NCBI RefSeq assembly: GCF_008801715.1
Contig: NZ_VZPG01000004.1
Coordinates: 310,001-374,000, forward strand
Length of the DNA stretch: 64,000 nucleotides
From: Pseudochrobactrum saccharolyticum
GTDB lineage: Bacteria; Pseudomonadota; Alphaproteobacteria; Rhizobiales; Rhizobiaceae
Direction of reading: 5' to 3'
The position numbers and the translations under genes are program-made. The notes under the pieces were generated by a model, which made no database searches, was not told the origin of the DNA, and saw only the letters and a list, made by a program, of their open reading frames with translations. Shown in pieces: positions 1 through 64,000 of the stretch; position 1 is the stretch's first letter, and each line of letters opens with the position of its first letter.

Positions 1-1
1 C

Positions 2-694
2 TGGGCGATTATCAGTTCGCCACGCGCTGTGGCGACATTCAAGCTGACCATACTCACCTCTGCCGCCGCTACGGTGTTTAATGCTCTGTTCGGTCTGCTG
101 ATGGCATGGGTGCTGGTGCGTTATGAGTTTCCGGGCAAGCGCCTGCTGGATGCTGCCGTTGATCTGCCTTTTGCATTGCCGACCGCCGTTGCCGGTCTGG
201 CGCTGGTAACCGTTTTATCGAAGAATGGCTGGATCGGGCAATATACTGAACCGCTTGGCCTATACCTGGCCTATACGCCTGCAGGCATAATAATTGCGAT
301 GGCCTTTACCAGTATTCCTTTTGTTATCCGCACGGTACAGCCGGTTCTTGAAGACTTGAATCACGATGTGGAGGAGGCGGCGGAGACGCTAGGTGCCAAT
401 CCATGGCAGGTCTTCAGCCATGTGATCTGGCCGATGATCCTGCCTGCATTTCTGGCGGGCAGTGCTTTGTCCTTTGCACGTGGTTTGGGAGAGTTTGGTG
501 CGATTGTTTTCATTTCTGCCAATCTGCCATTTAAAACCGAAGTGACTTCGCTGCTCGTTTTCGTGCGGCTGGATGAATATGAATATCCGGCAGCGGCGGC
601 TCTGGCGATGGTGATGTTGCTGATGGCTTTTGCCATGCTGCTGATAACCAATCTGATGCAGGCACGGCAGCTGCGCTATGCGGAGCGAAACTGA
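2..694 (+). CDS. cysT: Sulfate/thiosulfate ABC transporter permease CysT (5' end outside window)
   Basis: This is an inner-membrane permease that, with CysW, forms the channel of the sulfate/thiosulfate importer feeding cysteine synthesis. The reading frame is open from base 2, before the first ATG at 29, and the residues encoded there (WAIISSPRAVATFKLT) are typical of the middle of CysT, so the gene starts upstream of the window. The stretch after FPGKRLLDAAVDLPFALPTA is characteristic of the family. The EAA loop that docks the ATPase (VEEAAETLGA) lies at about 368-400. About four membrane segments are visible. The stop codon overlaps the start region of cysW, so the two are translationally coupled. 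Confidence 0.93.
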   Translation, partial: WAIISSPRAVATFKLTILTSAAATVFNALFGLLMAWVLVRYEFPGKRLLDAAVDLPFALPTAVAGLALVTVLSKNGWIGQYTEPLGLYLAYTPAGIIIAMAFTSIPFVIRTVQPVLEDLNHDVEEAAETLGANPWQVFSHVIWPMILPAFLAGSALSFARGLGEFGAIVFISANLPFKTEVTSLLVFVRLDEYEYPAAAALAMVMLLMAFAMLLITNLMQARQLRYAERN

Positions 695-695
695 T

Positions 696-1550
696 ATGGC
701 GATTTTAGCTTTTCCTGCTTTAGCTTCTGAAAAAACTTCACCGCAGTTTCGACGCAGACTTTGGGGACGGCGTTTCCTGATCGGGCTGGCCGTTGTGCTG
801 TCGCTGATCGTGCTCGGCATTCCGATGGCGGTGATTTTTTCTGCAGCTTTTGGCAGCGGTATGGGACGCTTCTGGGCAGAAATTACCAAGCCGGATACGA
901 TGCATGCGGTGTGGCTGACTATGTTGACGGCGATTGTGGTTGTACCGATCAATATGGCTTTCGGTGTCTGCGTGGCATGGCTGGTCACACGTTTCCGCTT
1001 TCCGGGGCGGCGTTTGCTGATCAGCTTTATTGAAATACCGTTTTCTGTATCGCCGATTATTGCCGGTACAGCCTATCTGTTTCTCTATGGTGCGCAGGGG
1101 ATGCTGGGGCCTTTGCTGGAGAGCTATGATATCAAGATCATGTTCACAATTCCGGCGATTTTTCTGGTCAGCCTGTTTGTCACCAGTCCTTTTGTTGCCC
1201 GCGAGCTGATCCCGCTGATGGAAATGCAGGGCGGCGAGGATGAGGAGGCGGCACTCTCGCTCGGTGCCAGCGGCTTGCAAACCTTCTTCTATGTGACGCT
1301 GCCGAATATCAAATGGGCACTGCTCTATGGTGCCGTGCTGTGTAATGCACGGGTTATGGGCGAGTATGGCGCGACATCGATTGTCTCCGGCGCCATTCGC
1401 GGTAAAACCAATACGCTGCCTTTGCAGGTTGATCTGTTGTTTCAGGATCAAAACACAGTTGGCGCATTTGCTGCGGCTTCAACATTGGCGGTGCTGGCTC
1501 TGCTGACACTGGTGCTGAAAGTCTGGCTGGAACGCAAGCAGGTAGATTAA
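696..1550 (+). CDS. cysW: Sulfate/thiosulfate ABC transporter permease CysW
   Basis: This is the second membrane subunit of the sulfate importer, partner of CysT. It has six predicted membrane segments and an EAA loop (DEEAALSLGASG) near residue 180. The MGEYGATSIVSGAIRGKTNTLP stretch is shared by CysW proteins. Two starts are possible. The ATG at 696 has GGAG at 682-685 at good spacing and gives 284 residues, whereas the ATG at 678 overlaps cysT by 17 bases without a clear ribosome site, so I prefer 696. In most relatives the ATPase gene cysA follows directly. Here a strong terminator follows instead, so the ATPase must lie elsewhere. Confidence 0.93.
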   Translation: MAILAFPALASEKTSPQFRRRLWGRRFLIGLAVVLSLIVLGIPMAVIFSAAFGSGMGRFWAEITKPDTMHAVWLTMLTAIVVVPINMAFGVCVAWLVTRFRFPGRRLLISFIEIPFSVSPIIAGTAYLFLYGAQGMLGPLLESYDIKIMFTIPAIFLVSLFVTSPFVARELIPLMEMQGGEDEEAALSLGASGLQTFFYVTLPNIKWALLYGAVLCNARVMGEYGATSIVSGAIRGKTNTLPLQVDLLFQDQNTVGAFAAASTLAVLALLTLVLKVWLERKQVD

Positions 1551-1557
1551 AAAGATG

Positions 1558-1600
1558 AAGCCGCCTCTGAAATTGATTCAAAGGCGGCTTTTATCTTTTT
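1558..1600 (+). terminator. Rho-independent terminator after cysTW
   Basis: A 9-bp stem (AAGCCGCCT at 1558-1566 with AGGCGGCTT at 1582-1590) is followed by TTATCTTTTT. It sits between cysW and the convergent polyamine-type operon and ends the sulfate operon. Confidence 0.85.
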
Positions 1601-1613
1601 GTAATTGTTTATT

Positions 1614-2405
1614 TTATTGCGGCTGTGCAGCTGCTTTACGCTGTGTCAGGATCATCACCAGCGCAATTAATATTGTACCGACAATGAAGACGAATGCAGC
1701 GGCGGCAATAGCCGGACTGATATTCTCACGGATGGTCGAGAACATCTGTCGTGCCAGTGTGCGCTGGTTCGGACCTGCCACGAACAGGGTCAGCACCACT
1801 TCATCCAGCGAGGTTGCGAAAGCAAAGACAGCACCGGAAATAATGCCGGGTTTTGCCAGCGGCAGTGTCACTTTTTGCAGGACTATATGGGGCGGTGCAC
1901 CAAGACTTGCAGCCGCCTGTTCCACGCGCCGGTCAACACTTTGCAGCACAGCCAGCACATTGATGACCACGAATGGTACTGCCACAACCGTATGGGCGAT
2001 AATTACGCCGATATAGGAGTTGAGCAGATCATATTGTGCAAACATCAGCTGCATGCCCACGCCGAGCACCACAGCAGGCACGACCATCGGCAGCAGAAAC
2101 ACTGTTTTGATCGAATTGAACACGAAGGAATACTGATTGCCGCGCAGCCCCAGCGCTCCGACGGTGCCCAGTACTGTTGCCAGTGCCGTGGTGCCGACAG
2201 AGATAATCAGGCTGTTGATGATCGACCTGCGCCATGCGTCCGCCTGCACCAGTTCCTGAAACCAGCGTGTGGAATAGCCTTCCATCGGATAGCCAAGCAA
2301 CGCCCCGCTGGTGAAGGCCAGTGGCAGGATTGCCACCAGCGGTGCCAGCAGGAAGAATACGACCGCTGCGCCAAACAGAAGTTTGAGGAGTTTGAAGCCG
2401 TTCAT
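1614..2405 (-). CDS. Polyamine-type ABC transporter permease (PotC-like)
   Basis: This 263-residue inner-membrane permease has six hydrophobic segments. The EAA loop EQAAASLGAPPHIVLQKVTLP sits near residues 160-180, as in PotC/YdcV-type spermidine/putrescine permeases. It is the last gene of a four-gene minus-strand operon and overlaps the preceding permease by an ATGA junction (2402-2405). The short sequence after the last helix (TQRKAAAQPQ) is cytoplasmic. The substrate cannot be read from the sequence; polyamines, or other small cationic or amino-acid-like solutes, are the usual cargo of the family. Confidence 0.88.
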   Translation of the reverse strand: MNGFKLLKLLFGAAVVFFLLAPLVAILPLAFTSGALLGYPMEGYSTRWFQELVQADAWRRSIINSLIISVGTTALATVLGTVGALGLRGNQYSFVFNSIKTVFLLPMVVPAVVLGVGMQLMFAQYDLLNSYIGVIIAHTVVAVPFVVINVLAVLQSVDRRVEQAAASLGAPPHIVLQKVTLPLAKPGIISGAVFAFATSLDEVVLTLFVAGPNQRTLARQMFSTIRENISPAIAAAAFVFIVGTILIALVMILTQRKAAAQPQ

Positions 2406-3595
2406 GAACGTACCTCCTTCTCGGTCGAGAGACGCATATAGATCGTATAGAGCAGGATGGTTGCAATCAGCAGAACCATGCCAAGCGCACCGGCCATGCC
2501 CCAGTTTGCAGCGCCCATGGCGTAGAAGGCGATGACCGAGCTGATGAGCTGATCTTTTGCGCCGCCGATGAGAGCAGGGGTGATGTAATAGCCAAGCGCT
2601 GTCATGAAGACGAGCAGCGAACCGGAAACCACGCCGCGCATAATCAATGGTAACAGCACATGAAAGAAAGAACGCAGCGGATGTGCGCCGAGTGAAGCGG
2701 CGGCTGGCATCAGATTTTTCGGAATGCCGATCAGCACGCTTAACACCGGCAGCACCATGAAGGGCAGCAGCACATGGGTCATGGCGATAATTACGCCGGT
2801 ACGGTTGAAGATCAGTGCCAGCGGTTCGCTGGTAATGCCGATTGCGATCAGCGCATTATTAATCAGCCCCTGATCCTGCAACAGGATAAACCATGCGGCC
2901 GTACGTACCAGCAGCGATGTCCAGAGTGGCAGCAGTACTGCGCCGAGCAGTAGCTGGCGTTTCCAGCCTTCAACAGAGGCTGCAACCATAGCGAACGGAA
3001 TACCGATGAGAATGCAGGCAATCGTAACGCTGAGCGCGGTGATGAAGGTACGCACCATAATGGTGACATTGGCAGAGGCATCGGATGGCAGAGAGCGGAT
3101 TTCACCGGAGATGTCGCGCTCCATATCCACGGCTGCCAGCAGATTACGGTCTGTCAGTGTGGTTGAAGCCGCTGAAGCAATGGCCTGCCAGTATTGCTGT
3201 TCGCCCCATTTCTTGTCGATGGCGACGAGATCAATCTGGGCATAATCAACCGGCTCTTCAAGCTTGGTCAGCTGATTACGGGTTTTGCTCATCAGCGTGC
3301 GGAAGCCGGGTTGCGCACTGTTGAGGCGGCGTACCAGATCACCAAAGAGCTGGGCATCATCATTGTTGCGGATATCTTCCGCCAGTGCGGCTTTCATTTC
3401 CGGTGTCGGCGGTGCTTCCGGATTCCAGTCGCTGACAGCCTGTGCAGTGAGCGGCAGAGCTTTGGCCGCAACCGGATCAGACACTGCCTCTTTCATCATC
3501 GTCACCAACGGAATGATGAAAAAGACCAGCAGGAACAAAGCCAGCGGTGCCACCAGTGCGAAAGATTTCAGCCGTTGTCGTTGCAGTTCATTCAT
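2402..3595 (-). CDS. Polyamine-type ABC transporter permease (PotB-like, long periplasmic insert)
   Basis: This 397-residue permease has one membrane helix at residues about 12-33, then a hydrophilic region of about 140 residues before the remaining five helices. The usual PotB protein is about 280-300 residues, so the insert accounts for the extra length and should face the periplasm. The docking loop (MPAAASLGAHPLRSFFHVLLP) is intact near residues 285-305. It overlaps both its ATPase upstream (3592-3595) and the second permease downstream (2402-2405) by ATGA junctions. The insert may contribute to binding-protein docking, which is an inference. Confidence 0.87.
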   Translation of the reverse strand: MNELQRQRLKSFALVAPLALFLLVFFIIPLVTMMKEAVSDPVAAKALPLTAQAVSDWNPEAPPTPEMKAALAEDIRNNDDAQLFGDLVRRLNSAQPGFRTLMSKTRNQLTKLEEPVDYAQIDLVAIDKKWGEQQYWQAIASAASTTLTDRNLLAAVDMERDISGEIRSLPSDASANVTIMVRTFITALSVTIACILIGIPFAMVAASVEGWKRQLLLGAVLLPLWTSLLVRTAAWFILLQDQGLINNALIAIGITSEPLALIFNRTGVIIAMTHVLLPFMVLPVLSVLIGIPKNLMPAAASLGAHPLRSFFHVLLPLIMRGVVSGSLLVFMTALGYYITPALIGGAKDQLISSVIAFYAMGAANWGMAGALGMVLLIATILLYTIYMRLSTEKEVRS

Positions 3596-4686
3596 GCCGC
3601 CACCTGAGAATTACGGGCAGGAACTGCAATCGGCCAGCAATCAGCTGGCAGGAAAGATAAGGTGACCGGATCGCCGGCTTTCAAATTATGGAAGCTGCGG
3701 TCGGCCTTGGTGACAAGACTCTGGCCTGCAAAGTCCAGTGCCACGCGCAGATGGTCGCCATGATAGACAATATCGCTGACGGTTGCTGTCAGATGATTGG
3801 CGGCACTTTCCTCTGTATTCAGCCGCACGCGCTCAGGCCGCAGCGACAGGCGGATATCCTGACCGGCATGGAACGGTGCTTCGGCGTCTACACGGATATC
3901 CTGACCATTGTTCAGACGGATCTGGGTTTCGCCATTGTGGATGCCGGAGACTTTACCGTCGATCAGATTGGTTTCACCGATAAATTCCGCAACAAATTGC
4001 GTGGCCGGATGGTCGTAAATCTGGGATGGCGTGCCGATCTGCTCAATCTTACCGCGATTGAATACGGCAATGCGGTCGCTCATAGTCAGCGCTTCGGACT
4101 GGTCATGGGTCACGAAAACAATGGTCAGGCCGAGACGATGATGCAATTCGCGGATATCGAGCTGCATACGTTCACGCAACTGCTTGTCGAGAGCGCCGAG
4201 CGGCTCGTCCATCAGCACCACTTCCGGTTCAAAAACCAGAGCACGTGCCAGTGCCACACGCTGCTGCTGGCCGCCGGAAAGCTGCGAAGGCTTGCGCTCC
4301 AGCATGGTGCCAAGCTGCACCATATCCAATGCACGCTTCACACGATCCTGCATTTCAGACTTGGATAGCCCGCGCATTTTCAGCGGGAAAGCCACGTTTT
4401 CGGCAATGGTCATATGGGGAAACAATGCGTAGTTCTGAAACACCACGCCCATATTGCGCTTATGCGGCGGGAGCTGATCGATACGTTTACCGTCAACACT
4501 GACAGTGCCGCCGGTAGGGCGCTCAAAACCGGCCAGCAGCATCAGCAAGGTTGTTTTGCCTGAACCGGAAGGCCCGAGCATGCTGACAAACTCACCTTTG
4601 CCGATGGTTAAATCCAGATTATCGACAACTGTCAGGGAGCCGAATGCTTTGCTCACCTTGTCAAAATGAATGAAGGGATTATTCAC
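3592..4686 (-). CDS. Polyamine-type ABC transporter ATPase (PotA-like)
   Basis: This 364-residue ATPase energises the importer. Walker A (GPSGSGKTT) is at residues 38-46, the signature LSGGQQQR at about 136-143 and Walker B VVLMDEP at about 157-163, followed by the D-loop and the switch histidine (VFVTHD). A C-terminal TOBE-type domain of about 120 residues follows, as in PotA/FbpC-class proteins. It is translationally coupled to the downstream permease gene. It is separated from the binding-protein gene by 277 bases that contain a long hairpin, an arrangement that often lets the binding protein be made in excess. Confidence 0.93.
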   Translation of the reverse strand: MNNPFIHFDKVSKAFGSLTVVDNLDLTIGKGEFVSMLGPSGSGKTTLLMLLAGFERPTGGTVSVDGKRIDQLPPHKRNMGVVFQNYALFPHMTIAENVAFPLKMRGLSKSEMQDRVKRALDMVQLGTMLERKPSQLSGGQQQRVALARALVFEPEVVLMDEPLGALDKQLRERMQLDIRELHHRLGLTIVFVTHDQSEALTMSDRIAVFNRGKIEQIGTPSQIYDHPATQFVAEFIGETNLIDGKVSGIHNGETQIRLNNGQDIRVDAEAPFHAGQDIRLSLRPERVRLNTEESAANHLTATVSDIVYHGDHLRVALDFAGQSLVTKADRSFHNLKAGDPVTLSFLPADCWPIAVPARNSQVAA

Positions 4687-4802
4687 GCGTAAAACCTCGA
4701 ATGGAGCGAAGCACCGTCAGACCGTTTTCGGGAGTCAAACAGGACGGTGTTTGCTGTTGTCTGCTGCGGGGCGGCAACAGGAAATGCGCTTTTGAATCGA
4801 AT

Positions 4803-4843
4803 GACTGCCGTGCAGTCGGGGAAAAGATGACTGCTTAGCAGTC
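4803..4843. repeat. Two tandem short palindromes
   Basis: GACTGC and GCAGTC arms occur twice, at 4803-4817 and 4829-4843, each forming a 6-bp stem with a 3-base loop. They lie between the binding-protein and ATPase genes, next to the larger hairpin at 4871-4920. Their role is unknown. Confidence 0.5.
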
Positions 4844-4870
4844 AGGAAAATTAAGCTGCGAAGTACAGCC

Positions 4871-4920
4871 GTTCCGGAGAATTTGCATCCTTACGGGGGA
4901 AGGTATGCAAATTCCGGAAC
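4871..4920. repeat. Long hairpin between binding-protein and ATPase genes
   Basis: The left arm at 4871-4892 and right arm at 4900-4920 match over about 20 positions with one bulge and one mismatch, leaving a 7-base loop. It lies 44 bases past the stop of the binding-protein gene and has no clear T-run. That suggests an mRNA-stabilising or partially terminating stem that sets the ratio of binding protein to membrane components. The position and symmetry are seen; the function is inferred. Confidence 0.65.
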
Positions 4921-4963
4921 AACTGCATAACCGGTCATATGATTGCCGGTCTTTGACTTCAGC

Positions 4964-6013
4964 TTACTGGGCAAGCCATGCGTTGAAGCGCTGGTTCAGG
5001 CTTTCAGAATTATCTGTCCAGAATTCCACGCCAATGGCTGCTGCATCGGTCATATTGGCCGGTGTGGTCGGCAGGTCTTTGCGGTATTTTTCGTCAACGA
5101 ATTTATCGGCTTCGATATTCGGCAGACCATAGGTGATATATTCAGGCAGTTTGGCCTGATTGTCGGCCTTGCTGGCGAAAGCGATGAAATCCATCGACTC
5201 TTTCGGGAAAGGCGTGCCTTTCATGATTGCCCAGCTGTCGACGGCATAGATGCTGCCCGGCCAGACAAAACCGAAATTCTTGTTCTCGGTGCGGTTCAGC
5301 GCATTGATACGGCCGTTATAGACCGAGGCCATTACCACTTCACCGGAAGAGAGCAGCTGTACCGGCTGCGCACCGGCTTCCCACCACACGATATGCGGCT
5401 TGATTTCATCGAGTTTTTTGAAGGCACGATCCACACCTTCCGGTGATGCCAGCACATCATAAACATCTTTCGGTGCAACACCGTCGGCAATCAGCGCAAA
5501 TTCAAGAGAATATTTGGCGCTTTTACGCAAAGAGCGTTTTCCCGGGAATTTTTTCACGTCCCAGAAATCAGCCCATGATTGCGGGGCATCTTTCATCGTG
5601 TCGCCATTATAGGCGATGCCGGTAGACCAGACGATCGCGCCGACGCCGCAATCATGAACCGCTGCCGGAATGAATTTATCTTTGCCGCCGAGCTGTTCCC
5701 AATTGATATTTTCATAAATACCATCGGCACAGCCAAGCTCAAGCTCTTCAGCTTCAACCTGCACAACGTCCCAGTTGGTTTCGCCAGCTTTGACCTTGGC
5801 TTGCAGAACGCCGTAGCCGCCATCCCAGCTCTCATCGAGAACCGGTTTGCCCAGCTCTTTAGCAAAAGGTTTGAAATAAATTTCGCGCTGTCCGTCCTGA
5901 TAGCTGCCGCCCCAGGAGACAACTGTAAGGTCGCGTGCCTGAGCAGAACCGGCTGCGAGAGCCAGACCGCCGAGCATGGTGCAGGCCGTGAATGCAATAT
6001 GCGTAAGCTTCAT
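4964..6013 (-). CDS. Polyamine-type periplasmic binding protein (PotD-like)
   Basis: This 349-residue extracellular solute-binding protein begins with a clear signal peptide (MKLTHIAFTACTMLGGLALA, cleavage expected after AQA near residue 26). The mature protein starts DLTVVSWGGSYQDGQREIYF, typical of the PotD/PotF-like family that captures spermidine, putrescine or similar compounds. It is the first gene of the operon. The 609-base region upstream separates it from the divergent aminotransferase gene and should carry its promoter. Substrate specificity cannot be assigned from sequence alone. Confidence 0.9.
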   Translation of the reverse strand: MKLTHIAFTACTMLGGLALAAGSAQARDLTVVSWGGSYQDGQREIYFKPFAKELGKPVLDESWDGGYGVLQAKVKAGETNWDVVQVEAEELELGCADGIYENINWEQLGGKDKFIPAAVHDCGVGAIVWSTGIAYNGDTMKDAPQSWADFWDVKKFPGKRSLRKSAKYSLEFALIADGVAPKDVYDVLASPEGVDRAFKKLDEIKPHIVWWEAGAQPVQLLSSGEVVMASVYNGRINALNRTENKNFGFVWPGSIYAVDSWAIMKGTPFPKESMDFIAFASKADNQAKLPEYITYGLPNIEADKFVDEKYRKDLPTTPANMTDAAAIGVEFWTDNSESLNQRFNAWLAQ

Positions 6014-6622
6014 TGATTATTCCCCACAGTTTATTGTTATGAAATTTGTTGCAACAAGTTTTCCATAGGAAATGCAGGGGGGCAATAGCTGATTGTGCAG
6101 TTGCCATACAATTAATGTCGCATAGTGCAGGCGCTAATTTAGCATTGTGACAATGTTGAATGAGGGGCTTTGCGGCAGCTCCTGCGCAAAGAGCATGAAG
6201 CATTTCTGCTGCCTCATTGCAGGGAAATGGTCTTGAAATCATAAAACCACAGTAAGAATGATGTGTGTTTTCCTTGGCTTGAAAAGGCTGGCTTCCGTTT
6301 ACGTCACACAGATATATTCCGGTCCGGAAATGACAAAGTTGATGCGTTTTAGGAATGATTTTGTGTTTAAAATGTATGGACTGCTGATTTTATTGAGGCT
6401 TCCGCGCACCGGAATAAATTAAAAAAATAGTTTTTATCTTTGGGGAGTTGCACTTCCCTGAGAGGATTTTAATGTGGTTCTGCGTTGCTGACGCTGCCAC
6501 CTTGCCGGAGATTGCTGATAAACTCAGCCGGTTACGGACAAATGCAGCTGGTCGCCACGGGCCGGATTTTGCTTGCAGCAGACTGCCGGATTTCAAATTT
6601 GATTCGCATATGGAGAAGTGAC
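6014..6622. other. Divergent intergenic region, no gene
   Basis: These 609 bases separate the binding-protein gene from the aminotransferase gene. I see no credible reading frame: an upstream extension of the aminotransferase frame to 6485 lacks a ribosome site and family similarity. A perfect palindrome, TTCCGG-T-CCGGAA at 6317-6329, could be an operator for either side. The rest is AT-rich. Confidence 0.5.
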
Positions 6623-7477
6623 ATGGGCCAGATTGGTCGTAGCTGGACATTTTATAAAGGCAAATGGCATGAAGGCGATGTGCGCATTCTCGGTGCGTCA
6701 TCACAGGCAACATGGCTTGGTTCGCTGGTTTTTGACGGTGCACGCGGTTTTGAAGGTGTGATCCCTGATCTGGATCGCCATTGCGCACGCGTTAACCGCT
6801 CCGCAGAGGCACTTGGTCTGAAACCGACGAATACGCCTGAAGAAATCATGGAACTGAGCCGTCAGGGCATGACAAAATTCGGCGAGAATGCTGCGGTCTA
6901 TATCCGTCCGATGTATTGGGCGGAAGAGGGCGAAGCCAATGTGGTTCTGCCTGCTGCCGAAAGCACGGATTTTGCGCTGTGTCTGGAAGAAATTCCGATG
7001 GGCGAGCCAACCGGTTTCACCATTACCACTACACGTTTCCGTCGTCCGACAATTGAGACCATGCCGCTGGATGCCAAGGCTGCCTGCCTCTATCCGAATA
7101 ATGCCCGTATGATCCGTGAAGCCCGTGCCAAGGGTTTCGGCAATGCGCTGGTTTGCGATATGCTGGGTAATGTGGCCGAACTGGCATCTTCCAATGTGTT
7201 CATGGTGCGCGATGGTGAAGTGTTTACACCTGCGCCAAACGGCACATTCCTCAACGGTATTACCCGCCAGCGCGTAATCGGTCTGCTGCGTGATAATGGT
7301 GTGTCTGTAACGGAAACCACGCTGAAGGTTGAAGATTTCCGTGAAGCCGATGAGATTTTCTCAACCGGCAATCATTCCAAGGTCGTGCCGGTGATCGGCT
7401 TTGACGACAAGCAGCTGAGCTATGGTCCGGTTGCGCAAAAAGCCCGCAAACTCTATTGGGACTGGGCGCATTCGTAA
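6623..7477 (+). CDS. Class IV PLP aminotransferase, branched-chain type
   Basis: This 284-residue fold-type IV enzyme probably transfers amino groups between branched-chain amino acids and 2-oxoglutarate. A D-amino-acid transaminase or 4-amino-4-deoxychorismate lyase function is less likely but has the same fold. The PLP lysine is in PLDAKAACLYPNN near residue 154. The ELASSNVFMV and GITRQRV motifs typical of IlvE-like proteins are present. I chose the ATG at 6623 because GGAGAAG (6612-6618) precedes it and MGQIGRSWTFYKGKWHEGD matches the normal start of the family. The longer frame from 6485 adds 46 unrelated residues. Confidence 0.87.
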   Translation: MGQIGRSWTFYKGKWHEGDVRILGASSQATWLGSLVFDGARGFEGVIPDLDRHCARVNRSAEALGLKPTNTPEEIMELSRQGMTKFGENAAVYIRPMYWAEEGEANVVLPAAESTDFALCLEEIPMGEPTGFTITTTRFRRPTIETMPLDAKAACLYPNNARMIREARAKGFGNALVCDMLGNVAELASSNVFMVRDGEVFTPAPNGTFLNGITRQRVIGLLRDNGVSVTETTLKVEDFREADEIFSTGNHSKVVPVIGFDDKQLSYGPVAQKARKLYWDWAHS

Positions 7478-7494
7478 GAGTGTCATCCCTTAAC

Positions 7495-7530
7495 AAAAAA
7501 GCCGCGAAACTTAAGTTTCGCGGCTTTTTT
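7495..7530. terminator. Bidirectional terminator between aminotransferase and ybhN-like gene
   Basis: A 12-bp perfect inverted repeat spans 7501-7524 (GCCGCGAAACTT and its complement), flanked by an A-run at 7495-7500 and a T-run at 7525-7530. It can end both converging transcripts. Confidence 0.9.
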
Positions 7531-7534
7531 GTTT

Positions 7535-8485
7535 TCAAGACTTGATATCAAGTTTGCGCTTTTTGGAGAATTCACTCTTCTCAAAAATCAGCACGACAAT
7601 CAGAGAGATACCGAAGGGTATCAGCAGATAGAGCAGGCGGAAGACAATCAGCGCCGCCAGCACATCGGCCGGATTGAGATTTGGCAGGCCGGTGATGAAC
7701 AGAAATTCCAGAACGCCAAGACCGCCCGGTGCATTGGAAATCAGAGCTGCCGAGAATGAGATCAGGAAAATGCCGAGCACAATCAGAAAGCCCGGATGGT
7801 TCACTTCAGGCAGAGCGAAATAGATGATGCCTGCTGCACCGATCAGTTCCAGAGGGCCGATCAGCAGCTGCCATGACACAACGGACAGGCGCGGATAGGA
7901 CAGCTGGAATTTTGAGCCGATGCGCAAAGGCCGCAATTGCATGAAGCTGCCAAATACATAAAGCGCAACCAATACGAGAATGACGACACCGGCAGCTATT
8001 GCGAGGCTTTCAGGAATATCATTGTTAAAGCGCTGAAGCAGCTCCGGCTCAACGAGCAGAACAATAGCACTGAGAATCAGCGTGCCGAGCGCAAAGGTGA
8101 AAGAGCAGAAACCGACCAGAACGGCCACTTCTGCACCGGAAAGGCCTTTGGAAGAATAGGCACGGTAGCGGACAACCGCACCGGAAATAACCGAAGCACC
8201 GATATTATGGGACAGGGCATAAGCGGTGAAAGAGCACAGGCTGATAAACAGCCATGAGATTTTTTTGTGCAGATGCTTGAGCGCGATGCGGTCGTAACCG
8301 GCCAGCGCCATATAGGAAAGCAATGCACAGGAAGCACTCAGCAGCCATTGTTTCAGGGTAATCGCCGCGAGACTGTCAATTACATCCTCAAGAGAAATGC
8401 TGCGCAGTTCATTATACAGAAGCCATACGGATACAATAACCGCGCCGATGCCGATTGTCGGCCAGATGTAATCTTTCCATTTCAT
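7535..8485 (-). CDS. YbhN/UPF0104 family membrane protein (MprF flippase-domain-like)
   Basis: This 316-residue protein with about eight membrane segments resembles the lysylphosphatidylglycerol synthase transmembrane family (YbhN, the N-terminal half of MprF). Features seen are the N-terminal WLLYNELRSISLEDV, the conserved YALSHNIGASVISGAVVRYR segment and a GGLGVLEF motif near the C-terminus. Family members are thought to move or accommodate lipids in the inner membrane. There is no catalytic synthase domain, so it should not itself aminoacylate lipids. It is transcribed towards the shared terminator. The exact role is unknown. Confidence 0.85.
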   Translation of the reverse strand: MKWKDYIWPTIGIGAVIVSVWLLYNELRSISLEDVIDSLAAITLKQWLLSASCALLSYMALAGYDRIALKHLHKKISWLFISLCSFTAYALSHNIGASVISGAVVRYRAYSSKGLSGAEVAVLVGFCSFTFALGTLILSAIVLLVEPELLQRFNNDIPESLAIAAGVVILVLVALYVFGSFMQLRPLRIGSKFQLSYPRLSVVSWQLLIGPLELIGAAGIIYFALPEVNHPGFLIVLGIFLISFSAALISNAPGGLGVLEFLFITGLPNLNPADVLAALIVFRLLYLLIPFGISLIVVLIFEKSEFSKKRKLDIKS

Positions 8486-8658
8486 CTATCAGATGACACC
8501 CTTTTGTTGTTGGTGTGGTCACACAAGTCATCACCGGAATTCCGTCTTTTAAGGGCGGATGTCTGCTGATTGATTCCACATCACTCATTTGTAACAGGTA
8601 TTCACATGTTGTCAGTTTTTATACTTCGTCACTTTTAACGATTTTTATGTCTTAATCA

Positions 8659-10440
8659 TTAATTTATGGAACTTAAGGGTTCTTCAGGTGAAGTTTCTGT
8701 CAAGTTTTTTACATAATCTGTCTTTGTTTCGGAAATTTTTCCGAGAATGCCGCGGGCAATTTCTTCTTCTGCCAGAATAATCGTACCAATCCCGAGATCA
8801 CGCAGATAATCAGCCTCAACTACCGATTCAGCGCGGGCAATAATATGCAGGGACGGATTGATCTGACCGGCCTGCGCAATAACACGCGCTGTCTCAAATG
8901 CATAAGGCAGAGCGAGGATCAGGCATTGTGCATCTGCAAGACCGGCTCTGGCCAGTGCATCGGCATCGGCGGCATTGCCGAGAATAACTTCGACACCTGT
9001 TTCACGTAATTCTGTGGCCGGTTTCTCGGCATTCTCAATCACGACGAGCGGGCGCTTTTCTTCAATCAGTCTGGCTGCAACACGCGAGCCCACCTCACCA
9101 TAACCGGCAATGATCGTGTGGCCGGTTTGTGTGGTTGCATAGGTGCTGAAATCATCTGCCGCACTGTCTTTGTCATCAGCGTCGAGATCTGTGACATCTG
9201 CGGATTGTTTCGCTCCAAGCTTTCTTTCAATAAACGGGCGCAGTTTTTCAAAGCCGATAAAGACCAGCGGATTACAGAGAATGGAAAGAATAGCACCGGC
9301 CAGCACCAGATCGCGTGCTTCCGGCGGCATGATTTTCAGCGATACGCCAAGACCGGCCAGAATGAATGAGAATTCACCGATTTGCGCAAGGCTGGCGGAG
9401 ATGGTCAGTGCGGTACCCGTCGGATGTTTGAACGCGCGCACAATAAAAAAAGCGGCAGCGGATTTTCCGATCATAATAATCAGCAATGTCGCCAGCAGGG
9501 ACAGAGGATTATTAATCAGCACCATCGGATCGAACAACATGCCGACCGAGACAAAAAACAGCACCGCAAATGCATCACGCAGCGGCAGGGATTCCTCGGC
9601 CGCCTGATGGCTGAGTTCTGATTCACTCATCACCATACCGGCAAAAAATGCACCCAGTGCCAGTGAAACGCCAAACAGGTTGGCAGCGCCAAAGGCCACG
9701 CCAAGCGCAATGGCCAGCACGCCGAGGCGGAAGAGTTCACGCGAGCCGCTGGCGGAAATCACCTCAAGCACCCATGGCACAACTCTTTTGCCGACTATCA
9801 GCATCAGTGCAATGAAGACCGCGATTTTGATCAGTGTCAGTACAATGATGCCGGTAATGCCAAGCCCCAGATACGAAGCAATAGGGTCTGACGGAACCGT
9901 ACCGGAATTGCCATGTAACAAACCGGCAATGGCTGGCATCAATACAAGCGTCAGCACCATGACCAGATCTTCAACAATCAGCCAGCCGACGGCAATGCGG
10001 CCACGATCGGTTTCCATCAGGCGACGCTCCTGCATAGCGCGCAGCAGCACAACGGTCGATGCAGTGGAGAGTGCCAGACCAAAAACCACAGAGCCTGTGA
10101 GATCCCAGCCGATAATCAGGCCGAGGCCGGTGCCAAGAGCGGTTGCGGCAAAAATCTGCGCCAGCGCTCCCGGAACCGCGATGGCTTTGACTGACAGCAG
10201 CTCCTTGACGGAAAAATGTAGGCCGACACCAAACATCAACAGGATGACGCCGATTTCAGCAAGCTGCAGTGTCAGTTCCTGATCGGCAACAAAACCCGGG
10301 GTGTAAGGGCCGCAGAGAACACCGGCGAGGAGATAACCCACCAGCGGAGAAATGCGAAGGCGATTGGCTATCGCCCCGAACAGAAAGGCCAGACACAGAC
10401 CAACAACAATCGTAGCGATCAGGGGAGTGTCGTGAGGCAT
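8659..10440 (-). CDS. Kef/YbaL-type cation:proton antiporter with RCK domain
   Basis: This 593-residue CPA2-family antiporter carries a Na/H-exchanger domain of about 12 membrane segments (residues 1-385). A cytoplasmic TrkA-N/RCK nucleotide-binding domain starts near residue 440 (IIAGYGEVGSRVAARL, the Rossmann dinucleotide motif). The order and length match YbaL and its alphaproteobacterial relatives, which are predicted potassium/proton exchangers. A charged linker rich in Asp (residues about 415-430) joins the domains. No ancillary KefF/KefG-type subunit gene lies nearby. The transported ion and the ligand of the RCK domain are inferred from the family only. Confidence 0.9.
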   Translation of the reverse strand: MPHDTPLIATIVVGLCLAFLFGAIANRLRISPLVGYLLAGVLCGPYTPGFVADQELTLQLAEIGVILLMFGVGLHFSVKELLSVKAIAVPGALAQIFAATALGTGLGLIIGWDLTGSVVFGLALSTASTVVLLRAMQERRLMETDRGRIAVGWLIVEDLVMVLTLVLMPAIAGLLHGNSGTVPSDPIASYLGLGITGIIVLTLIKIAVFIALMLIVGKRVVPWVLEVISASGSRELFRLGVLAIALGVAFGAANLFGVSLALGAFFAGMVMSESELSHQAAEESLPLRDAFAVLFFVSVGMLFDPMVLINNPLSLLATLLIIMIGKSAAAFFIVRAFKHPTGTALTISASLAQIGEFSFILAGLGVSLKIMPPEARDLVLAGAILSILCNPLVFIGFEKLRPFIERKLGAKQSADVTDLDADDKDSAADDFSTYATTQTGHTIIAGYGEVGSRVAARLIEEKRPLVVIENAEKPATELRETGVEVILGNAADADALARAGLADAQCLILALPYAFETARVIAQAGQINPSLHIIARAESVVEADYLRDLGIGTIILAEEEIARGILGKISETKTDYVKNLTETSPEEPLSSIN

Positions 10441-10458
10441 AGCGGCTTGTCCTTATAA

Positions 10459-10497
10459 AACCAAAGTCCGTTGAGTGAGACTCATTGGACTTTGGTT
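10459..10497. repeat. Hairpin upstream of the antiporter gene
   Basis: AACCAAAGTCC (10459-10469) and GGACTTTGGTT (10487-10497) form a perfect 11-bp stem. The loop contains a smaller GAGT/ACTC stem. It lies 18 bases upstream of the antiporter start on the minus strand, so it may fold in the antiporter mRNA leader or act as an operator. Confidence 0.55.
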
Positions 10498-10640
10498 AAG
10501 CCCGAGTGGCGATTGAACTTTCCAAGGCGTGATGCGCAGCATCTCATCGCCTTGCGATAAGCGTCTTTTGCCGTTTGTCTCAACTGCAATCTCGGCGGAA
10601 TTATGCAGGTTCAGAAAAAGGGCAAAGCAGAGAAGGGGAT

Positions 10641-10767
10641 ATCGCGCGGCTTTAGAGCGCCGTGCGTCCAATTGGACGCACAAAGGACGCTCTAATATTT
10701 AAATGGAGCATCGGAATAATCCGAAAACCGAATACACTTTTCGGTCCGATGCTCTATGCCGCGCGAT
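10641..10767. repeat. Composite palindrome: two elements nested inside a 10-bp inverted repeat
   Basis: ATCGCGCGGC (10641-10650) and GCCGCGCGAT (10758-10767) are exact inverted copies. Between them sit the 44-bp element (10652-10695) and a second palindrome (10705-10755) with arms GGAGCATCGGA and TCCGATGCTCT and an inner CCGAAAA/TTTTCGG stem. It looks as though repeats were inserted into the loop of an older hairpin downstream of secDF. Confidence 0.7.
10652..10695. repeat. 44-bp hairpin element, copy 1
   Basis: The element starts TTAGAGCGCCGTGCG and ends GCTCTAA. Its outer arms TTAGAGCG/CGCTCTAA enclose an inner stem GTGCGTCC/GGACGCAC. Other copies of identical length are at 27528-27571 and 33120-33163. 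Confidence 0.8.
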
Positions 10768-10782
10768 AAGATCGTGTCTTTG

Positions 10783-13317
10783 TTACTTGGCAGTCACTGC
10801 GTCGTCTGTCTCGCCGAGGCCGCGCTTATGAGTACGCTCCCACCAGGTGCCGAGCAGCATCAGGATCGGTGCTGCAATGAAGATCGACGATGTGGTTGCA
10901 ATGAACACACCAAACAGCATCGGGATCGCGAAGTTCTCAACCGCGCTGCCGCCCCAGATTGCCATCGGAAGAACAGCAAGGAAGGTACAAAGCGAGGTGT
11001 AGATACAACGGGCGAAAACCTGATTGATACTCAGATCAATGATTTCACGCAGCGGCTTGGCCTTATACATACGCATATTTTCACGCATACGGTCATAGAC
11101 CACCACCTTATCATTGACCGAGTAACCAACCAGTGTCAGCACGGCCGCAATCGCTGTAAGGTTGAAGTCGAGTTGGGTGATGACGAAGAAACCGACCAGC
11201 TTGGTGGTATCGAGTACCAGCGTGGCAATCGCACCCACGGCGAAATACCATTCAAACCGCCACCAGAGATAGATCAGCATCGCACCGGCAGCCAGTACCA
11301 GAGCGATAAAGCCGGAACGTGCAAGCTCGCCGCTGACCTTTGGCCCCACGACTTCTGTACGTTCGATCTTCACATCCTTGTCGATCGACTGAACAGCTTC
11401 ACGAACCTTGTTAACCGCAACAGTCTGCGCTTCTTCGCCACCGTCCTGACGCTGAACGCGGATCAGAACATTTTCAGGGCTGCCTGCATTTTGCAATGCG
11501 ACTTCACCCAAACCAAGTCCGCCGAGCGAGGAACGCAATTGTCCCAGATCAGCCGGTTGGGATGTGGTGATTTCAACCTGAATACCGCCGGTAAAATCGA
11601 GACCGTAATTCAGACCTGGTTTGAAGAACAGGAACAGCGAGGCGACCGACAGAACCACAGATACCAGAATCCCGAAATAACGGGCTTTCATGAACTGGTA
11701 ATTGGTGTTTTCCGGTGCAACGCGAACCCAAGGTTCAATCTGCAGAACCTTCAGCTTACGGCGGCGGACAGACCATGCCATGATGATGCGAACGACCGAA
11801 ACAGCCGTGAACATGGAAATGGCAATACCGAGCATCATGGTGATAGCGAAGCCGCGAACAGGGCCGGTACCGAACATGAACAGCAGAACGGTTGCAATCA
11901 CCGAGGTGACGTTGGCGTCAACAATGGTTGAATAAGCGGAGTTGAAGCCTTTATCGAGCGCAGCCATAGCGCCCATGCCTTTTTTGGTTTCTTCACGAAT
12001 ACGCTCGTTAATAAGAATATTCGCATCCACAGCAATACCAATACTGAGGATAACACCGGCAATACCGGGCAGGGTCAGCGTTGCCCCGATCAGGGTCAGT
12101 GCCGCAAAGGTCAGAACAATATTCAGAAGCAGCGCGAAATTCGCGATCATACCCCAGAAACCGTAGAGCATGACGATGAATGCGGCGACCAGAATAAAGC
12201 CGAGAATACCGGTATAGACACCCATTTTAATGGCATCGCCACCGAGATCCGGACCAACGGTACGTTCTTCAATAACTGTCAGCGGCGCAGGCAATGCACC
12301 GGCACGCAGCAGGGCGGACAGAACAACAGTATCTTCAACAGTGAACTGACCGCTGATCTGGCCGGAACCGCCGGTGATAGGCTCACGGATTGTCGGCGCA
12401 GACAGAACCTTGTCATCAAGAACGATAGCGAAAGGACGGTTCACGTTCTTTGTGGTGATTTCAGCAAACTGACGGGCACCCTGACTGTCAAAACGGAACG
12501 AAACAATCGGTTCGTTTGAGCGCTGGTCAAAACCGGCGCGGGCATCGGTCAGGCGTTCGCCGCTGAGTGCGACCTGATCTTCGATCGGATATTTAATGTC
12601 CGGATTTTTGGAATCTTCCATAATCGTGACGCCCGGAGGCGGCGGGCTGTTCGGATCTGCATCCGCAACCATATGGAAGGCCATTTTAGCCGTTGAACCC
12701 AGCAGCTGACGCAGCTGTGTCGGATCCTGCAGACCCGGCAACTGAACCACGATACGGTCACTGCCAACGCGCTGGATGGACGGTTCGGAAACACCGACCT
12801 GATCCACACGCTGACGGATGATTTCAAGGCTCTGGGTGAGGGCGCTGTCGAGACGGTAGTTGAAACCGGCTTCTGTCAGCGACAGACGGATCTGTTCGCC
12901 TGGCGTTGTCACATCAATATCATTGATCGGTGTGCCGAAACCGCTGGTCGATACAGGATTAATCAGGGTTTTCAGTGCTGTTACCGCACGGTCACGCTGC
13001 GCAGTATCGGTAATATTGACCAGAACCGCATCGCCGGCCACACGAATGGACTGTGGCTGAATGCGTTCTGAGCGCAGCTTGCTGCGTGCATCATCCAGCA
13101 ATGTACGCAGACGGTCTTTTTTCAGACCGGCAGCATCCACTTCCAGGACGAGATAGGAACCGCCGCGAAGATCAAGCCCGAGTGTGACCTGATTTTTCGG
13201 GAACCAGCCGGGCATATTTTCCAGCTGTTGCTTGGTAAAGACGTTCGGCAGGGCAATGAATATGCCCGCCAGAATGATGAGACTGTAAAGATATACAGCC
13301 CATTTGGGTGTACGCAT
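10783..13317 (-). CDS. secDF: Protein translocase subunit SecDF (fused)
   Basis: This 844-residue fusion of SecD and SecF uses the proton gradient to help SecYEG release exported proteins into the periplasm. The SecD half (residues 1 to about 510) has the signal-anchor helix, LGLDLRGGSYLVLEVD near residue 46 and a large periplasmic domain. The SecF half starts near residue 545 and has LNYGLDFTGGIQVEI. About 12 membrane segments are predicted. Fused SecDF is normal in Brucella and relatives. No yajC gene is adjacent. The next gene upstream on the same strand, at 13461, is a small hypothetical membrane protein. Confidence 0.96.
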   Translation of the reverse strand: MRTPKWAVYLYSLIILAGIFIALPNVFTKQQLENMPGWFPKNQVTLGLDLRGGSYLVLEVDAAGLKKDRLRTLLDDARSKLRSERIQPQSIRVAGDAVLVNITDTAQRDRAVTALKTLINPVSTSGFGTPINDIDVTTPGEQIRLSLTEAGFNYRLDSALTQSLEIIRQRVDQVGVSEPSIQRVGSDRIVVQLPGLQDPTQLRQLLGSTAKMAFHMVADADPNSPPPPGVTIMEDSKNPDIKYPIEDQVALSGERLTDARAGFDQRSNEPIVSFRFDSQGARQFAEITTKNVNRPFAIVLDDKVLSAPTIREPITGGSGQISGQFTVEDTVVLSALLRAGALPAPLTVIEERTVGPDLGGDAIKMGVYTGILGFILVAAFIVMLYGFWGMIANFALLLNIVLTFAALTLIGATLTLPGIAGVILSIGIAVDANILINERIREETKKGMGAMAALDKGFNSAYSTIVDANVTSVIATVLLFMFGTGPVRGFAITMMLGIAISMFTAVSVVRIIMAWSVRRRKLKVLQIEPWVRVAPENTNYQFMKARYFGILVSVVLSVASLFLFFKPGLNYGLDFTGGIQVEITTSQPADLGQLRSSLGGLGLGEVALQNAGSPENVLIRVQRQDGGEEAQTVAVNKVREAVQSIDKDVKIERTEVVGPKVSGELARSGFIALVLAAGAMLIYLWWRFEWYFAVGAIATLVLDTTKLVGFFVITQLDFNLTAIAAVLTLVGYSVNDKVVVYDRMRENMRMYKAKPLREIIDLSINQVFARCIYTSLCTFLAVLPMAIWGGSAVENFAIPMLFGVFIATTSSIFIAAPILMLLGTWWERTHKRGLGETDDAVTAK

Positions 13318-13460
13318 GAGAGTAATCCGGTCCGATTGTTTGCGGCAGGAATGGCTGTATTCAGACAGACCGTGCCGTAATGCAGATGGAAATCATAAGA
13401 CCTGTCAGACAAATAAAGTCCAATAGGGCTTATTTTAAAAGAACTGCCGGAAAGCAGAAT

Positions 13461-14006
13461 TTAAATTTGGAAGAAAGCAGGCGGTGCGCGGGCGCGGATA
13501 GCGCTCCGGCGGGCATCTGTCTGCGGGTTATGCTGAATGCGCAGAACGGATGCGGAAATGAAAGCTGCCAGAAGGGCAAATAATGCAGGCACAATGAAAG
13601 TGCCGTCAGCATTGAAAGGCAGAGCCTTGCTGTTGAAATAAAGCGCAGGGGTAAGAATTGCCCGAACCGGCGCTGTCAGCGTGCTGTTCGGCGCGCGCCC
13701 TGACGGATCAGTGGTCTGAACGCTTTGGCGATCCTGTACCAGTGCTGCAGTCTGATAGCTGATTGAGTTTTGATCACCGGCAGCAATTAATGCCGATTGC
13801 AGAGCCAGCAGTCCGGACAGAAACCACAGCAGGCCGAAAGAATAAAGCACAGTGCGAAGAGACAGCCTGTGCTGTTCCTGTCGTGCTTTCCCCGTTATCG
13901 CGCTGCAAAGTCTGGATCTGAAAATTGTTCCGGCTCGCTTTTGTCCTGATTTGCGAAAATCATGTCTGACTTGCGTAAATTTGCAGAAGGTCTCCGGCTT
14001 ATGCAA
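13461..14006 (-). CDS. Hypothetical protein with two membrane helices
   Basis: I do not recognise this 181-residue reading frame. It has two convincing hydrophobic helices: VLYSFGLLWFLSGLLALQSA at about residues 52-72 and FIVPALFALLAAFISASVL at about 137-156. A polar, Ser/Thr/Gln-rich segment of about 60 residues lies between them, probably periplasmic. The first 50 residues are basic and low in complexity and the ATG at 14006 has no ribosome site, so the true start is probably further in, just before the first helix. It lies 143 bases upstream of secDF on the same strand. Confidence 0.4.
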   Translation of the reverse strand: MHKPETFCKFTQVRHDFRKSGQKRAGTIFRSRLCSAITGKARQEQHRLSLRTVLYSFGLLWFLSGLLALQSALIAAGDQNSISYQTAALVQDRQSVQTTDPSGRAPNSTLTAPVRAILTPALYFNSKALPFNADGTFIVPALFALLAAFISASVLRIQHNPQTDARRSAIRARAPPAFFQI

Positions 14007-14279
14007 AAATACTATTTCATCTCATTAACCATTCAGCATCTTAATCACAAGGAAAATAGCTGACATGACACGGCTTTGTTGCATTTTACCGACAAAAAAC
14101 AGCTATGTCTGCTGACGACCTGCACGAGAAGATAAACAATTTCTCTGTGACATGAAGCTGTGGCCTTAATCTTATTTGCGCCTATATTGTGCATAAGAAA
14201 GCAGCGTTTGCGCCCATTTATTTCTATGCTGTTATTTGTGGATTGACGGCTCTGAAAAAGCCCCGGAAAAGTCAATAAT

Positions 14280-16736
14280 ATGAATCGGAAGCAGCAGTTT
14301 ATTGAGAGACAGATTTTGAAACTCCTATCAGCAATCTCCTTAAGGTTTTTATTGTGCTTTGTATTGCTGATATCGGGCATTGCTGCAGGGAGCGTGACCG
14401 GAAACGGCTGGGATATGGCTCAGGCGCAATCCGTGTCGCAAAATCTGGCAGCGCAGCAAAAGACGATTGTCGAGGACTTGCGCGTCCAGATTGATGAGAT
14501 CGGCAAAACTCTCGATAAATCCAAAAGCAATGATGAAACGCTGGCCAATATTAAGGTCAAGCTTGAGGGAATTTCCAAAAAGCTTCTCGATGCCGGTCTC
14601 GCATTTCGCCCGCGTCTGAGCGAAATTAATTCACGCCTTGACCAGATGGGGCCTCCGCCTGCGGAAGGTAAGCCTGCTGAATCCGAAATTGTTGCGACTG
14701 AGCGGGAGCGGCTGACAGCAGAAAAGGCCGAGATCAATACGGTTCTCGGCTTTACCGAAGATGCATCGGTACAGGCCAATCAGCTGATCGAGAAAATCGG
14801 CTCCATGCGCCGTGACCTGTTTACGCAGACCCTGTCTCAGCGCGTTGATATTAACACGGCGCTGGTGACCGAGGTTATCAATGCGGCCGGTTATGAAACC
14901 AAGACATTTTATTATCTGCTGAAATCATGGTGGGATTTCACGCTCTATCCGCGCCTGTGGACATTGCTTGGTGTTTTGGCGATTTCCGTTATTCCAGCAT
15001 TGCTTATTCACTTAAGTGCAAGGCGCTGGCTCGCCGATCTTTATGAGCGCGATCCGCTGGAGGACAGACCGAGCTATCTCAGCCGTTTGTCCGTTGCCTT
15101 CTGGTCAACGGTCATTCCGTCGGTGGCGATTGTCGTGTTTCTGGGGCTGGTCTATGTGTTGTTCCAGCGTTTCGATCTGCTGCGACCTGATGTGGCGCAG
15201 TTGCTGGCGGCCTTATTTTCTCTTTTCTGTGTGGTGCTGTTTATTTACCGGTTGGCACGGGGCGTGCTTAGTCCCGATATGCCGAACTGGCGTCTGCTGC
15301 CGATTGCACCAAAGCCTGCGCAAATCCTGATCTGGCTGCTGACAGCCGCTGCGATTACGCAGAGTATTGAATATTTTCTGGAAATTCTGAATGGCGTGAT
15401 GTCCTCGCCTTTGTCGCTGACCGTGGCGAAAAGTGTGATCGGCACAGCAATGGTCGGCGCTCTGCTGCTGGCGATTGCCTTCCTGAAACCGATTCAAAAT
15501 CCGAGAACCGGTGAATTGCGTGAATGGCCGAAACTCACCAAGATCATTCTGATCGTGCTGGGACTTGTGCCGATTTGTGCTGCGATTTTTGGTTATATCG
15601 GTCTTGCCCGTTTTGTGGCGCAGCAGATTGTGGTGACAGGTGCGTTTATCGTCACCATGTATCTCGGCTTTCTGACAGCCCGCGCCATTACCCATGAGAA
15701 AGCTTTTGCCAATACCAGCCTCGGACGGAAGCTGCGGGACAAGTTTAATGCCAATGAGGCCACGCTGGATCAGCTGGGGCTGCTCGCGGGTATCGTCATT
15801 AATCTTATCGTCCTGCTGATTGGTGTGCCGCTGGTTCTGATGCAGTTCGGTTTCCAGTGGTCGGAAATGAGCACGAGTTTTGTGCGGATTATGACCGGTT
15901 TCCAGATCGGGAATTTCTCGATTTCGCTGCTGAGCATCCTGACCGGTATTGTGCTGTTCATTATGGGCTATTTCCTGACGCGGTTGTTCCAGAACTGGCT
16001 GGACGGCAGTGTCATGGCACGCGGGCGTATTGATCCGGGTGTGCGCAATTCCATCAAAACCGTAGTTGGTTATGTCGGTCTGGCTTTGTCGGGGCTGCTT
16101 GGTATTTCAGCTGCCGGTATCAATCTCTCCAGCCTTGCACTGGTCGCCGGTGGTCTTTCGCTTGGTATCGGTTTCGGCTTGCAGAATATTGTCTCGAACT
16201 TTGTTTCGGGTCTGATCCTGCTGGCTGAGCGCCCGCTGAAGGTCGGCGATTGGGTACAGACTGGCACTGTCAGCGGTTTTGTGAAAAAGATCAGCGTGCG
16301 TGCAACGGAAGTGGAAACCTTCCAGCGCGAGACGATTATCGTGCCGAACTCGACGCTGATTAATGACAATGTCGGCAACTGGACGCATCGTAACAAACTT
16401 GGCCGTTCCGACATGCAGCTTCTGATCGGGTATCGTACCGATGTGCGCCGAATTCAGGCAATGCTGTTTGAGATCGCCAAAGAAACGCCGCTGGTTCTGA
16501 AAAATCCGGAGCCGATGGTGTTCTTGATTAATATGACTGAGCTGGTCAGCAGCAATATGATGATGCGCTTCGAGATCCGTATTTTTCTGGCCGATATTAC
16601 CAGCGCTCTCGGTGTGCGTAATGAATTGCAATTCACGATTGTTGAGCGGTTTGCAGCAGAAGGGATCAGTGTGATGCCTTTGCCGTCTCCGATTCCTTTG
16701 CCTGAGCCGCATGTAAATTCAGAAGAGGTTGCTTAG
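14280..16736 (+). CDS. MscS-family mechanosensitive channel with DUF3772-type N-terminal domain
   Basis: This 818-residue large MscS-type channel should open under membrane tension to release solutes during osmotic downshock. An N-terminal hydrophobic segment (residues 20-45) acts as a signal peptide or anchor. A periplasmic coiled-coil-like region of about 150 residues follows, then about ten membrane segments. The pore-helix region (GLSLGIGFGLQNIVSNFVSG) is at about residues 625-645 and the beta domain with VGDWVQTGTV and IIVPNSTLI follows. Size and order match the DUF3772/MscS proteins of Rhizobiales. It is a single-gene unit and its promoter should lie in the 273 bases upstream. Confidence 0.92.
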   Translation: MNRKQQFIERQILKLLSAISLRFLLCFVLLISGIAAGSVTGNGWDMAQAQSVSQNLAAQQKTIVEDLRVQIDEIGKTLDKSKSNDETLANIKVKLEGISKKLLDAGLAFRPRLSEINSRLDQMGPPPAEGKPAESEIVATERERLTAEKAEINTVLGFTEDASVQANQLIEKIGSMRRDLFTQTLSQRVDINTALVTEVINAAGYETKTFYYLLKSWWDFTLYPRLWTLLGVLAISVIPALLIHLSARRWLADLYERDPLEDRPSYLSRLSVAFWSTVIPSVAIVVFLGLVYVLFQRFDLLRPDVAQLLAALFSLFCVVLFIYRLARGVLSPDMPNWRLLPIAPKPAQILIWLLTAAAITQSIEYFLEILNGVMSSPLSLTVAKSVIGTAMVGALLLAIAFLKPIQNPRTGELREWPKLTKIILIVLGLVPICAAIFGYIGLARFVAQQIVVTGAFIVTMYLGFLTARAITHEKAFANTSLGRKLRDKFNANEATLDQLGLLAGIVINLIVLLIGVPLVLMQFGFQWSEMSTSFVRIMTGFQIGNFSISLLSILTGIVLFIMGYFLTRLFQNWLDGSVMARGRIDPGVRNSIKTVVGYVGLALSGLLGISAAGINLSSLALVAGGLSLGIGFGLQNIVSNFVSGLILLAERPLKVGDWVQTGTVSGFVKKISVRATEVETFQRETIIVPNSTLINDNVGNWTHRNKLGRSDMQLLIGYRTDVRRIQAMLFEIAKETPLVLKNPEPMVFLINMTELVSSNMMMRFEIRIFLADITSALGVRNELQFTIVERFAAEGISVMPLPSPIPLPEPHVNSEEVA

Positions 16737-16925
16737 AGCTGATCATGAAGGAAATGCCAGAAAGTTGTTCGATTCTTGTCTGGATTAAGCTTTAATTAAC
16801 TTCTCATTCAGTTGCGGTTCATCGGCAATGATTATAAATAAGGCCATGAAATGATGCGGTGCAGACTAAAATGTGACTGACACAGAGATTGAAACCGCAG
16901 TGAAGTTCAGAGTTTGAGGAGTGCT

Positions 16926-17210
16926 ATGGTGAATATGAAAAAAACCGGATTTGGCAGCCTTGTTATGATTGCAGGCATTCTGGCCGGATCAGCATCTGCT
17001 TTGGCAGCATCCGTCCTGAACAGCGACAGCACAGCACAGACGCTTGTGGTGACGGAAGGTTCTTCCAAGCAGCAGGTGACAGTGCAGCCCGGTGAAACAG
17101 TATCAATCTGCCCGAGCGGCTGTTTTGTGACCTTTCCGAACGGCGACCGCGAGGCGCTGACGGGCAATGAGGCCATCACAATTCTCAATGGCGGCGGTAC
17201 GCATAAATAA
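16926..17210 (+). CDS. Small exported protein of unknown function
   Basis: I chose the ATG at 16926, which gives 94 residues, because GAGGAG (16916-16921) sits 4 bases upstream. The protein has an N-terminal signal peptide (GSLVMIAGILAGSASALAA). A mature part of about 65 residues carries a CPSGC pair that could form a disulfide and a compact, Val/Thr-rich pattern suggesting a small beta fold. No family is recognised. It lies downstream of the MscS channel after a 189-base gap and is followed by its own strong terminator, so it is probably a separate transcript. Confidence 0.75.
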   Translation: MVNMKKTGFGSLVMIAGILAGSASALAASVLNSDSTAQTLVVTEGSSKQQVTVQPGETVSICPSGCFVTFPNGDREALTGNEAITILNGGGTHK

Positions 17211-17235
17211 CCGCTTCAAAGCGACTGATTTTTTT

Positions 17236-17270
17236 AAAGCCGCAATGGTCACAACCGTTGCGGCTTTTTC
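17236..17270 (+). terminator. Terminator after the small exported protein
   Basis: A 10-bp stem, AAAGCCGCAA (17236-17245) with TTGCGGCTTT (17258-17267), is followed by T residues. Confidence 0.88.
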
Positions 17271-17583
17271 TTATGCTTAAAGCAGCAATCCTTGTTTTGA
17301 CATTGCCTGCGCGGGTGAATTTACACTGCTGAGAGGCCGCGTCGCGGCGCTTTTCGGCGGTGTCGCAAACAGACCTTACAAGTCACTGAACTGACAGCAT
17401 AGTAAGCGCAATCTGCTTTGAAACACCGGAAGAATGGTGCGCCTCAAGGCGGGAGATTTGCGCCCTGCCACGTTATGACCGCACCGGATAAAGGGGCTGA
17501 AATAACAGGCTGTATCAGAATGTTGCAGTGCCGGACCGCTTCAGAACAAGACGCGGCATTGCCGGTTCAGAGGATGAAGTTTC
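17271..17583. other. Intergenic region upstream of the dehydrogenase, no gene
   Basis: These 313 bases should contain the promoter and any regulator site for the dehydrogenase gene. A frame starting at 17418 runs out of phase into that gene and looks spurious. I find no convincing repeat or hairpin. Confidence 0.4.
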
Positions 17584-20094
17584 ATGAAGACCCATGCCCG
17601 TGCGGTGGTTATTGGTGGCGGTGTGGTAGGCGTGTCAACGCTCTATCATCTGGCGAAGAAAGGCTGGGCAGATTCTGTGCTGATCGAGCGCAAAGAACTG
17701 ACCTCCGGCTCGACATGGCATGCGGCGGGGCTTTTGCCTCTGTTTAATCTGAGTTATTCGGTCGGGCAGATTCACAAATATTCCGTCAAATTCTATCAGG
17801 AACTGGAAAAAGAGACCGGTCTGAATGTCGGTTTCAGTAAGTGCACCAATATTCGTTTAGCACGCACCAAAGACCGCTGGGACGAATATATGTATTATGC
17901 CGGTGTGGCGAAGACCATTGGTGTACCGGTGAATATTCTGACACCGGAACAGGTCAAAGAAGTCTGGCCGCTGGCGGAAACGGACGGTATTCTCGGTGCG
18001 ATCCAGCATCCGGATGACGGTTATATCCAGCCGGCCGATCTCACACAGGCGCTGGCAAAAGGTGCCCGTGATATGGGCGCTACGATTTACCGTTACACCA
18101 CCGTGACCGGTATTGAACAATTGCCGGACGGCAAATGGCTGGTGAAAACTGACAAGGGCGACATTACCGCTGATCACGTTGTGTCCGCTTCCGGCAGTTT
18201 CGCTGCGAAAACCGGCAAGATGGTCGGCCTGACTGTGCCGGTTGTGCCGGTCGAGCATCAATATATTGTCACCGAGCCGCATCCGGCAATCATGGAGCGC
18301 AAATCCAAAGGTCTGCCGGAAATGGGCGTGCTGCGCGAAAGTGACAGCTCGTGGTATATGCGTGAGGAAAATGGCGGGTTGTTGCTCGGGCCTTACGAAA
18401 TCGGCGCGCCGGTCTGTTATCAGGACGGCCCGTCTGACGAGAGCGAATATGAGCTGTTTCAGGAAGATCTCGAACGCCTGATGCCATATATTGAAACCGC
18501 AATTGCGCGTGTGCCTGCCTTTGGCGAAGTGGGGATCAAGAAAGTTTATAATGGTGCGATTGCCTATACGCCGGATGGTAATCCGATTATCGGTCCTGCA
18601 CCGGGGTTGCAGAATTTCTGGCTCAATGAAGGCCATTCCTTTGGTGTGACTGCTGCGGGTGGTGCCGGCTGGCAGCTGGCCGAATGGATTGTCGAGGGCG
18701 AACCATCCATTGATATGATGGGCGTCGATCCGCGCCGTTTCGGCCCTTATGTGACCGAAGGCTATCTTAAAGAAAAAGCGGAAGAAGCCTATGCTGATGT
18801 TTTTACGGTGCATTATCCTGATGAGGAACGCACGGCTGCGCGTCCGCTGAAGCGCTCGCCGTCCTATGACCGCCAAAAGGCTTTGGGCGGTGTGTTCGGT
18901 TCCGTCTATGGCTGGGAACGTGCCAACTGGTTTGCACCGGAGGGCTATGGCATTGATGTTGCATCGCTGGATAAGCCGGATGTGTTGCTGAACCATAATC
19001 ATCCGGAGCCGGATGCCAATGGTAAGGTTCAGGAACTCTGGTCGTTCCGCCGCTCGAATTATTTCGAACATGTCGGCAATGAAGTGAAGAATGTCACCAA
19101 TAATGTCGGCCTGCTGGATATGTCACCTTTCGCCAAGATGGAAGTTACCGGTTCCGGTGCGCGTCAGTGGCTGGAAAGCATTCTCGCCAATCGTGTGCCG
19201 AAGAAACAGGGCCGCGTGGCACTGAGCCATATGCTGACACCGCAGGGTGGTGTGCAGAGCGAATTCACCGTCTATGAGTGGAAACCAGGAAGTTTCTATC
19301 TGGTGTCCGCCGGTGCCTATGAGAATATCGATCATGATTATCTCTATAAGCTGGCACCGAAAGACGGTTCGCTTATTCTGCGTCCGATCACCCAGAAATA
19401 TGGTGTGCTGGTTCTGGCTGGACCGAATAGCCGTAAAGTTTTGCAGAAACTGACCCGCACCAGCCTGTCCAATGAAGATTTCCCTTGGTTGACAGGTAAG
19501 GAAATCAGCGTCGGCACTGCAACCGCCCATGCATTGCGCGTCAATTTTGTTGGCGAGCTGGGATGGGAACTGCATCATCCGATTGAACAGCAGAACACGA
19601 TCTATGATCTGGTGATGGAAGCCGGTTCTGAATTCGGTATCAAGCCGTTTGGCATCCGCGCCATGCTGTCGATGGGTATTGAAAAATCCTATCGTCTGAT
19701 CCCGCGCGAAATGTCGGTTGAATATAATGCCTTTGAATCCGGTCTGGATCGCTTTGTTCATCCGAATAAAGGCGAGTTTATCGGCCGTGATGCAGCTGTG
19801 GCTGCCCGCGAAAAAGGTCTGCGCTGGAATTTTGTAACGCTGGAAATCCACGGTGTTGAGGATGCCGATGCCCGTGGTTCTGAGGCGATTTACAAAGACG
19901 GCAAGCTGGTTGGCCGCGCCACCAATGGCGGCTTTGCATGGCGTCTCAATAAGAGTATTGCACTGGCAATGGTCAAGCCGGAACATGCTGCAATCGGGAC
20001 GGAACTGGAAATCAATATTCTCGGCAAAAACTACAAGGCGACGATCGTACCGGAATCGCCGTTTGATCCTGAGAATGAACGCCTGAGAGCTTAA
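17584..20094 (+). CDS. Dimethylglycine/sarcosine dehydrogenase-type flavoprotein (FAD oxidoreductase-GcvT fusion)
   Basis: This 836-residue enzyme has an N-terminal DAO-type FAD domain (dinucleotide motif GGGVVGVSTLYHL at residues 11-23) and a C-terminal GcvT-like folate-binding half from about residue 430. The STWHAAGLL motif near residue 45 carries the histidine that attaches FAD covalently in dimethylglycine and sarcosine dehydrogenases. It should oxidatively demethylate dimethylglycine or sarcosine, passing formaldehyde to tetrahydrofolate. The neighbouring GlxA/AraC regulator and betaine ABC transporter support a role in glycine betaine breakdown. Dimethylglycine versus sarcosine as substrate cannot be settled from sequence. 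Confidence 0.88.
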   Translation: MKTHARAVVIGGGVVGVSTLYHLAKKGWADSVLIERKELTSGSTWHAAGLLPLFNLSYSVGQIHKYSVKFYQELEKETGLNVGFSKCTNIRLARTKDRWDEYMYYAGVAKTIGVPVNILTPEQVKEVWPLAETDGILGAIQHPDDGYIQPADLTQALAKGARDMGATIYRYTTVTGIEQLPDGKWLVKTDKGDITADHVVSASGSFAAKTGKMVGLTVPVVPVEHQYIVTEPHPAIMERKSKGLPEMGVLRESDSSWYMREENGGLLLGPYEIGAPVCYQDGPSDESEYELFQEDLERLMPYIETAIARVPAFGEVGIKKVYNGAIAYTPDGNPIIGPAPGLQNFWLNEGHSFGVTAAGGAGWQLAEWIVEGEPSIDMMGVDPRRFGPYVTEGYLKEKAEEAYADVFTVHYPDEERTAARPLKRSPSYDRQKALGGVFGSVYGWERANWFAPEGYGIDVASLDKPDVLLNHNHPEPDANGKVQELWSFRRSNYFEHVGNEVKNVTNNVGLLDMSPFAKMEVTGSGARQWLESILANRVPKKQGRVALSHMLTPQGGVQSEFTVYEWKPGSFYLVSAGAYENIDHDYLYKLAPKDGSLILRPITQKYGVLVLAGPNSRKVLQKLTRTSLSNEDFPWLTGKEISVGTATAHALRVNFVGELGWELHHPIEQQNTIYDLVMEAGSEFGIKPFGIRAMLSMGIEKSYRLIPREMSVEYNAFESGLDRFVHPNKGEFIGRDAAVAAREKGLRWNFVTLEIHGVEDADARGSEAIYKDGKLVGRATNGGFAWRLNKSIALAMVKPEHAAIGTELEINILGKNYKATIVPESPFDPENERLRA

Positions 20095-20118
20095 AACTCT
20101 CCGTCATTGCAAAGACAA

Positions 20119-20156
20119 AATCACCGGCATTTCCTTTGAGATGCCGGTGATTTTTT
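20119..20156 (+). terminator. Terminator after the dehydrogenase gene
   Basis: AATCACCGGCAT (20119-20130) pairs with ATGCCGGTGATT (20141-20152), followed by a T-run. Confidence 0.88.
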
Positions 20157-20170
20157 ATGGATTGAGCGCA

Positions 20171-20199
20171 AAATAAAAAGGCCGGTAAAACCGGCCTTT
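20171..20199 (-). terminator. Terminator after the GlxA/AraC regulator gene
   Basis: AAAGGCCGGT (20177-20186) and ACCGGCCTTT (20190-20199) form a 10-bp stem. The A-rich stretch at 20171-20179 gives the minus-strand transcript its U-run. Confidence 0.85.
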
Positions 20200-20208
20200 G
20201 CAGTGTTC

Positions 20209-21213
20209 TTAAGCAGCAATCAGCTGTTTTCTGTCGGCGCGTTCCTGCTGTGGTGAACGACCGTAAAGTTCGCGATAACATTTTGAGAAATGCGAGGCGG
20301 AGACAAAGCCGCAGGCAACAGCCACCTCAACCACCGGCATAGAAGATTGGATCAGTAGATGGCGGGCGCGGTCAAGACGGATTTCCAGATAATAGCGGGC
20401 AGGAGAACGCCCCATTTCCTGACGGAACAGGCGTTCAATCTGGCGGCGGGACAGGCCGACATTACCGGCGACATCCAGTAGTGACAGAGGTTCTGTGAGG
20501 CAACCTTCCATCATTTCAATGATTGAGAGTACCTTGGAATTCTGTACGCCAAGACGGGCACGCAGTGGCAGGCGCTGGCGGTCATGCGGTTTGCGTACGC
20601 GATCAGTCAGTGCCTGTTCGCAAATGCTGTTGACCAGATTTTCATCAAAATCATCGCCGATCAGTTTCAGCATCATATCCAGTGCCGCGGTGCCGCCTGC
20701 GCAGGTGTAGAGATTGCTGTCGATCTCAAACAGATCCGCATAGACCTCAGCCTTCGGAAAGGTTTCAGAAAAGCCGGGCAGGTTTTCCCAGTGGATGGCG
20801 CAGCGTTTGCCGGAGAGCAGTCCTGCCGATGCCAGAATATGAGCACCTGTACACAGTCCGCCAACGGAAATGCCGCGATTATAGGATTCACGGAGCCATG
20901 CCAGTGCAGATTTATTCTGATAATTTTCGACATGAACGCCTGAACAGACAAATACCATGCTGGGGCGGTTCTCTCCGATAAGATTGCGGCGTTCATCATC
21001 CAGTGATGTGTTTGCAGCAATTTCAATATCGCTGGATGCCATGACAGGTTTACCGTCTGCGGAGGCCAGCCGCCAGCGATAGGCTTCAAAACCGAGCATA
21101 CGATTGGCAATGCGCAATGGCTCAATCGCCGTGGCAAAAGCAATCATAGAAAAATTCGGCACCAGAAAAAAGACAATAGACCGCTTAAGCCGTGCTTTAT
21201 CATTCATGGCCAT
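20209..21213 (-). CDS. GlxA-family AraC-type transcription regulator (GbdR-like)
   Basis: This 334-residue regulator has an N-terminal DJ-1/PfpI-like domain (residues about 12-190, with VGGLCTGAHILASAGLL around the nucleophile-elbow position). A C-terminal AraC helix-turn-helix domain spans about 225-325 (LLDVAGNVGLSRRQIERLFRQEMG and VACGFVSASHFSKCYRELYG). GbdR, the activator of glycine betaine and dimethylglycine catabolism in Pseudomonas, belongs to this family. Placement beside a dimethylglycine-type dehydrogenase and a betaine transporter supports the same job here. It is convergent with the dehydrogenase gene, so it would act at that gene's distal promoter. Confidence 0.85.
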   Translation of the reverse strand: MAMNDKARLKRSIVFFLVPNFSMIAFATAIEPLRIANRMLGFEAYRWRLASADGKPVMASSDIEIAANTSLDDERRNLIGENRPSMVFVCSGVHVENYQNKSALAWLRESYNRGISVGGLCTGAHILASAGLLSGKRCAIHWENLPGFSETFPKAEVYADLFEIDSNLYTCAGGTAALDMMLKLIGDDFDENLVNSICEQALTDRVRKPHDRQRLPLRARLGVQNSKVLSIIEMMEGCLTEPLSLLDVAGNVGLSRRQIERLFRQEMGRSPARYYLEIRLDRARHLLIQSSMPVVEVAVACGFVSASHFSKCYRELYGRSPQQERADRKQLIAA

Positions 21214-21795
21214 GTTCCCGCATTTTCAGAGCTGTCATGTCGCAAAACAAGATGCTCAATTATTAATTTGTGCAGGTCAGATCGGGCCAGAGAAGAGCCG
21301 GGTTTATCCTTTAAGGTGCTTTTCCCGTAAAACACTCTCTGTTTTGTCTGAACCGCTTTGTATAGTTTGATCTCTGACAGGCCGGTTTTCTGTCCCACAC
21401 AGACGGCGCAATCAGGATATCGGTATTGAGACATATTCTTTGGTCTTAGGGAAGTGCGGCCAAATGCCTGTCGCGAAATGGTAATTTTGTATCGAAAAAT
21501 GGCGTGCAGACGCAAATTTTTTGTAATCTTAGAATTGGTGTAAAATAAAATTATGTCGCGAACGCTATATTGTTTGCGTCTCTTGATATTGTGCAAGGCA
21601 CAGCCGGTAAGGCGCTCAATTATTTCCTGAATTATGTTTTAGTGATGCAACCAGAAAGGGGCGTTCCGCGTTCCTTGTCATGAAACTGTTCGTTTTCTGT
21701 CAGGAGTGATGCGGTTTTCTAAGGTTATTCTTTGGGAAAACGCCCCGTAACTGATAGGCGATCAGGTTTTGGTTCATGATTTGGGAGATATCTTG
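21214..21795. other. Intergenic region between the regulator and the small lipoprotein gene
   Basis: These 582 bases contain no gene I can support. A 130-codon minus-strand frame (21204-21596) overlaps the regulator start, has atypical composition and shows no ribosome site. The region should hold the divergent promoters of the regulator and the entericidin-like gene. Confidence 0.45.
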
Positions 21796-21930
21796 ATGAA
21801 AACTTCTGTATTCGCCCCGCTTGTTATTGTTATCTGTGCGCTGTCGCTGGCCGCTTGTGCCAATACGGTGCGTGGTGTCGGTAAGGACGTGAAAGACACC
21901 GGCCGTGCTGTTCAGCAGACCATTGAGTAA
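21796..21930 (+). CDS. Entericidin-like small lipoprotein
   Basis: This is a 44-residue lipoprotein, too short for usual gene-length cut-offs. It has a signal peptide with the lipobox LSLAAC, then NTVRGVGKDVKDTGRAVQQT, the hallmark of the entericidin EcnA/EcnB family. The ribosome site GGGAG (21783-21787) sits 8 bases upstream of the ATG. Entericidins are small membrane-associated lipoproteins; in E. coli EcnB is a toxin-like partner of EcnA and is made in stationary phase. Only one copy is present here, so toxin-antidote pairing is not evident. A terminator follows directly. Confidence 0.9.
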   Translation: MKTSVFAPLVIVICALSLAACANTVRGVGKDVKDTGRAVQQTIE

Positions 21931-21950
21931 ATAAGCACACAAAATACTTT

Positions 21951-21984
21951 AAAAGCCTGCATTGAGGGATCAATGCAGGCTTTT
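21951..21984 (+). terminator. Terminator after the entericidin-like gene
   Basis: AAGCCTGCATT (21953-21963) pairs with AATGCAGGCTT (21972-21982), flanked by A and T runs, so it may also serve the convergent transporter operon. Confidence 0.88.
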
Positions 21985-21985
21985 G

Positions 21986-22127
21986 CTAGAGCATTTCACA
22001 GTCAAGTTGGATCAACTTGACTTCTTGATTATGTCAAGCTGGATCAACTTGACGCCCGTGATAATGCGCCCAAATAAAGAATTGAGACGCGAGCGCTATG
22101 ATCCAATCTGGACGTAAACCGCTCTAG
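21986..22127. repeat. Composite palindromic repeat downstream of the betaine transporter operon
   Basis: The element is bounded by CTAGAGC (21986-21992) and GCTCTAG (22121-22127). Inside are two near-identical 21-bp quasi-palindromes (22001-22021 and 22033-22053, GTCAAG...CTTGAC). The last 37 bases (22091-22127) recur in inverted orientation at 24194-24230 with one visible difference. Confidence 0.75.
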
Positions 22128-22142
22128 TTAAGTCTCTAAAGT

Positions 22143-23198
22143 TTAACGGCGTATCATCGCAGCCATAACCGAACTGACAGATGTCTGGCCGATGATGATG
22201 CCTTTTTCGCAGCACACATTGACCTGTTCAGTTTTTTCATCCACGAGCTTGCGCATTGCCTCTTCCAGCAGCGTATCAAAACGGATCACCGGCAGATTGG
22301 TGTCCGCACCTTGCGGGGGTGTCATAATCGTATCCACACGGATAACCCGCCCGCGATTGACCTCCTGCACAAAGCTTTCAATATAAGCATCTGCCGGATG
22401 AAGCACGATATCCTGACCTGTGCCTTGCTGAATAATTTCACCGTCACGCAAAATGGCAATCCGGTCGCCCAGCCGCAAAGCCTCATCCAGATCATGCGTG
22501 ATAAATACAATGGTCTTTTTGATCTCTTTTTGCAGGTCGAGCAGCACAGATTGCATATCCACGCGGATCAGCGGATCAAGCGCGGAAAAGGCTTCATCCA
22601 TCAGCAGGATCGGTGCATCATTGGTCAGCGCACGGGCAAGTCCCACGCGCTGCTGCATTCCGCCGGAAAGCTGGTTCGGATATTTCTCCTCAAAGCCTTT
22701 CAGGCCGACGCGTTTAATCCAGCGATGGGCTTCTTCCAGCTGTCTGGCACGCGGCACCCCTTGTATCTCCAGCCCGTAGACGGTGTTTTCCAAAACTGTG
22801 CGATGTGGCAATAGCGCAAATTTCTGAAACACCATCGCGGTTTTGTGCCGCCGGAATGCGCGCAATTGCGCAGGCGACATGGTGACCACATCTTCGTCAC
22901 CGACCAGAAGTTCACCGCTGGTCGGGTCAATCAGCCGGTTGATATGGCGGATAAGGGTGGATTTGCCGGAGCCGGACAAGCCCATCACCACCTGAATACA
23001 ACCCGCAGGCATATCAATATTAATGTCGCGCAGCCCCAGAATATGCCCATGCTTGTCATTCAGTTCTGCTTTGGTCATGCCTTCTCTGACAAGCTGCACA
23101 TAGGCTTTCGGATCATGACCGAAGATTTTGTAGAGATTGCGGATGGAGATGCCGGCTGCAGGTGTCTCAGCCGTCGATACAGACGGATTATTGGCCAT
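22143..23198 (-). CDS. Glycine betaine-type ABC transporter ATPase (ProV-like)
   Basis: This 351-residue ATPase of the quaternary-amine importer class has a ProV-type leader ([22 protein letters not shown]), Walker [10 protein letters not shown] near residue 72, signature [15 protein letters not shown] and Walker [14 protein letters not shown], with EAFSALD diagnostic of ProV/OpuAA. The C-terminal extension is short, about half the length of a full CBS pair. I chose the ATG at 23198 because GGAG precedes it by 7 bases. It overlaps the permease stop by 11 bases. The longer frame from 23276 lies inside the permease gene. Confidence 0.92.
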
Positions 23199-24078
23199 GC
23201 GTGATCTCCAGATGTTTCTGCAACCGTGCGCCATAGGCCTGACTGATGCGGTCAAAAATAATGGCAATACCGACAATGGCCATGCCGTTGAAAATACCCA
23301 AAGTGAAATACTGGTTGGAAATGGCTTTAAGCACCGGCTGTCCCAGCCCCTGCACGCCGATCATCGAGGCAATCACCACCATGGCCAGCGCCATCATGAT
23401 TGTCTGGTTGATACCCGCCATAATAGTTGGCAGCGCCAGCGGTAGCTGTACATTTTTGAGCTTTTGCCACGGGGATGAGCCGAAAGCATCTGCCGCCTCC
23501 AGCACGTCACGGTCAACCTGCCGTATACCGAGATTGGTCAGGCGGATAATCGGCGGAATGGCGTAGATAACCACGGCAATCAGCCCCGGTACGCGACCGA
23601 TACCAAGCAGCATCACCACCGGAATGAGATAAACAAAGCTTGGCATGGTCTGCATAATATCCAGCACAGGGCTGATGACACTTTGCAGCCGGTTGGATTT
23701 GGCCATCAGAATGCCGGTCGGGATGCCGACGAGAATGGCGATAACCGTACAGACAAAAATCATCGAGATTGTCTTCATCGTATCATCCCACATGCCGAGA
23801 TAGCCGATGATAAACAAAGTGATGACAGAGCCGATGGTGATTTTGATGCTGCGGCTGGAGAACCATGCGATTGCGGCAATGAGCAGTAATATAACCGGCC
23901 AAGGTGTGCCTGTCATAAAGCGTTCTGCCTGAATCAGAAAATATTGCAGCGGGTTGAAAAAGCCCTCAATGGCATCCCCGTAGGCACGGGTGAAGCTGCG
24001 GAATGTCTCGTCAATGGCTTTTTTGAGATTGGTAAGTGTCGCATTGTCGAGATTGGGAAAGCGGTACAGCCAGTCCAT
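23188..24078 (-). CDS. Glycine betaine-type ABC transporter permease (ProW-like)
   Basis: This 296-residue permease has a hydrophilic N-terminal tail (MDWLYRFPNLDNATLTNLKK) and about six to seven membrane segments. The docking loop LEAADAFGSSPWQKLKNVQLP near residue 200 is typical of ProW/OpuAB. I prefer the ATG at 24078, with GGAGAA 10 bases upstream, over 24108, which has no well-spaced site. It is translationally coupled to the ATPase gene. It is separated from the binding-protein gene by about 230 bases that hold two palindromic elements. Confidence 0.92.
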   Translation of the reverse strand: MDWLYRFPNLDNATLTNLKKAIDETFRSFTRAYGDAIEGFFNPLQYFLIQAERFMTGTPWPVILLLIAAIAWFSSRSIKITIGSVITLFIIGYLGMWDDTMKTISMIFVCTVIAILVGIPTGILMAKSNRLQSVISPVLDIMQTMPSFVYLIPVVMLLGIGRVPGLIAVVIYAIPPIIRLTNLGIRQVDRDVLEAADAFGSSPWQKLKNVQLPLALPTIMAGINQTIMMALAMVVIASMIGVQGLGQPVLKAISNQYFTLGIFNGMAIVGIAIIFDRISQAYGARLQKHLEITHGQ

Positions 24079-24193
24079 GAAGCGTCTGTTCTCCGATTTG
24101 CAACTCATTCAATTTTTTAAACACTCCCTGTCCGGCATGATGAGGCCGGACAGGGATTTTTGAAGAGGCTTTGTTACTGATAAAAATCAGTGA

Positions 24194-24237
24194 CTAGAGC
24201 GGTTTACATCCAGATTGGATCATAGCGCTCGCTCTAG
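24194..24237. repeat. 44-bp palindromic element, inverted partner of 22091-22127
   Basis: The element is bounded by CTAGAGC (24194-24200) and GCTCTAG (24231-24237). Its first 37 bases are the reverse complement of 22091-22127 with a single difference, so the ATPase and permease genes lie between two inverted copies. Confidence 0.8.
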
Positions 24238-24252
24238 ATTCTTTTCATTGTC

Positions 24253-24299
24253 GCATGTTCGCGGTAGCTCAAATGAATTCATTTGAGCGCGACATGCTC
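24253..24299. repeat. Palindrome between binding-protein and permease genes
   Basis: A 22-bp perfect palindrome (24267-24288, core CAAATGAATTCATTTG) is enclosed by GCATGTTCGCG on the left and GCGACATGC on the right. It could form an extended stem in the mRNA just past the binding-protein stop and act as a processing or stability element. Confidence 0.65.
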
Positions 24300-24305
24300 T
24301 AAGGA

Positions 24306-25316
24306 TCAGATCGCAGCTTTCACTTTCTCAGCAACATCTGCCGGAACCCACTTCGTCCACATATCTTCCTGTGTTTTCAGGAAGTGAACGGCAGCCTGTT
24401 CACCGGTTGCCTGATTGTCGGTCATCCATGCGAGCAGCTTGTTCAGCGTTTCATTCGACCATGACCGGTTTTTCAGATAATCGAGGGCAGGGCCTGCGCG
24501 ATCAGAGAATTTCTTGGTGACCAGTGTTTGCACACGATCTTTCGGCCAGCCGTTTTTCTTCGGATCTGGACAGTCGAGCACTGTGTTGCAGCGTTTCCAT
24601 TCAGCTTCATCAATGTCATAGCCGGTTTTCAGCATGACCATTTCATATTTGCCGAGCAGGGCGGTTGGTGCCCAATAGAAGGCAGCAATCGGCTCTTTGC
24701 GCTCATTGGCTTTGGCGATAGCGCCGTCCAGACCTGCTGCGGATCCGGTATCGATCAGGTTGAAACCGGCCTTTTCAAATTCAAAAGCCTTGTAGAACTG
24801 GCTGGTAACAACCGTGCCGCCCCAACCCGGTGCACCATTATAAATAGCGCCCTTAGACGGGTTTTCCGGATCGGGAAACAGATCAGGATGTTTCAGCAAA
24901 TCGTCGAAGGTTTTAATGTCAGGGTTTTTGTCGGCAATATATTTTGGAATCCACCAGCCCTGTTCACCGCCATCGGGCAGGGACTCGGACACGGCAATAA
25001 TTTTGCCGTCATCAAAACCTTTTTTAACAATATCGGGTAGTAGATCGACCCAGCCTTCCGGAGCAATATCCGGCTGACCTTTTTCTACCATGGATGTGAT
25101 GGTCGGTACTGTATCGCCGACAACGATCTCCGCATTACAGCCATAGCCTGCGGTGAGAATGATTTTATCAAGATTGGAAAGCAGTTCTGCGGACTGCCAG
25201 TTCATATTGGAAATGGTGACTTCACCGCATTCGGCAGCTTGTGCAGACACAGACATCATACCGGAAGCCGTCAAAAGACCGGCGGCCAGAATAGTTGAAG
25301 CAAAGAGCCTCTTCAT
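24306..25316 (-). CDS. Glycine betaine-type periplasmic binding protein (OpuAC/ProX class)
   Basis: This 336-residue protein starts with a signal peptide (MKRLFASTILAAGLLTASGM, cleavage near AQA-A, residue 27). The mature part carries the OpuAC-type fold: NMNWQSAELL, DIAPEGWVDLLPD and a Trp-rich GEQGWWIPKY segment. Tryptophans of such proteins form the aromatic cage around quaternary ammonium groups. It is not close to ChoX-type choline-binding proteins in the parts I can compare, so betaine or proline betaine is the more likely ligand. It is the first gene of the operon. Confidence 0.88.
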   Translation of the reverse strand: MKRLFASTILAAGLLTASGMMSVSAQAAECGEVTISNMNWQSAELLSNLDKIILTAGYGCNAEIVVGDTVPTITSMVEKGQPDIAPEGWVDLLPDIVKKGFDDGKIIAVSESLPDGGEQGWWIPKYIADKNPDIKTFDDLLKHPDLFPDPENPSKGAIYNGAPGWGGTVVTSQFYKAFEFEKAGFNLIDTGSAAGLDGAIAKANERKEPIAAFYWAPTALLGKYEMVMLKTGYDIDEAEWKRCNTVLDCPDPKKNGWPKDRVQTLVTKKFSDRAGPALDYLKNRSWSNETLNKLLAWMTDNQATGEQAAVHFLKTQEDMWTKWVPADVAEKVKAAI

Positions 25317-26166
25317 ATGTGTTCTCCTATTCCCCGTGGTACCGGTTGTTATCTGTCTTCCGGTGGTACCGGTGCCGGAGACAGTTAATTTTTTATAATG
25401 ATATGCAATATTCTAAGCAGCAAACTGTGCGGCTTCACAACGACGATCTGTAACGAATTAGCGACATTCCTATTTAAAGAGTGAAAAACTTTGCTGCTGT
25501 CAGTTGTTTTGTGACAGAAGAGAAATGGAGTGCTTCAGTTTTAAAAATGTGACCTATTTTGTCAGGAAGATTTTGTGGGTAATATTTAGGTTAGTGTAAA
25601 ATCAGATAAAAATAGTGATATTATACTTTGAGTAATTTTAAGTATCACTTTGATAGTAAAGAGGTTTTTGGAAGCCGTAGGCAGCCTGTACTACAGGCGC
25701 GAAAAAAACTCGCTCTGGCATAACAGGCGGAGCAGATTTATCAGAATTTAGAGCTGGGAAAATACAGGTGCAGGCTTGGCTGCGGCTGCGCATAGAGAGC
25801 AGATACGGCAAAAACCGCGCTATCGCTTTTAAGCTTGCGCGGTGATTGCCAAAATACGCTTGGCTTATCTGCCTCACTCAACGCGGCAGATAAAATACAA
25901 CTCCGGTACGCAGTACCTGATCCGGAGCGGGAGACATAAATGTCTCTTATCCACTCTTTTAAACACACATCGTTACCGTTCGGTTATCAAGAGTTTAACG
26001 GGTGGTAAATATGCAATTTTTTTGATTGTTTTTCTCTCGGGATGCAGATTATTTCTATTGTGCAATACATTAAATAATGGGCTGCGTGACCATTATTGTT
26101 AGTAGCATCTGAAAACTCAGAAGATTATTTACAAGAAACGCAGAAGATAAAGTTAAGGAACAGAAA
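25317..26166. other. 850-base gene-free region
   Basis: The first 300 bases are AT-rich and should hold the promoter of the binding-protein gene. GTGGTACCGGT occurs twice as a direct repeat, at about 25336 and 25364. Bases 25684-25946 form a hairpin-dense block described separately. Two overlapping minus-strand frames of 75-79 codons cross that block, but they lack ribosome sites and are interrupted by the stems, so I do not call them genes. Confidence 0.5.
25684..25946. ncRNA. Hairpin-dense block, candidate structured RNA or repeat
   Basis: Six perfect or near-perfect stems follow one another. They are GCCTGTA/TACAGGC (25684-25698), ACCGCGC/GCGCGGT (25814-25843), GCCAA/TTGGC (25848-25864), TTATCTGCC/GGCAGATAA (25865-25893), CTCCGG/CCGGAG with an inner GTAC pair (25901-25927) and GAGACAT/ATGTCTC (25931-25946). 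No terminator marks a strand. It could be a structured RNA or a large dispersed palindromic repeat. Confidence 0.35.
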
Positions 26167-26595
26167 ATGACGGAAAGCTGGCAATTCTGGGCGCTGGTAT
26201 CAGCTGCATTTGCGGCACTGACAGCAATTTTTGCCAAGCTGGGTATTGCCGGAATTAATTCGGATTTTGCGACCTTTATCCGTACATTGGTGATTATCGC
26301 AGCCTTGTGCCTGTTTCTCACAATCAGCGGGCAATGGCAGAAAACATCTGATATTTCGGCAAAGAGCTGGTTGTTTCTGGTTCTGTCAGGGCTGGCAACC
26401 GGTGCGTCATGGATCGCTTATTTTCGTGCGCTTAAAATCGGGGATGCCGCGCGGGTTGCGCCGGTAGACAAGCTCTCAATCATTATGGTGGCAATTTTCG
26501 GTGTGGTTTTTCTCGGCGAAAAGCTCTCCGCGATAAACTGGGCCGGTGTGGTGATGATCGCAGGCGGCGTTATTCTGCTGACCTTAAAAGTTTAA
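26167..26595 (+). CDS. Single-domain EamA-family (DMT) membrane protein
   Basis: This 142-residue protein has five hydrophobic segments, half the length of the usual ten-segment EamA transporters. The end of the protein (VDKLSIIMVAIFGVVFLGEKLSAINWAGVVMIAGGVILL) is the typical EamA repeat end. Such half-size members must dimerise to form a transporter. The substrate is unknown. An AAGGAAC site lies upstream of the ATG. Its stop overlaps the convergent TauE-like gene by four bases, so the two transcripts are antisense at their ends. Confidence 0.8.
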   Translation: MTESWQFWALVSAAFAALTAIFAKLGIAGINSDFATFIRTLVIIAALCLFLTISGQWQKTSDISAKSWLFLVLSGLATGASWIAYFRALKIGDAARVAPVDKLSIIMVAIFGVVFLGEKLSAINWAGVVMIAGGVILLTLKV

Positions 26596-27389
26596 AACCC
26601 GATCCAGAGACGCAGCGGATTGCTTGGCTCCATCAGCAGGCGGATTGTCAGCAGGATACAAGTGATAATCAGCAATGGCTTGATGAGACCTGCGCCGACA
26701 CGCATTGCCAGATGGGCACCGGCTGTGGCGCCGAACATTTGGGCGATACCCATCACCAGACCGATTTTCCAGTTAATCGCACCGAAAGCCAAAAAGGTCA
26801 GGAAGCTGCCGAAATTCGAGGCAAAGTTCAGTAATTTTGTGTGTGCAGTTGCTTTGAGCAGGCCATAGCCTGCCAGCGACACAAAGCACAGCATGAAGAA
26901 CGAACCGGTGCCGGGGCCAAACAAGCCGTCATAAAAACCGATCAGCGGCACGATGGTTACACCGAAGAGAAACGGCTTCATACGCTGAACGCGGCTGACA
27001 TCGCCTGCATTCGGTTTCAGGGCGAAGTAAATGGCGATAGCGATCAACAGAATTGGCAGCAAGCCATAGAGAAAATCACCTGGAATATAAGTGGCCAGCA
27101 GGGCACCAAGCACAGCACCGAGACCGGACATTAAAGCTTGCGGCAATTGCTCTTTGATATTGACATGGCCTTTGCGCGCATAGGACAGGGTTGCGGAAGA
27201 TGAGCCGAACAGCGATTGCAACTTGTTGGTGCCCAGTGCCTCAACAGGGGGAATACCGGCCAGCATCAGCGCCGGAACGGTAATCATACCACCGCCGCCT
27301 GCAATCGCGTCAATAAATCCGGCAATAAAACCGGCAAGAGCGAGCAGCAGAAGCAGGGAATCAATGGAGGCGGTCATAGACGCGAACAT
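26592..27389 (-). CDS. TauE/SafE family membrane permease
   Basis: This 265-residue protein has about eight membrane segments and the two conserved family repeats: GFIAGFIDAIAGGGGMITVPALML near the N-terminus and GFYDGLFGPGTGSFFMLCFVSLAGY in the second half. TauE/SafE proteins (UPF0721) export or import sulfur-containing organic anions such as sulfoacetate or sulfite in the characterised cases. The cargo here cannot be predicted, and neighbouring genes give no clue. It converges on the EamA gene with a 4-base overlap. Confidence 0.88.
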   Translation of the reverse strand: MFASMTASIDSLLLLLALAGFIAGFIDAIAGGGGMITVPALMLAGIPPVEALGTNKLQSLFGSSSATLSYARKGHVNIKEQLPQALMSGLGAVLGALLATYIPGDFLYGLLPILLIAIAIYFALKPNAGDVSRVQRMKPFLFGVTIVPLIGFYDGLFGPGTGSFFMLCFVSLAGYGLLKATAHTKLLNFASNFGSFLTFLAFGAINWKIGLVMGIAQMFGATAGAHLAMRVGAGLIKPLLIITCILLTIRLLMEPSNPLRLWIGF

Positions 27390-27527
27390 GGGGGAACCGT
27401 TTAGAACTGTGCAGCGGGTCTTGCGGAGAGGGGCAAAGCAGGCGGCGGGCTTTTATGTTGGGAGCAATTCATAAAGACTGCCGGATAGAGGTGCAAGATG
27501 GGACAGAACAATAACGGGATTGTTTAC

Positions 27528-27571
27528 TTAGAGCGCCGTGCGCCTGTTTGGGCGCACACAGGTCGCTCTAA
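27528..27571. repeat. 44-bp hairpin element, copy 2
   Basis: It has the same length and outer arms (TTAGAGCG, CGCTCTAA) as copies at 10652 and 33120. The inner stem is GTGCGCC/GGCGCAC, with a C-G pair where copy 1 has T-A. Confidence 0.8.
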
Positions 27572-27584
27572 CACCTTTAAAGCA

Positions 27585-27631
27585 GAGCATAATTCTACCT
27601 TAAACTGATCCAGGTTTAAGAAATTATGCTC
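27585..27631. repeat. Palindrome adjoining copy 2
   Basis: GAGCATAATT (27585-27594) and AATTATGCTC (27622-27631) enclose a second stem CTTAAAC/GTTTAAG (27599-27605, 27614-27620). It follows the 44-bp element by 13 bases, as the GAGCATCGG palindrome follows copy 1. Confidence 0.75.
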
Positions 27632-27736
27632 AATGCTTGTCTTATTTCTAAAGAGTTGCAAGGCAGGGCTTGTCATTTGGCCGCAGTCTTGCCAACACTG
27701 CATTTCTTAAAAGACTTGCGTTTTTCGGGGACGATG

Positions 27737-28189
27737 ATGAGTGAAACGATTTTTGAGCGTATCAGCGCTTATCTGAGCAAGAAGACTGCTGTGCAGCGCC
27801 TGTCGGAGGATCCGGCTCTGGTCTCCGAATTGCTGCTGCTGGTGCGGTTGGTTTTTGCTGACGGACAGAAAAATCAGGCTGAAATGAATGCATTATTGCG
27901 CATCATGCAGCATGATTTTGATATCAAGCCGGAAGAACTGCCTGAAGTGGCAGATTATCTGAAAACCTTCTCCTATGAGACGACCAGTACACAGGCTGCC
28001 GCTTTGTTCAGTGAAATGGTGCCGGAACGCCGTCAGTCGCTTGTCGGACATCTGCTGACCATTGCAAAAGCGGATAATGAAATTCATCCGGCGGAAAGTG
28101 CATTGATTGCCCGTGTGGTTGAGCAGCTGAATGTTACACCGGAAGAACTGTTTGAACGCCGCCAGAACAGCGGACAGGTTGAAGATTAA
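27737..28189 (+). CDS. TerB-like (DjlA-type) acidic helical protein
   Basis: This 150-residue soluble protein resembles the tellurite resistance TerB family: an all-helical, acidic domain with LLLLVRLVFADGQKNQAEMNALLRIM and LTIAKADNEIHPAESALIARVV forming two related metal-binding-like repeats. The acidic residues in ADGQKN and ADNEIH mark the repeats. I chose the ATG at 27737, with GGGG at 27727-27730, 6 bases before it; the ATG at 27734 is the alternative. No other ter genes are present, so tellurite resistance is not implied. Its function is unknown. Confidence 0.8.
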   Translation: MSETIFERISAYLSKKTAVQRLSEDPALVSELLLLVRLVFADGQKNQAEMNALLRIMQHDFDIKPEELPEVADYLKTFSYETTSTQAAALFSEMVPERRQSLVGHLLTIAKADNEIHPAESALIARVVEQLNVTPEELFERRQNSGQVED

Positions 28190-28221
28190 GCACACTCACT
28201 CAAGCGGGGTAATCAACAAAG

Positions 28222-28255
28222 AAAGAGCGCCCCGACCGGCGCGCTTTTTATTTAT
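28222..28255 (+). terminator. Probable terminator after the TerB-like gene
   Basis: AAAGAGCGCC and GGCGCGCTTT form a 10-bp stem with one mismatch, followed by a T-rich tract. It overlaps the end of the convergent peptidase gene. Confidence 0.55.
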
Positions 28256-29301
28256 TCTCCGCTCAAACTCCAGCACGAGGACAGGTCATTTTCTCTCGGT
28301 GCAGCATGATAAACTCCGCGTGCCACAGCGCGTGCCATGGTTGAAGCCGCAGCGGCACAAAGATCAATGAAATCTTCAACCGAGGGTTCAATGCCGCTGG
28401 CACCGGTGGCGAGTGCAAAGATCAGATCACCGTCAAAAGGTGTATGTGCAGGCCAGATCGCGCGGGAGTAACCGTCATGAGCAGCAATTGCCAGACGCTT
28501 GGCCTGCGCTTTTGTTAGAACCGCATCGGTGGCAATGGTGCCGATGGTAGTATTCGCGGCAGGTGGTAATGCCGTGCCGTTGTCACGGAATTTGATGCGC
28601 AGGTCTGTTGCATTTGCAGGCATAGGTGAGGGGTAACCAATCCCACCGAACTCATTATCCTGCTCAAATGGTGCAGCCCAGAAGTGCTTTGTATCGCCGA
28701 CAGTGACAGAGCCGACAGCATTGACGGCAACCAGTGCGCCCATGGTCATGCCATTCGGTGGTCTGTGAGAGGCGGAGCCAAGCCCGCCTTTGAAACCGGC
28801 GACCAGAGCACCGGCACCGGCACCATAACTGCCGAGTTCAAAGTCTTCTGCCGCATTTTCCGCTGCCAGATAGCCAAGCTCGCGATAGGGCGGGTAACGC
28901 CCCCAGTCTTTATTGCCGCCATTATGCATGTCAAAAAGAATGGCAGAGGGGACAATCGGAATATGATGCCCTGCCGCTTCAAAACCGATTTTTCTCTCGC
29001 GTAAGTAAGCCTGCACGCCGGAGGCAGAATCGAGACCGAATGCCGAACCGCCGGAAAGCACAATCGCATTCACGCTTTGCACGGTATTATGGGGCTCCAG
29101 CAGATCGGTTTCCCGTGCTCCGGGCGCGCCGCCCAGCACTTGCACCGCAGCGGTGGTTTCGCGGTCGCAGAGAATAGTTGTGACGCCGGTTTTGATATGC
29201 TCGTCCTGCGCATTGCCAACCCGCAGCCCCGCCACATCGGTAATCAGATTTCGCGGGCCGGAAACAGTGGTGTTGTGGCTGTGGCTCAGCGGCTTTGTCA
29301 T
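28252..29301 (-). CDS. P1-family (DmpA/NylC-type) self-processing peptidase
   Basis: This 349-residue protein belongs to MEROPS family S58 (DmpA aminopeptidase, nylon hydrolase NylC, beta-peptidyl aminopeptidases). These precursors cleave themselves to create an N-terminal nucleophile. Family features seen are the N-terminal ITDVAGLRVGNAQDEHIKTGVTTILC, the ETDLLEP and VLSGGSAFGLDSASGV segments, and a late TIATDAVLTKAQAKRLA stretch. I chose the ATG at 29301, preceded by GGGGGA; the longer frame starts 18 codons earlier inside the gap to the binding-protein gene. It lies 37 bases after that gene and is probably cotranscribed with it. Confidence 0.87.
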   Translation of the reverse strand: MTKPLSHSHNTTVSGPRNLITDVAGLRVGNAQDEHIKTGVTTILCDRETTAAVQVLGGAPGARETDLLEPHNTVQSVNAIVLSGGSAFGLDSASGVQAYLRERKIGFEAAGHHIPIVPSAILFDMHNGGNKDWGRYPPYRELGYLAAENAAEDFELGSYGAGAGALVAGFKGGLGSASHRPPNGMTMGALVAVNAVGSVTVGDTKHFWAAPFEQDNEFGGIGYPSPMPANATDLRIKFRDNGTALPPAANTTIGTIATDAVLTKAQAKRLAIAAHDGYSRAIWPAHTPFDGDLIFALATGASGIEPSVEDFIDLCAAAASTMARAVARGVYHAAPRENDLSSCWSLSGE

Positions 29302-29338
29302 TTTCTGTCCCCCTATTTTGGTTTTCCCATTTTTGATT

Positions 29339-30463
29339 TTATTGCACCGGTTCAAAATCCTTGCCGTTAAAGCGCATCAGCCGGTAGGGATTTTCCTGCC
29401 GCAAACCTGCAGGTGTAAAGCTGATGGTGCCACCGGCTGTTTCAAAACGGGTTGAGTATAAAAGCTCGGCAGCGGTTTTTTGCGTTTCTGACGGATCGGT
29501 CAGGATCTGTGCGGCAATTTGCAGGGCGCTATAGGCCTCTAATGCATAACCATCAGCCTTCATATCCTGCGTATCCGGTTGCTTTTCAGCCATAGCGGTA
29601 ATGGCTTTAACTGCACTTTCTGCCGAAGCCTGTGTAATGGCTTCAGGAATGGCACTCATCAGCAGTCCTGCTGGCAACGGGTTTTGCGGATCAACGCGCA
29701 GAAATGTTTCGCTGCCTGCTATTGTCAAAGGCCAGTTGGCAGCTGCTGCACTGCGGGCAATGACTGAAGCATCATCTCCTTCACCGCCGAGCAGAATATG
29801 GTTGATACCCGCACGTTTCAGCCGTGAGATTAAAGCATTTTGCGAGGTTTGTGCCGGACGGTAAGTGTCGGTCAATGCCGGTTCAAGGCCGCGGGATTTG
29901 AACGCCAATAGAGCATCGCGCGCAAAGTCACGACCCTGAACGGTTCCGTCTTCAATCAAAGCAAAAGGAGCGGTGCGCCAGAGGGGGGCGAGCTTATCAG
30001 CGAGAACTGCCGTTGCGAGCTTACGATCCGGCTGCAACCGGAAAATACCAAAACTCTGTCTGGTTTCCTGCTCAAGAATTGTTGGCTGGCGACTGCCGAG
30101 GCTGAGAATGGCTATGCCGTCTCGCGCCAGTACCGGTGCCGCACCTTCCAGCGATTCACTGCACAAATAGCCGATAACGACTTTGACTTTGGCCTGTCTG
30201 AGTTTCTCAGCTGTGGCTGCATCCTGATCCGCTTTGCAATATTCCTGCATATAGACAAGGCTGACCGGATATTGGTTTTGTATTTTGGCCGCTTCCGCAC
30301 CAAGCATGATCTGTTTTGCCAGCGTGGCATAAGGCCCTTCAAAAGGGGCAACAATACCGATTTGCAGGGGAGAATTATCAGCCTGTGTCTGGCCGTGAGC
30401 AGTGCTCATGGTCAGCGCTGATAGTCCGGTACAAAGACAGTAAAGCGTGGCGGCAAGTCTCAT
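29339..30463 (-). CDS. Periplasmic ligand-binding protein, branched-chain amino acid (LivJ/LivK-like) type
   Basis: This 374-residue protein has a signal peptide (MRLAATLYCLCTGLSALTMS, cleavage near AHG-Q). A type I periplasmic-binding fold follows, starting LQIGIVAPFEGPYATLAKQIMLGAEAA. No permease or ATPase gene is nearby, so it is an orphan receptor or serves a transporter encoded elsewhere. Neighbour and spacing link it to the P1 peptidase downstream. The start at 30463 is chosen because the longer frame (from 30580) enters a dispersed palindromic repeat and lacks a signal sequence at its end. The ribosome site is weak. Confidence 0.8.
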   Translation of the reverse strand: MRLAATLYCLCTGLSALTMSTAHGQTQADNSPLQIGIVAPFEGPYATLAKQIMLGAEAAKIQNQYPVSLVYMQEYCKADQDAATAEKLRQAKVKVVIGYLCSESLEGAAPVLARDGIAILSLGSRQPTILEQETRQSFGIFRLQPDRKLATAVLADKLAPLWRTAPFALIEDGTVQGRDFARDALLAFKSRGLEPALTDTYRPAQTSQNALISRLKRAGINHILLGGEGDDASVIARSAAAANWPLTIAGSETFLRVDPQNPLPAGLLMSAIPEAITQASAESAVKAITAMAEKQPDTQDMKADGYALEAYSALQIAAQILTDPSETQKTAAELLYSTRFETAGGTISFTPAGLRQENPYRLMRFNGKDFEPVQ

Positions 30464-30540
30464 GAGATGCGGGTTCAACCTTGATAAGAAAATTCTGCCC
30501 TCAGAGGTAGAGTGTTCTGCATCTGCTTGCAATGGCTTAG

Positions 30541-30678
30541 TATCTGATCCAAAACCGCCTGACTTGGCTGCAAATGGCAATTTTCTCCGCTTCCGTACTC
30601 ACATACATTAAGTACGCTCCGTGCGGATGCTCAAAAATCACCATTTTCGCTTGTGTCAGCCGCTTTTTGATTCAGATA
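30541..30678. repeat. Dispersed palindromic element, copy A
   Basis: The imperfect outer arms (TATCTGAT... and ...TCAGATA) enclose an 83-base core (30568-30650) that recurs at 57074-57155. The core begins CTGCAAATGGC and ends AAATCACCATTTTCGC, with the shared centre AGTACGCTCCG. Confidence 0.75.
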
Positions 30679-30888
30679 CTTAAACTTGTTCCGGCCACAC
30701 CTACGTAACTGTGCTGATTTTCTGTTGCCGTCTTTAGAATTCTGCTTTTATAGAGTTAAACGACAGTCCTCACTGTCATTTGATTGCTAAAATTGAAGAG
30801 TTGGTACTGTAAAGTGGGCACCGGACGTGTAAGAGGGTGTTGAAATCTTATGCGCATTTTATAGTGGTGCACTGGCAGAGCGATATAA
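30679..30888. other. Intergenic region upstream of the flavin reductase gene
   Basis: Together with the adjacent repeat this makes a gene-free stretch of about 425 bases. These 210 bases are AT-rich and should contain the divergent promoters of the binding-protein and flavin reductase genes. I see no other feature. Confidence 0.4.
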
Positions 30889-31431
30889 ATGAATATGGTA
30901 AAGTCTATTGTGACGACAAATCAGGCTGTGGATCCGCTGAACTATCGCAATGCGATGAGCCAGTTTGCCGGTGCTGTGAACATTGTGACGACTGACGGTC
31001 CGGCCGGACGCCGTGCTCTGACGCTTTCTGCCGGTTGTTCCGTATCGGATAATCCGGCGACTATTCTGATCTGCCTGCAGCGTGTGCATACCGATAATCT
31101 GATGTTCATTGAAAACGGTGTTTTTGCTTTCAATGTGCTTCATGCGGGGCAAAAAGATCTCGCGGAGGCTTTTGCCGGCCGCAATCACCTGACCATGGAA
31201 GAGCGTTTTGCCTTGGCTGAGTGGGATGTCATGGCAACAGGCTCGCCGGTTCTCAAAGGCGCGCTGGCAAGTCTCGATTGTAAGATCATCTCGCGTCAGG
31301 ATCATGCCACGCATCATGTTCTGTTCGGGGAAGTGCTGGCCTTGCGGCAGATTTCTGCGGAACAGTCGCAGGCCGAGGGCAATGAAGCGCTGGTTTATCT
31401 CAACCGCTCCTATCATCAGCTCAAAATCTGA
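30889..31431 (+). CDS. Flavin reductase domain protein (RutF/HpaC-like)
   Basis: This 180-residue protein is of the flavin reductase-like FMN-binding family. Typical segments are YRNAMSQFAGAVNIVTTDGP at the N-terminus, ALTLSAGCSVSDNPATILICL for FMN binding, NGVFAFNVLHAGQKDLAEAFAG, and a late HHVLFGEVLALR strand. Such proteins reduce FMN or FAD with NAD(P)H for a partner monooxygenase. No monooxygenase gene is in the neighbourhood, so the partner is unknown and it may act generally. It is monocistronic, with a terminator following. Confidence 0.87.
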   Translation: MNMVKSIVTTNQAVDPLNYRNAMSQFAGAVNIVTTDGPAGRRALTLSAGCSVSDNPATILICLQRVHTDNLMFIENGVFAFNVLHAGQKDLAEAFAGRNHLTMEERFALAEWDVMATGSPVLKGALASLDCKIISRQDHATHHVLFGEVLALRQISAEQSQAEGNEALVYLNRSYHQLKI

Positions 31432-31468
31432 AGCCTGTTAATTAAACGAGACTTGGTTTGACAAAAAA

Positions 31469-31504
31469 GCCCGTGCGCAGCACTCTGCGCGCGGGTATTT
31501 TTAT
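31469..31504 (+). terminator. Terminator after the flavin reductase gene
   Basis: CCCGTGCGCAG and CTGCGCGCGGG form an 11-bp stem with one G-T pair, followed by TATTTTTATT. Confidence 0.82.
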
Positions 31505-31552
31505 TATGAGAATGCTCAAGGACTAAAGGGGAGGCTGCAAAGGGAGATTGCA

Positions 31553-32455
31553 GTGGGAGTTTTGGGAATTTCATTGCGGCCTGCGGGGGCGCTGGTTCTG
31601 GCTGCGGGATTATTCTGCGCTGGTATGGCTCATGCGCAACCGCAGTTACAACCTTTCAAAGATGACTTGTTTTCTGCACAGACCGTGCTGAAAAGCGCCG
31701 ATGGCGGCAATTATCTCATCCTCGATTATAATGAAATGCGCGACATTAACGGGCGCGACACCATTGTAGAGAAGCGGGTGCAGGATAAATATGTCTCGCT
31801 GAAAATACGGGCGCAGCAGAAGGATGTCGCTGTGCCGACTGCAGCGGGCGTGGTGAAAACCTATCAGGTCGGCAAATTGACACCGCAGACCTCCATGATT
31901 GTGCTCTATCTCCATGGTAAAGGCGGCAACCGCCATCAGGGTGTGAATGACTTTACATTTGGCGGTAATTTTAACCGGCTTAAAAATCTGGTGGTGCAGG
32001 GCGGCGGTGTTTATCTTGCTCCGGATTTTTCGGATTTCGCAGCCAAGGGAACTTCAGAAATTTCCGGTTTGATTGCTGCCATGAAGCAGCAGGCACCACG
32101 TGCCAAGGTGATTGTCACCTGCGGTTCAGCGGGTGGTGTGCTGTGCTGGCAATTGACTGCGGATGCAACTGCGGCGCAGCAGATTGACGGGCTGGCACTG
32201 CTTGGCTCCCTCTGGGATGACCAGTTCCGCAAGAGCGTTGCGTTTAAACGCAAGGTTCCGGTTTTCCTAAGCCATGGTAGTCGTGATCCGGTTTTTGCGA
32301 TTGACAGTCAGGAAGCTTTTTACCGGTCTTTGCGCAAAACAAAGGGCGGATATCCGGTGGTGATGCATCGTTATGAAAGCGGCAATCACGGTACGCCGAT
32401 CCGCATGACAGACTGGCGGGTGGCATTGAACTGGCTGGTTAGCAAGGCGCCATAA
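31553..32455 (+). CDS. Exported alpha/beta-hydrolase-fold protein
   Basis: This 300-residue protein has a signal peptide (residues 1-28, ending AHA-Q) and an alpha/beta-hydrolase core. It has a strand followed by YLHGKGGNRHQG (the usual oxyanion HG motif), a nucleophile elbow TCGSAGG near residue 195, a possible acid in SHGSRDPVFA and a possible catalytic histidine in ESGNHGTP. The elbow reads C-G-S-A-G rather than the common G-x-S-x-G, so the first glycine is replaced by cysteine. The substrate is unknown. It probably acts in the periplasm. Confidence 0.75.
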   Translation: MGVLGISLRPAGALVLAAGLFCAGMAHAQPQLQPFKDDLFSAQTVLKSADGGNYLILDYNEMRDINGRDTIVEKRVQDKYVSLKIRAQQKDVAVPTAAGVVKTYQVGKLTPQTSMIVLYLHGKGGNRHQGVNDFTFGGNFNRLKNLVVQGGGVYLAPDFSDFAAKGTSEISGLIAAMKQQAPRAKVIVTCGSAGGVLCWQLTADATAAQQIDGLALLGSLWDDQFRKSVAFKRKVPVFLSHGSRDPVFAIDSQEAFYRSLRKTKGGYPVVMHRYESGNHGTPIRMTDWRVALNWLVSKAP

Positions 32456-32626
32456 AATCTGCTGCGGATAATGTCAGTACAGGGCATTTTGACTGTGGAG
32501 CATGAAGGATTGTTGGTCAGTGTGACTGTGCTGCCACTCGACATTTGGGAAAAAGCGAATAGGTTCGGCTCAGAAAAAAGTGACGATTTCACAGTAATAA
32601 CATCTGTTTTATGAATGAGGCATGGT

Positions 32627-33115
32627 ATGCGCACCAGCACAGGTTCCGCAAAACGTTTTGTACTTCTGGCAATGTTTGCTCCGCTGGTTGCCGCCTGTAC
32701 CACAACATCCAACACAACTCCGGCTCCGATAACGGCTGCTGCACAGGCACCGGTTCCGGTTGCTTCGCAAATGCCGAGCTTCCCGCAATTCGTGCGCAGC
32801 AATGTAGCGCCTGAACTGGCAAATCCGTGCATTACAGCAGCGGCTAACCGCTACTATATTCCGGAGCGCGTGGTTACTGCTGTAGACAGCCGTCCGGGCG
32901 GCGGTGGCAATACGGATGTGATCCTGAAAGTGGATTCCCGTGATGCACGCTGCACAATCAGCGCCAACGGCACTGTGCGTTCGGTTGTTGATACCAGCCC
33001 GATGAGTGCCGATCAGCGCGCAGCCAATGAAGCAGCTGCTAAAGCGCCTGCAGCAACGCCTGCCAAGGCTGCACCTGCGAAAAAAGCCGCAACAAAACAG
33101 AAAAAAGCCAGCTGA
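32627..33115 (+). CDS. Lipoprotein with Ala/Lys-rich tail, unknown function
   Basis: I chose the ATG at 32627 (162 residues), with GAGG at 32617-32620 and a 6-base gap. The signal peptide ends in a lipobox (PLVAAC), so the mature protein should be lipid-anchored. The middle region (NPCITAAANRYYIPERVV and DVILKVDSRDARCTISANGTVRSV) contains two cysteines and resembles a small beta domain. The last 35 residues are an Ala/Lys/Pro-rich, strongly basic tail that may contact envelope polymers. No family was recognised. Confidence 0.78.
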   Translation: MRTSTGSAKRFVLLAMFAPLVAACTTTSNTTPAPITAAAQAPVPVASQMPSFPQFVRSNVAPELANPCITAAANRYYIPERVVTAVDSRPGGGGNTDVILKVDSRDARCTISANGTVRSVVDTSPMSADQRAANEAAAKAPAATPAKAAPAKKAATKQKKAS

Positions 33116-33119
33116 TTTT

Positions 33120-33163
33120 TTAGAGCGCCGTGCGCCCTCCCGGGCGCACAAAGGTCGCTCTAA
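33120..33163. repeat. 44-bp hairpin element, copy 3
   Basis: It has the same 44-bp length and outer arms as the copies at 10652 and 27528. The inner stem is GTGCGCCC/GGGCGCAC. It is followed by CTGAGAATTAC, a possible remnant of the second palindrome found next to the other copies. Confidence 0.8.
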
Positions 33164-33185
33164 CATTTTATAGGCTGAGAATTAC

Positions 33186-33219
33186 AAAAAGGCCGCTCTT
33201 AATACAGAGCGGCTTTTTT
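33186..33219 (+). terminator. Terminator after the lipoprotein gene
   Basis: GCCGCTCT and AGAGCGGC form an 8-bp stem with A-run and T-run flanks. Confidence 0.85.
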
Positions 33220-33276
33220 GTTTGAGAAAATGATTCCGATAGTGGTGCTAACCATCTGAAATCATTGTGTAGATAA

Positions 33277-33308
33277 AGAAAAAGGCCGCGGTCGAGGGAC
33301 ACGCGGCC
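33277..33308 (-). terminator. Terminator of the peptide transporter operon
   Basis: GGCCGCG (33284-33290) and CGCGGCC (33302-33308) form a 7-bp GC-rich stem. The A-rich stretch before it gives the minus-strand transcript a U-run. Confidence 0.75.
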
Positions 33309-33331
33309 TGATTTTTAATGATGTCAGGAAA

Positions 33332-34102
33332 TCAGCGTTTGAAGCCTTCACTGGCAACCATCAGATTGCGTGTATAGTCTTCTTTCAGATTGCCCTTAGC
33401 GAGATCATCAGCTTTGAGTTTCTCAACAATCGTACCGTTCTGCATTACCGCCAGCTCATCACACATATGGGTGATAACTGCGAGATCGTGACTGACCATA
33501 ACGAAGGTCAGTTTACGGTCGCGGCGGATTTGCTCCAGCAGGTTGAGCACTTCCGCCTGAACGGAAGCATCAAGTGCGGAAGTCGGTTCATCCAGCAGCA
33601 GAATGCTCGGCTCGACGATGAGGGCGCGTGCAATCGCAATACGCTGACGCTGACCACCGGAAAGCTGGTGCGGATAGCGGAAGCGGAAGCCGGAGCCCAA
33701 GCCTACTTCATCCAATGCTCGGACAATACGCTTCTCCGTGTCTTTGATGCCGTGGATAGCCAATGGCTCAAGCAAGAGGCGATCTACAGTCTGGCGCGGG
33801 TGAAGGGAACCGTAAGGATCCTGAAACACCATCTGTACCGTGTTATAGAAGGCCTTGTCACGCGGGTTTGGTATTGGCTTGCCGTTGACCTCAATCTTGC
33901 CGGAAGAGGTTGGTGCCAGTCCTGCAACTGCGCGCAGCAGTGTGGACTTGCCCGAACCGGATTCACCGACCAGACCAAAGGAGGAGCCATTAGCAACCGT
34001 GATCGACGCATCTTTCAACGCGTGGAAGTCATTGAACAAGACATTGAGATTTTCAATGAACAATGCCGGATTGGCAGATGTTTTTGTACTGGTACCGGTC
34101 AT
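33332..34102 (-). CDS. Peptide ABC transporter ATPase (DppF-like)
   Basis: This 256-residue ATPase is the last gene of the five-gene Dpp-type operon. Walker [10 protein letters not shown] is near residue 45, the signature LSGGQRQRIAIARAL near 146 and Walker [13 protein letters not shown] near 167. The start at 34102 forms an ATGA overlap with the upstream ATPase stop and has GGAG eight bases before it. A GTG at 34111 is the alternative. It lacks the usual long C-terminal oligopeptide-transporter extension with the iron-sulfur cysteines, so it is a compact member. Confidence 0.92.
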   Translation of the reverse strand: MTGTSTKTSANPALFIENLNVLFNDFHALKDASITVANGSSFGLVGESGSGKSTLLRAVAGLAPTSSGKIEVNGKPIPNPRDKAFYNTVQMVFQDPYGSLHPRQTVDRLLLEPLAIHGIKDTEKRIVRALDEVGLGSGFRFRYPHQLSGGQRQRIAIARALIVEPSILLLDEPTSALDASVQAEVLNLLEQIRRDRKLTFVMVSHDLAVITHMCDELAVMQNGTIVEKLKADDLAKGNLKEDYTRNLMVASEGFKR

Positions 34103-34935
34103 ACGCTCCACTCCGCCTGACGTTGCAGGGTTGGCAGCGGATGACGGTCGGCGCCGATCTTAGGCATGCAGTTCAGAAGCCCCTGAGTATATGGATGTTT
34201 TGCATTGGCCAGATCGCTTGCGGCAATTTCCTCAACAATACGACCGGCATACATCACGATAACGCGGTCGCAGAAGGAGGAAACCAAACGCAGATCGTGG
34301 CTGATAAAGATCAGCCCCATTCCGCGGTCTGCCACCAGCTTGTCGAGAATACCAAGCACTTCAAGCTGAACGGTGACGTCGAGAGCCGAAGTCGGCTCAT
34401 CGGCAATCAGCAGTTCAGGCTGGGCAATCAGCATCATCGCGATCATTACGCGCTGTCCCATACCGCCGGATACTTCGTGCGGATAGAGATCAAAAACGCG
34501 CTCCGGATCACGGATCTGTACCGCTTCCAGCATTTCCAGAGCCTTCTGACGGGCTTCGGATTTTTTGACCGGTGCATGAGCCGAAAGCGTCTCAATAATC
34601 TGGCGACCAATGGTCATAACAGGATTGAGCGAATATTTCGGATCCTGCAGAACCATGGCCACGCGGCTGCCGCGCAAAGCACGGCGTTCTTTTGCAGAGA
34701 TGCCGAGCAGATCAATACCATCAAATTCCAGACGCTTGGCTGTGATTTTTGCATGGGGCGGTGTCAGCCCCATGATGGCGCGGCCGGTCTGGGATTTACC
34801 CGAGCCGGATTCACCCACAATGCCCAGACGCTCACGTCCCAGCGTGAAAGACACGCCGCGAACAGCCTCAATCGAGCCGGTGCGGGTAGGGAATGATACC
34901 CGCAGATCGTCAACATAAAGCAGCTTATCACTCAT
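34099..34935 (-). CDS. Peptide ABC transporter ATPase (DppD-like)
   Basis: This 278-residue ATPase pairs with the DppF-like subunit. Walker [10 protein letters not shown] is near residue 39 (S-Q in place of the usual S-T), the signature is [15 protein letters not shown] and Walker B is [14 protein letters not shown]. The C-terminal region ([23 protein letters not shown]) is the oligopeptide-transporter ATPase motif. It overlaps the permease gene upstream by four bases (34932-34935) and the other ATPase downstream. Confidence 0.92.
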
Positions 34936-35861
34936 TGGTTGTTGCCTCGCGGATCAAGAGCGTCACGCAGGCCGTCACCAAGCAGGTTGAAGCCAAGGCT
35001 GACAATGAGAATGGCCATGCCCGGTACAGCGGCTACCCACCACTGGTCGAGAATGAAACGACGGCCGGAAGCAATCATTGCACCCCATTCAGGCAGTGGC
35101 GGCTGAGCACCGAGACCCAGGAAGCCAAGACCGGCAGCAGTCAGAATAATACCGGCCATATCCAGCGTCACACGAACGATCAGCGAGGACAGGCAGAGCG
35201 GCATAATATGACGGATGACGATACGGGCAGGGGATGCGCCCATCAGCTTCACAGCTGAAATATAGTCCGAATTGCGTAATGTCAGTGTTTCTGCACGGGC
35301 AATACGGGCATAAGGCGGCCATGAGGTAATCGCAATCGCGATAACTGCATTTTCAATGCCGGGTCCCAGAGCCGCAACAAAAGCGAGCGCCAGAATGAGC
35401 TTCGGAAAAGCAAGGAAAATATCGGTAATACGCATTAGCAGCGCATCAACCCAGCCACCGGCATAACCGGCTACAGTGCCGACCAGAAGACCGACAGGAG
35501 CCGACAGGATAGCCACCAGCAGCACAACATAGAGCGTCCAGCGGGAGCCGTAGATCAGACGGGAGAGAATATCGCGCCCCTGATCGTCTGTACCCAGCAG
35601 ATAGCCCGGTGAGCCCATTGGCAGCAGGCGTGAATTGGCCAGATCACCGGAAACCGGTGAATGCGGTGCCAGCCATGGTGCAAAGGCAGCCACGAATACC
35701 AGCAGACCGATGATAATCAGGCCGAGTACCGCAAGTTTATTCGCGGTAAAACGGCGCCAGATCATGTAGGAACGGCCGAGTTTGGCTTGTGCACGGGATT
35801 GCGGACGCTCAGTGAGCAGCCATTCCCGCCATGTTTCTTTTGGAAGTGTTGTCTCACTCAT
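34932..35861 (-). CDS. Peptide ABC transporter permease (DppC-like)
   Basis: This 309-residue permease has an N-terminal cytoplasmic tail, the first helix near residue 42 and about six membrane segments. It carries the family signatures LLGTDDQGRDILSRLIYGSRWTL and the docking loop YISAVKLMGASPARIVIRHIMP. It ends [16 protein letters not shown], as DppC/OppC proteins do. It overlaps both neighbours by ATGA junctions. Confidence 0.93.
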   Translation of the reverse strand: MSETTLPKETWREWLLTERPQSRAQAKLGRSYMIWRRFTANKLAVLGLIIIGLLVFVAAFAPWLAPHSPVSGDLANSRLLPMGSPGYLLGTDDQGRDILSRLIYGSRWTLYVVLLVAILSAPVGLLVGTVAGYAGGWVDALLMRITDIFLAFPKLILALAFVAALGPGIENAVIAIAITSWPPYARIARAETLTLRNSDYISAVKLMGASPARIVIRHIMPLCLSSLIVRVTLDMAGIILTAAGLGFLGLGAQPPLPEWGAMIASGRRFILDQWWVAAVPGMAILIVSLGFNLLGDGLRDALDPRGNNQ

Positions 35862-36922
35862 CGTGCGCGCGTCCGTGGGTCGAGTGTCCGATAGAGCAGA
35901 TCGGAAAGCAGATTAAGGGCAATAAACACAGAGCCGATGATAATGGTGCCGCCGAGAACAGCATTCATATCAGCGCTTTGCAGAGAATTGGTGATGTACA
36001 GACCAAGACCCGGCCATGAGAACACGGTTTCAGTCAGAACCGAGCCTTCCAGCATACCGGCATAGGACAGGGCAATCACAGTCACAAGCGGTACGGCCGC
36101 ATTGCGCAGGGCATGACCCCAGATGATCTTGGTTTCGCTTAAGCCCTTTGCACGCGCTGCAACGATATATTCCTGATCCAGTTCATTGAGCATGAAAGAA
36201 CGGGTCATGCGGCTGATATAGGCCAGAGAGAAATAACCGAGCAGCGAGGCAGGCAGAATGATATGCGAGAGAATATTCCCCAGCGCATCCCACTGGCGCT
36301 GAATAATCGCATCCAGCATATAAAGACCGGTGATCGGCGTGAAGGTATATTCATAGGCCACATCAATACGACCCGGACCTGCAACCCAGCCAAGCTTGGC
36401 GTAGAAAATCAGCAGACAGATCATGCCGAGCCAGAAGATCGGAACGGAATAACCGAACAGACCGATAACGCGCACCAGCTGATCGATGAAGCTGCCGCGC
36501 TTTACAGCCGCGAGCACACCGAGCGGAATGCCGAAGACAGCGCCGATCAGCGTGCCGATGGTTGCCAGTTCCATTGTTGCAGGGAAAACGCGCTTGATGT
36601 CAGTCATAACCGGATTGGAGGTCAGAACCGACATGCCGAAATCACCGGACAGGGCTTTTTGAACATAAATAATGAATTGCTGCCAGATCGGCAGATTTAA
36701 TCCTAACTCTTCGCGGGTGCGCTCAATAACATGAGCCGGTGCGCGGTCACCGAGAATTGCAAGAACCGGATCAATCGGAATGACGCGACCAATGAAGAAG
36801 GTCACAGCCAGCAGACCGAGATAGGTTGTGATGACGACCAGCAAGAAGCTCCCGATCCCGAGAGCCCATTTGCTGATCCGGGCGTTTTTGCGCCCGGATG
36901 CTGTAATAGTGGTTACACTCAT
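35858..36922 (-). CDS. Peptide ABC transporter permease (DppB-like)
   Basis: This 354-residue permease is somewhat longer than E. coli DppB (339) because of a basic N-terminal extension of about 25 residues. Conserved stretches are ELGLNLPIWQQFIIYVQKALSGDFGMS, the docking loop YIVAARAKGLSETKIIWGHALRNA and the end LSDLLYRTLDPRTRAR. Six membrane segments are predicted. It lies six bases after the binding-protein gene and overlaps the DppC-like gene. Confidence 0.93.
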   Translation of the reverse strand: MSVTTITASGRKNARISKWALGIGSFLLVVITTYLGLLAVTFFIGRVIPIDPVLAILGDRAPAHVIERTREELGLNLPIWQQFIIYVQKALSGDFGMSVLTSNPVMTDIKRVFPATMELATIGTLIGAVFGIPLGVLAAVKRGSFIDQLVRVIGLFGYSVPIFWLGMICLLIFYAKLGWVAGPGRIDVAYEYTFTPITGLYMLDAIIQRQWDALGNILSHIILPASLLGYFSLAYISRMTRSFMLNELDQEYIVAARAKGLSETKIIWGHALRNAAVPLVTVIALSYAGMLEGSVLTETVFSWPGLGLYITNSLQSADMNAVLGGTIIIGSVFIALNLLSDLLYRTLDPRTRAR

Positions 36923-36928
36923 ACCGTA

Positions 36929-38563
36929 TTATTTCTTCGATACGTCGTAGACAGAGTTGGTGGTGAAGGTCACGCCCAGCTTGTAGTTTTCGACATTATT
37001 GCGGTAAGCGGCAACTTCAGTCTGCTGGAACAGAATGACAAACGGACCGTCATCAAGCAGTTTCTTCTGCAGGTCCATATACATCTGTGTACGCTTCTCA
37101 GTGTCGCGTTCCAGAACAGCAGCTTTGGTTTCCTTGGTCAGCTCAGGAATATCCCACGCGTTGCGCCATGCCAGTGTTTTGGCCGATGCATCGTCTTTAT
37201 TGTCAGGATTGCTGGCAAAGGTGTCCGCATTGGTGTTCGGATCCCAGTAGTCTGTGCCCCACTGACCGATATAGAGATCATGCTTGCGGGCACGATATTT
37301 GGTCAGGGTCTGTTTGCCGTCGCCCGGAATGATTTCCATCTTGATACCGGCCTGAGCAAAAGTCTGCTGAATGGATTCAGCAATACCGGTGACTGGCTGG
37401 CTGGAACGCACATCCATGGTGATGTTGAAACCGTCTTTCAGACCGGCTTTCTCCAGCAATTCCTTAGCCTTGGCTACGTCGAGCTTGTACGGTTTTTCAT
37501 CCGACGCGCCGAGCAGACCCTTTGGCAGGAATGTCTGGTGCTGAACACCGATATGTTTAATCAGTGTTGATTCAATCGCGCTGTAATCAACGAGATATTT
37601 CAGAGCTTCACGCACTTCAGGCTTGGCCAGAGTTTCGTTTTTCTGGTTGAGGCTGAAGTAATAAACAGTGCCCTTTGGTGCGGATGCCAGCGAAACGCCT
37701 TCGGTCTTGGCAATCGCATCAATGTCGCCCGGCTCAAGGTTACGCGCTACGTCGATATCGCCTTTTTCAAGCATCAGACGCTGGGTCGCGCTTTCCTTGA
37801 CATAGCGGTAAATCGCGCGTTTCAGCGGGGATTTGTCGCCACGGTAATTGTCATTGCGTTCCAGAACAACGATTTCATTGGCGCGCCAGTCGCGGACAAT
37901 CATCGGGCCTGAACCGGCATAATTGGTCTTCAGCCAGCCATAGCCGTAATCGCCGTCTTTGGCGTTTTCTTCAACCAGTTTCTTGTCAACAACCGAGGCC
38001 ACGTCAGCGGTCAGGCAGTTCAGCACGAAGCTTGGCGCATAGGACTGGTCAACAGTGATAACCAGTGTATTGGCATCAGTTGCCTTGATCTTCTCTTCCA
38101 CATTATCCGGCTTGAAACCGAACTGGGTGAGGATGAAAGACGGGCTCTTGTCAATTTTAACAGCACGGATGAGCGAGTAGGCCACATCTTCAGCTGTCAG
38201 CGGGTTGCCGGAGGCGAACTTCTGGCCTTCACGGATTTTGAAAGTATAGGTCAGGCCGTCTTCGGAAACTTCCCAGCTTTCCGCAACGTCGCCGATGACC
38301 TTGGATGCATCATTCGGGTCGAGACGCAGCAGGCGGTCATAGGTGTTGCCGAGGATTTCGCCGGTGGAGAGCTCGAAGGATTCCGCCGGATCCAGCGTAA
38401 TCATGTCATCGAATGTCCAGCCCAGAACCAGCGTATCGGCCGGTGTTGCGGCCTGCACTGCTGCTGCGCTGACAAATACGCCCAGAGCGGCGGTGGCTGC
38501 GAGATAACCAAAACGATTTAATGTTTTAATCCCGTTGGATTTTTTAATCATTATATACCCCAT
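36929..38563 (-). CDS. Peptide-binding periplasmic protein (DppA-like, SBP family 5)
   Basis: This 544-residue solute-binding protein has a signal peptide ending AVQA-A near residue 39. The mature start DTLVLGWTFDDMITLDPAESFELSTGEILGNTYDRLL is the family-5 pattern. The ligand is expected to be di- or oligopeptides, supported by the M19 dipeptidase gene upstream on the same strand. Two starts are plausible, ATG 38563 (GGGA six bases upstream) and ATG 38551 (GGGG six bases upstream); the longer is listed. Glutathione or other peptide-like ligands remain possible. Confidence 0.9.
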   Translation of the reverse strand: MGYIMIKKSNGIKTLNRFGYLAATAALGVFVSAAAVQAATPADTLVLGWTFDDMITLDPAESFELSTGEILGNTYDRLLRLDPNDASKVIGDVAESWEVSEDGLTYTFKIREGQKFASGNPLTAEDVAYSLIRAVKIDKSPSFILTQFGFKPDNVEEKIKATDANTLVITVDQSYAPSFVLNCLTADVASVVDKKLVEENAKDGDYGYGWLKTNYAGSGPMIVRDWRANEIVVLERNDNYRGDKSPLKRAIYRYVKESATQRLMLEKGDIDVARNLEPGDIDAIAKTEGVSLASAPKGTVYYFSLNQKNETLAKPEVREALKYLVDYSAIESTLIKHIGVQHQTFLPKGLLGASDEKPYKLDVAKAKELLEKAGLKDGFNITMDVRSSQPVTGIAESIQQTFAQAGIKMEIIPGDGKQTLTKYRARKHDLYIGQWGTDYWDPNTNADTFASNPDNKDDASAKTLAWRNAWDIPELTKETKAAVLERDTEKRTQMYMDLQKKLLDDGPFVILFQQTEVAAYRNNVENYKLGVTFTTNSVYDVSKK

Positions 38564-38636
38564 ATTTCATCCCAAATGATTGGCCGTTCAACGTGCCTGC
38601 GATACTGAAAACACGTGTATCGCACCGTGTTATTTT

Positions 38637-38664
38637 CTTTCTGCCGAGCTAATCCGGCAGAAAG
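38637..38664. repeat. Hairpin between dipeptidase and binding-protein genes
   Basis: CTTTCTGCCG (38637-38646) and CGGCAGAAAG (38655-38664) form a perfect 10-bp stem. There is no U-run on the minus strand, so it is more likely an attenuator or processing stem than a full terminator within the dipeptidase-Dpp unit. Confidence 0.6.
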
Positions 38665-38756
38665 ATTTTTATCTATCATATGATTGAATGGCAGGACTCC
38701 GCAAGGAGGCTGACACTTGTCGTCAACTGATTGTTTTTGTGCTTTTTTATGATTGC

Positions 38757-39821
38757 TCAGTGGTGTTCATGCCAGGCAGAGCGCAGCACACGCAGCCAGT
38801 TTTCACGACAGATTTTTGCAAGATCATCCTCGCCATAGCCCGCTTCCCGCAGCGCCTGAACGAGATTTTGTGTACCCGCAGCATCCGTAATACCTTCCGG
38901 TATCGGGCCGCCGTCATAATCCGAGCCGAGCGCCACACCATCGATGCCGACTTTCTTCACCAGATAATCAATATGGCGCACCATATCGCTCATCGGTGTG
39001 GCCGTATTCACCTGACCATCTGCGCGCAGCATGGTGGTGACATAGTTCAGGCCGACCAGACCATTGCTCTCGGCAATTGCATCCAGCTGTTTGTCGGTGA
39101 GGTTGCGTGCAACCGGTGTCAGGGCATGGGCATTGGAATGGCTGGCAATCAAAGGCTGATTGCTGAGTTTGGCCACATCCCAGAAGCCTTTTTCAGTGAT
39201 ATGCGACAGGTCGATCAGGATGCCGAGGCTGTTGCAGGCCTTAATCAGCTCTTTACCGGCATCGGTCAGTCCCGGTGCGGTATCAGGGCTCATCGGATAG
39301 GAGAACGGTACGCCGTGGCCGAAAATATTATGGCGGCTCCAGACAGGGCCGAGCGAGCGCAAACCGGCCTGATAGAACAGTTCCAGTGCCTTCAGATCCT
39401 TGTCGAGCGCTTCACAACCTTCCATATGCAGAACGGCTGCAAAGTCACCGTCTGCAATGGCATTGTCGATATCCTGACCGGTTCGGCAGATTTTCCATCC
39501 GCCTGCGCGTTCAAGCTTATAGGCGATGTCGATAAATTCGCTGGCGATGTCGAAGGAATAGGTGCGGTCAAGCGGGGCAGCAAGCGGCGTGTCGTAATGA
39601 CCATTGCTGTCCGGTTCGTCAAAAATTGTTTCGCCGGTAGCAGGGTTGGGAATGTAAATCGCGCAGAGGCCGCCGGCAAGGCCGCCTTTGCGGGAGCGTG
39701 GCAGATCAATATGACCCTGCGTGGTTCCTTCGATAAATTCCTTTACCGGATCTTCGCCTTTATTACGGTTCTCCCAAAGACGAAGCAGCACATCATTATG
39801 GCCGTCAAAAACTGCTTGCAT
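38757..39821 (-). CDS. Membrane-dipeptidase family (M19) dipeptidase
   Basis: This 354-residue zinc peptidase has no signal sequence and so is probably cytoplasmic. Metal-binding motifs of the renal dipeptidase family are seen: DGHND at residues 6-10, a bridging glutamate in HMEGCEAL near 134 and the histidine pair region PLIASHSNAHAL. The M19 family hydrolyses dipeptides, including those with a C-terminal D-residue. The gene is followed after 193 bases by the Dpp-type operon on the same strand, which fits uptake and cleavage of imported dipeptides. Confidence 0.9.
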   Translation of the reverse strand: MQAVFDGHNDVLLRLWENRNKGEDPVKEFIEGTTQGHIDLPRSRKGGLAGGLCAIYIPNPATGETIFDEPDSNGHYDTPLAAPLDRTYSFDIASEFIDIAYKLERAGGWKICRTGQDIDNAIADGDFAAVLHMEGCEALDKDLKALELFYQAGLRSLGPVWSRHNIFGHGVPFSYPMSPDTAPGLTDAGKELIKACNSLGILIDLSHITEKGFWDVAKLSNQPLIASHSNAHALTPVARNLTDKQLDAIAESNGLVGLNYVTTMLRADGQVNTATPMSDMVRHIDYLVKKVGIDGVALGSDYDGGPIPEGITDAAGTQNLVQALREAGYGEDDLAKICRENWLRVLRSAWHEHH

Positions 39822-40196
39822 GATTAAATTCCCAATTTCCTCAGCTTAACTTTAAAATCAGGGAGCCTGTTCAAGTCAAGCTGCGGGGCACGATCAAGCT
39901 GTTGACCGGTTGAGGCAGCTCAAAGGCGCGTATAAAAAAGCAGTGAAAATGACGAAGACAAAGAGGAAAATGCATCGAAAAAGTTATTATCCTGACATTA
40001 ATCAGGTGGGGGAATGCAAAATTTGCATAAACCTATGCTGAAAAAACAAACCATATTCAGAATGGATACGCTTATTCAAGCTTTTGTTTTTTATAATAAA
40101 ATCAATGTATTTTAGCAAAAAATCTAAAAATATGAAAAAAGCGCCGTATTTAAGAAAATACGGCGCTTTGGTTTGGTTTGTTCAAATACTCAAGAA
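39822..40196. other. AT-rich intergenic region, no gene
   Basis: These 375 bases separate the dipeptidase from the porin-like gene upstream on the same strand. They are AT-rich, contain the porin-like gene's terminator at the right edge and should carry the dipeptidase promoter. Nothing else is recognised. Confidence 0.45.
40135..40170 (-). terminator. Terminator of the Omp25-like gene
   Basis: AAGCGCCGTATT (40139-40150) and AATACGGCGCTT (40157-40168) form a 12-bp stem. The A-run before it yields the U-run on the minus strand. Confidence 0.88.
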
Positions 40197-40835
40197 TCAG
40201 AAGCGGTAATTAACACCGGCTTTCAGAGTGTGGGTCTTGAGATTGTTTTCATAACGTGTGTCATTCACGCTGGTTTTTACGCCATTGTGACGCATATAGT
40301 TATATTCTGCTTTGACAGAGAACGGGCCGGAGAGTTGCTGCTCAACACCAACGCCCATCTGTACGCCGCCAGCCCATTTGCTGCCGGATGTAACATTGTC
40401 TTTTGGCTTAAAGCGGGTTAGGCCATAACCGACAGTACCGTAAACCAGAGTCTTGTCCATGGCATAACCGGCTTTCACCTTGGCTACACCGCTCCATGAC
40501 TGCTGCAGACGGCCGCCATCCTGAATTTTATGTTCCGCTTCACCGAAGTTGCCTTCGACTTCACCACCATAAACGAAGTTGCCGGACTGGAAGTTCTTAC
40601 CGGCGACGATACCGCCCATTGCCGAAGTACGGCTGGAGAACGGGCTTGGTGTTTTGGAAGAAGTGGTGCCGAGATGCGCGCCGACATAGTTACCTTCCCA
40701 TGTCGCAGGCGCATCATAGCTCGATGAGCTGTCATTGTAGTTATAGTCATTATTGAAGGAATCTGCTGCGAAAGCAGAAGCCTGTGTAAGTGCCAGCGCG
40801 AGTGCTGCTGTGCTGATAAGTGTAAAGTGACGCAT
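40197..40835 (-). CDS. Omp25/Omp31-family outer membrane beta-barrel protein
   Basis: This 212-residue protein has a signal peptide (residues 1-23, ASAFA-A). The mature part is an eight-stranded barrel of the Brucella/Bartonella surface-protein type: WEGNYVGAHLG, FVYGGEVEGNFG, VAKVKAGYAMDKTLVYGTVGYGLTRF, GVGVEQQLSGPFSVKAEYNYM, and a C-terminal strand ending LKAGVNYRF with the final phenylalanine recognised by the barrel assembly machinery. The Asn/Ser/Tyr-rich segment after the signal peptide is typical. It is monocistronic. Confidence 0.9.
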   Translation of the reverse strand: MRHFTLISTAALALALTQASAFAADSFNNDYNYNDSSSSYDAPATWEGNYVGAHLGTTSSKTPSPFSSRTSAMGGIVAGKNFQSGNFVYGGEVEGNFGEAEHKIQDGGRLQQSWSGVAKVKAGYAMDKTLVYGTVGYGLTRFKPKDNVTSGSKWAGGVQMGVGVEQQLSGPFSVKAEYNYMRHNGVKTSVNDTRYENNLKTHTLKAGVNYRF

Positions 40836-41034
40836 AGTCCGGCTCCGTATTTGCCATGTGAGGCAATCTTGAAATTTGTCTGGCGCCCGAGTCTTTTTAG
40901 TCTTGCGCCTTTGAGCCGGTTATGCCGGTTAATTGTGACCAATTTGGTTTGTTTATGTCATGTTTCTGTTAAGCCGGTCTTATTGTTTTGTTTATAATTA
41001 ATAATGGGTTAACCGGATTTTTGTGCGTATTCTT

Positions 41035-41925
41035 TCAGATAAGTCCGAGGCCGCGCATACTGATATGACCAGCTTTGCCGATGATAATATGGTCGTGGAC
41101 AGCGATATTCAGCGGCGATGCAATTGAGATAATTACCTTGGTCATATCAATATCGGCGCGGGATGGTGTTGCGTCACCGGACGGATGATTATGGAATAAG
41201 ATCAGGGCAGTAGAGGACAGTTCCAGTGCCCGTTTGATGACTTCGCGCGGATAGACCGGTGTATGATCGACAGTACCGATTTGCTGTATTTCATCGGCGA
41301 TCAAGCGGTTCTTCTTATCAAGAAACAGGATGCGGAATTGCTCGCGGTTCTCATAGGCCATTGAGGTCATACAATAGGCGATGACCTTGCTCCATGAATC
41401 CAGCACATCCTTTTTCATGATTTCACTTTTGCCGGAACGGCGGGCACAGGCATTAAGCAGTTTGATATCCTGCGCGACGGCTTCACCACAGCCTGCAACT
41501 TCCCTTAGTAATTGCGGCTCAGCACCCAGCACACCGGCAAAACTGCCGAAGCGGTTGAGCAGAGCTTTGGCCAGAGGTTTGGTATCTGCCCGCGCAATGG
41601 TGCGAAACAACAGAAGCTCCAGCAGCTCATAATCGGCCAGAACATCGTCACCATGATTGTTGAAACGCTCGCGCAGGCGCTGACGGTGGCCGCTATAATG
41701 GGGTTTGTTTTTCTTTGCAGCTGCAGAGGTTTTAACAGGCTGTTCCGGTTGCGGAGGTGTTTCTGCCGAACGAACCGGATGGTTTTCGGTTGCTCCGGCA
41801 GGCACAGACAAGCGGCCGGAAGGCTGTTGCATTATGCCTGCCTCGTTGAATATCTGCAGATGAAGTCTCTCATCAGCAGGCGGAAACAGATCTGTCTCAT
41901 CCGCTGACGCAATTTTATTTGCCAT
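41035..41925 (-). CDS. radC: RadC/JAB-domain protein
   Basis: This 296-residue RadC-family protein has an N-terminal Pro/Ala-rich, probably disordered region (about 60 residues). A helix-hairpin-helix-like segment follows ([38 protein letters not shown]). The C-terminal JAB/MPN domain has the metal motif [17 protein letters not shown]. Despite the name, a DNA-repair role is unproven. I prefer the ATG at 41925; a GTG at 41949 would add eight residues. RadC commonly sits near map and sfsA in Rhizobiales; here the B6 cluster separates them. Confidence 0.92.
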
Positions 41926-42081
41926 ACTGCAACGTGCCCCCGAATGCACAGATGGCTACCGCAGGGATGAGCGGTTTCCGTTTACAGATTAAACGGAAAA
42001 TCTCAGAATGGTCTATCGGAAAATAGGTTTTAAGAGGTAGTTTAACAATTTAAGTATTTGATTATATTTCTTAAATTGTTT

Positions 42082-42873
42082 TTATGGCTGTGTTGTGTCT
42101 GTCAGGCCCGGCCAGTAAAAAGCATCTGCAGTCGGCCTTGGGCCAAAGATTGCCTGACCGACGCGGACAATATCCGCGCCTTCTTCAATCGCCGCCTCAA
42201 AATCACCGGACATGCCCATTGAGAGTTTGGTGATACCGGAATGATGCTGCGCCGCCCGATCGCGCAGGTTGCGCAGCAGCCGGAAGCATGGGCGTACCTT
42301 ATCAAGATCAGAGCTGAACAGAGCAAGGGTCATCAGGCCGCGGGGTTTCAGACGCGGATAGTCGGGCAGGCGCTCGATGAATGGCAGCAGATCATCGGGA
42401 TGCAGGCCGTATTTGCTGATCTCCCCGGATGTGTTGACCTGCACAAAGACATCCAGATCTTTGTTTTCACTTTCCAGCCGGCGGTTCAGTTCTTCCGCAA
42501 GGCGGATACTGTCGAGCGCATGAAACTCTGTGGCGAAACGTGTGAGATATTTGACCTTATTGGTCTGGAGATGGCCGATAATACTCCAGTTAATCGCAAG
42601 ATCTTCCAATTTCGCACGTTTATCGCGGGCTTCCTGAAGTTTGTTTTCGCTAAAATCTGTAATGCCTGCGGCAAACGCATAGCGCAGAATATGTGCCGGA
42701 ACAGTTTTGGTAACCGGTAGCAGACGGACATCTTGCCAGTTGCGACCACTGCGCAAGGCTGCCGCAGCAATACGTTCCTGAACCAGCTGCAAATTCTGCG
42801 CAAAGCGAATTGCGGGTGTTTCACCAAAGCGGGCAATATCTTCGGCAGAAAGCGGGGTGAGCAGTTGATCCAT
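42082..42873 (-). CDS. YggS/PLPBP-family pyridoxal-phosphate homeostasis protein
   Basis: This 263-residue protein has the alanine-racemase N-terminal barrel fold without the second racemase domain. The PLP lysine is in LLPVTKTVP near residue 55. FSENKLQEARDKRAKL, WSIIGHLQTNKVKYL and LSMGMSGDFEAAIEEGADIVRVGQAIFG are the family signatures. YggS proteins bind PLP and buffer the B6 pool and amino-acid metabolism without known catalysis. It lies 119 bases downstream of the PdxR-type regulator on the same strand, so the two are probably cotranscribed. The N-terminal 25 residues are longer than usual. Confidence 0.92.
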   Translation of the reverse strand: MDQLLTPLSAEDIARFGETPAIRFAQNLQLVQERIAAAALRSGRNWQDVRLLPVTKTVPAHILRYAFAAGITDFSENKLQEARDKRAKLEDLAINWSIIGHLQTNKVKYLTRFATEFHALDSIRLAEELNRRLESENKDLDVFVQVNTSGEISKYGLHPDDLLPFIERLPDYPRLKPRGLMTLALFSSDLDKVRPCFRLLRNLRDRAAQHHSGITKLSMGMSGDFEAAIEEGADIVRVGQAIFGPRPTADAFYWPGLTDTTQP

Positions 42874-42992
42874 GGCATGTGTCTTTCAGTCGTGCTGCCT
42901 TGAGTGCAGGCAAAATACGACACGGAGCATAGTATAGAAATGGCTGGCTTAGACCGGCCACTTTTGAATTCACTGGCAGGCCATTTGAAATT

Positions 42993-44525
42993 TCAGATTT
43001 TGATATTCTGAAAAGCTGTTTTGAGCTTTTTAACGGCAATTTCCAGTTCTGCCGGTGTATAGGCTGCAAAACCCATCAGAAATCCGGCTCTGCCGCTGCC
43101 GGATGCATGAAGCGGCGATAGCCCCAGCAATTCGATGCCGACACGTCTTGCGGCATCAATGGCTGCACGCTCCGATATTTCGCAGGTGAGCAGACACGGC
43201 ATCTGCAAGCCGCCGATCGGCACTCGCGGTTCAATAAATTCGCTTAGATGTATCCCGACGAGTTTTGTCAGAACTTCGAGACGCTCGGCGTAAATATTGC
43301 GCATGGCACGGATATGCGCACCAAAATGACCGCCCTCCATAAAACGCGCGAGTGTAAGCTGAGCCACGGATGCTGTATGACCATCCAGCAAGGTGCGCGC
43401 TACGGTCATGGGTTTAACCAGTTGTGGCGGCAGCACGATATAGCCAATGCGAAGACCCGGAAACAGAGATTTGGTGAAAGTGCCGATATAGATGGTGCGG
43501 TCATGGGGATCGAGCCCCTGCACACAGGCTGTGGGCTTGCCGGTATAGCGAAACTCGCTGTCATAATCGTCTTCGATAATCCATGCCTGATGTCGGGATG
43601 CCCATTCGATCAATGCCAGACGCCTGTCCAGTGCCAGTGTTGCACCGGTCGGAAACTGATGGGACGGGGTGAGAAACACGGCTTTGGCTTTAAGCGGGTC
43701 TTCGAGAATATGCTCGGCTATAATGCCCTGCCGGTCAACGGGAACTGGTACGGGGATCAGTCCCGCCGCATCAAAAGCTCTGCGAGCGCCGTAATAGACC
43801 GGATCTTCAATGAAAATACTGTCGCCGGCATCCAGCAACATATTGGCGCAGAGTGTCAGTGCTTGCTGCGAACTGGTCAGCACCAGCACACGGTCGGCGG
43901 TGGCACGGGCGCCACGCTCCAGATTGACATAATCGGCAATCGCACGGCGCAGCGGCTCAGTGCCTTGCGGATTGCCGTGCAGCAGTGCCTGTGTGCCGGT
44001 TTCTTTGAGAACCTGCCTTTCAAGCCGCTCCCAGAGTTGTATCGGGAAGCTGCGGGTTTCCGGCAGACCCGGTGCAAAAGGGCGGGGAACCAGTTGTTCA
44101 CGCACACCGCCGCTACGAAACATGGCATTGCCGCGTTTGCTCAGGTTCGGTGCCTGATTGCGGGCAAGCGCATCGCGTTGCGAGAGCCTGCGCCCCGCCG
44201 AGAAGTCAGTCATCTCGGCCACAAAACTGCCACTGCCAACCCGACGCTCAATAAAGCCTTCTGCATGAAGCTGGCTATAGGCAGCCTCAATCGTATCACG
44301 CGAGACATCCAGCGATTTTGCTAAGGCGCGGGAGGCGGGGAGCGGTTTACCCGATGCCAATGCACCGTTGACGATCAGCTGGCGGATGGCGCGCTGTATC
44401 CGTGCATGAAGCGGCATTGTGACATGAGCCGGATGGGCAATCCATGCTTTGACAGATTCAAGTTGGGAGTGCCTGAACAATTGGTCTGGCTCCAAAGCGA
44501 TAAGTGGATGGAGATAACAGACCAT
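42993..44525 (-). CDS. MocR-type PLP-sensing regulator (PdxR-like)
   Basis: This 510-residue regulator has a GntR winged-helix domain (residues about 40-110, ASRALAKSLDVSRDTIEAAYSQL) fused to an aminotransferase-like domain. The PLP lysine is in GTFTKSLFPGLRIGY near residue 350. Such proteins sense PLP and control pyridoxine genes (PdxR) or other PLP-linked genes. The start is uncertain: the ATG at 44525 encodes 15 atypical residues over an inverted repeat. A TTG at 44480 with GGAG upstream would free that repeat as an operator. Location between B6 genes supports PdxR. Confidence 0.88.
   Translation of the reverse strand: MVCYLHPLIALEPDQLFRHSQLESVKAWIAHPAHVTMPLHARIQRAIRQLIVNGALASGKPLPASRALAKSLDVSRDTIEAAYSQLHAEGFIERRVGSGSFVAEMTDFSAGRRLSQRDALARNQAPNLSKRGNAMFRSGGVREQLVPRPFAPGLPETRSFPIQLWERLERQVLKETGTQALLHGNPQGTEPLRRAIADYVNLERGARATADRVLVLTSSQQALTLCANMLLDAGDSIFIEDPVYYGARRAFDAAGLIPVPVPVDRQGIIAEHILEDPLKAKAVFLTPSHQFPTGATLALDRRLALIEWASRHQAWIIEDDYDSEFRYTGKPTACVQGLDPHDRTIYIGTFTKSLFPGLRIGYIVLPPQLVKPMTVARTLLDGHTASVAQLTLARFMEGGHFGAHIRAMRNIYAERLEVLTKLVGIHLSEFIEPRVPIGGLQMPCLLTCEISERAAIDAARRVGIELLGLSPLHASGSGRAGFLMGFAAYTPAELEIAVKKLKTAFQNIKI
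44482..44524. promoter_or_regulatory. Candidate operator of the B6 cluster
   Basis: TGGTCTG-g-CTCCA (44482-44494) is mirrored by TGGAG-ataa-CAGACCA (44509-44524). It lies at the start of the regulator gene, about 100 bases upstream of the divergent transporter gene. It could bind the MocR protein. Confidence 0.4.
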
Positions 44526-44620
44526 TCACGAGTTAAAAGTCAAGCGCATCATGACCATCCTGTGACCGTCGGCTTTATGCAGAACCGGCAGCGCCACAGC
44601 CATATTAGAGAGCCTGTCTT

Positions 44621-45856
44621 ATGTCCCAGACTATTCCGCCACCATCTCCTTTGCGCTTCAGCGATCTGACCCATCCGATTGTTGCCGGATTGATTTCGGT
44701 GATTGTCAATTACGGAGGGACTTTTATTCTGGTGTTTCAGGCGGCGAAAATTGCCGGTCTCAGCCCTGAGCTGACAGCGTCATGGGTCTGGTCTGTGTCT
44801 ATCGGTGTCGGTGTAACGGGGCTGATATTGAGCTGGCATTTTCGTGAGCCGATCATCACCGCATGGTCAACACCAGCGGCGGCCTTTCTGGTTACTGCGC
44901 TGGCCACAACGCCTTATGCGGAGGCGGTTGGTGCTTATATTATCTCGGCGCTTGCTTTTGTCGTGCTTGGGCTTTCCGGCACATTCGAGAAAGTGATCCG
45001 GCTTATTCCGGCAAGTATCGCTTCCGGCCTGCTGGCCGGTATTCTGCTGCAATTCGGCATCGGCGCTTTCGGCGGTGCAACCATTGATCCGCTGCTCGTT
45101 GGCGGGCTGATCGTGGCCTATGTTTTGCTCAAGCGCTTTACGGCACGCTATGCGGTGGTCGGAATTTTGGTGCTGGGCATCGGTTTTCTGCTGGTGCAGG
45201 GACGGGTGGATTTCTCCGGCCTTAGTCTCACACTGGCCGCACCGGTGTTTACAATGCCGGTCTTTTCGCTGAATGCGCTGCTGAGTGTGGCACTGCCGCT
45301 ATTCCTCATCACGCTGACCGGTCAATATATGCCGGGCATGCTGGTGCTGCGGAATGACGGGTTTAAAACCAGTGCCAATCCGATTGTCACAGTCACCGGT
45401 CTTGGCTCACTCATCATGGCACCATTCGGCTCGCATGCTTTTAATATTGCTGCGATTACCGCTGCGATTGCCACGGGGCGCGAAGCGCATGAAGACCCGC
45501 GCAAACGCTGGATCGCCGGTATCGCGGCAGGTTGTTTCTATGTGCTTGTCGGTGTGTTCGGTGTCACGCTTGCTGCGGTCTTTATGGCCTTTCCATCAAC
45601 ATTTATCACCACGCTCGCTGGTCTTGCTTTGCTCGGTACCATTGGCGGCAGTCTGGCAGGCGCGCTGGCTGATCCGAAAACCCGTGAAGCGGCATTGATT
45701 ACTTTTCTGGCCTCGGCTGCCAATATTAATCTGCTGGGTATTGGCGGGGCATTTTGGGGGCTGGTGATCGGTCTGGTTGCCTATATGTTGCTGAACGGAC
45801 AGTTACCGAAGCGGGATCGTGAAGCGCTGGTCGCTGTCAAAGAAGGAGTAAAGTAA
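44621..45856 (+). CDS. BenE-family membrane transporter, candidate vitamin B6 transporter
   Basis: This 411-residue protein of the benzoate/proton symporter BenE family has about 12 membrane segments. The first segments (GLISVIVNYGGTFILVFQAAKIAGLSPELTASWVWSVSIGVG) and the TAWSTPAAAFLVTAL motif are typical. Its stop overlaps the pyridoxal kinase start by one base (TAATG), and a PLP-sensing regulator is divergent upstream. That context argues for import of a B6 vitamer rather than benzoate. No benzoate catabolic gene is in the window. The family assignment is firm; the substrate is inferred. Confidence 0.85.
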   Translation: MSQTIPPPSPLRFSDLTHPIVAGLISVIVNYGGTFILVFQAAKIAGLSPELTASWVWSVSIGVGVTGLILSWHFREPIITAWSTPAAAFLVTALATTPYAEAVGAYIISALAFVVLGLSGTFEKVIRLIPASIASGLLAGILLQFGIGAFGGATIDPLLVGGLIVAYVLLKRFTARYAVVGILVLGIGFLLVQGRVDFSGLSLTLAAPVFTMPVFSLNALLSVALPLFLITLTGQYMPGMLVLRNDGFKTSANPIVTVTGLGSLIMAPFGSHAFNIAAITAAIATGREAHEDPRKRWIAGIAAGCFYVLVGVFGVTLAAVFMAFPSTFITTLAGLALLGTIGGSLAGALADPKTREAALITFLASAANINLLGIGGAFWGLVIGLVAYMLLNGQLPKRDREALVAVKEGVK

Positions 45857-46704
45857 TGTCGCAGCCATTATCAATGCAGACATCAGTGATTTCCATTCAA
45901 AGTCAGGTTGTCTACGGCCATGTCGGCAATAGTGCTGCGGTGCTGCCAATGCAGGCGCGGGGGCTGAATGTTGCGGCAGTGCCGACGACATTGCTCTCCA
46001 ACCATCCGGGCTATGAAACCATGCGCGGGCGGGTGCTGGAGCCGGAACTGGTGAGTGATTTGTTGCGCGGCGTGGAAGAGCGCGGCTTAATCAGTACCAG
46101 CCGCTATATTGTCTCCGGCTATCTGGGTTCGCGTGCCAATGGCGAGGTTGTGGCGGATTTTGTCAAACGGGCGCGTAAGATCAATCCGGAAATCATCTAT
46201 ATTTGTGATCCGGTGATGGGTGATACGGGGCTGGGGGTATTTGTTGCCGATCCGGTGGTGGATTGTATTATCAATGAACTGGTGCCGCTGGCCGATCTCC
46301 TGACACCCAATCAGTTCGAAGTCGGGCTGATTGCCGGAAGCGAGATTTCGTCCTTCGATATTTTGCAGGAAAAGGTACGGCAGATACAGGCGTTCAACAA
46401 TGCGCGCTTGATTGCGACGGGTTGTGTGTTTCCCGATACGCCTTATGGCTCGCTGGAGAATGTGGTGTTTGAAGGCGGGGAAGTGACAAGACTGACTTCG
46501 CCGCGTGTGCCCATTGTACCGGTGGGAACCGGCGACCTGTTTACCGGCACGCTGACGGCCAATCTTGCGCATGGCGGCACTTTGACAGAAGCTGCCCGTA
46601 ATGCGGCGACGACAGTGCTGAATGTTGTCAGCCGTACAGCCGCACAGGGCGAATATGAGATGCAATTGGGGAGTGCTATTACCGCCCTGTTGCCTACGAT
46701 TTAA
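45856..46704 (+). CDS. pdxY: Pyridoxal kinase PdxY
   Basis: This 282-residue ribokinase-fold kinase phosphorylates pyridoxal (and perhaps pyridoxine/pyridoxamine) to the 5'-phosphate. Diagnostic features are VISIQSQVVYGHVGNSAAVLPMQ at the N-terminus, the YICDPVMGD substrate motif and the ATP/anion-hole motif VGTGDLFTG with the catalytic aspartate near residue 228. A perfect ribosome site (AGAAGGAG, 45841-45848) lies inside the end of the transporter gene, so the two genes are coupled. A bidirectional terminator follows. Confidence 0.95.
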   Translation: MSQPLSMQTSVISIQSQVVYGHVGNSAAVLPMQARGLNVAAVPTTLLSNHPGYETMRGRVLEPELVSDLLRGVEERGLISTSRYIVSGYLGSRANGEVVADFVKRARKINPEIIYICDPVMGDTGLGVFVADPVVDCIINELVPLADLLTPNQFEVGLIAGSEISSFDILQEKVRQIQAFNNARLIATGCVFPDTPYGSLENVVFEGGEVTRLTSPRVPIVPVGTGDLFTGTLTANLAHGGTLTEAARNAATTVLNVVSRTAAQGEYEMQLGSAITALLPTI

Positions 46705-46726
46705 CAATCTTTCACATTAATAAATT

Positions 46727-46764
46727 ATGGCCGCATCATTTTTAAACGATGCGGCCATTTTATT
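46727..46764. terminator. Bidirectional terminator between pdxY and map
   Basis: ATGGCCGCATC (46727-46737) and GATGCGGCCAT (46748-46758) form an 11-bp stem with T-rich sequence after it. It ends two convergent genes. Confidence 0.85.
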
Positions 46765-47590
46765 ATTTGTTGCCGGTGGTGAAGAAAATATCCTTCGGCG
46801 ACAGTGTGAAAATCTCACAGCCGTCTTTGGTCACACCTATTGTATGTTCATATTGTGCTGTCAGCGAGCGGTCGCGGGTCACGGCTGTCCAGCCGTCTTT
46901 CAGCACTTTCACATCCGGCTTACCGAGATTAATCATCGGCTCGATGGTGAAGATCATGCCCTCGCGGATTTCCACGCCATCAGTCGCTTTGCCATAGTGC
47001 AGAATATTCGGTGCATCATGGAACAACTGCCCCACACCATGACCGCAGAAGTCGCGCACGGCAGAGCAGCGTTCTGCTTCTACATAAGACTGAATGGCGG
47101 CACCGATTGCACCGGTTTTTGCGCCGGGCTTCACCGCTGCAATACCGCGCAGCAGGCTTTCATAGGTGACTTCCATCAGGCGCTCGGCAGCACGTTTGAT
47201 CTGGCCGACCGCATACATGCGGCTTGAATCACCATACCAACCATCCTGCAGGAAGGTAATGTCGATATTGAGAATATCGCCTTCACGCAGCGGCTTGTCA
47301 TCAGGGATACCGTGACAAACAACGTGATTGATCGAAGTACAGGAGCTTTTGGTATAGCCGCGATAATTCAGCGTGGCAGGCACCACACCGCGATCGGCAC
47401 CGAATTCAAAGACAAAACGGTCGATCTCATTGGTGGTAACGCCCGGTTTGACAATATCATTCAGTGCATCAAGACATTCGGATGTGATTGCGCAGACCTT
47501 ACGCATCGCTGCAAAACCTTCAGGTCCGTAAAGCTTGATCTGGCCAGTATATTTAAGCGGGGCGCTGTCGGCATTGACATAGGTTACCAT
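46763..47590 (-). CDS. map: Methionine aminopeptidase, type I
   Basis: This 275-residue enzyme removes the initiator methionine from new proteins. The five metal ligands are visible: two aspartates in NIDITFLQDGWYGDSSRMY, the histidine in CGHGVGQLFHDAPNI, and glutamates in FTIEPMINLG and the late YEHTIGV strand. SCTSINHVVCHGIPD carries the substrate-pocket histidine. Length and motifs match type I bacterial enzymes. It lies 81 bases downstream of sfsA on the same strand. Confidence 0.96.
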   Translation of the reverse strand: MVTYVNADSAPLKYTGQIKLYGPEGFAAMRKVCAITSECLDALNDIVKPGVTTNEIDRFVFEFGADRGVVPATLNYRGYTKSSCTSINHVVCHGIPDDKPLREGDILNIDITFLQDGWYGDSSRMYAVGQIKRAAERLMEVTYESLLRGIAAVKPGAKTGAIGAAIQSYVEAERCSAVRDFCGHGVGQLFHDAPNILHYGKATDGVEIREGMIFTIEPMINLGKPDVKVLKDGWTAVTRDRSLTAQYEHTIGVTKDGCEIFTLSPKDIFFTTGNK

Positions 47591-47671
47591 CGGGTGATCC
47601 GTATATATGTTAGGACAGCGCTCAGGCTGTACCGGAATTGACTGCCTTGCGACTAAGACAAAGCAAAAGAT

Positions 47672-48376
47672 TTACAGGTTCAGAACAGGAACCGTCTGAT
47701 CCGCGATAATTGATTCAGGACTTATGTGGCACCGAATTGCGTAAGCCTCAACCCCATGCTGCCGCGCATTCGCAAATGCTGCGGCATAAGCAGGATCAAG
47801 ATCGCCGCATATGGACAGAGAATCGCAATCCTGACGCTGAATAACGAAGACCATAACACCGCGGTGACCGGCTTTGACCATCTCGCTGAGCTCAAAGAGA
47901 TGTTTGGCACCACGGGCAGTTACGCTATCGGGAAACTCTGCCAGTTGTCCTGTGCGTTTAAAATGCACATTCTTGACCTCTACATAGGTCTGCTGATGCG
48001 TTTCTCCAAGAAGCAATAAATCAATGCGGGAGTTCTGCCCGTATTTTTGTTCGCGCTTGAGCGTGGTGAAGCCGGATAATTGCGGAATCATGCCGGACAG
48101 GATCGCTTCCTCAGCAATTTTATTCGGCAGGCCGGTATTGATTCCGACCAGAGTGTCGTCGGCCTGCACAATTTGCAGCGTATGGGCATATTTGCGAGTC
48201 GGGCTGTCGGAGACGCTGAGCCATGCTTCTGAACCCGGCGTGGTCAGGCCGCGCATAGAACCGGTATTGGGCACAGATGCGGTAATGGGTTCACCGCTGT
48301 CCAGCCGGATATCCGCCAGAAAGCGTTTATAGCGCTGCAATAATGTGCCGCGAATAAGGGGAGAAGGAAAAAGCAT
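47672..48376 (-). CDS. sfsA: Sugar fermentation stimulation protein SfsA
   Basis: This 234-residue protein of the SfsA family combines an N-terminal OB-like part ([29 protein letters not shown]) with a nuclease-like core ([23 protein letters not shown], carrying a D...E-V-K pattern). In E. coli it was found as a stimulator of maltose gene expression and binds DNA non-specifically. Its molecular role is unsettled. The sfsA-map order is common in alphaproteobacteria. Confidence 0.94.
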
Positions 48377-48470
48377 GTTTCTGGTTAGATCAAAGCTGAT
48401 CTGAATGCAAAACTGAATTTTTATTCTTGGAGATTTGTTTCCGGAAAACTGAATTTCTCAAGAGAGAAAG

Positions 48471-48545
48471 TGGTACGCCCAAGGGGAATCGAACCCCTGT
48501 CTGCGCCGTGAAAGGGCGCTGTCCTAACCGCTAGACGATGGGCGC
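48471..48545 (-). tRNA. tRNA-Glu (anticodon TTC), copy 1
   Basis: On the minus strand the gene begins GCGCCCATCGTCTAGCGG and ends in the encoded CCA. The acceptor stem GCGCCCA pairs with TGGGCGT, the T arm is AGGGG-TTCGATT-CCCCT, and the anticodon loop CTTTCAC gives TTC. It is 75 bases long and identical to the copy at 48785. Confidence 0.96.
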
Positions 48546-48784
48546 CTGCCGGTGAGCGCTATATAGCTAAGCCGTATTGAAAGCGCAATAGGGAAAATGC
48601 AAAAAAATACAAAATATGTGAAAAAAATCTGATGCTTATGAAAAAGCAACGAAACAGCCGTAATCAGAATCACGGCGGATTAAAACGCAATATGAAGTTC
48701 AGTTTCGAGTGTTTTGATTTAGTTCAGAAGGGGAAATTTTATATCTGATCCTGAGATCATTCATCTTCATCAGCTTGGAGAAGA

Positions 48785-48859
48785 TGGTACGCCCAAGGGG
48801 AATCGAACCCCTGTCTGCGCCGTGAAAGGGCGCTGTCCTAACCGCTAGACGATGGGCGC
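48785..48859 (-). tRNA. tRNA-Glu (anticodon TTC), copy 2
   Basis: This is the same 75-base sequence as 48471-48545, including the encoded CCA. The two genes are 239 bases apart on the minus strand, so this copy is upstream. The spacer shows no gene. Confidence 0.96.
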
Positions 48860-49174
48860 CTGCTGGTGAACCGGCTTATAGCGGCATGATATTTATCGTG
48901 CAAGTGGGTAAAATAAGAAATTTGCAAAAAATGCAGATTTTTTTCATTTGGCAGTGCTCTGCCTGTGAATAAAGCCACGGAAGCGCTGCTTTTGTCGTGT
49001 GGAATTAAGTGTTTAGCGCTGAATGACGGGAGCTGAGGCGTGTTTGGGTGCCATTTTGCCCTGCCAATAAATGCAAATCTGCCGCACAAATCACCAGAGC
49101 GGTTCAGAAAATGAAGACAGGCCGGAATCAGATAGCTGATCCGGCCTGTAAAATGATTTGTCTGACAGTATTTT
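48860..49174. other. Intergenic region between tRNA-Glu and the M15 lipoprotein gene
   Basis: These 315 bases are AT-rich next to the tRNA. They end in a long stem at 49117-49149 (listed separately) after the lipoprotein gene. I see no gene or integrase attachment structure. Confidence 0.45.
49117..49149 (-). terminator. Stem-loop after the M15-type lipoprotein gene
   Basis: ACAGGCCGG (49117-49125) and CCGGCCTGT (49141-49149), extended by ATCAG/CTGAT, form a 14-bp stem with one bulge. The following U-tract on the minus strand is weak. Confidence 0.5.
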
Positions 49175-50386
49175 TTAGCCGCGACGGCAGCGCCAGTTCC
49201 AGTCGCGCTCCGGCCCGACATCGATATGTACCGATTCTGTATGGCAATAGGTGCCGACACCGCCGCGACTTGGCCATGTGCGTACCTGACGGGCGATTTC
49301 CCATTTGGAAACGCCTGGAATCTGCAGATCAGCTGCTGAGCACGACATATGCAATGAGCGTTTCGCACCTCTGACCGAACGGTTGTGCGCCGGACTGCGG
49401 TAGCCGGAGGTGATGACAACCGGTTTGCGGTAGTGGCTTTCAAGGCGTTTAATCATTGAGACCAGCTGCGGTTTCAGGCAGGAAACCTGCACTTTATCAT
49501 GCTGGGTGCGCAGGCCGTTCGGCGCAAGACGCGCCATGCCGCCAGCGGAGGCGAGTGTTACCGGCGCGCTGAAATCGTCTTCATCAAGATCAATATCGCT
49601 TTCGTCGAACACTTTATTACTGTGACGAATCTCTACGCCTCCATTCGCACGCACACCCGGTAGCGTATAATTATAGTCGCTTGCTCTTTTAGGAGTGGCA
49701 GAGGCTGTAACCGTAGCTTCCTGTTTTCCGGTGCCGCGCACACTGTTTTTTCCCGGTGAGAAAAGACGGGCTGCCGCGCCTGCGCTCTGGCTTGTTCTGT
49801 CAATTGCAGGAGTTTGTGCGGTATTTGCGCTTCCATCCGGCTTGGCAGTTTCGGCCTGAGCAGCATTATTCTGCGGCTTTGTCTGGCTTGTCGCCGGTGT
49901 TGCTGCTTCTGCCTGCGGAATCGCTGCTAAAGCAGCAGTAGGCTTGTTTCGTGTGCCGAAAAGTGCAGCCAGAGTGCTCGGTTGTTCGGCAGGGGCTGCG
50001 GTTTCCGGTGTCTGTACAATCTGATTGGTTGCGGCGGCGGCTGTATCAGCCAAGGCAACCTGTACCGGTTTTTCCGTTTGTGCTTCTGCTGTCTGTTTTG
50101 CGGCTTCTGCCGTTATAGCAGAGGCCGGAGCAGCTTTTGTCGCAGCGGTTGCTGTATTTGCCGCCGGAGTATCAGAAGCGGAATCGCCGGATTTATTTTC
50201 GGCCAGAGTCGTATCATTGGCGACGCTTTCCAGCAGGGATGTGCCGGAAGATGTGGTGCAGCCACTGATGCTTAAAGCGAGAATGATAGCTGAGCCGCAG
50301 AAAAGCTGAGCGTTTTTTTCTCGTATACGTTTTATCGTATCGAACAAAGCAGACCCTTCATTATGCTGCGACTTGTCTGAGTGCAT
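49175..50386 (-). CDS. Lipoprotein with C-terminal peptidase M15-type domain
   Basis: This 403-residue protein has an N-terminal membrane segment with a lipobox-like SISGC near residue 43. About 190 residues of Ala/Thr/Pro/Gln-rich low-complexity linker follow, then a C-terminal domain from about residue 290 with the YcbK/M15_3 pattern. The zinc-type residues are in SLHMSCSAADL and ESVHIDVG, preceded by ITSGYRSPAHNRSVRG. The family trims peptidoglycan stem peptides. The long linker would let the domain reach across the periplasm. The first 20 residues upstream of the hydrophobic segment make the exact start uncertain. Confidence 0.85.
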   Translation of the reverse strand: MHSDKSQHNEGSALFDTIKRIREKNAQLFCGSAIILALSISGCTTSSGTSLLESVANDTTLAENKSGDSASDTPAANTATAATKAAPASAITAEAAKQTAEAQTEKPVQVALADTAAAATNQIVQTPETAAPAEQPSTLAALFGTRNKPTAALAAIPQAEAATPATSQTKPQNNAAQAETAKPDGSANTAQTPAIDRTSQSAGAAARLFSPGKNSVRGTGKQEATVTASATPKRASDYNYTLPGVRANGGVEIRHSNKVFDESDIDLDEDDFSAPVTLASAGGMARLAPNGLRTQHDKVQVSCLKPQLVSMIKRLESHYRKPVVITSGYRSPAHNRSVRGAKRSLHMSCSAADLQIPGVSKWEIARQVRTWPSRGGVGTYCHTESVHIDVGPERDWNWRCRRG

Positions 50387-50748
50387 CTGCGGAAACTGAA
50401 CTCAAATCAAAGGTTTCCTGTGCAACTGCTGGCACAAAGGGCTGTAAAGAGGCTCCGTTTGTGCAGAATTCTGGCTATTATTAATATATGCGGAATGACT
50501 GTTTTCGTCGCAAAAATTGTTAATTCTTTATTAATTGGGGCGCAAGTTATGCCCTGTAACAATTCTTTTCAAAACAATAACAATTGTTACATTTCGTGTT
50601 CGCGGGCAGACTTGGCAGAATGACGTAAATAAGAGTGTTTTTCACGGCGGAAATGAAAGCTTCCTGTTGCGAAATGCGTCTATACGTTTATTGTCCAGTT
50701 ATTCGGCCAGAGTTACGACCAGAATTCGATATGCAGGGAATTTCCTCT
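50387..50748. other. Divergent intergenic region with inverted repeat
   Basis: These 362 bases separate two divergent lipoprotein genes. GTAACAATT (50556-50564) and AATTGTTAC (50582-50590) form an inverted repeat, and TAACAATTGTTA (50578-50589) is a perfect palindrome. Either could be a regulator site. A frame extending the downstream gene back to 50635 lacks a start signal. Confidence 0.45.
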
Positions 50749-51093
50749 ATGAGCGCACAACAGACACATCACTTCGCAACGCTGCGTAATGCAATGTTTG
50801 CCGTGGCTGCTGTGGCGCTCGCGGGTTGCACAAGCGGGCCTTCTGCTGGTGTGCCGCAGGAGGGTGCGCTGCGTACCGGAGCTTATCCGAATTTCGGGAT
50901 TATGCCGCGCGGTGAAACCAAGCAGCTGACCTTTGAGGAAAAAGACCGGATTACCGGTAGCCTCAGCAGCGCCAAGGCACGTCAGGGAAGCGCACCCGCA
51001 ACAGGATCGAGCCGAGCGGAAATCGAAGCCCGCAAACGTCAGTTGCAGGCGGAAACCGATGCCACATTAAAGGCAATCGAAGCCACCGAGTAA
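50749..51093 (+). CDS. Small lipoprotein of unknown function
   Basis: I chose the ATG at 50749 (114 residues), with AGGGA at 50734-50738. The signal peptide has a lipobox, ALAGC, around residue 29. The mature part is short and polar: a Gly/Ala-rich stretch, NFGIMPRGETKQLTFEEKDRI, then a Ser/Ala-rich linker and a charged helix, SRAEIEARKRQLQAETDATLKAIEA, likely coiled coil. No family was recognised. It lies upstream of alaC with a 178-base gap. Confidence 0.78.
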   Translation: MSAQQTHHFATLRNAMFAVAAVALAGCTSGPSAGVPQEGALRTGAYPNFGIMPRGETKQLTFEEKDRITGSLSSAKARQGSAPATGSSRAEIEARKRQLQAETDATLKAIEATE

Positions 51094-51271
51094 CAGGCTG
51101 ATCTGACGACAGGCGTTTTGATACGCCATAAATTTATTCGCATTTTAGAATTTACAGATCGGAGTGCTGTTTTGGCACTCTGGATTCGGGTCGTACTGAT
51201 CCGGACTTTTAACAGCCGTGCAGTTTTACAAGATTATGCTGCATCGCATTTTAATTAAACGGAAGAGAGAT

Positions 51272-52465
51272 ATGTCGGAACAATTCCATAAAATCCGTCG
51301 CCTGCCACCTTATGTCTTCGAACAGGTTAACCGCCTGAAGGCGAGTGCGCGAGCGGCGGGTGCCGACATTATTGATCTTGGCATGGGCAATCCTGATCTG
51401 CCGACACCGCAGGGCATTATTGATAAGCTCTGTGAGGCTGTGCAGGACCCGCGCACCCATCGCTATTCCTCATCCAAAGGGATTCCTGGCTTACGTAAAG
51501 CGCAGGCCAATTATTATGCGCGTCGTTTTGGTGTGAAGCTCAATCCGGATACACAGGTTGTTGCCACGCTTGGCTCCAAAGAAGGCTTTGCCAATATGGC
51601 GCAGGCGATTACTGCGCCGGGTGATGTTATTCTGTGTCCGGATCCGACCTATCCGATCCATACTTTCGGCTTTGTCATGTCCGGCGGTGTCATCCGTTCC
51701 ATCAGTGCAAAACCGGATGACAGTTTCCTCGTCTCGCTGGAGCGCGGTGTTAAACACTCGATCCCGAGCCCGATTGCGCTGATTCTGAGTTTTCCGTCCA
51801 ACCCGACTGCGCAAGTGGCGACACTCGACTTCTATAAGGAAGTGGTGGCCTTCGCCCGTAAGCATAATATTATCATCCTGTCGGATCTGGCCTATTCGGA
51901 AATCTATTTTGACGAAAACAACCCGCCGCCATCGGTGTTGCAGGTTGAGGGCGCAATGGATGTAGCGGTTGAATTTACTTCCATGTCCAAGACATTCTCG
52001 ATGGCCGGCTGGCGTATGGGCTTTGCGGTTGGCAATGAAAGGCTGATTGCGGCGCTCACACGGGTCAAATCCTATCTCGATTACGGTGCTTTCACGCCGG
52101 TTCAGGTGGCTGCAACGGCAGCTCTGAACGGCGACGGCAGCGATATTGAATATGTGCGTAATGTTTATAAGACACGCCGCGATGTTCTGGTTGAGAGTTT
52201 TGGCCGTGCAGGTTGGGAAATTCCGTCTCCTGAGGCGACAATGTTTGCGTGGGTTCCGATCCCTGAACGCTACCGCGCCATGGGCTCGCTCGATTTTTCC
52301 AAACTATTGATCGAAAAAGCTGATGTAGCTGTTGCGCCCGGCCTCGGTTTCGGTGAACATGGGGATGAATTTGTGCGCATTGCTTTGGTGGAGAACGAAC
52401 ATCGTATTCGTCAGGCCGCGCGTAATATCAAACGCTTTTTGGGGAATGCTGACGGAGTTGCCTGA
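51272..52465 (+). CDS. alaC: Class I/II aminotransferase, AlaC-like (alanine/glutamate-pyruvate type)
   Basis: This 397-residue PLP enzyme has the Schiff-base lysine in EFTSMSKTFSMAGWRMGF near residue 239. Other conserved parts are the N-terminal FHKIRRLPPYVFEQVNRLKA, DIIDLGMGNPDLPTP, and FPSNPTAQVA. This combination matches AlaC-type aminotransferases, which make alanine from pyruvate. I chose the ATG at 51272, preceded by GGAAGAGAG; an upstream frame from 51218 adds 18 unrelated residues. It stands 105 bases before hom and may share its transcript. A related methionine or aspartate aminotransferase function cannot be excluded. Confidence 0.88.
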   Translation: MSEQFHKIRRLPPYVFEQVNRLKASARAAGADIIDLGMGNPDLPTPQGIIDKLCEAVQDPRTHRYSSSKGIPGLRKAQANYYARRFGVKLNPDTQVVATLGSKEGFANMAQAITAPGDVILCPDPTYPIHTFGFVMSGGVIRSISAKPDDSFLVSLERGVKHSIPSPIALILSFPSNPTAQVATLDFYKEVVAFARKHNIIILSDLAYSEIYFDENNPPPSVLQVEGAMDVAVEFTSMSKTFSMAGWRMGFAVGNERLIAALTRVKSYLDYGAFTPVQVAATAALNGDGSDIEYVRNVYKTRRDVLVESFGRAGWEIPSPEATMFAWVPIPERYRAMGSLDFSKLLIEKADVAVAPGLGFGEHGDEFVRIALVENEHRIRQAARNIKRFLGNADGVA

Positions 52466-52474
52466 TAAAAAGGC

Positions 52475-52536
52475 GGCTTCAGGGGATTGCCCTGAGCCAA
52501 GCGAATAAAGTGAGGCGGGAGCATACAGTTCCCGCC
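52475..52536 (+). repeat. Two successive hairpins between alaC and hom
   Basis: The first hairpin (52475-52498) pairs GGCTTCAGGG with CCCTGAGCC. The second (52514-52536) pairs GGCGGGA with TCCCGCC. Neither has a T-run. They may attenuate or process an alaC-hom transcript. Confidence 0.5.
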
Positions 52537-52570
52537 CGTTGAATTAAGTATATATTGCTGAGGCACAATA

Positions 52571-53890
52571 ATGAGTAATGCATTGCGGATCGGTGTCGCC
52601 GGACTTGGCACCGTAGGAGCATCGGTTTTGCGCATTCTGCGCGATAAAGCCGAAATGATGACAAGGCAATGCGGACGCGAAATTGTAGTGACTGCGGTCA
52701 GCGCACGTGACCGTACGCGTGACCGTGGTGTTGATCTCAGCAATATTGAATGGTTCGATGATCCGGTTGCACTGGCAAAATCAGATAATATTGATGTTTT
52801 TGTTGAGCTGGTTGGCGGCTCGGAAGGCACTGCACGCGCTGCTGTTGAGGTTGCACTCAATTCCGGTCGCCATGTGGTGACTGCCAATAAAGCCTTGCTG
52901 GCCTATCATGGTGTGGAACTGGCCAAAATCGCGGAAGCCAAAGGCGTGTTGCTGAATTTTGAAGCAGCGGTTGCAGGCGGTATTCCGGTGATTAAGGCTA
53001 TGCGTGAATCGCTGACCGGTAATACTGTGTCGCGTGTTTATGGTATTATGAACGGTACTTGTAACTATATCCTGACCCGTATGGGTGAGGAGGGAATTTC
53101 CTTCACCGAATGTCTGAAAGATGCACAGCGTCTCGGTTATGCGGAGGCTGATCCGACCTTTGATATTGAAGGCAATGACACGGCGCATAAGCTGGCACTG
53201 CTGACCAGTATTGCATTCGGCACGCAGATTGCGGCGGATGATATTTATCTGGAAGGGATCAGCAATATTTCGCTTGCGGATATCCGTGCAGCAGAAGAGC
53301 TTGGCTATAAAATCAAGCTGCTCGGCGTGGCTCAGAAGACAGAAACCGGTGTGGAGCAGCGTGTGCATCCGACATTGGTGCCAACTTCTTCTGTTATTGC
53401 GCAGGTGCATGGCGTGACCAATGCGGTGGCGATCGAAACCGACCTTCTCGGCGAATTGCTGCTCTCAGGTCCGGGTGCCGGCGGCAATGCCACGGCCTCT
53501 GCTGTGATTGGTGATATTGCCGATATCGGTAAAAGCCGTCCGGGTTTCCAGCACGGGCCGGTCTTCGGTACACCTGCAAAAGATCTGAAGCCGACAGCGC
53601 GCGCGAAAATGCGTTCTCATGCCGGTGGTTATTTTATTCGTCTGAATGTGCATGATCGCGCCGGAGTGTTTGCAACGATTGCCAAGCGCATGGCGGAAAA
53701 TGATATTTCGCTGGAATCTATCGTTCAGCGCGGCACCGGTGCCAATGTCGAAGAGGCTGTGATTAAAACAGTTGTACTCGTAACCCATGCAACCACGGAA
53801 TCAGCGGTTAAGCAGGCTTTGAAGGCGATTACCGAAGATGGTGATCTCTTCGACAAGCCGCAGATGATCCGCATTGAACGTGCGGGTTAA
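52571..53890 (+). CDS. hom: Homoserine dehydrogenase
   Basis: This 439-residue enzyme reduces aspartate semialdehyde to homoserine for threonine, methionine and isoleucine synthesis. The N-terminal NAD(P) motif is GVAGLGTVGASVL and NANKALLAYHG-like residues (VVTANKALLAYHG) follow. The catalytic domain has MNGTCNYILTRM and EADPTFDIEGNDTAHKLALL. A C-terminal ACT domain (residues about 355-430, YFIRLNVHDRAGVFATIAKRMAENDISLESIVQ) should allow threonine feedback control. A terminator follows directly. Confidence 0.97.
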   Translation: MSNALRIGVAGLGTVGASVLRILRDKAEMMTRQCGREIVVTAVSARDRTRDRGVDLSNIEWFDDPVALAKSDNIDVFVELVGGSEGTARAAVEVALNSGRHVVTANKALLAYHGVELAKIAEAKGVLLNFEAAVAGGIPVIKAMRESLTGNTVSRVYGIMNGTCNYILTRMGEEGISFTECLKDAQRLGYAEADPTFDIEGNDTAHKLALLTSIAFGTQIAADDIYLEGISNISLADIRAAEELGYKIKLLGVAQKTETGVEQRVHPTLVPTSSVIAQVHGVTNAVAIETDLLGELLLSGPGAGGNATASAVIGDIADIGKSRPGFQHGPVFGTPAKDLKPTARAKMRSHAGGYFIRLNVHDRAGVFATIAKRMAENDISLESIVQRGTGANVEEAVIKTVVLVTHATTESAVKQALKAITEDGDLFDKPQMIRIERAG

Positions 53891-53907
53891 TAAAGACAGA
53901 AATTGAT

Positions 53908-53938
53908 AAAAACCGCCGGAATTTCCGGCGGTTTTTTG
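53908..53938 (+). terminator. Terminator after hom
   Basis: CCGCCGGAA and TTCCGGCGG form a strong GC-rich stem flanked by A and T runs. Confidence 0.9.
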
Positions 53939-53951
53939 TTGCGGATAGCTC

Positions 53952-53980
53952 TTGTCAGCAAAAAATCTATTTGATAAATT
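53952..53980 (+). promoter_or_regulatory. Candidate sigma-70 promoter of the ABC-F leader transcript
   Basis: TTGTCA (53952-53957) and TAAATT (53975-53980) are separated by 17 bases and match the consensus at 5 of 6 and 4 of 6 positions. The predicted start of transcription near 53987 is about 35 bases before the leader peptide ATG. Confidence 0.45.
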
Positions 53981-54010
53981 TCTGAGCAGCTCAACGCAGT
54001 TTAGGAAAGG

Positions 54011-54099
54011 AGGGCCGTAAGATGTTTTCTCTGCGACATCAGCATCATCACACATTCGGCCCTGATTACGCCCTGTCTCATTAATTTGTGCAGGGCCGA
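54011..54099 (+). promoter_or_regulatory. Candidate attenuator with mutually exclusive stems
   Basis: Stem A pairs AGGGCCG (54011-54017) with CGGCCCT (54057-54063). Stem B pairs TCGGCCCTG (54056-54064) with CAGGGCCGA (54091-54099), 9 bp perfect. The middle strand is shared, so the stems exclude each other, and stem A hides the leader ribosome site. Confidence 0.45.
54022..54084 (+). CDS. Candidate 20-residue His-rich leader peptide upstream of the ABC-F gene
   Basis: The short frame encodes MFSLRHQHHHTFGPDYALSH. It has a near-ideal ribosome site GGAGG (54009-54013), eight bases before the ATG, stronger than that of the ABC-F gene itself. Four of its first ten residues are histidine. Its codons 12-14 overlap CGGCCCT, which can pair either with AGGGCCG over the ribosome site (54011-54017) or with CAGGGCCGA after the stop (54091-54099). 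This is the arrangement expected of a translational or transcriptional attenuator. Chance cannot be ruled out from one sequence. Confidence 0.45.
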   Translation: MFSLRHQHHHTFGPDYALSH

Positions 54100-54245
54100 T
54101 TAAGACTGTAAAGCCTGTCTTTATCAGCCTTTTCTGAAAGGTGTAGTTCTGCTTGGAGCATGCTGCATCTGATTTGAGCCATCCCGTTACCAGTTCGCAT
54201 CTATGCGATGTTCTGTGCGGCTATGGCAAATTCTGAGCTGATCTT

Positions 54246-55775
54246 ATGTCCTACCTTAATCTTCAAAATCTTTCTCTTACTCTGTCTGTCGAACTGTTTC
54301 GTAATTTAAGCCTCGTTGTCGGTGAGGGGGAACGTCTTGGTGTGGTTGCCGCCAACGGTCGCGGTAAATCCAGTCTGATGCGTATCATCAGCGGTGATCT
54401 GGAGCCAACGGATGGTCTGGTGACCCGTGCCCGTGGTCTGAAAACCGGCGTGGTGCCGCAATATGTGCCGCAGGACTGGCTGGATATTTCCTTATATAAT
54501 GTGGTGCTGAGTGGGCTGGATGAAGATGCGCAGCTGAATGAAAGCTGGCGCGTTGATATTATTCTCGACGATCTGAGTGTGCCGCAGGATATGCGTGACC
54601 GTGCAATGCGGCAGTTGAGCGGAGGCTGGCAGCGCCTTGCTTTGCTGGCGCGAACGCAGATTGCCGAGCCCGATCTGTTGCTGCTGGACGAGCCGACCAA
54701 CCATCTGGATCTGGAAAAAATCCATCTACTTGAAGGCTGGTTGAATGATCTGCCGCGTTCAACAGCAGTGATTATGTGCAGCCATGACCGTGCTTTTCTC
54801 GATGCTGTAACCAAGCGTACATTGTTTTTGCGGCCTGAAAATTCGCAAATCTATGCTCTGTCTTATAGCCGTGCCCGTGTCGCATTGGATGAGGCCGATG
54901 CTGCGGATGCGCGCCAATATCAGAAAGATATGAAAACCGCACAGCAATTGCGCAAACAGGCGGCCAAACTCAATAATATTGGTATCAATTCGGGCAGTGA
55001 CCTGCTGGTGATAAAAACCAAACAGCTGAAGGACCGTGCGGAGAGGTTGGAAGATGCTGCCAAGCCTGCGCATCTGGAGCGGTCTGCCGGTGTTATCAGG
55101 CTGGCAGGGCAGAGCAGTCATGCCCGTGCACTGGTGGTGATTGATAATCTTGATGTGGTCACGCCGGATAATCGCATTCTTTATAAAACTGGCCGTTTAT
55201 GGATTAGCCCCGGTGATCGTATTGTACTGCTGGGGGCCAATGGTACCGGTAAAACGCGGTTGCTGACCATGGTACGGAATGTGATTACGGGTGTTGAGCC
55301 GGAAAGTTCGGCACTTAAAGCCACGCCGTCACTGGTGCTGGGCTATAGCGATCAGGCATTGTCGGAACTCAATGACAAGCATACGCCGCTGGAAACCATC
55401 ATTCGTCGTTTTGATATCGGCGATCAGAAAGCGCGTTCGCTGCTGGCAGGGGCGGGTATGAATATTGATATGCAGGGGAAGGCGGTTGCACGACTTTCCG
55501 GCGGGCAAAAAGCGCGGCTTGCTATGCTGGTGCTGCGGCTGACACATCCGAATTTCTATATTCTCGATGAACCGACCAACCATCTGGATATTGAGGGGCA
55601 GGAGGCGCTGGAAGCTGAATTGCTGAACAGCGATGCCGCCTGTCTTCTGGTGTCGCATGACCGCAGTTTCGTGCGCAATACCGGCAATCGTTTCTGGCAG
55701 ATTGTGAAGAATAAGCTGGTTGAAGTGGAGTCACCGGAAGCATTCTTTGAAGAAGCCGGACAGCTTGCGGGCTGA
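54246..55775 (+). CDS. ABC-F family ATPase
   Basis: This 509-residue soluble protein has two ABC domains and no membrane segments. Domain 1 has AANGRGKSS (an alanine replaces the first Walker A glycine), LSGGWQRL and LLLLDEPTNHLDL. Domain 2 has GANGTGKTR, LSGGQKARLAML and FYILDEPTNHLDI. The inter-domain linker (about residues 215-285) is charged and helical. ABC-F proteins act on the ribosome as translation factors or antibiotic-resistance proteins. It lies between hom and glpX, which are usually closer together in Brucellaceae, and is preceded by a candidate leader peptide. Confidence 0.9.
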   Translation: MSYLNLQNLSLTLSVELFRNLSLVVGEGERLGVVAANGRGKSSLMRIISGDLEPTDGLVTRARGLKTGVVPQYVPQDWLDISLYNVVLSGLDEDAQLNESWRVDIILDDLSVPQDMRDRAMRQLSGGWQRLALLARTQIAEPDLLLLDEPTNHLDLEKIHLLEGWLNDLPRSTAVIMCSHDRAFLDAVTKRTLFLRPENSQIYALSYSRARVALDEADAADARQYQKDMKTAQQLRKQAAKLNNIGINSGSDLLVIKTKQLKDRAERLEDAAKPAHLERSAGVIRLAGQSSHARALVVIDNLDVVTPDNRILYKTGRLWISPGDRIVLLGANGTGKTRLLTMVRNVITGVEPESSALKATPSLVLGYSDQALSELNDKHTPLETIIRRFDIGDQKARSLLAGAGMNIDMQGKAVARLSGGQKARLAMLVLRLTHPNFYILDEPTNHLDIEGQEALEAELLNSDAACLLVSHDRSFVRNTGNRFWQIVKNKLVEVESPEAFFEEAGQLAG

Positions 55776-55796
55776 ATAGTCTGATATATAACAAAA

Positions 55797-55839
55797 GATA
55801 CCGGCAGTGTAATTCTTACGAAAATACACTGCCGGTATC
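55797..55839 (+). terminator. Long stem-loop after the ABC-F gene
   Basis: A perfect 15-bp stem (GATACCGGCAGTGTA at 55797-55811, complement at 55825-55839) with a 13-base loop lies 21 bases after the stop. There is no clear T-run, so it may be a stabilising stem rather than a terminator. Confidence 0.6.
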
Positions 55840-56063
55840 ACTCGTTTTCAAATGTGATGGTTTTTCAACCGAGTATAATCGATTTACTTTTTCTCCCCGC
55901 GCTTTATCCCTTGCAGGGAGAGCCCGACTTTGCCAAAAGATGGCGACCATGTCTGACAATCCCCTGTCATCATAATCGGCTACAGCAGTTTTGTATCCGT
56001 TGCGCAGCGATACTATTCCGGATTGCAGGCATATCTTTCGATAACGAATTTAGGACTGTTTAA

Positions 56064-57053
56064 ATGGCCAATTCTGCAGATCAGACCCCGCAGGGTCTCG
56101 ACCGTATTCTGACACTCGAGCTGGTTCGCGTGACCGAGCGCGCCGCTGTGGCTGCTGCCCGTCTGCGTGGCCGCGGTGATGAAAAAGCTGCGGATCAGGT
56201 TGCTGTTGACGCAATGCGTAAAGAGCTGAACCGTCTGCCGATCTCCGGTACTGTTGTTATCGGTGAAGGTGAACGTGACGAAGCGCCGATGCTCTATATC
56301 GGTGAAGAAGTTGGTACCCGCAACGGTCCTGAAGTTGACATCGCGCTCGATCCGCTGGAAGGCACCACCATCTGCGCCAAGAACCTGCCAAACTCGCTGG
56401 CTGTTGTTGCAATTGCTGAAAAAGGCAATCTGCTTTACGCACCGGACGTTTACATGCAGAAAATCGCTGTTGGTCCGGGTTATCCGCGCGGCGTTGTAGA
56501 TATTGATGCTTCTGCGACTGAAAACCTGAACGCGCTGGCAAAAGCCAAAGGCGTTAAGGTCAATGAAATCACCGCCTGCATCATGGATCGTCCGCGTCAT
56601 GCACGCCTGATCGAAGAAGTACGCGCAACCGGTGCTGCAATCCGTCTGATCGGTGACGGTGACGTTGCCGGTGTAATGCACACCACCAATCCGGATGAAA
56701 CCGGCATTGATATCTATCTTGGTATTGGCGGCGCGCCTGAAGGCGTTCTGGCAGCAGCAGCTCTGCGCTGCATCGGCGGCCAGATGCAGGGTCGTCTGCA
56801 GTTCAATTCCGATGACCAGATTGCCCGCGCTCTGAAAATGGGTGTTACAGACCCGAACAAAGTCTATCTGATGGAAGAAATGGCGAAAGGCGACGTACTG
56901 TTTGCAGCCACCGGTGTAACCGACGGCAACATGCTCTCCGGCGTAAAATTTGCCCGCGACTACATTCAGACCCACACCATCGTCATGCGTGCTCAGTCAC
57001 AGACTGTGCGTGAGATTAAAGCGCGGCACCAAGACCTCTCCAAGTTCGCTTAA
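56064..57053 (+). CDS. glpX: Class II fructose-1,6-bisphosphatase GlpX
   Basis: This 329-residue enzyme removes the 1-phosphate from fructose-1,6-bisphosphate in gluconeogenesis. Metal and substrate motifs of the GlpX family are visible: VVIGEGERDEAPMLYIGEEVG, DIALDPLEGTT, IRLIGDGDVAGVM and IYLGIGGAPEGVLAAAALRC. Length matches the family. Downstream it runs into a palindromic repeat (57061-57167) rather than a terminator. Confidence 0.96.
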   Translation: MANSADQTPQGLDRILTLELVRVTERAAVAAARLRGRGDEKAADQVAVDAMRKELNRLPISGTVVIGEGERDEAPMLYIGEEVGTRNGPEVDIALDPLEGTTICAKNLPNSLAVVAIAEKGNLLYAPDVYMQKIAVGPGYPRGVVDIDASATENLNALAKAKGVKVNEITACIMDRPRHARLIEEVRATGAAIRLIGDGDVAGVMHTTNPDETGIDIYLGIGGAPEGVLAAAALRCIGGQMQGRLQFNSDDQIARALKMGVTDPNKVYLMEEMAKGDVLFAATGVTDGNMLSGVKFARDYIQTHTIVMRAQSQTVREIKARHQDLSKFA

Positions 57054-57060
57054 TAAAAAC

Positions 57061-57167
57061 CATCAGGATTGGTCTGCAAATGGCGATTTCTGTGCTTCCG
57101 GTGCTCACGTACTATCAGTACGCTCCGCTCCGGTTCTCGAAATCACCATTTTCGCCGCAACCTGATG
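57061..57167. repeat. Dispersed palindromic element, copy B
   Basis: CATCAGG (57061-57067) and CCTGATG (57161-57167) bound a core (57074-57155) that aligns with 30568-30650. The outer arms differ from copy A but occupy the same places. Confidence 0.75.
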
Positions 57168-57308
57168 ATTTTTAGCCTCGCGCTACAAGAACAGCTACGA
57201 GAGTGGCACCATAATTAAATTCTGCTATAAGGCGACATTGAAAAATGTCGCCTTTATTGTTTCGATCAAGCTCTGAAATGACAAAGAGCGACATTTTCTT
57301 CTTTATGC

Positions 57309-57352
57309 GCATAATCTTGTCCGAAAAGTCATACAACTTTTCGGGATTATGC
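57309..57352. repeat. Palindrome upstream of recJ
   Basis: GCATAATC (57309-57316) and GATTATGC (57345-57352) enclose CCGAAAAGT and ACTTTTCGG. The inner CGAAAAG stem resembles that of the element at 10705-10755, and the outer arms resemble 27585-27631. Confidence 0.7.
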
Positions 57353-57393
57353 TGATATCGCCTTTGTTGTTTGTAAAAACAGGAGTTGCCCGC

Positions 57394-59202
57394 GTGGATA
57401 TGAATGAGCGTTTGTTTCTCGGAATACGTTCTTCTGCAACGGGCATGAAATGGGTGGATCGGTTAGGTCTGCGGGAAGCCAATACCGCCCTCGCTATCGC
57501 CCAGAATTACGGCATTCCCGATCTGGTTTCCCGTGTTATGGCTGGTCGTGGCGTTGGCCTTGAAGCCGCTGAAGAATTTCTCAATCCGAGCATCCGTACC
57601 CTGATGCCTGATCCGCTCACTCTGACGGATATGAAACAGGCTGCTGTTCGTATTGCCGATGCTATTCAGCGCCGTGAGAATGTTGCAATCTTTGGTGATT
57701 ATGACGTCGATGGTGCTTGTTCATCTGCGCTGCTGTCCCGCTTTCTCAATGCCTATGACATCAAGAATATCATTTATATTCCGGATCGCATTTTTGAAGG
57801 CTATGGTCCAAATCCCGACGCCATGCGCGAGCTGGTTGCCAAAGGTGCATCGCTGATTGTGACCGTCGACTGCGGCACTAACAGTGCCGTGTCGATTACC
57901 GCTGCGAAAGATGCCGGTGCTGATGTTGTGGTTCTGGATCACCATCAGGTTGGCGGCGATTTGCCGGAAGATGCCGCCGCGATTGTTAATCCGAACCGTG
58001 AGGATGATATTTCAGGGCAGGGGCATCTCTGCGCTGCCGGTGTTGTCTTTATGACTTTGGTGCAATTGGCACGGGAATTGCGTGAGCGCGGTATCAAAGC
58101 GCCAAATGGTACGCCGGATTTGCTGGGCTATCTCGATCTGGTGGGCTTGGCCACGGTTTGCGATGTGGTGCCGCTGATCGGTGTGAACCGCGCTTTTGTG
58201 GTTAAAGGTCTGCTCGCTGCCCGCAATCAGAGCAATGCAGGTTTAGCGGCTTTGGCGCGGGTGTCGCGTATCGGTGAGCCGCTCAATAGTTTTCATTTTG
58301 GTTTTCTCATTGGCCCCCGCATTAATGCAGGCGGGCGTATCGGCAATGCTGCTTTGGGTAGCCGTTTGCTGACATTGGATGATCCAGTTGAAGCCAATAC
58401 CATCGCTGAAGAGCTGGACAGGTTGAATGCCGAGCGTCAGGCGATGGAAGCGGTGATGTTGCAGCAGGCGGAAGCGGAAGCCTTTGCTGAGCTTTCCGGC
58501 AAGTCAGGGCCGGCCGTATTGGTCACTGCTAATGAGGACTGGCATCCGGGTATTGTTGGTCTGCTGGCTTCCCGTCTGAAGGATAAGGCGAAACGTCCGA
58601 CATTTGCCATTGCCTTTAATGGTAATGGTGTGGGCACAGGATCGGGGCGCTCGATCAGTGGTTTTGATCTGGGCAAGCTGGTGCGCAAAGCCGTTGAACA
58701 GGGCTTGCTGGTCAAAGGCGGCGGTCATGCTATGGCGGCGGGTATCACGGTGGAGAAATCCAAACTCGGTGCTTTGCGCGCATTTTTTGAAGAGCAGGCT
58801 GCCGAGCAGGTGGATGAACTGCGCGCTGAGCAAAGTCTGGCGATTGATGGTGCGGTTTCTGCCACAGGTGCCACGGTTGCGCTGTATAATGCTTTGGAAA
58901 AAGCAGGGCCATATGGTGCTGGTCATGTGCAACCGCTGCTGGCACTGCCAAACCATACAATCGCTGATGTGCGTGTTGTCGGGCGCGATCATGTGAAAGT
59001 TGCCCTGAAAGGGCTGGACGGCAAACGTGTCGACGGTATTGCCTTCCGTGCTGCTGACAGTGATCTTGGGCGTTTCCTGTTCGATCAGGCCGGACACATG
59101 GTGCATGTTGCCGGCCATTTATCGCTCAATCACTGGAATGGCTCAGTCTCAACACAAATCCGTATCGTGGATGCGGCTAAGGTTGATCTCTCGCGCCAAT
59201 AA
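57394..59202 (+). CDS. recJ: Single-strand-specific 5'-3' exonuclease RecJ
   Basis: This 602-residue exonuclease acts in recombinational and mismatch repair. DHH-family motifs are present: VAIFGDYDVDGACSSALL, VTVDCGTNSA, VLDHHQVGGDLP, VGLATVCDVVPL, and DHHA1 motif KGGGHAMAAGIT near residue 450. A C-terminal OB-like domain follows. I chose the GTG at 57394 because AGGAG (57381-57385) is eight bases before it; the ATG at 57400 is the alternative, and the ATG at 57349 has no ribosome site. Confidence 0.95.
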   Translation: MDMNERLFLGIRSSATGMKWVDRLGLREANTALAIAQNYGIPDLVSRVMAGRGVGLEAAEEFLNPSIRTLMPDPLTLTDMKQAAVRIADAIQRRENVAIFGDYDVDGACSSALLSRFLNAYDIKNIIYIPDRIFEGYGPNPDAMRELVAKGASLIVTVDCGTNSAVSITAAKDAGADVVVLDHHQVGGDLPEDAAAIVNPNREDDISGQGHLCAAGVVFMTLVQLARELRERGIKAPNGTPDLLGYLDLVGLATVCDVVPLIGVNRAFVVKGLLAARNQSNAGLAALARVSRIGEPLNSFHFGFLIGPRINAGGRIGNAALGSRLLTLDDPVEANTIAEELDRLNAERQAMEAVMLQQAEAEAFAELSGKSGPAVLVTANEDWHPGIVGLLASRLKDKAKRPTFAIAFNGNGVGTGSGRSISGFDLGKLVRKAVEQGLLVKGGGHAMAAGITVEKSKLGALRAFFEEQAAEQVDELRAEQSLAIDGAVSATGATVALYNALEKAGPYGAGHVQPLLALPNHTIADVRVVGRDHVKVALKGLDGKRVDGIAFRAADSDLGRFLFDQAGHMVHVAGHLSLNHWNGSVSTQIRIVDAAKVDLSRQ

Positions 59203-59232
59203 GAGGCAGCTTAACAGCTTGCTGAGGTTAGT

Positions 59233-59673
59233 TTACCAGCTGCCGGTATTTTCCATAGATGCCCATGGCTCTTGCGGTGCCAGTCTTTCACCCTTTTGCA
59301 GAATTTCAATGGAAATACCGTCCGGTGATTTTACAAAAGCCATGCGGCCGTCGCGTGGCGGACGGTTGATGACAACGCCTTTGTCTTTCAGATTTTGGCA
59401 GAAGTCATAAATATTATCGACCTCATAGGCGAGATGGCCGAAATTGCGTCCGCCGCTATAGGTTTCCGCATCCCAGTTATAGGTGAGTTCCAGCTCCGGT
59501 GCGCGGGAATTTTCTGCATTCGCCTGATCTTTCGACGCGCTGAGGAAGATCAAAGTGAAGCGTCCCTGTTCACTTTCCGTGCGGCGTGTTTCCACCAGTC
59601 CGAATTTTCCAACAAAAAAATCCAGTGACTCATCAATGTCACGAATACGGATCATGGTGTGCAAATAGCGCAT
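59233..59673 (-). CDS. gloA: Lactoylglutathione lyase (glyoxalase I)
   Basis: This 146-residue VOC-fold enzyme converts the methylglyoxal-glutathione adduct to lactoylglutathione. Metal ligands in order are His5 (MRYLHTMIRIRDIDESLDFF), Glu in LELTYNW, His in NFGHLAYEV and Glu in GISIEILQKGE. Length and spacing match GloA. It converges on recJ with a 30-base gap. Confidence 0.95.
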   Translation of the reverse strand: MRYLHTMIRIRDIDESLDFFVGKFGLVETRRTESEQGRFTLIFLSASKDQANAENSRAPELELTYNWDAETYSGGRNFGHLAYEVDNIYDFCQNLKDKGVVINRPPRDGRMAFVKSPDGISIEILQKGERLAPQEPWASMENTGSW

Positions 59674-59902
59674 GTTTGCCTCCTGTTTTCCCCTGTTTGA
59701 TCCTGTCTGTTTTAGCGGGTGTCATATTTAAAACAGGGCAGATTTGAAATAGTTCACCGCTGTTTTAGCATGCCTGCTCATAAAGTCTGTGATCGAAACA
59801 GGAATATTGAAAGTTTGCTCTTGCCGGATACGGTTAAGGAAGTGTTATCTTGAAGATGAGAATCAACCTGATTTGCCCGGCAGATGAAAGGAGGAGCGTG
59901 CC

Positions 59903-60484
59903 ATGACTGACAAGTCTTTGTCCCATGAGTTTATGGATGGTACCAACTCCGCTGAGGATGCAACCGATATTGTCGAGATTTCCGGCGTCATTAAATGGTT
60001 CGATGTCGCGAAGGGCTATGGTTTTGTCGTTCCCGATCAGGACGGCTACGGTGATATTCTTGTTCATGTGACGACATTGCGCCGTGACGGTTTTCAGACC
60101 GCGCAGGAAGGTGCGCGTGTTGTTTGCGAAATTCGCCGCGGTGAACGCGGCTGGCAATGTTTCCGCGTTTTGTCTCTCGACCTTTCCGATGTTGCGCATC
60201 CTTCAACTCTGCCGCCTGCACGCACCCATGTTGTGGTTACGCCGTCGAGCGGGCTGGAGCGGGCAATTGTCAAATGGTTCAACCGTACCAAAGGTTTTGG
60301 CTTTCTAAGCCGCGGTGAGGGGACGGAAGATATTTTTGTTCATATGGAAACGCTGCGTCGCTTCGGTATGATGGAACTGCGTCCGGGACAGGTGGTTCTG
60401 GTACGGTTCGGTCATGGTGATAAAGGGCTGATGGCGGCAGAAATTCATCCGGATATCGGTTCGCCTTTTACTAATCCGCATTAA
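59903..60484 (+). CDS. Cold-shock protein with two CSD domains
   Basis: This 193-residue protein carries two cold-shock domains (about residues 27-92 and 112-180), each with RNP-like motifs: [16 protein letters not shown] and DILVHVTTL in the first, [15 protein letters not shown] and DIFVHMETL in the second. Two-domain Csp proteins are typical of Rhizobiales and bind single-stranded nucleic acid, often with growth-phase control. The ribosome site GGAGG is at 59891-59895. A terminator follows. Confidence 0.93.
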
Positions 60485-60508
60485 AACCGGTCTCTGACCG
60501 GTTTTTTT
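60483..60508 (+). terminator. Terminator after the cold-shock gene
   Basis: AAAACCGGT and ACCGGTTTTTTT form a compact stem with a five-base loop and a U-run. Confidence 0.88.
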
Positions 60509-60573
60509 ATATTTGCTATAATGGTCTGCACGTATATTTTCTCTCAAACATGTTTTGAAGTATGGTTTGCCCG

Positions 60574-61056
60574 ATGAAACAGTGGTTTGCTTATTTGGTA
60601 TTTGTGGCCGCGCTTTTGGGTGGCAGCTTTGCGGTATCAGCGCAGGAAGAGCCGATGCGCGTTCCTGTGGATGCGCAGGCTTTGAAAATACAGACCGCAT
60701 CGGGAGAGAAAAGTTTCGGGCTGGAAATTGCCGATACGGATCAGAAACGCAGTGCAGGACTGATGTATCGTAAGGATTTTCCGGCTGACCGTGCGATGAT
60801 CTTTGTTTTCGGTGAAGAGCGTCCGGTCATGATGTGGATGGCCAATACGCCGCTGCCGCTGGATATGTTGTTTGTCCGTAATGACGGATCAATCGCGCGG
60901 GTTGCTGAAAATACGGTGCCCTTTTCAAAAGATATTGTTGCTTCCGGTGAGCCGGCGGCTTTTGTCATTGAAGTGAATGCAGGCATTGCCGCTAAACTTG
61001 GCATCAAGGCTGGTGATACAGTCAAGCACCGGATAATATGCGGGCAATGTCAGTGA
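60574..61056 (+). CDS. DUF192 exported protein
   Basis: This 160-residue protein has a signal peptide (MKQWFAYLVFVAALLGGSFA, cleavage after VSA). A DUF192 domain follows: FGLEIADTDQKRSAGLMYRKDFPADRAMIFVFGEERPVMMWMANTPLPLDMLFV. The function of DUF192 proteins is not established. I prefer the ATG at 60574 because it directly begins a signal peptide; 60562 would add four residues. Ribosome sites are weak for both. It follows the cold-shock gene after a terminator, so it is probably a separate unit. Confidence 0.85.
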   Translation: MKQWFAYLVFVAALLGGSFAVSAQEEPMRVPVDAQALKIQTASGEKSFGLEIADTDQKRSAGLMYRKDFPADRAMIFVFGEERPVMMWMANTPLPLDMLFVRNDGSIARVAENTVPFSKDIVASGEPAAFVIEVNAGIAAKLGIKAGDTVKHRIICGQCQ

Positions 61057-61109
61057 ATTTGAGTCCTGTTGTGCTAAACAGGGCGGAAGATAAATCTCGG
61101 AAGTGAACT

Positions 61110-61889
61110 ATGGTCGTGAATGTGAATGAAGTCCGTTATTTTGAACATGACGGATTAAAGCTGGCTTATCGTGACGAAGGACAAGGTGAGCCGGTTTTAT
61201 TGATCCATGGTTTCGCATCTTCCGGTATGGTCAACTGGCTCAATCCGGGCTGGATTAAAACACTGACCGATGCCGGTTATCGCGCGATTGCGATTGATAA
61301 TCGCGGCCATGGTCGTTCTGACAAGCCGCATGACAGGGAACTCTATTACCCGTCATTAATGGCGGCTGATGCTATTGCCCTGCTGGATCATCTGAATATC
61401 GATAAAGCCCATGTTATGGGTTATTCCATGGGCGCGCGGATCAGTGCTTTTGCGGCGCTGGAACACCCAAAACGCGTGCATAGTCTGGTCTTTGGGGGCT
61501 TAGGCATTGGTATGGTCACCGGTGCCGGTGACTGGGATCCGATCTATGATGCGCTGTTGTCGGAAGATGTGGACAGTATCACCCATCCGCGCGGTCTGAT
61601 GTTCCGTAAATTTGCAGATCAGACAAAGAGCGACCGTTTTGCGCTTGCAGCCTGTGTTATTACGTCCAAAGAGCTTATTCCCGCACAGGCAATGGCGATG
61701 ATCAGCCAGCCGGCACTGGTTGCTGTCGGCACGAAGGATGATATTGCCGGTGATGCGCAGGATCTGGCTGATCTGATGCCAAATGCAACGGCAGTTGATA
61801 TTCCTGACCGCGATCATATGCTGGCGGTCGGAGATAAAGTTTACAAGCAGGCTGTGCTGGAGTTTCTGAAGGCGCATCCGATTGACTGA
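61110..61889 (+). CDS. Alpha/beta-hydrolase
   Basis: This 259-residue cytoplasmic hydrolase has the oxyanion motif LLIHGFASSG, the helix IAIDNRGHGRSDKPHDRELY, the nucleophile elbow VMGYSMGARIS with serine near residue 103, an acid in VAVGTKDDIAGD and the catalytic histidine in PDRDHMLAVG. The architecture matches esterases and C-C hydrolases. The substrate is unknown. It lies 53 bases after the DUF192 gene on the same strand. Confidence 0.88.
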   Translation: MVVNVNEVRYFEHDGLKLAYRDEGQGEPVLLIHGFASSGMVNWLNPGWIKTLTDAGYRAIAIDNRGHGRSDKPHDRELYYPSLMAADAIALLDHLNIDKAHVMGYSMGARISAFAALEHPKRVHSLVFGGLGIGMVTGAGDWDPIYDALLSEDVDSITHPRGLMFRKFADQTKSDRFALAACVITSKELIPAQAMAMISQPALVAVGTKDDIAGDAQDLADLMPNATAVDIPDRDHMLAVGDKVYKQAVLEFLKAHPID

Positions 61890-62146
61890 GTGCTGCCGGA
61901 CAGGTTTTCTATGAAAATGTGACGATCCGCTCAGGTAATTTTACCGCAATAGCAGCAGAGGGATTTTCATCTCTTGTAATGCGGTTTAAACTCGCCCAGA
62001 TAAATGCCGGAAGCAGCAATGTGAATGACTGGCGAAAATAATCGGAAATATTTGGTTTCCGGTAAGATTTTCCAGCCATTTCAATGCATTTGGCGGCTTC
62101 CGGTGATTGAAGAATAAGTGAATGCTGTAAAGCCAGGAGTGATGCA

Positions 62147-62971
62147 ATGGCCGCACATGGTTCTGTTCCGGTGAGCAAGGTCGTCGATCATATGGATCCG
62201 ATCTGGTATTCCGTGCGTGCTGAGGCCGAAGCTGCAGCCGTGAAAGAGCCGTTGCTGGCGGCGTTTCTGTATTCCACAGTGCTTAATCAAGGTAGCCTGG
62301 AAGATGTGGTTATGCATCGCATTTCCGAGCGTCTCGGTCATGCCGATGTGGCTGCTGATCTGCTGCGCCAGACTTTTGTAACGATGAGCAAAGCCTCGCC
62401 GGAATGGTCGCAGACCTTGCGCATTGATTTGCAGGCGGTTTATGACCGTGATCCGGCGGCAAACCGTTTTCTTGATCCTCTGCTTTATATGAAGGGCTTC
62501 CATGCCATCCAGACCCATCGTCTGGCGCATTGGCTGTGGAAAGAAGGACGCAAGGATTTCGCCTATTATCTGCAGAGCCGCTCTTCATCGATTTTCCAGA
62601 CCGATATTCATCCGGCGGCGAAATTCGGCAGCGGTATTTTTCTCGATCATGCGACCGGTGTGGTTATCGGTGAAACTGCGGTGGTCGGCGATGATGTGTC
62701 GATCCTGCATGAGGTAACACTGGGTGGTACCGGTAAAGCTGGCGGTGATCGTCATCCGAAAATCGGCCGTGGGGTGCTGATCGGCGCCGGTGCAAAAATT
62801 CTTGGCAATATCACGATCGGTGAATGCTCAAAAATTGCTGCCGGTTCCGTGGTGGTTAAAGCCGTGCCGGATAATGTGACGGTCGCCGGTGTTCCGGCGA
62901 AAGTGATTGGCAGTTGCGATTGTGCTGAGCCTTCGCGCGCGATGGATCAGCTGATTAATGCTGCTGAATAA
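62147..62971 (+). CDS. cysE: Serine O-acetyltransferase
   Basis: This 274-residue enzyme acetylates serine with acetyl-CoA, the first step of cysteine synthesis. An N-terminal helical domain is followed by a left-handed beta helix of hexapeptide repeats. The catalytic region IFLDHATGVVIGETAVVGDDVSILHEVTLGGTG is typical, and the C-terminal tail may receive cysteine feedback. The downstream DUF3126 gene is the usual neighbour in Rhizobiales. A 257-base gap upstream holds no supported gene. Confidence 0.96.
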   Translation: MAAHGSVPVSKVVDHMDPIWYSVRAEAEAAAVKEPLLAAFLYSTVLNQGSLEDVVMHRISERLGHADVAADLLRQTFVTMSKASPEWSQTLRIDLQAVYDRDPAANRFLDPLLYMKGFHAIQTHRLAHWLWKEGRKDFAYYLQSRSSSIFQTDIHPAAKFGSGIFLDHATGVVIGETAVVGDDVSILHEVTLGGTGKAGGDRHPKIGRGVLIGAGAKILGNITIGECSKIAAGSVVVKAVPDNVTVAGVPAKVIGSCDCAEPSRAMDQLINAAE

Positions 62972-63185
62972 AAGCACGCTCCGAAAAGTGTAAGCGCCTG
63001 CGCAGGGAAATCAGTTCGCCGGACTGATTTCTTATCCTGCTCCGATCAGATAAAGCGTGTGTAAGAATAAATATACGCTAAGAAAAAGCGTGTATAGTTT
63101 TAGGATAAAGCGACATGTTGCCCCTTTACATATCGGGCACAGGGGCGCATGAGACAGCCCCGTAAAATGAAACAGGAGAATCCGT
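62972..63185. other. Intergenic region between cysE and DUF3126
   Basis: These 214 bases contain CTCCGAAAAGTGT, which resembles part of the rhizobial palindrome family seen elsewhere in the window, and repeated GATAAAGCG motifs. No gene is seen. Confidence 0.35.
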
Positions 63186-63392
63186 TTGAAACCCGAAGAA
63201 ATTAAGAAACTGGACGCCTATTTCAAGCGGACTTTTGATAATCAGAACCTGACTGTTAAGGCGCGTCCGCGTAAGGATGACTCCTGCGAAGTCTATATGG
63301 ATGATGAGTTTCTGGGCATCATCTATAAGGATGAAGATGAGGGCGAACTGTCCTACAACTTCTCCATGGCCATTCTGGAAATGGACCTGTAA
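63186..63392 (+). CDS. DUF3126 family protein
   Basis: This 68-residue acidic protein matches the alphaproteobacterial DUF3126 family: KPEEIKKLDAYFKRTFDNQNLTVKARP, EVYMDDEFLGIIYKDEDEGELSYNF and a helical end. Its function is unknown. It is recurrently adjacent to cysE, which may imply a shared role or only conserved order. The ribosome site AGGAG is at 63174-63178. Confidence 0.88.
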   Translation: MKPEEIKKLDAYFKRTFDNQNLTVKARPRKDDSCEVYMDDEFLGIIYKDEDEGELSYNFSMAILEMDL

Positions 63393-63446
63393 TTTTAGCA
63401 GCTCTGTCTGCTGAAGTTAAAAATCTTTTGAATTACAAATATTTAT

Positions 63447-63493
63447 GGCGGCTTATGCATGAAGAGATTCATTCGCATAAGCCGCCGTTTTTT
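63447..63493 (+). terminator. Terminator after DUF3126
   Basis: GGCGGCTTATGC (63447-63458) and GCATAAGCCGCC (63475-63486) form a 12-bp stem followed by GTTTTTT. Confidence 0.9.
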
Positions 63494-63547
63494 ATATTTA
63501 AGCCTTCAATCTGTGTAATCAGGTCGCAATAGCGTAAAACCTCTTGT

Positions 63548-63570
63548 GATGTGTTATATTATAACATATC
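63548..63570 (+). promoter_or_regulatory. Zur-type operator
   Basis: A 23-base near-perfect palindrome centred on TGTTATATTATAACA matches the alphaproteobacterial zinc-uptake-regulator box. It lies 79 bases upstream of a CobW/ZigA-type GTPase gene, a classical member of Zur regulons, so the gene should be induced by zinc starvation. Confidence 0.82.
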
Positions 63571-63648
63571 AATATCGCCTTTCCGATAATGACTGGCTGT
63601 GCGCTGAGGCGCGCATGACCCGTAACATGGCGATATTCAGGAGATGAA

Positions 63649-64000
63649 ATGGAACAACGTTTACCTGTCACGGTTTTGTCCGGTTTTTTGGGCGCCGGAA
63701 AAACCACTTTGCTCAACCATATTTTGAACAATCGTGAAGAGGTGCGTGTTGCCCTGATCGTGAATGATATGAGTGAAGTGAATATTGATGCGGCTTTGCT
63801 GCGTGATGGCGGTGCCAATCTGTCCCGCACACAGGAGCAACTGGTTGAGCTGACCAATGGCTGTATCTGCTGCACTCTGCGCGATGATCTTTTGCAGGAG
63901 GTGACGCAGCTCGCAAAACAGGGGCGGTTTGATTATCTGCTGATTGAATCGACCGGTATTTCCGAGCCTTTACCGGTAGCCTCGACTTTTGAATTTCGTG
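63649..64000 (+). CDS. CobW/ZigA-family metallochaperone GTPase (3' end outside window)
   Basis: The first 117 codons are visible. The P-loop is GFLGAGKTT near residue 12, and the GCICC metal motif is in [15 protein letters not shown] near residue 73. [18 protein letters not shown] is typical of the COG0523 family. The start is supported by AGGAG (63639-63643), five bases before the ATG. The Zur-type operator upstream places it in the zinc-limitation response, where such GTPases deliver scarce zinc to enzymes. The C-terminal domain lies beyond the window. Confidence 0.9.

Follow-up and report, generated by a model that had tools for sequence, protein, structure and literature searches.

The DNA analysed here, a stretch of 64,000 nucleotides from Pseudochrobactrum saccharolyticum (the window), carries a short open reading frame between hom and a gene for an ABC-F ATPase, together with several short segments able to pair with one another (Table 1). 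A first-pass annotation had described this leader as a frame of 20 codons whose GGAGG ribosome site, at 8-base spacing, is much stronger than the site in front of the ABC-F gene. This description held: predicted strengths were −11.4 versus −5.5 kcal/mol, and the leader site was predicted to be the stronger one in 138 of 140 sequences, the window included. The plausible sigma-70 promoter that it had placed upstream is present as a promoter-like sequence, and alignment showed TTGTCA in all six Pseudochrobactrum genomes and GATAAA in five of the six, but the match taken alone is not significant and is no better than chance.

Table 1. Features of the leader region and regulated gene, in window positions.
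Feature	Position	Strand	Remarks
Promoter-like TTGTCA/17/TAAATT	53952-53980	+	Consensus match only: 1 found versus 0.6 expected in shuffles
Leader Shine-Dalgarno AAGGAGG	54007-54013	+	8 nt before ATG; identical in 6/6 Pseudochrobactrum
Segment 1, AGGGCCG	54011-54017	+	Partner is segment 2 (54057-54063); masks leader ribosome site
Leader frame, 20 codons + TAA, MFSLRHQHHHTFGPDYALSH	54022-54084	+	Synonymous conservation
Gly-Pro codons	54058-54063	+	At the centre of segment 2 (CGGCCCTG, 54057-54064) and of the motif conserved in the peptide; putative stall site
Segment 3, GCCCTG	54070-54075	+	5' side of hairpin 3:4; pairs with CAGGGC, 54091-54096
Segment 4, GTGCAGGGCCGATTAAGAC	54088-54106	+	Partner is segment 3 or segment 5
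Segment 5, GTCTTTATCAGCC	54117-54129	+	Able to pair with segment 4 (at 54093-54106; ON) or, by 54123-54128, with segment 6 (at 54237-54242; OFF)
Segment 6, TGAGCTGATCTT	54234-54245	+	ABC-F ribosome-binding region; GCTGAT (54237-54242) pairs with ATCAGC (54123-54128)
ABC-F ATPase gene, 509 aa	54246-55775	+	Regulated gene; leader precedes its orthologues

At the gathering score, Rfam models recovered two tRNAs only from the window, and nothing from six relatives. Two tRNA genes with equal scores lie on the minus strand (48474-48545 and 48788-48859), their starts 314 bases apart. The terminator-like palindrome of hom (53906-53947) has several further matches elsewhere in the same genome.

Distribution of the leader and its ABC-F gene

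In 394 Rhizobiaceae genomes, a first search for a ribosome site combined with a hairpin, GCCCTG/CAGGGC being presupposed, matched 50, of which 48 precede the same ABC-F gene (30 + 12 + the six Pseudochrobactrum) and the other two have no adjacent ABC-F gene. Because this pattern presupposed the hairpin, the search was redone with the ABC-F protein alone, leaving the leader out. The protein was present in 87 of the 394 Rhizobiaceae genomes, from 30 of 109 genera, in 61 of 397 genomes of an order-wide sample that overlaps the Rhizobiaceae one and, at a looser limit, in 16 of 337 genomes of a class-wide sample, the window's own included.

The 148 upstream regions examined comprised 87 from the family (those of 86 of the 87 ABC-F-positive genomes, plus G245, in which the ABC-F gene is frame-broken), 46 order-wide (45 from outside the Rhizobiaceae and one more from inside) and 15 class-wide; G338 and G504, with the gene at a contig edge, had been excluded before counting. 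The leader preceded the gene in all 87 family regions, in 45 of the 46 order-wide regions and in nine of the 15 class-wide ones. The six class-wide regions lacking it belong to four ABC-F proteins at 36–39% identity, to G1058 at 42% and to G1025 at 59%. Among ABC-F proteins with 47% or more identity to the window's, 141 of 143 upstream regions contain the leader, the exceptions being the orthologues in G543 and G1025. This is the fair recovery rate, since the set of 140 sequences used in the comparisons below had already been selected for stem 3:4 (G543 and G1025, having no such stem, are out of it, and so is G769, although its leader is present). The first-pass annotation, which had read the region as a leader-peptide attenuator in front of an ABC-F gene, was right in outline and wrong in detail. 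A frame carrying Gly-Pro four codons ahead of a stem that begins with GCC occurred in 137 of the 140 real sequences, in one of 7000 base-shuffled copies and in one of the 140 reverse strands.

The leader travels with the ABC-F gene, as seen from the different neighbours of the pair in L020 and in four plasmid copies. Twelve plasmid records carry the gene, and all four that were examined (from Sinorhizobium meliloti, Pararhizobium, Gemmobacter and Ketogulonicigenium) also carry the leader. Within Pseudochrobactrum, ABC-F identity is 93–96%; a seventh genome of the genus, 61% complete, yielded neither leader nor ABC-F gene. The record L017, titled Bacillus subtilis strain SK6B4, encodes an ABC-F protein 94–95% identical to that of the window, falls in Pseudochrobactrum (G001) and looks misnamed. 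Leaders are intact upstream of the frame-broken ABC-F gene of L040 (G245) and of three ABC-F genes with one TGA in the matched stretch, in L075 (G148), L095 (G277) and L202 (G862).

Compared with curated family models, the ABC-F protein scored below the cut-off in every one among the 25 matches listed; the best score, 307.5 bits against a cut-off of 380, was obtained with NF000355, the generic ribosomal-protection model. The genome also encodes three paralogues, which reach 390, 430 and 357 on this model, all above the window's protein, and the score of the latter is thus no evidence for resistance. We read the protein, which stays below the cut-off of all 25 listed models, as a separate, uncharacterised subfamily. 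Its patchy presence is of a kind taken in an ABCF survey as a hint of a resistance ABC-F (PMC6723617). An AlphaFold model of the protein (mean pLDDT 42.6, 7 sequences) was set aside.

The leader peptide

The leaders encode peptides of 15–32 residues with the signature R-[Q/T/S]-x-G-P, followed by V, D or I. Residue by residue, 113 of the 140 leaders have the Arg, 134 have Gln, Thr or Ser next to it, and the third position is Arg in 92, His in 17, Phe in 16 and Tyr in nine; Gly is present in 137, Pro in 138 and a following Val in 94. Of the 87 leaders from the family, 85 retain Pro, encoded by four codons (49 CCC, 21 CCT, 12 CCG and 3 CCA), 85 retain Gly, encoded by two (60 GGC and 25 GGT), and 71 retain the Arg located seven codons ahead of Ala, encoded by three. 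These synonymous codon changes under a maintained peptide indicate that the leader peptide is under selection. In the six Pseudochrobactrum genomes, that of the window included, the peptides are nearly identical (MF[S/T]LRHQHHHTFGPD[Y/F]AL..). A different pattern was found downstream of the motif, where seven of the 140 leaders have a C-G in place of a T-A pair of the hairpin and Ala-Pro in place of Ala-Leu, so that the Leu at that place follows the RNA and not the peptide.

Departures from the motif were found in G218 and G391, without Gly-Pro, and in G951, with Q-P. The leaders of the first two (L113 and L131; RYRQIRHLSAL and RNRQLCHLFAL) have kept hairpin 3:4 and lost Gly-Pro, and may respond to another signal or be degenerating. 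In G876 and G932, the leader is not preceded by any recognised ribosome site. A third leader layout, in L104, L136, L163 and L204, has its stop right after Ala-Leu and carries L-Q-[H/Y]-G-P-R instead of the usual motif (MRIIRQLQHGPRLAL and similar).

The peptide had also been called rich in histidine, and that of the window does contain five His; selection, however, is for R-x-x-G-P, with a mean of 2.1 His per leader and none in eight of the 140. The His run of the window is a local variant and no family feature. The macrolide +x+ motif (R-x-R), described in the accessible part of PMC10314930, can fit at most 92 of the 140 leaders, those with Arg before Gly, and misfits the forms with His, Phe, Tyr or Cys, that of the window among them. 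An RAGP/RGPP arrest register was considered and rejected, as R-x-x-G-P does not match it.

Pairing and predicted switching of the RNA segments

Stem 3:4 shows two-sided changes among the 140 sequences, with T-A (132) replaced by C-G (7), C-G (129) by T-A (2) and G-C (137) by A-T (1); for example, it reads GCCCCACGA/TCGTGGGGC in G947 versus GCCCTGCA/TGCAGGGC in most. We compared own with swapped partners in 28 dissimilar sequences for 1:2, 2:4 and 3:4. Among 20000 permutations, none was as good as the own partners for 3:4, 69 were as good for 1:2 and 16119 for 2:4. The first-pass annotation had proposed two stems competing for 54057-54063. The one hiding the leader ribosome site (1:2) can form in the window, and the permutations support it. 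The other (2:4; 54056-54064 with 54091-54099) can form as well and, in the window alone, outranks all other local duplexes in stability (−19.8 versus −13.7 kcal/mol for 3:4), but it is unsupported by comparison; conserved in its stead is 3:4. Conservation of the frame and of pairing in relatives, on which that annotation had made its reading depend, gave no refutation when examined.

Segment 5, able to pair on either side, connects the leader with the ABC-F start, a link that the first-pass annotation had called unclear. Hand-picked segments favour pairing, so 5:6 and 4:5 were tested on whole, unpicked regions from 45 dissimilar sequences, with 20000 permutations. For 5:6, own partners gave −21.84 kcal/mol versus −19.87 for swapped ones, with no permutation as good; for 4:5, the values were −20.72 versus −20.11 kcal/mol, with 771 permutations as good. 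Own partners were better than the swapped mean in 31 of the 45 sequences for 5:6 and in 27 for 4:5. With hand-picked segments from 15 representatives, 26 of 20000 permutations were as good for 4:5 and none for 5:6. Written as RNA, segments 4, 5 and 6 read GGCCGAUUAAGAC, GUCUUUAUCAGCC and GCUGAU in the window, GGGCUGACCA, CUGGUCUGCCC and AGACCAGAGAAC in G097 (Rhizobiaceae), and GGCUGAC, GUCUCAUCGUCAGCC and CUGACUCAAUGAGAC in G632. The 5:6 pair of the window reads TTCAGC/GCTGAA in three relatives; in Pseudochrobactrum it spans no more than six pairs, the terminal one being disrupted in two of six species. As predicted pairings, 3:4 and 5:6 are strongly supported by comparison, and 1:2 and 4:5 weakly. 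Sequence comparison thus demonstrates the leader, its peptide motif, stem 3:4 and the 5:6 pairing, and 4:5 is the weak link of the switch model.

Partition functions were computed for different ribosome positions, segment 5 being located in 85 of the 87 family sequences. In free RNA, median values were about 8 pairs each for 3:4 and 5:6 and about 0 for 4:5, and with a terminating ribosome they were 8.1 pairs for 5:6 and 0 for 4:5; both states are predicted to be OFF. A ribosome stalled at Gly shifted the prediction toward 4:5, which increased in 71 of the 85 sequences (median 5.0 pairs). The stalled state still kept 5:6 at a median of 3.3 pairs, and the mean accessibility of the ABC-F site gained little, from 0.34 to 0.37, with an increase in 62 of 87. 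In the window, 4:5 reached 10.6 pairs with a stalled ribosome and 0.5 with a terminating one, which left 5:6 at 4.7. Without a ribosome, its RNA already favours 4:5 (5.4 pairs), and 5:6 is regained when the leader is translated as far as the stop; by this model, the window's member may need translation to be OFF.

In minimum-energy folds, the ABC-F site was paired in 94% of real versus 69% of shuffled sequences, and shared use of segment 5 appeared in 39% versus 7%. Such shared use is not universal, as it was absent from G003, G004, G148, G320, G632, G695, G947 and G862, among others. In stalled minimum-energy folds, segment 4 paired with at least six bases downstream in 53% of real versus 65% of shuffled sequences; our confidence in the attenuator reading is slightly lowered because this pairing is rarer in real than in shuffled sequences.

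A probable translational attenuator and its alternatives

We consider it likely, with fairly good confidence, that the leader and its segments act as a ribosome-operated translational attenuator of the ABC-F gene, which is most likely turned on when ribosomes stall. In uninduced cells, the leader would be translated to its stop, and either 3:4 would form or the terminating ribosome would occupy segment 4; segment 5 would then pair with segment 6, hiding the ABC-F ribosome site. A ribosome stalling around the Gly-Pro of R-[Q/T/S]-x-G-P, presumably brought to a halt in most cases by a ribosome-targeting antibiotic, would cover segment 2 together with the first part of segment 3, so that the freed segment 4 could take segment 5 and segment 6 would become available. 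The ABC-F protein would then probably relieve the stall, shutting off its own induction.

The motif might instead act as a sensor that needs no drug. The peptide would stall alone, or under a shortage of Pro-handling capacity (EF-P) or of the ABC-F protein, the loop would hold the ABC-F level constant, and antibiotics would be no natural signal. This would suit the near invariance of Gly (137/140) and Pro (138/140), the drug-free ribosome arrest by RGPP, RAPP and RAGP peptides (PMC12992588) and the repression by MsrD of its own induction (PMC10314930), both as reported in the accessible parts of those papers. We nevertheless regard it as somewhat unlikely: R-x-x-G-P followed by V/D/I is in a different register from RAPP, RGPP and RAGP, the known ABC-F leaders sense drugs in the descriptions available from the cited papers, and the presence of this ABC-F in only 87 of 394 genomes is a better fit to optional protection than to housekeeping.

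A second alternative is transcription attenuation, in which the leader would determine if transcription ends ahead of the ABC-F gene, at an intrinsic terminator or through Rho. The B. subtilis vmlR and streptococcal msrD genes are controlled in this way, according to the accessible parts of PMC9226507 and PMC10314930, and Pseudochrobactrum has CCTTTT or CCTTTCTTT after the 4:5 hairpin, a possible weak terminator; downstream of segment 4, T-runs before the ABC-F gene reach a maximum length of 4–6 in the six genomes of the genus. Terminator-like hairpins, however, occur in just five of the 140 sequences, with no one sequence common to those five, segment 5 is followed by CTTCGTGG in many Rhizobiaceae, and the ABC-F ribosome site itself is a supported pairing partner (5:6). 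The rarity of terminator-like hairpins indicates that control is probably translational, and we judge transcription attenuation unlikely.

A histidine attenuator, in which uncharged His-tRNA would stall the ribosome at codons 8-10, would agree with the five His in the 20 codons of the window's leader, but it is very improbable, as the comparison of 140 leaders largely refutes a conserved run of His codons and the gene downstream encodes an ABC-F ATPase. That the frame and stems arose between hom and the ABC-F gene by chance, as the promoter match taken alone could have, is refuted by the conservation of the leader and by the shuffle control.

The proposed translational attenuator resembles, in part, several known systems, described here from the accessible parts of the cited papers. 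Control of ABC-F genes by upstream open reading frames (uORFs) is known for VmlR (PMC9226507), MsrD (PMC10314930) and CplR (PMC10201436), the msrD operon being mostly Gram-positive and found in some Gram-negative bacteria too (PMC10314930). In attenuators of the ermC type, a ribosome stalled on a short frame reshapes the mRNA and exposes a downstream ribosome site (PMC10219788). As in that type, the leader appears to be translated, from its synonymous conservation and its stronger ribosome site (138/140), and the downstream ribosome site appears to be sequestered (5:6, 0/20000 permutations); the peptide, however, is unrelated, and the ermC-type gene encodes a methyltransferase, whereas here it encodes an ABC-F protein; the present system is also wide in Alphaproteobacteria. 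With the VmlR, MsrD and CplR class, the leader shares an ABC-F gene directly downstream, but not the intrinsic terminator, with terminator-like hairpins in 5/140. The antibiotic-sensing leaders of VmlR (MIN) and MsrD (MYLIFM) are very short peptides in which an intrinsic terminator is central and R-x-x-G-P is lacking. The CplR leader of the Firmicute Clostridioides difficile also works by translational attenuation, but its uORF is only MR[I/M] and transcriptional attenuation acts alongside.

Among systems outside the ABC-F genes, the E. coli topAI uORF is likewise proteobacterial and senses several classes of ribosome-targeting antibiotics (PMC12121999), but it controls another gene (toxin-antitoxin) and involves Rho. 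The S. meliloti DUF1127 uORF senses translation inhibition in an alphaproteobacterium (PMC12218461), although through transcription attenuation, presumably by Rho, with a dispensable second uORF half and before a different gene. SecM, ApdP and RGPP arrest peptides also have Arg and Gly-Pro near each other in an upstream frame (PMC12992588, PMC10987492); these, however, are secretory or membrane proteins, classically before sec or yidC, with the register RAGP, RAPP or RGPP, and leaders of 15–32 residues are too short for the signal plus spacer of the RAPP/RGPP class. Among the matches listed in one open-access literature library, there was neither an alphaproteobacterial ABC-F leader nor an R-x-x-G-P leader. 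From sequence comparison, the leader peptide appears to be genuine, to be conserved widely and to belong to an attenuator of a known general type, in which the lineage and the peptide signature are new.

A bolder proposal, which we advance tentatively and with more doubt than conviction, is that R-x-x-G-P leaders constitute a new and ancient alphaproteobacterial class of elongation-arrest sensors. They would be read at Gly-Pro and report ribosomes that only this unstudied ABC-F subfamily rescues, in an undescribed drug context or drug-free, and would control, through translational switching alone, a ribosome-protection factor that has otherwise gone unrecognised. Should the attenuator reading hold, the control of ABC-F genes through leader peptides, described to date chiefly in Gram-positive bacteria, goes far back in Alphaproteobacteria. 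In length and conservation, the signature far exceeds the ABC-F uORFs MIN, MR[I/M], MK[L/Q], MAGN and MYLIFM, as these are described in the accessible literature; it predicts a stall site, and the inducer of the leader would reveal the role of this ABC-F subfamily.

Two minor features were observed around the leader within Pseudochrobactrum. An extra hairpin (GGTGTAG/CTGCATC, 54140-54169) lies between leader and ABC-F gene and, by eye, seems to be kept with changes in several members of the genus. In L015 and L016, from two species, a palindromic insert of about 75 bases (AGAGCG...CGCTCT; alignment columns ~205-310), which looks like a small repeat element, separates the promoter-like site from the leader.
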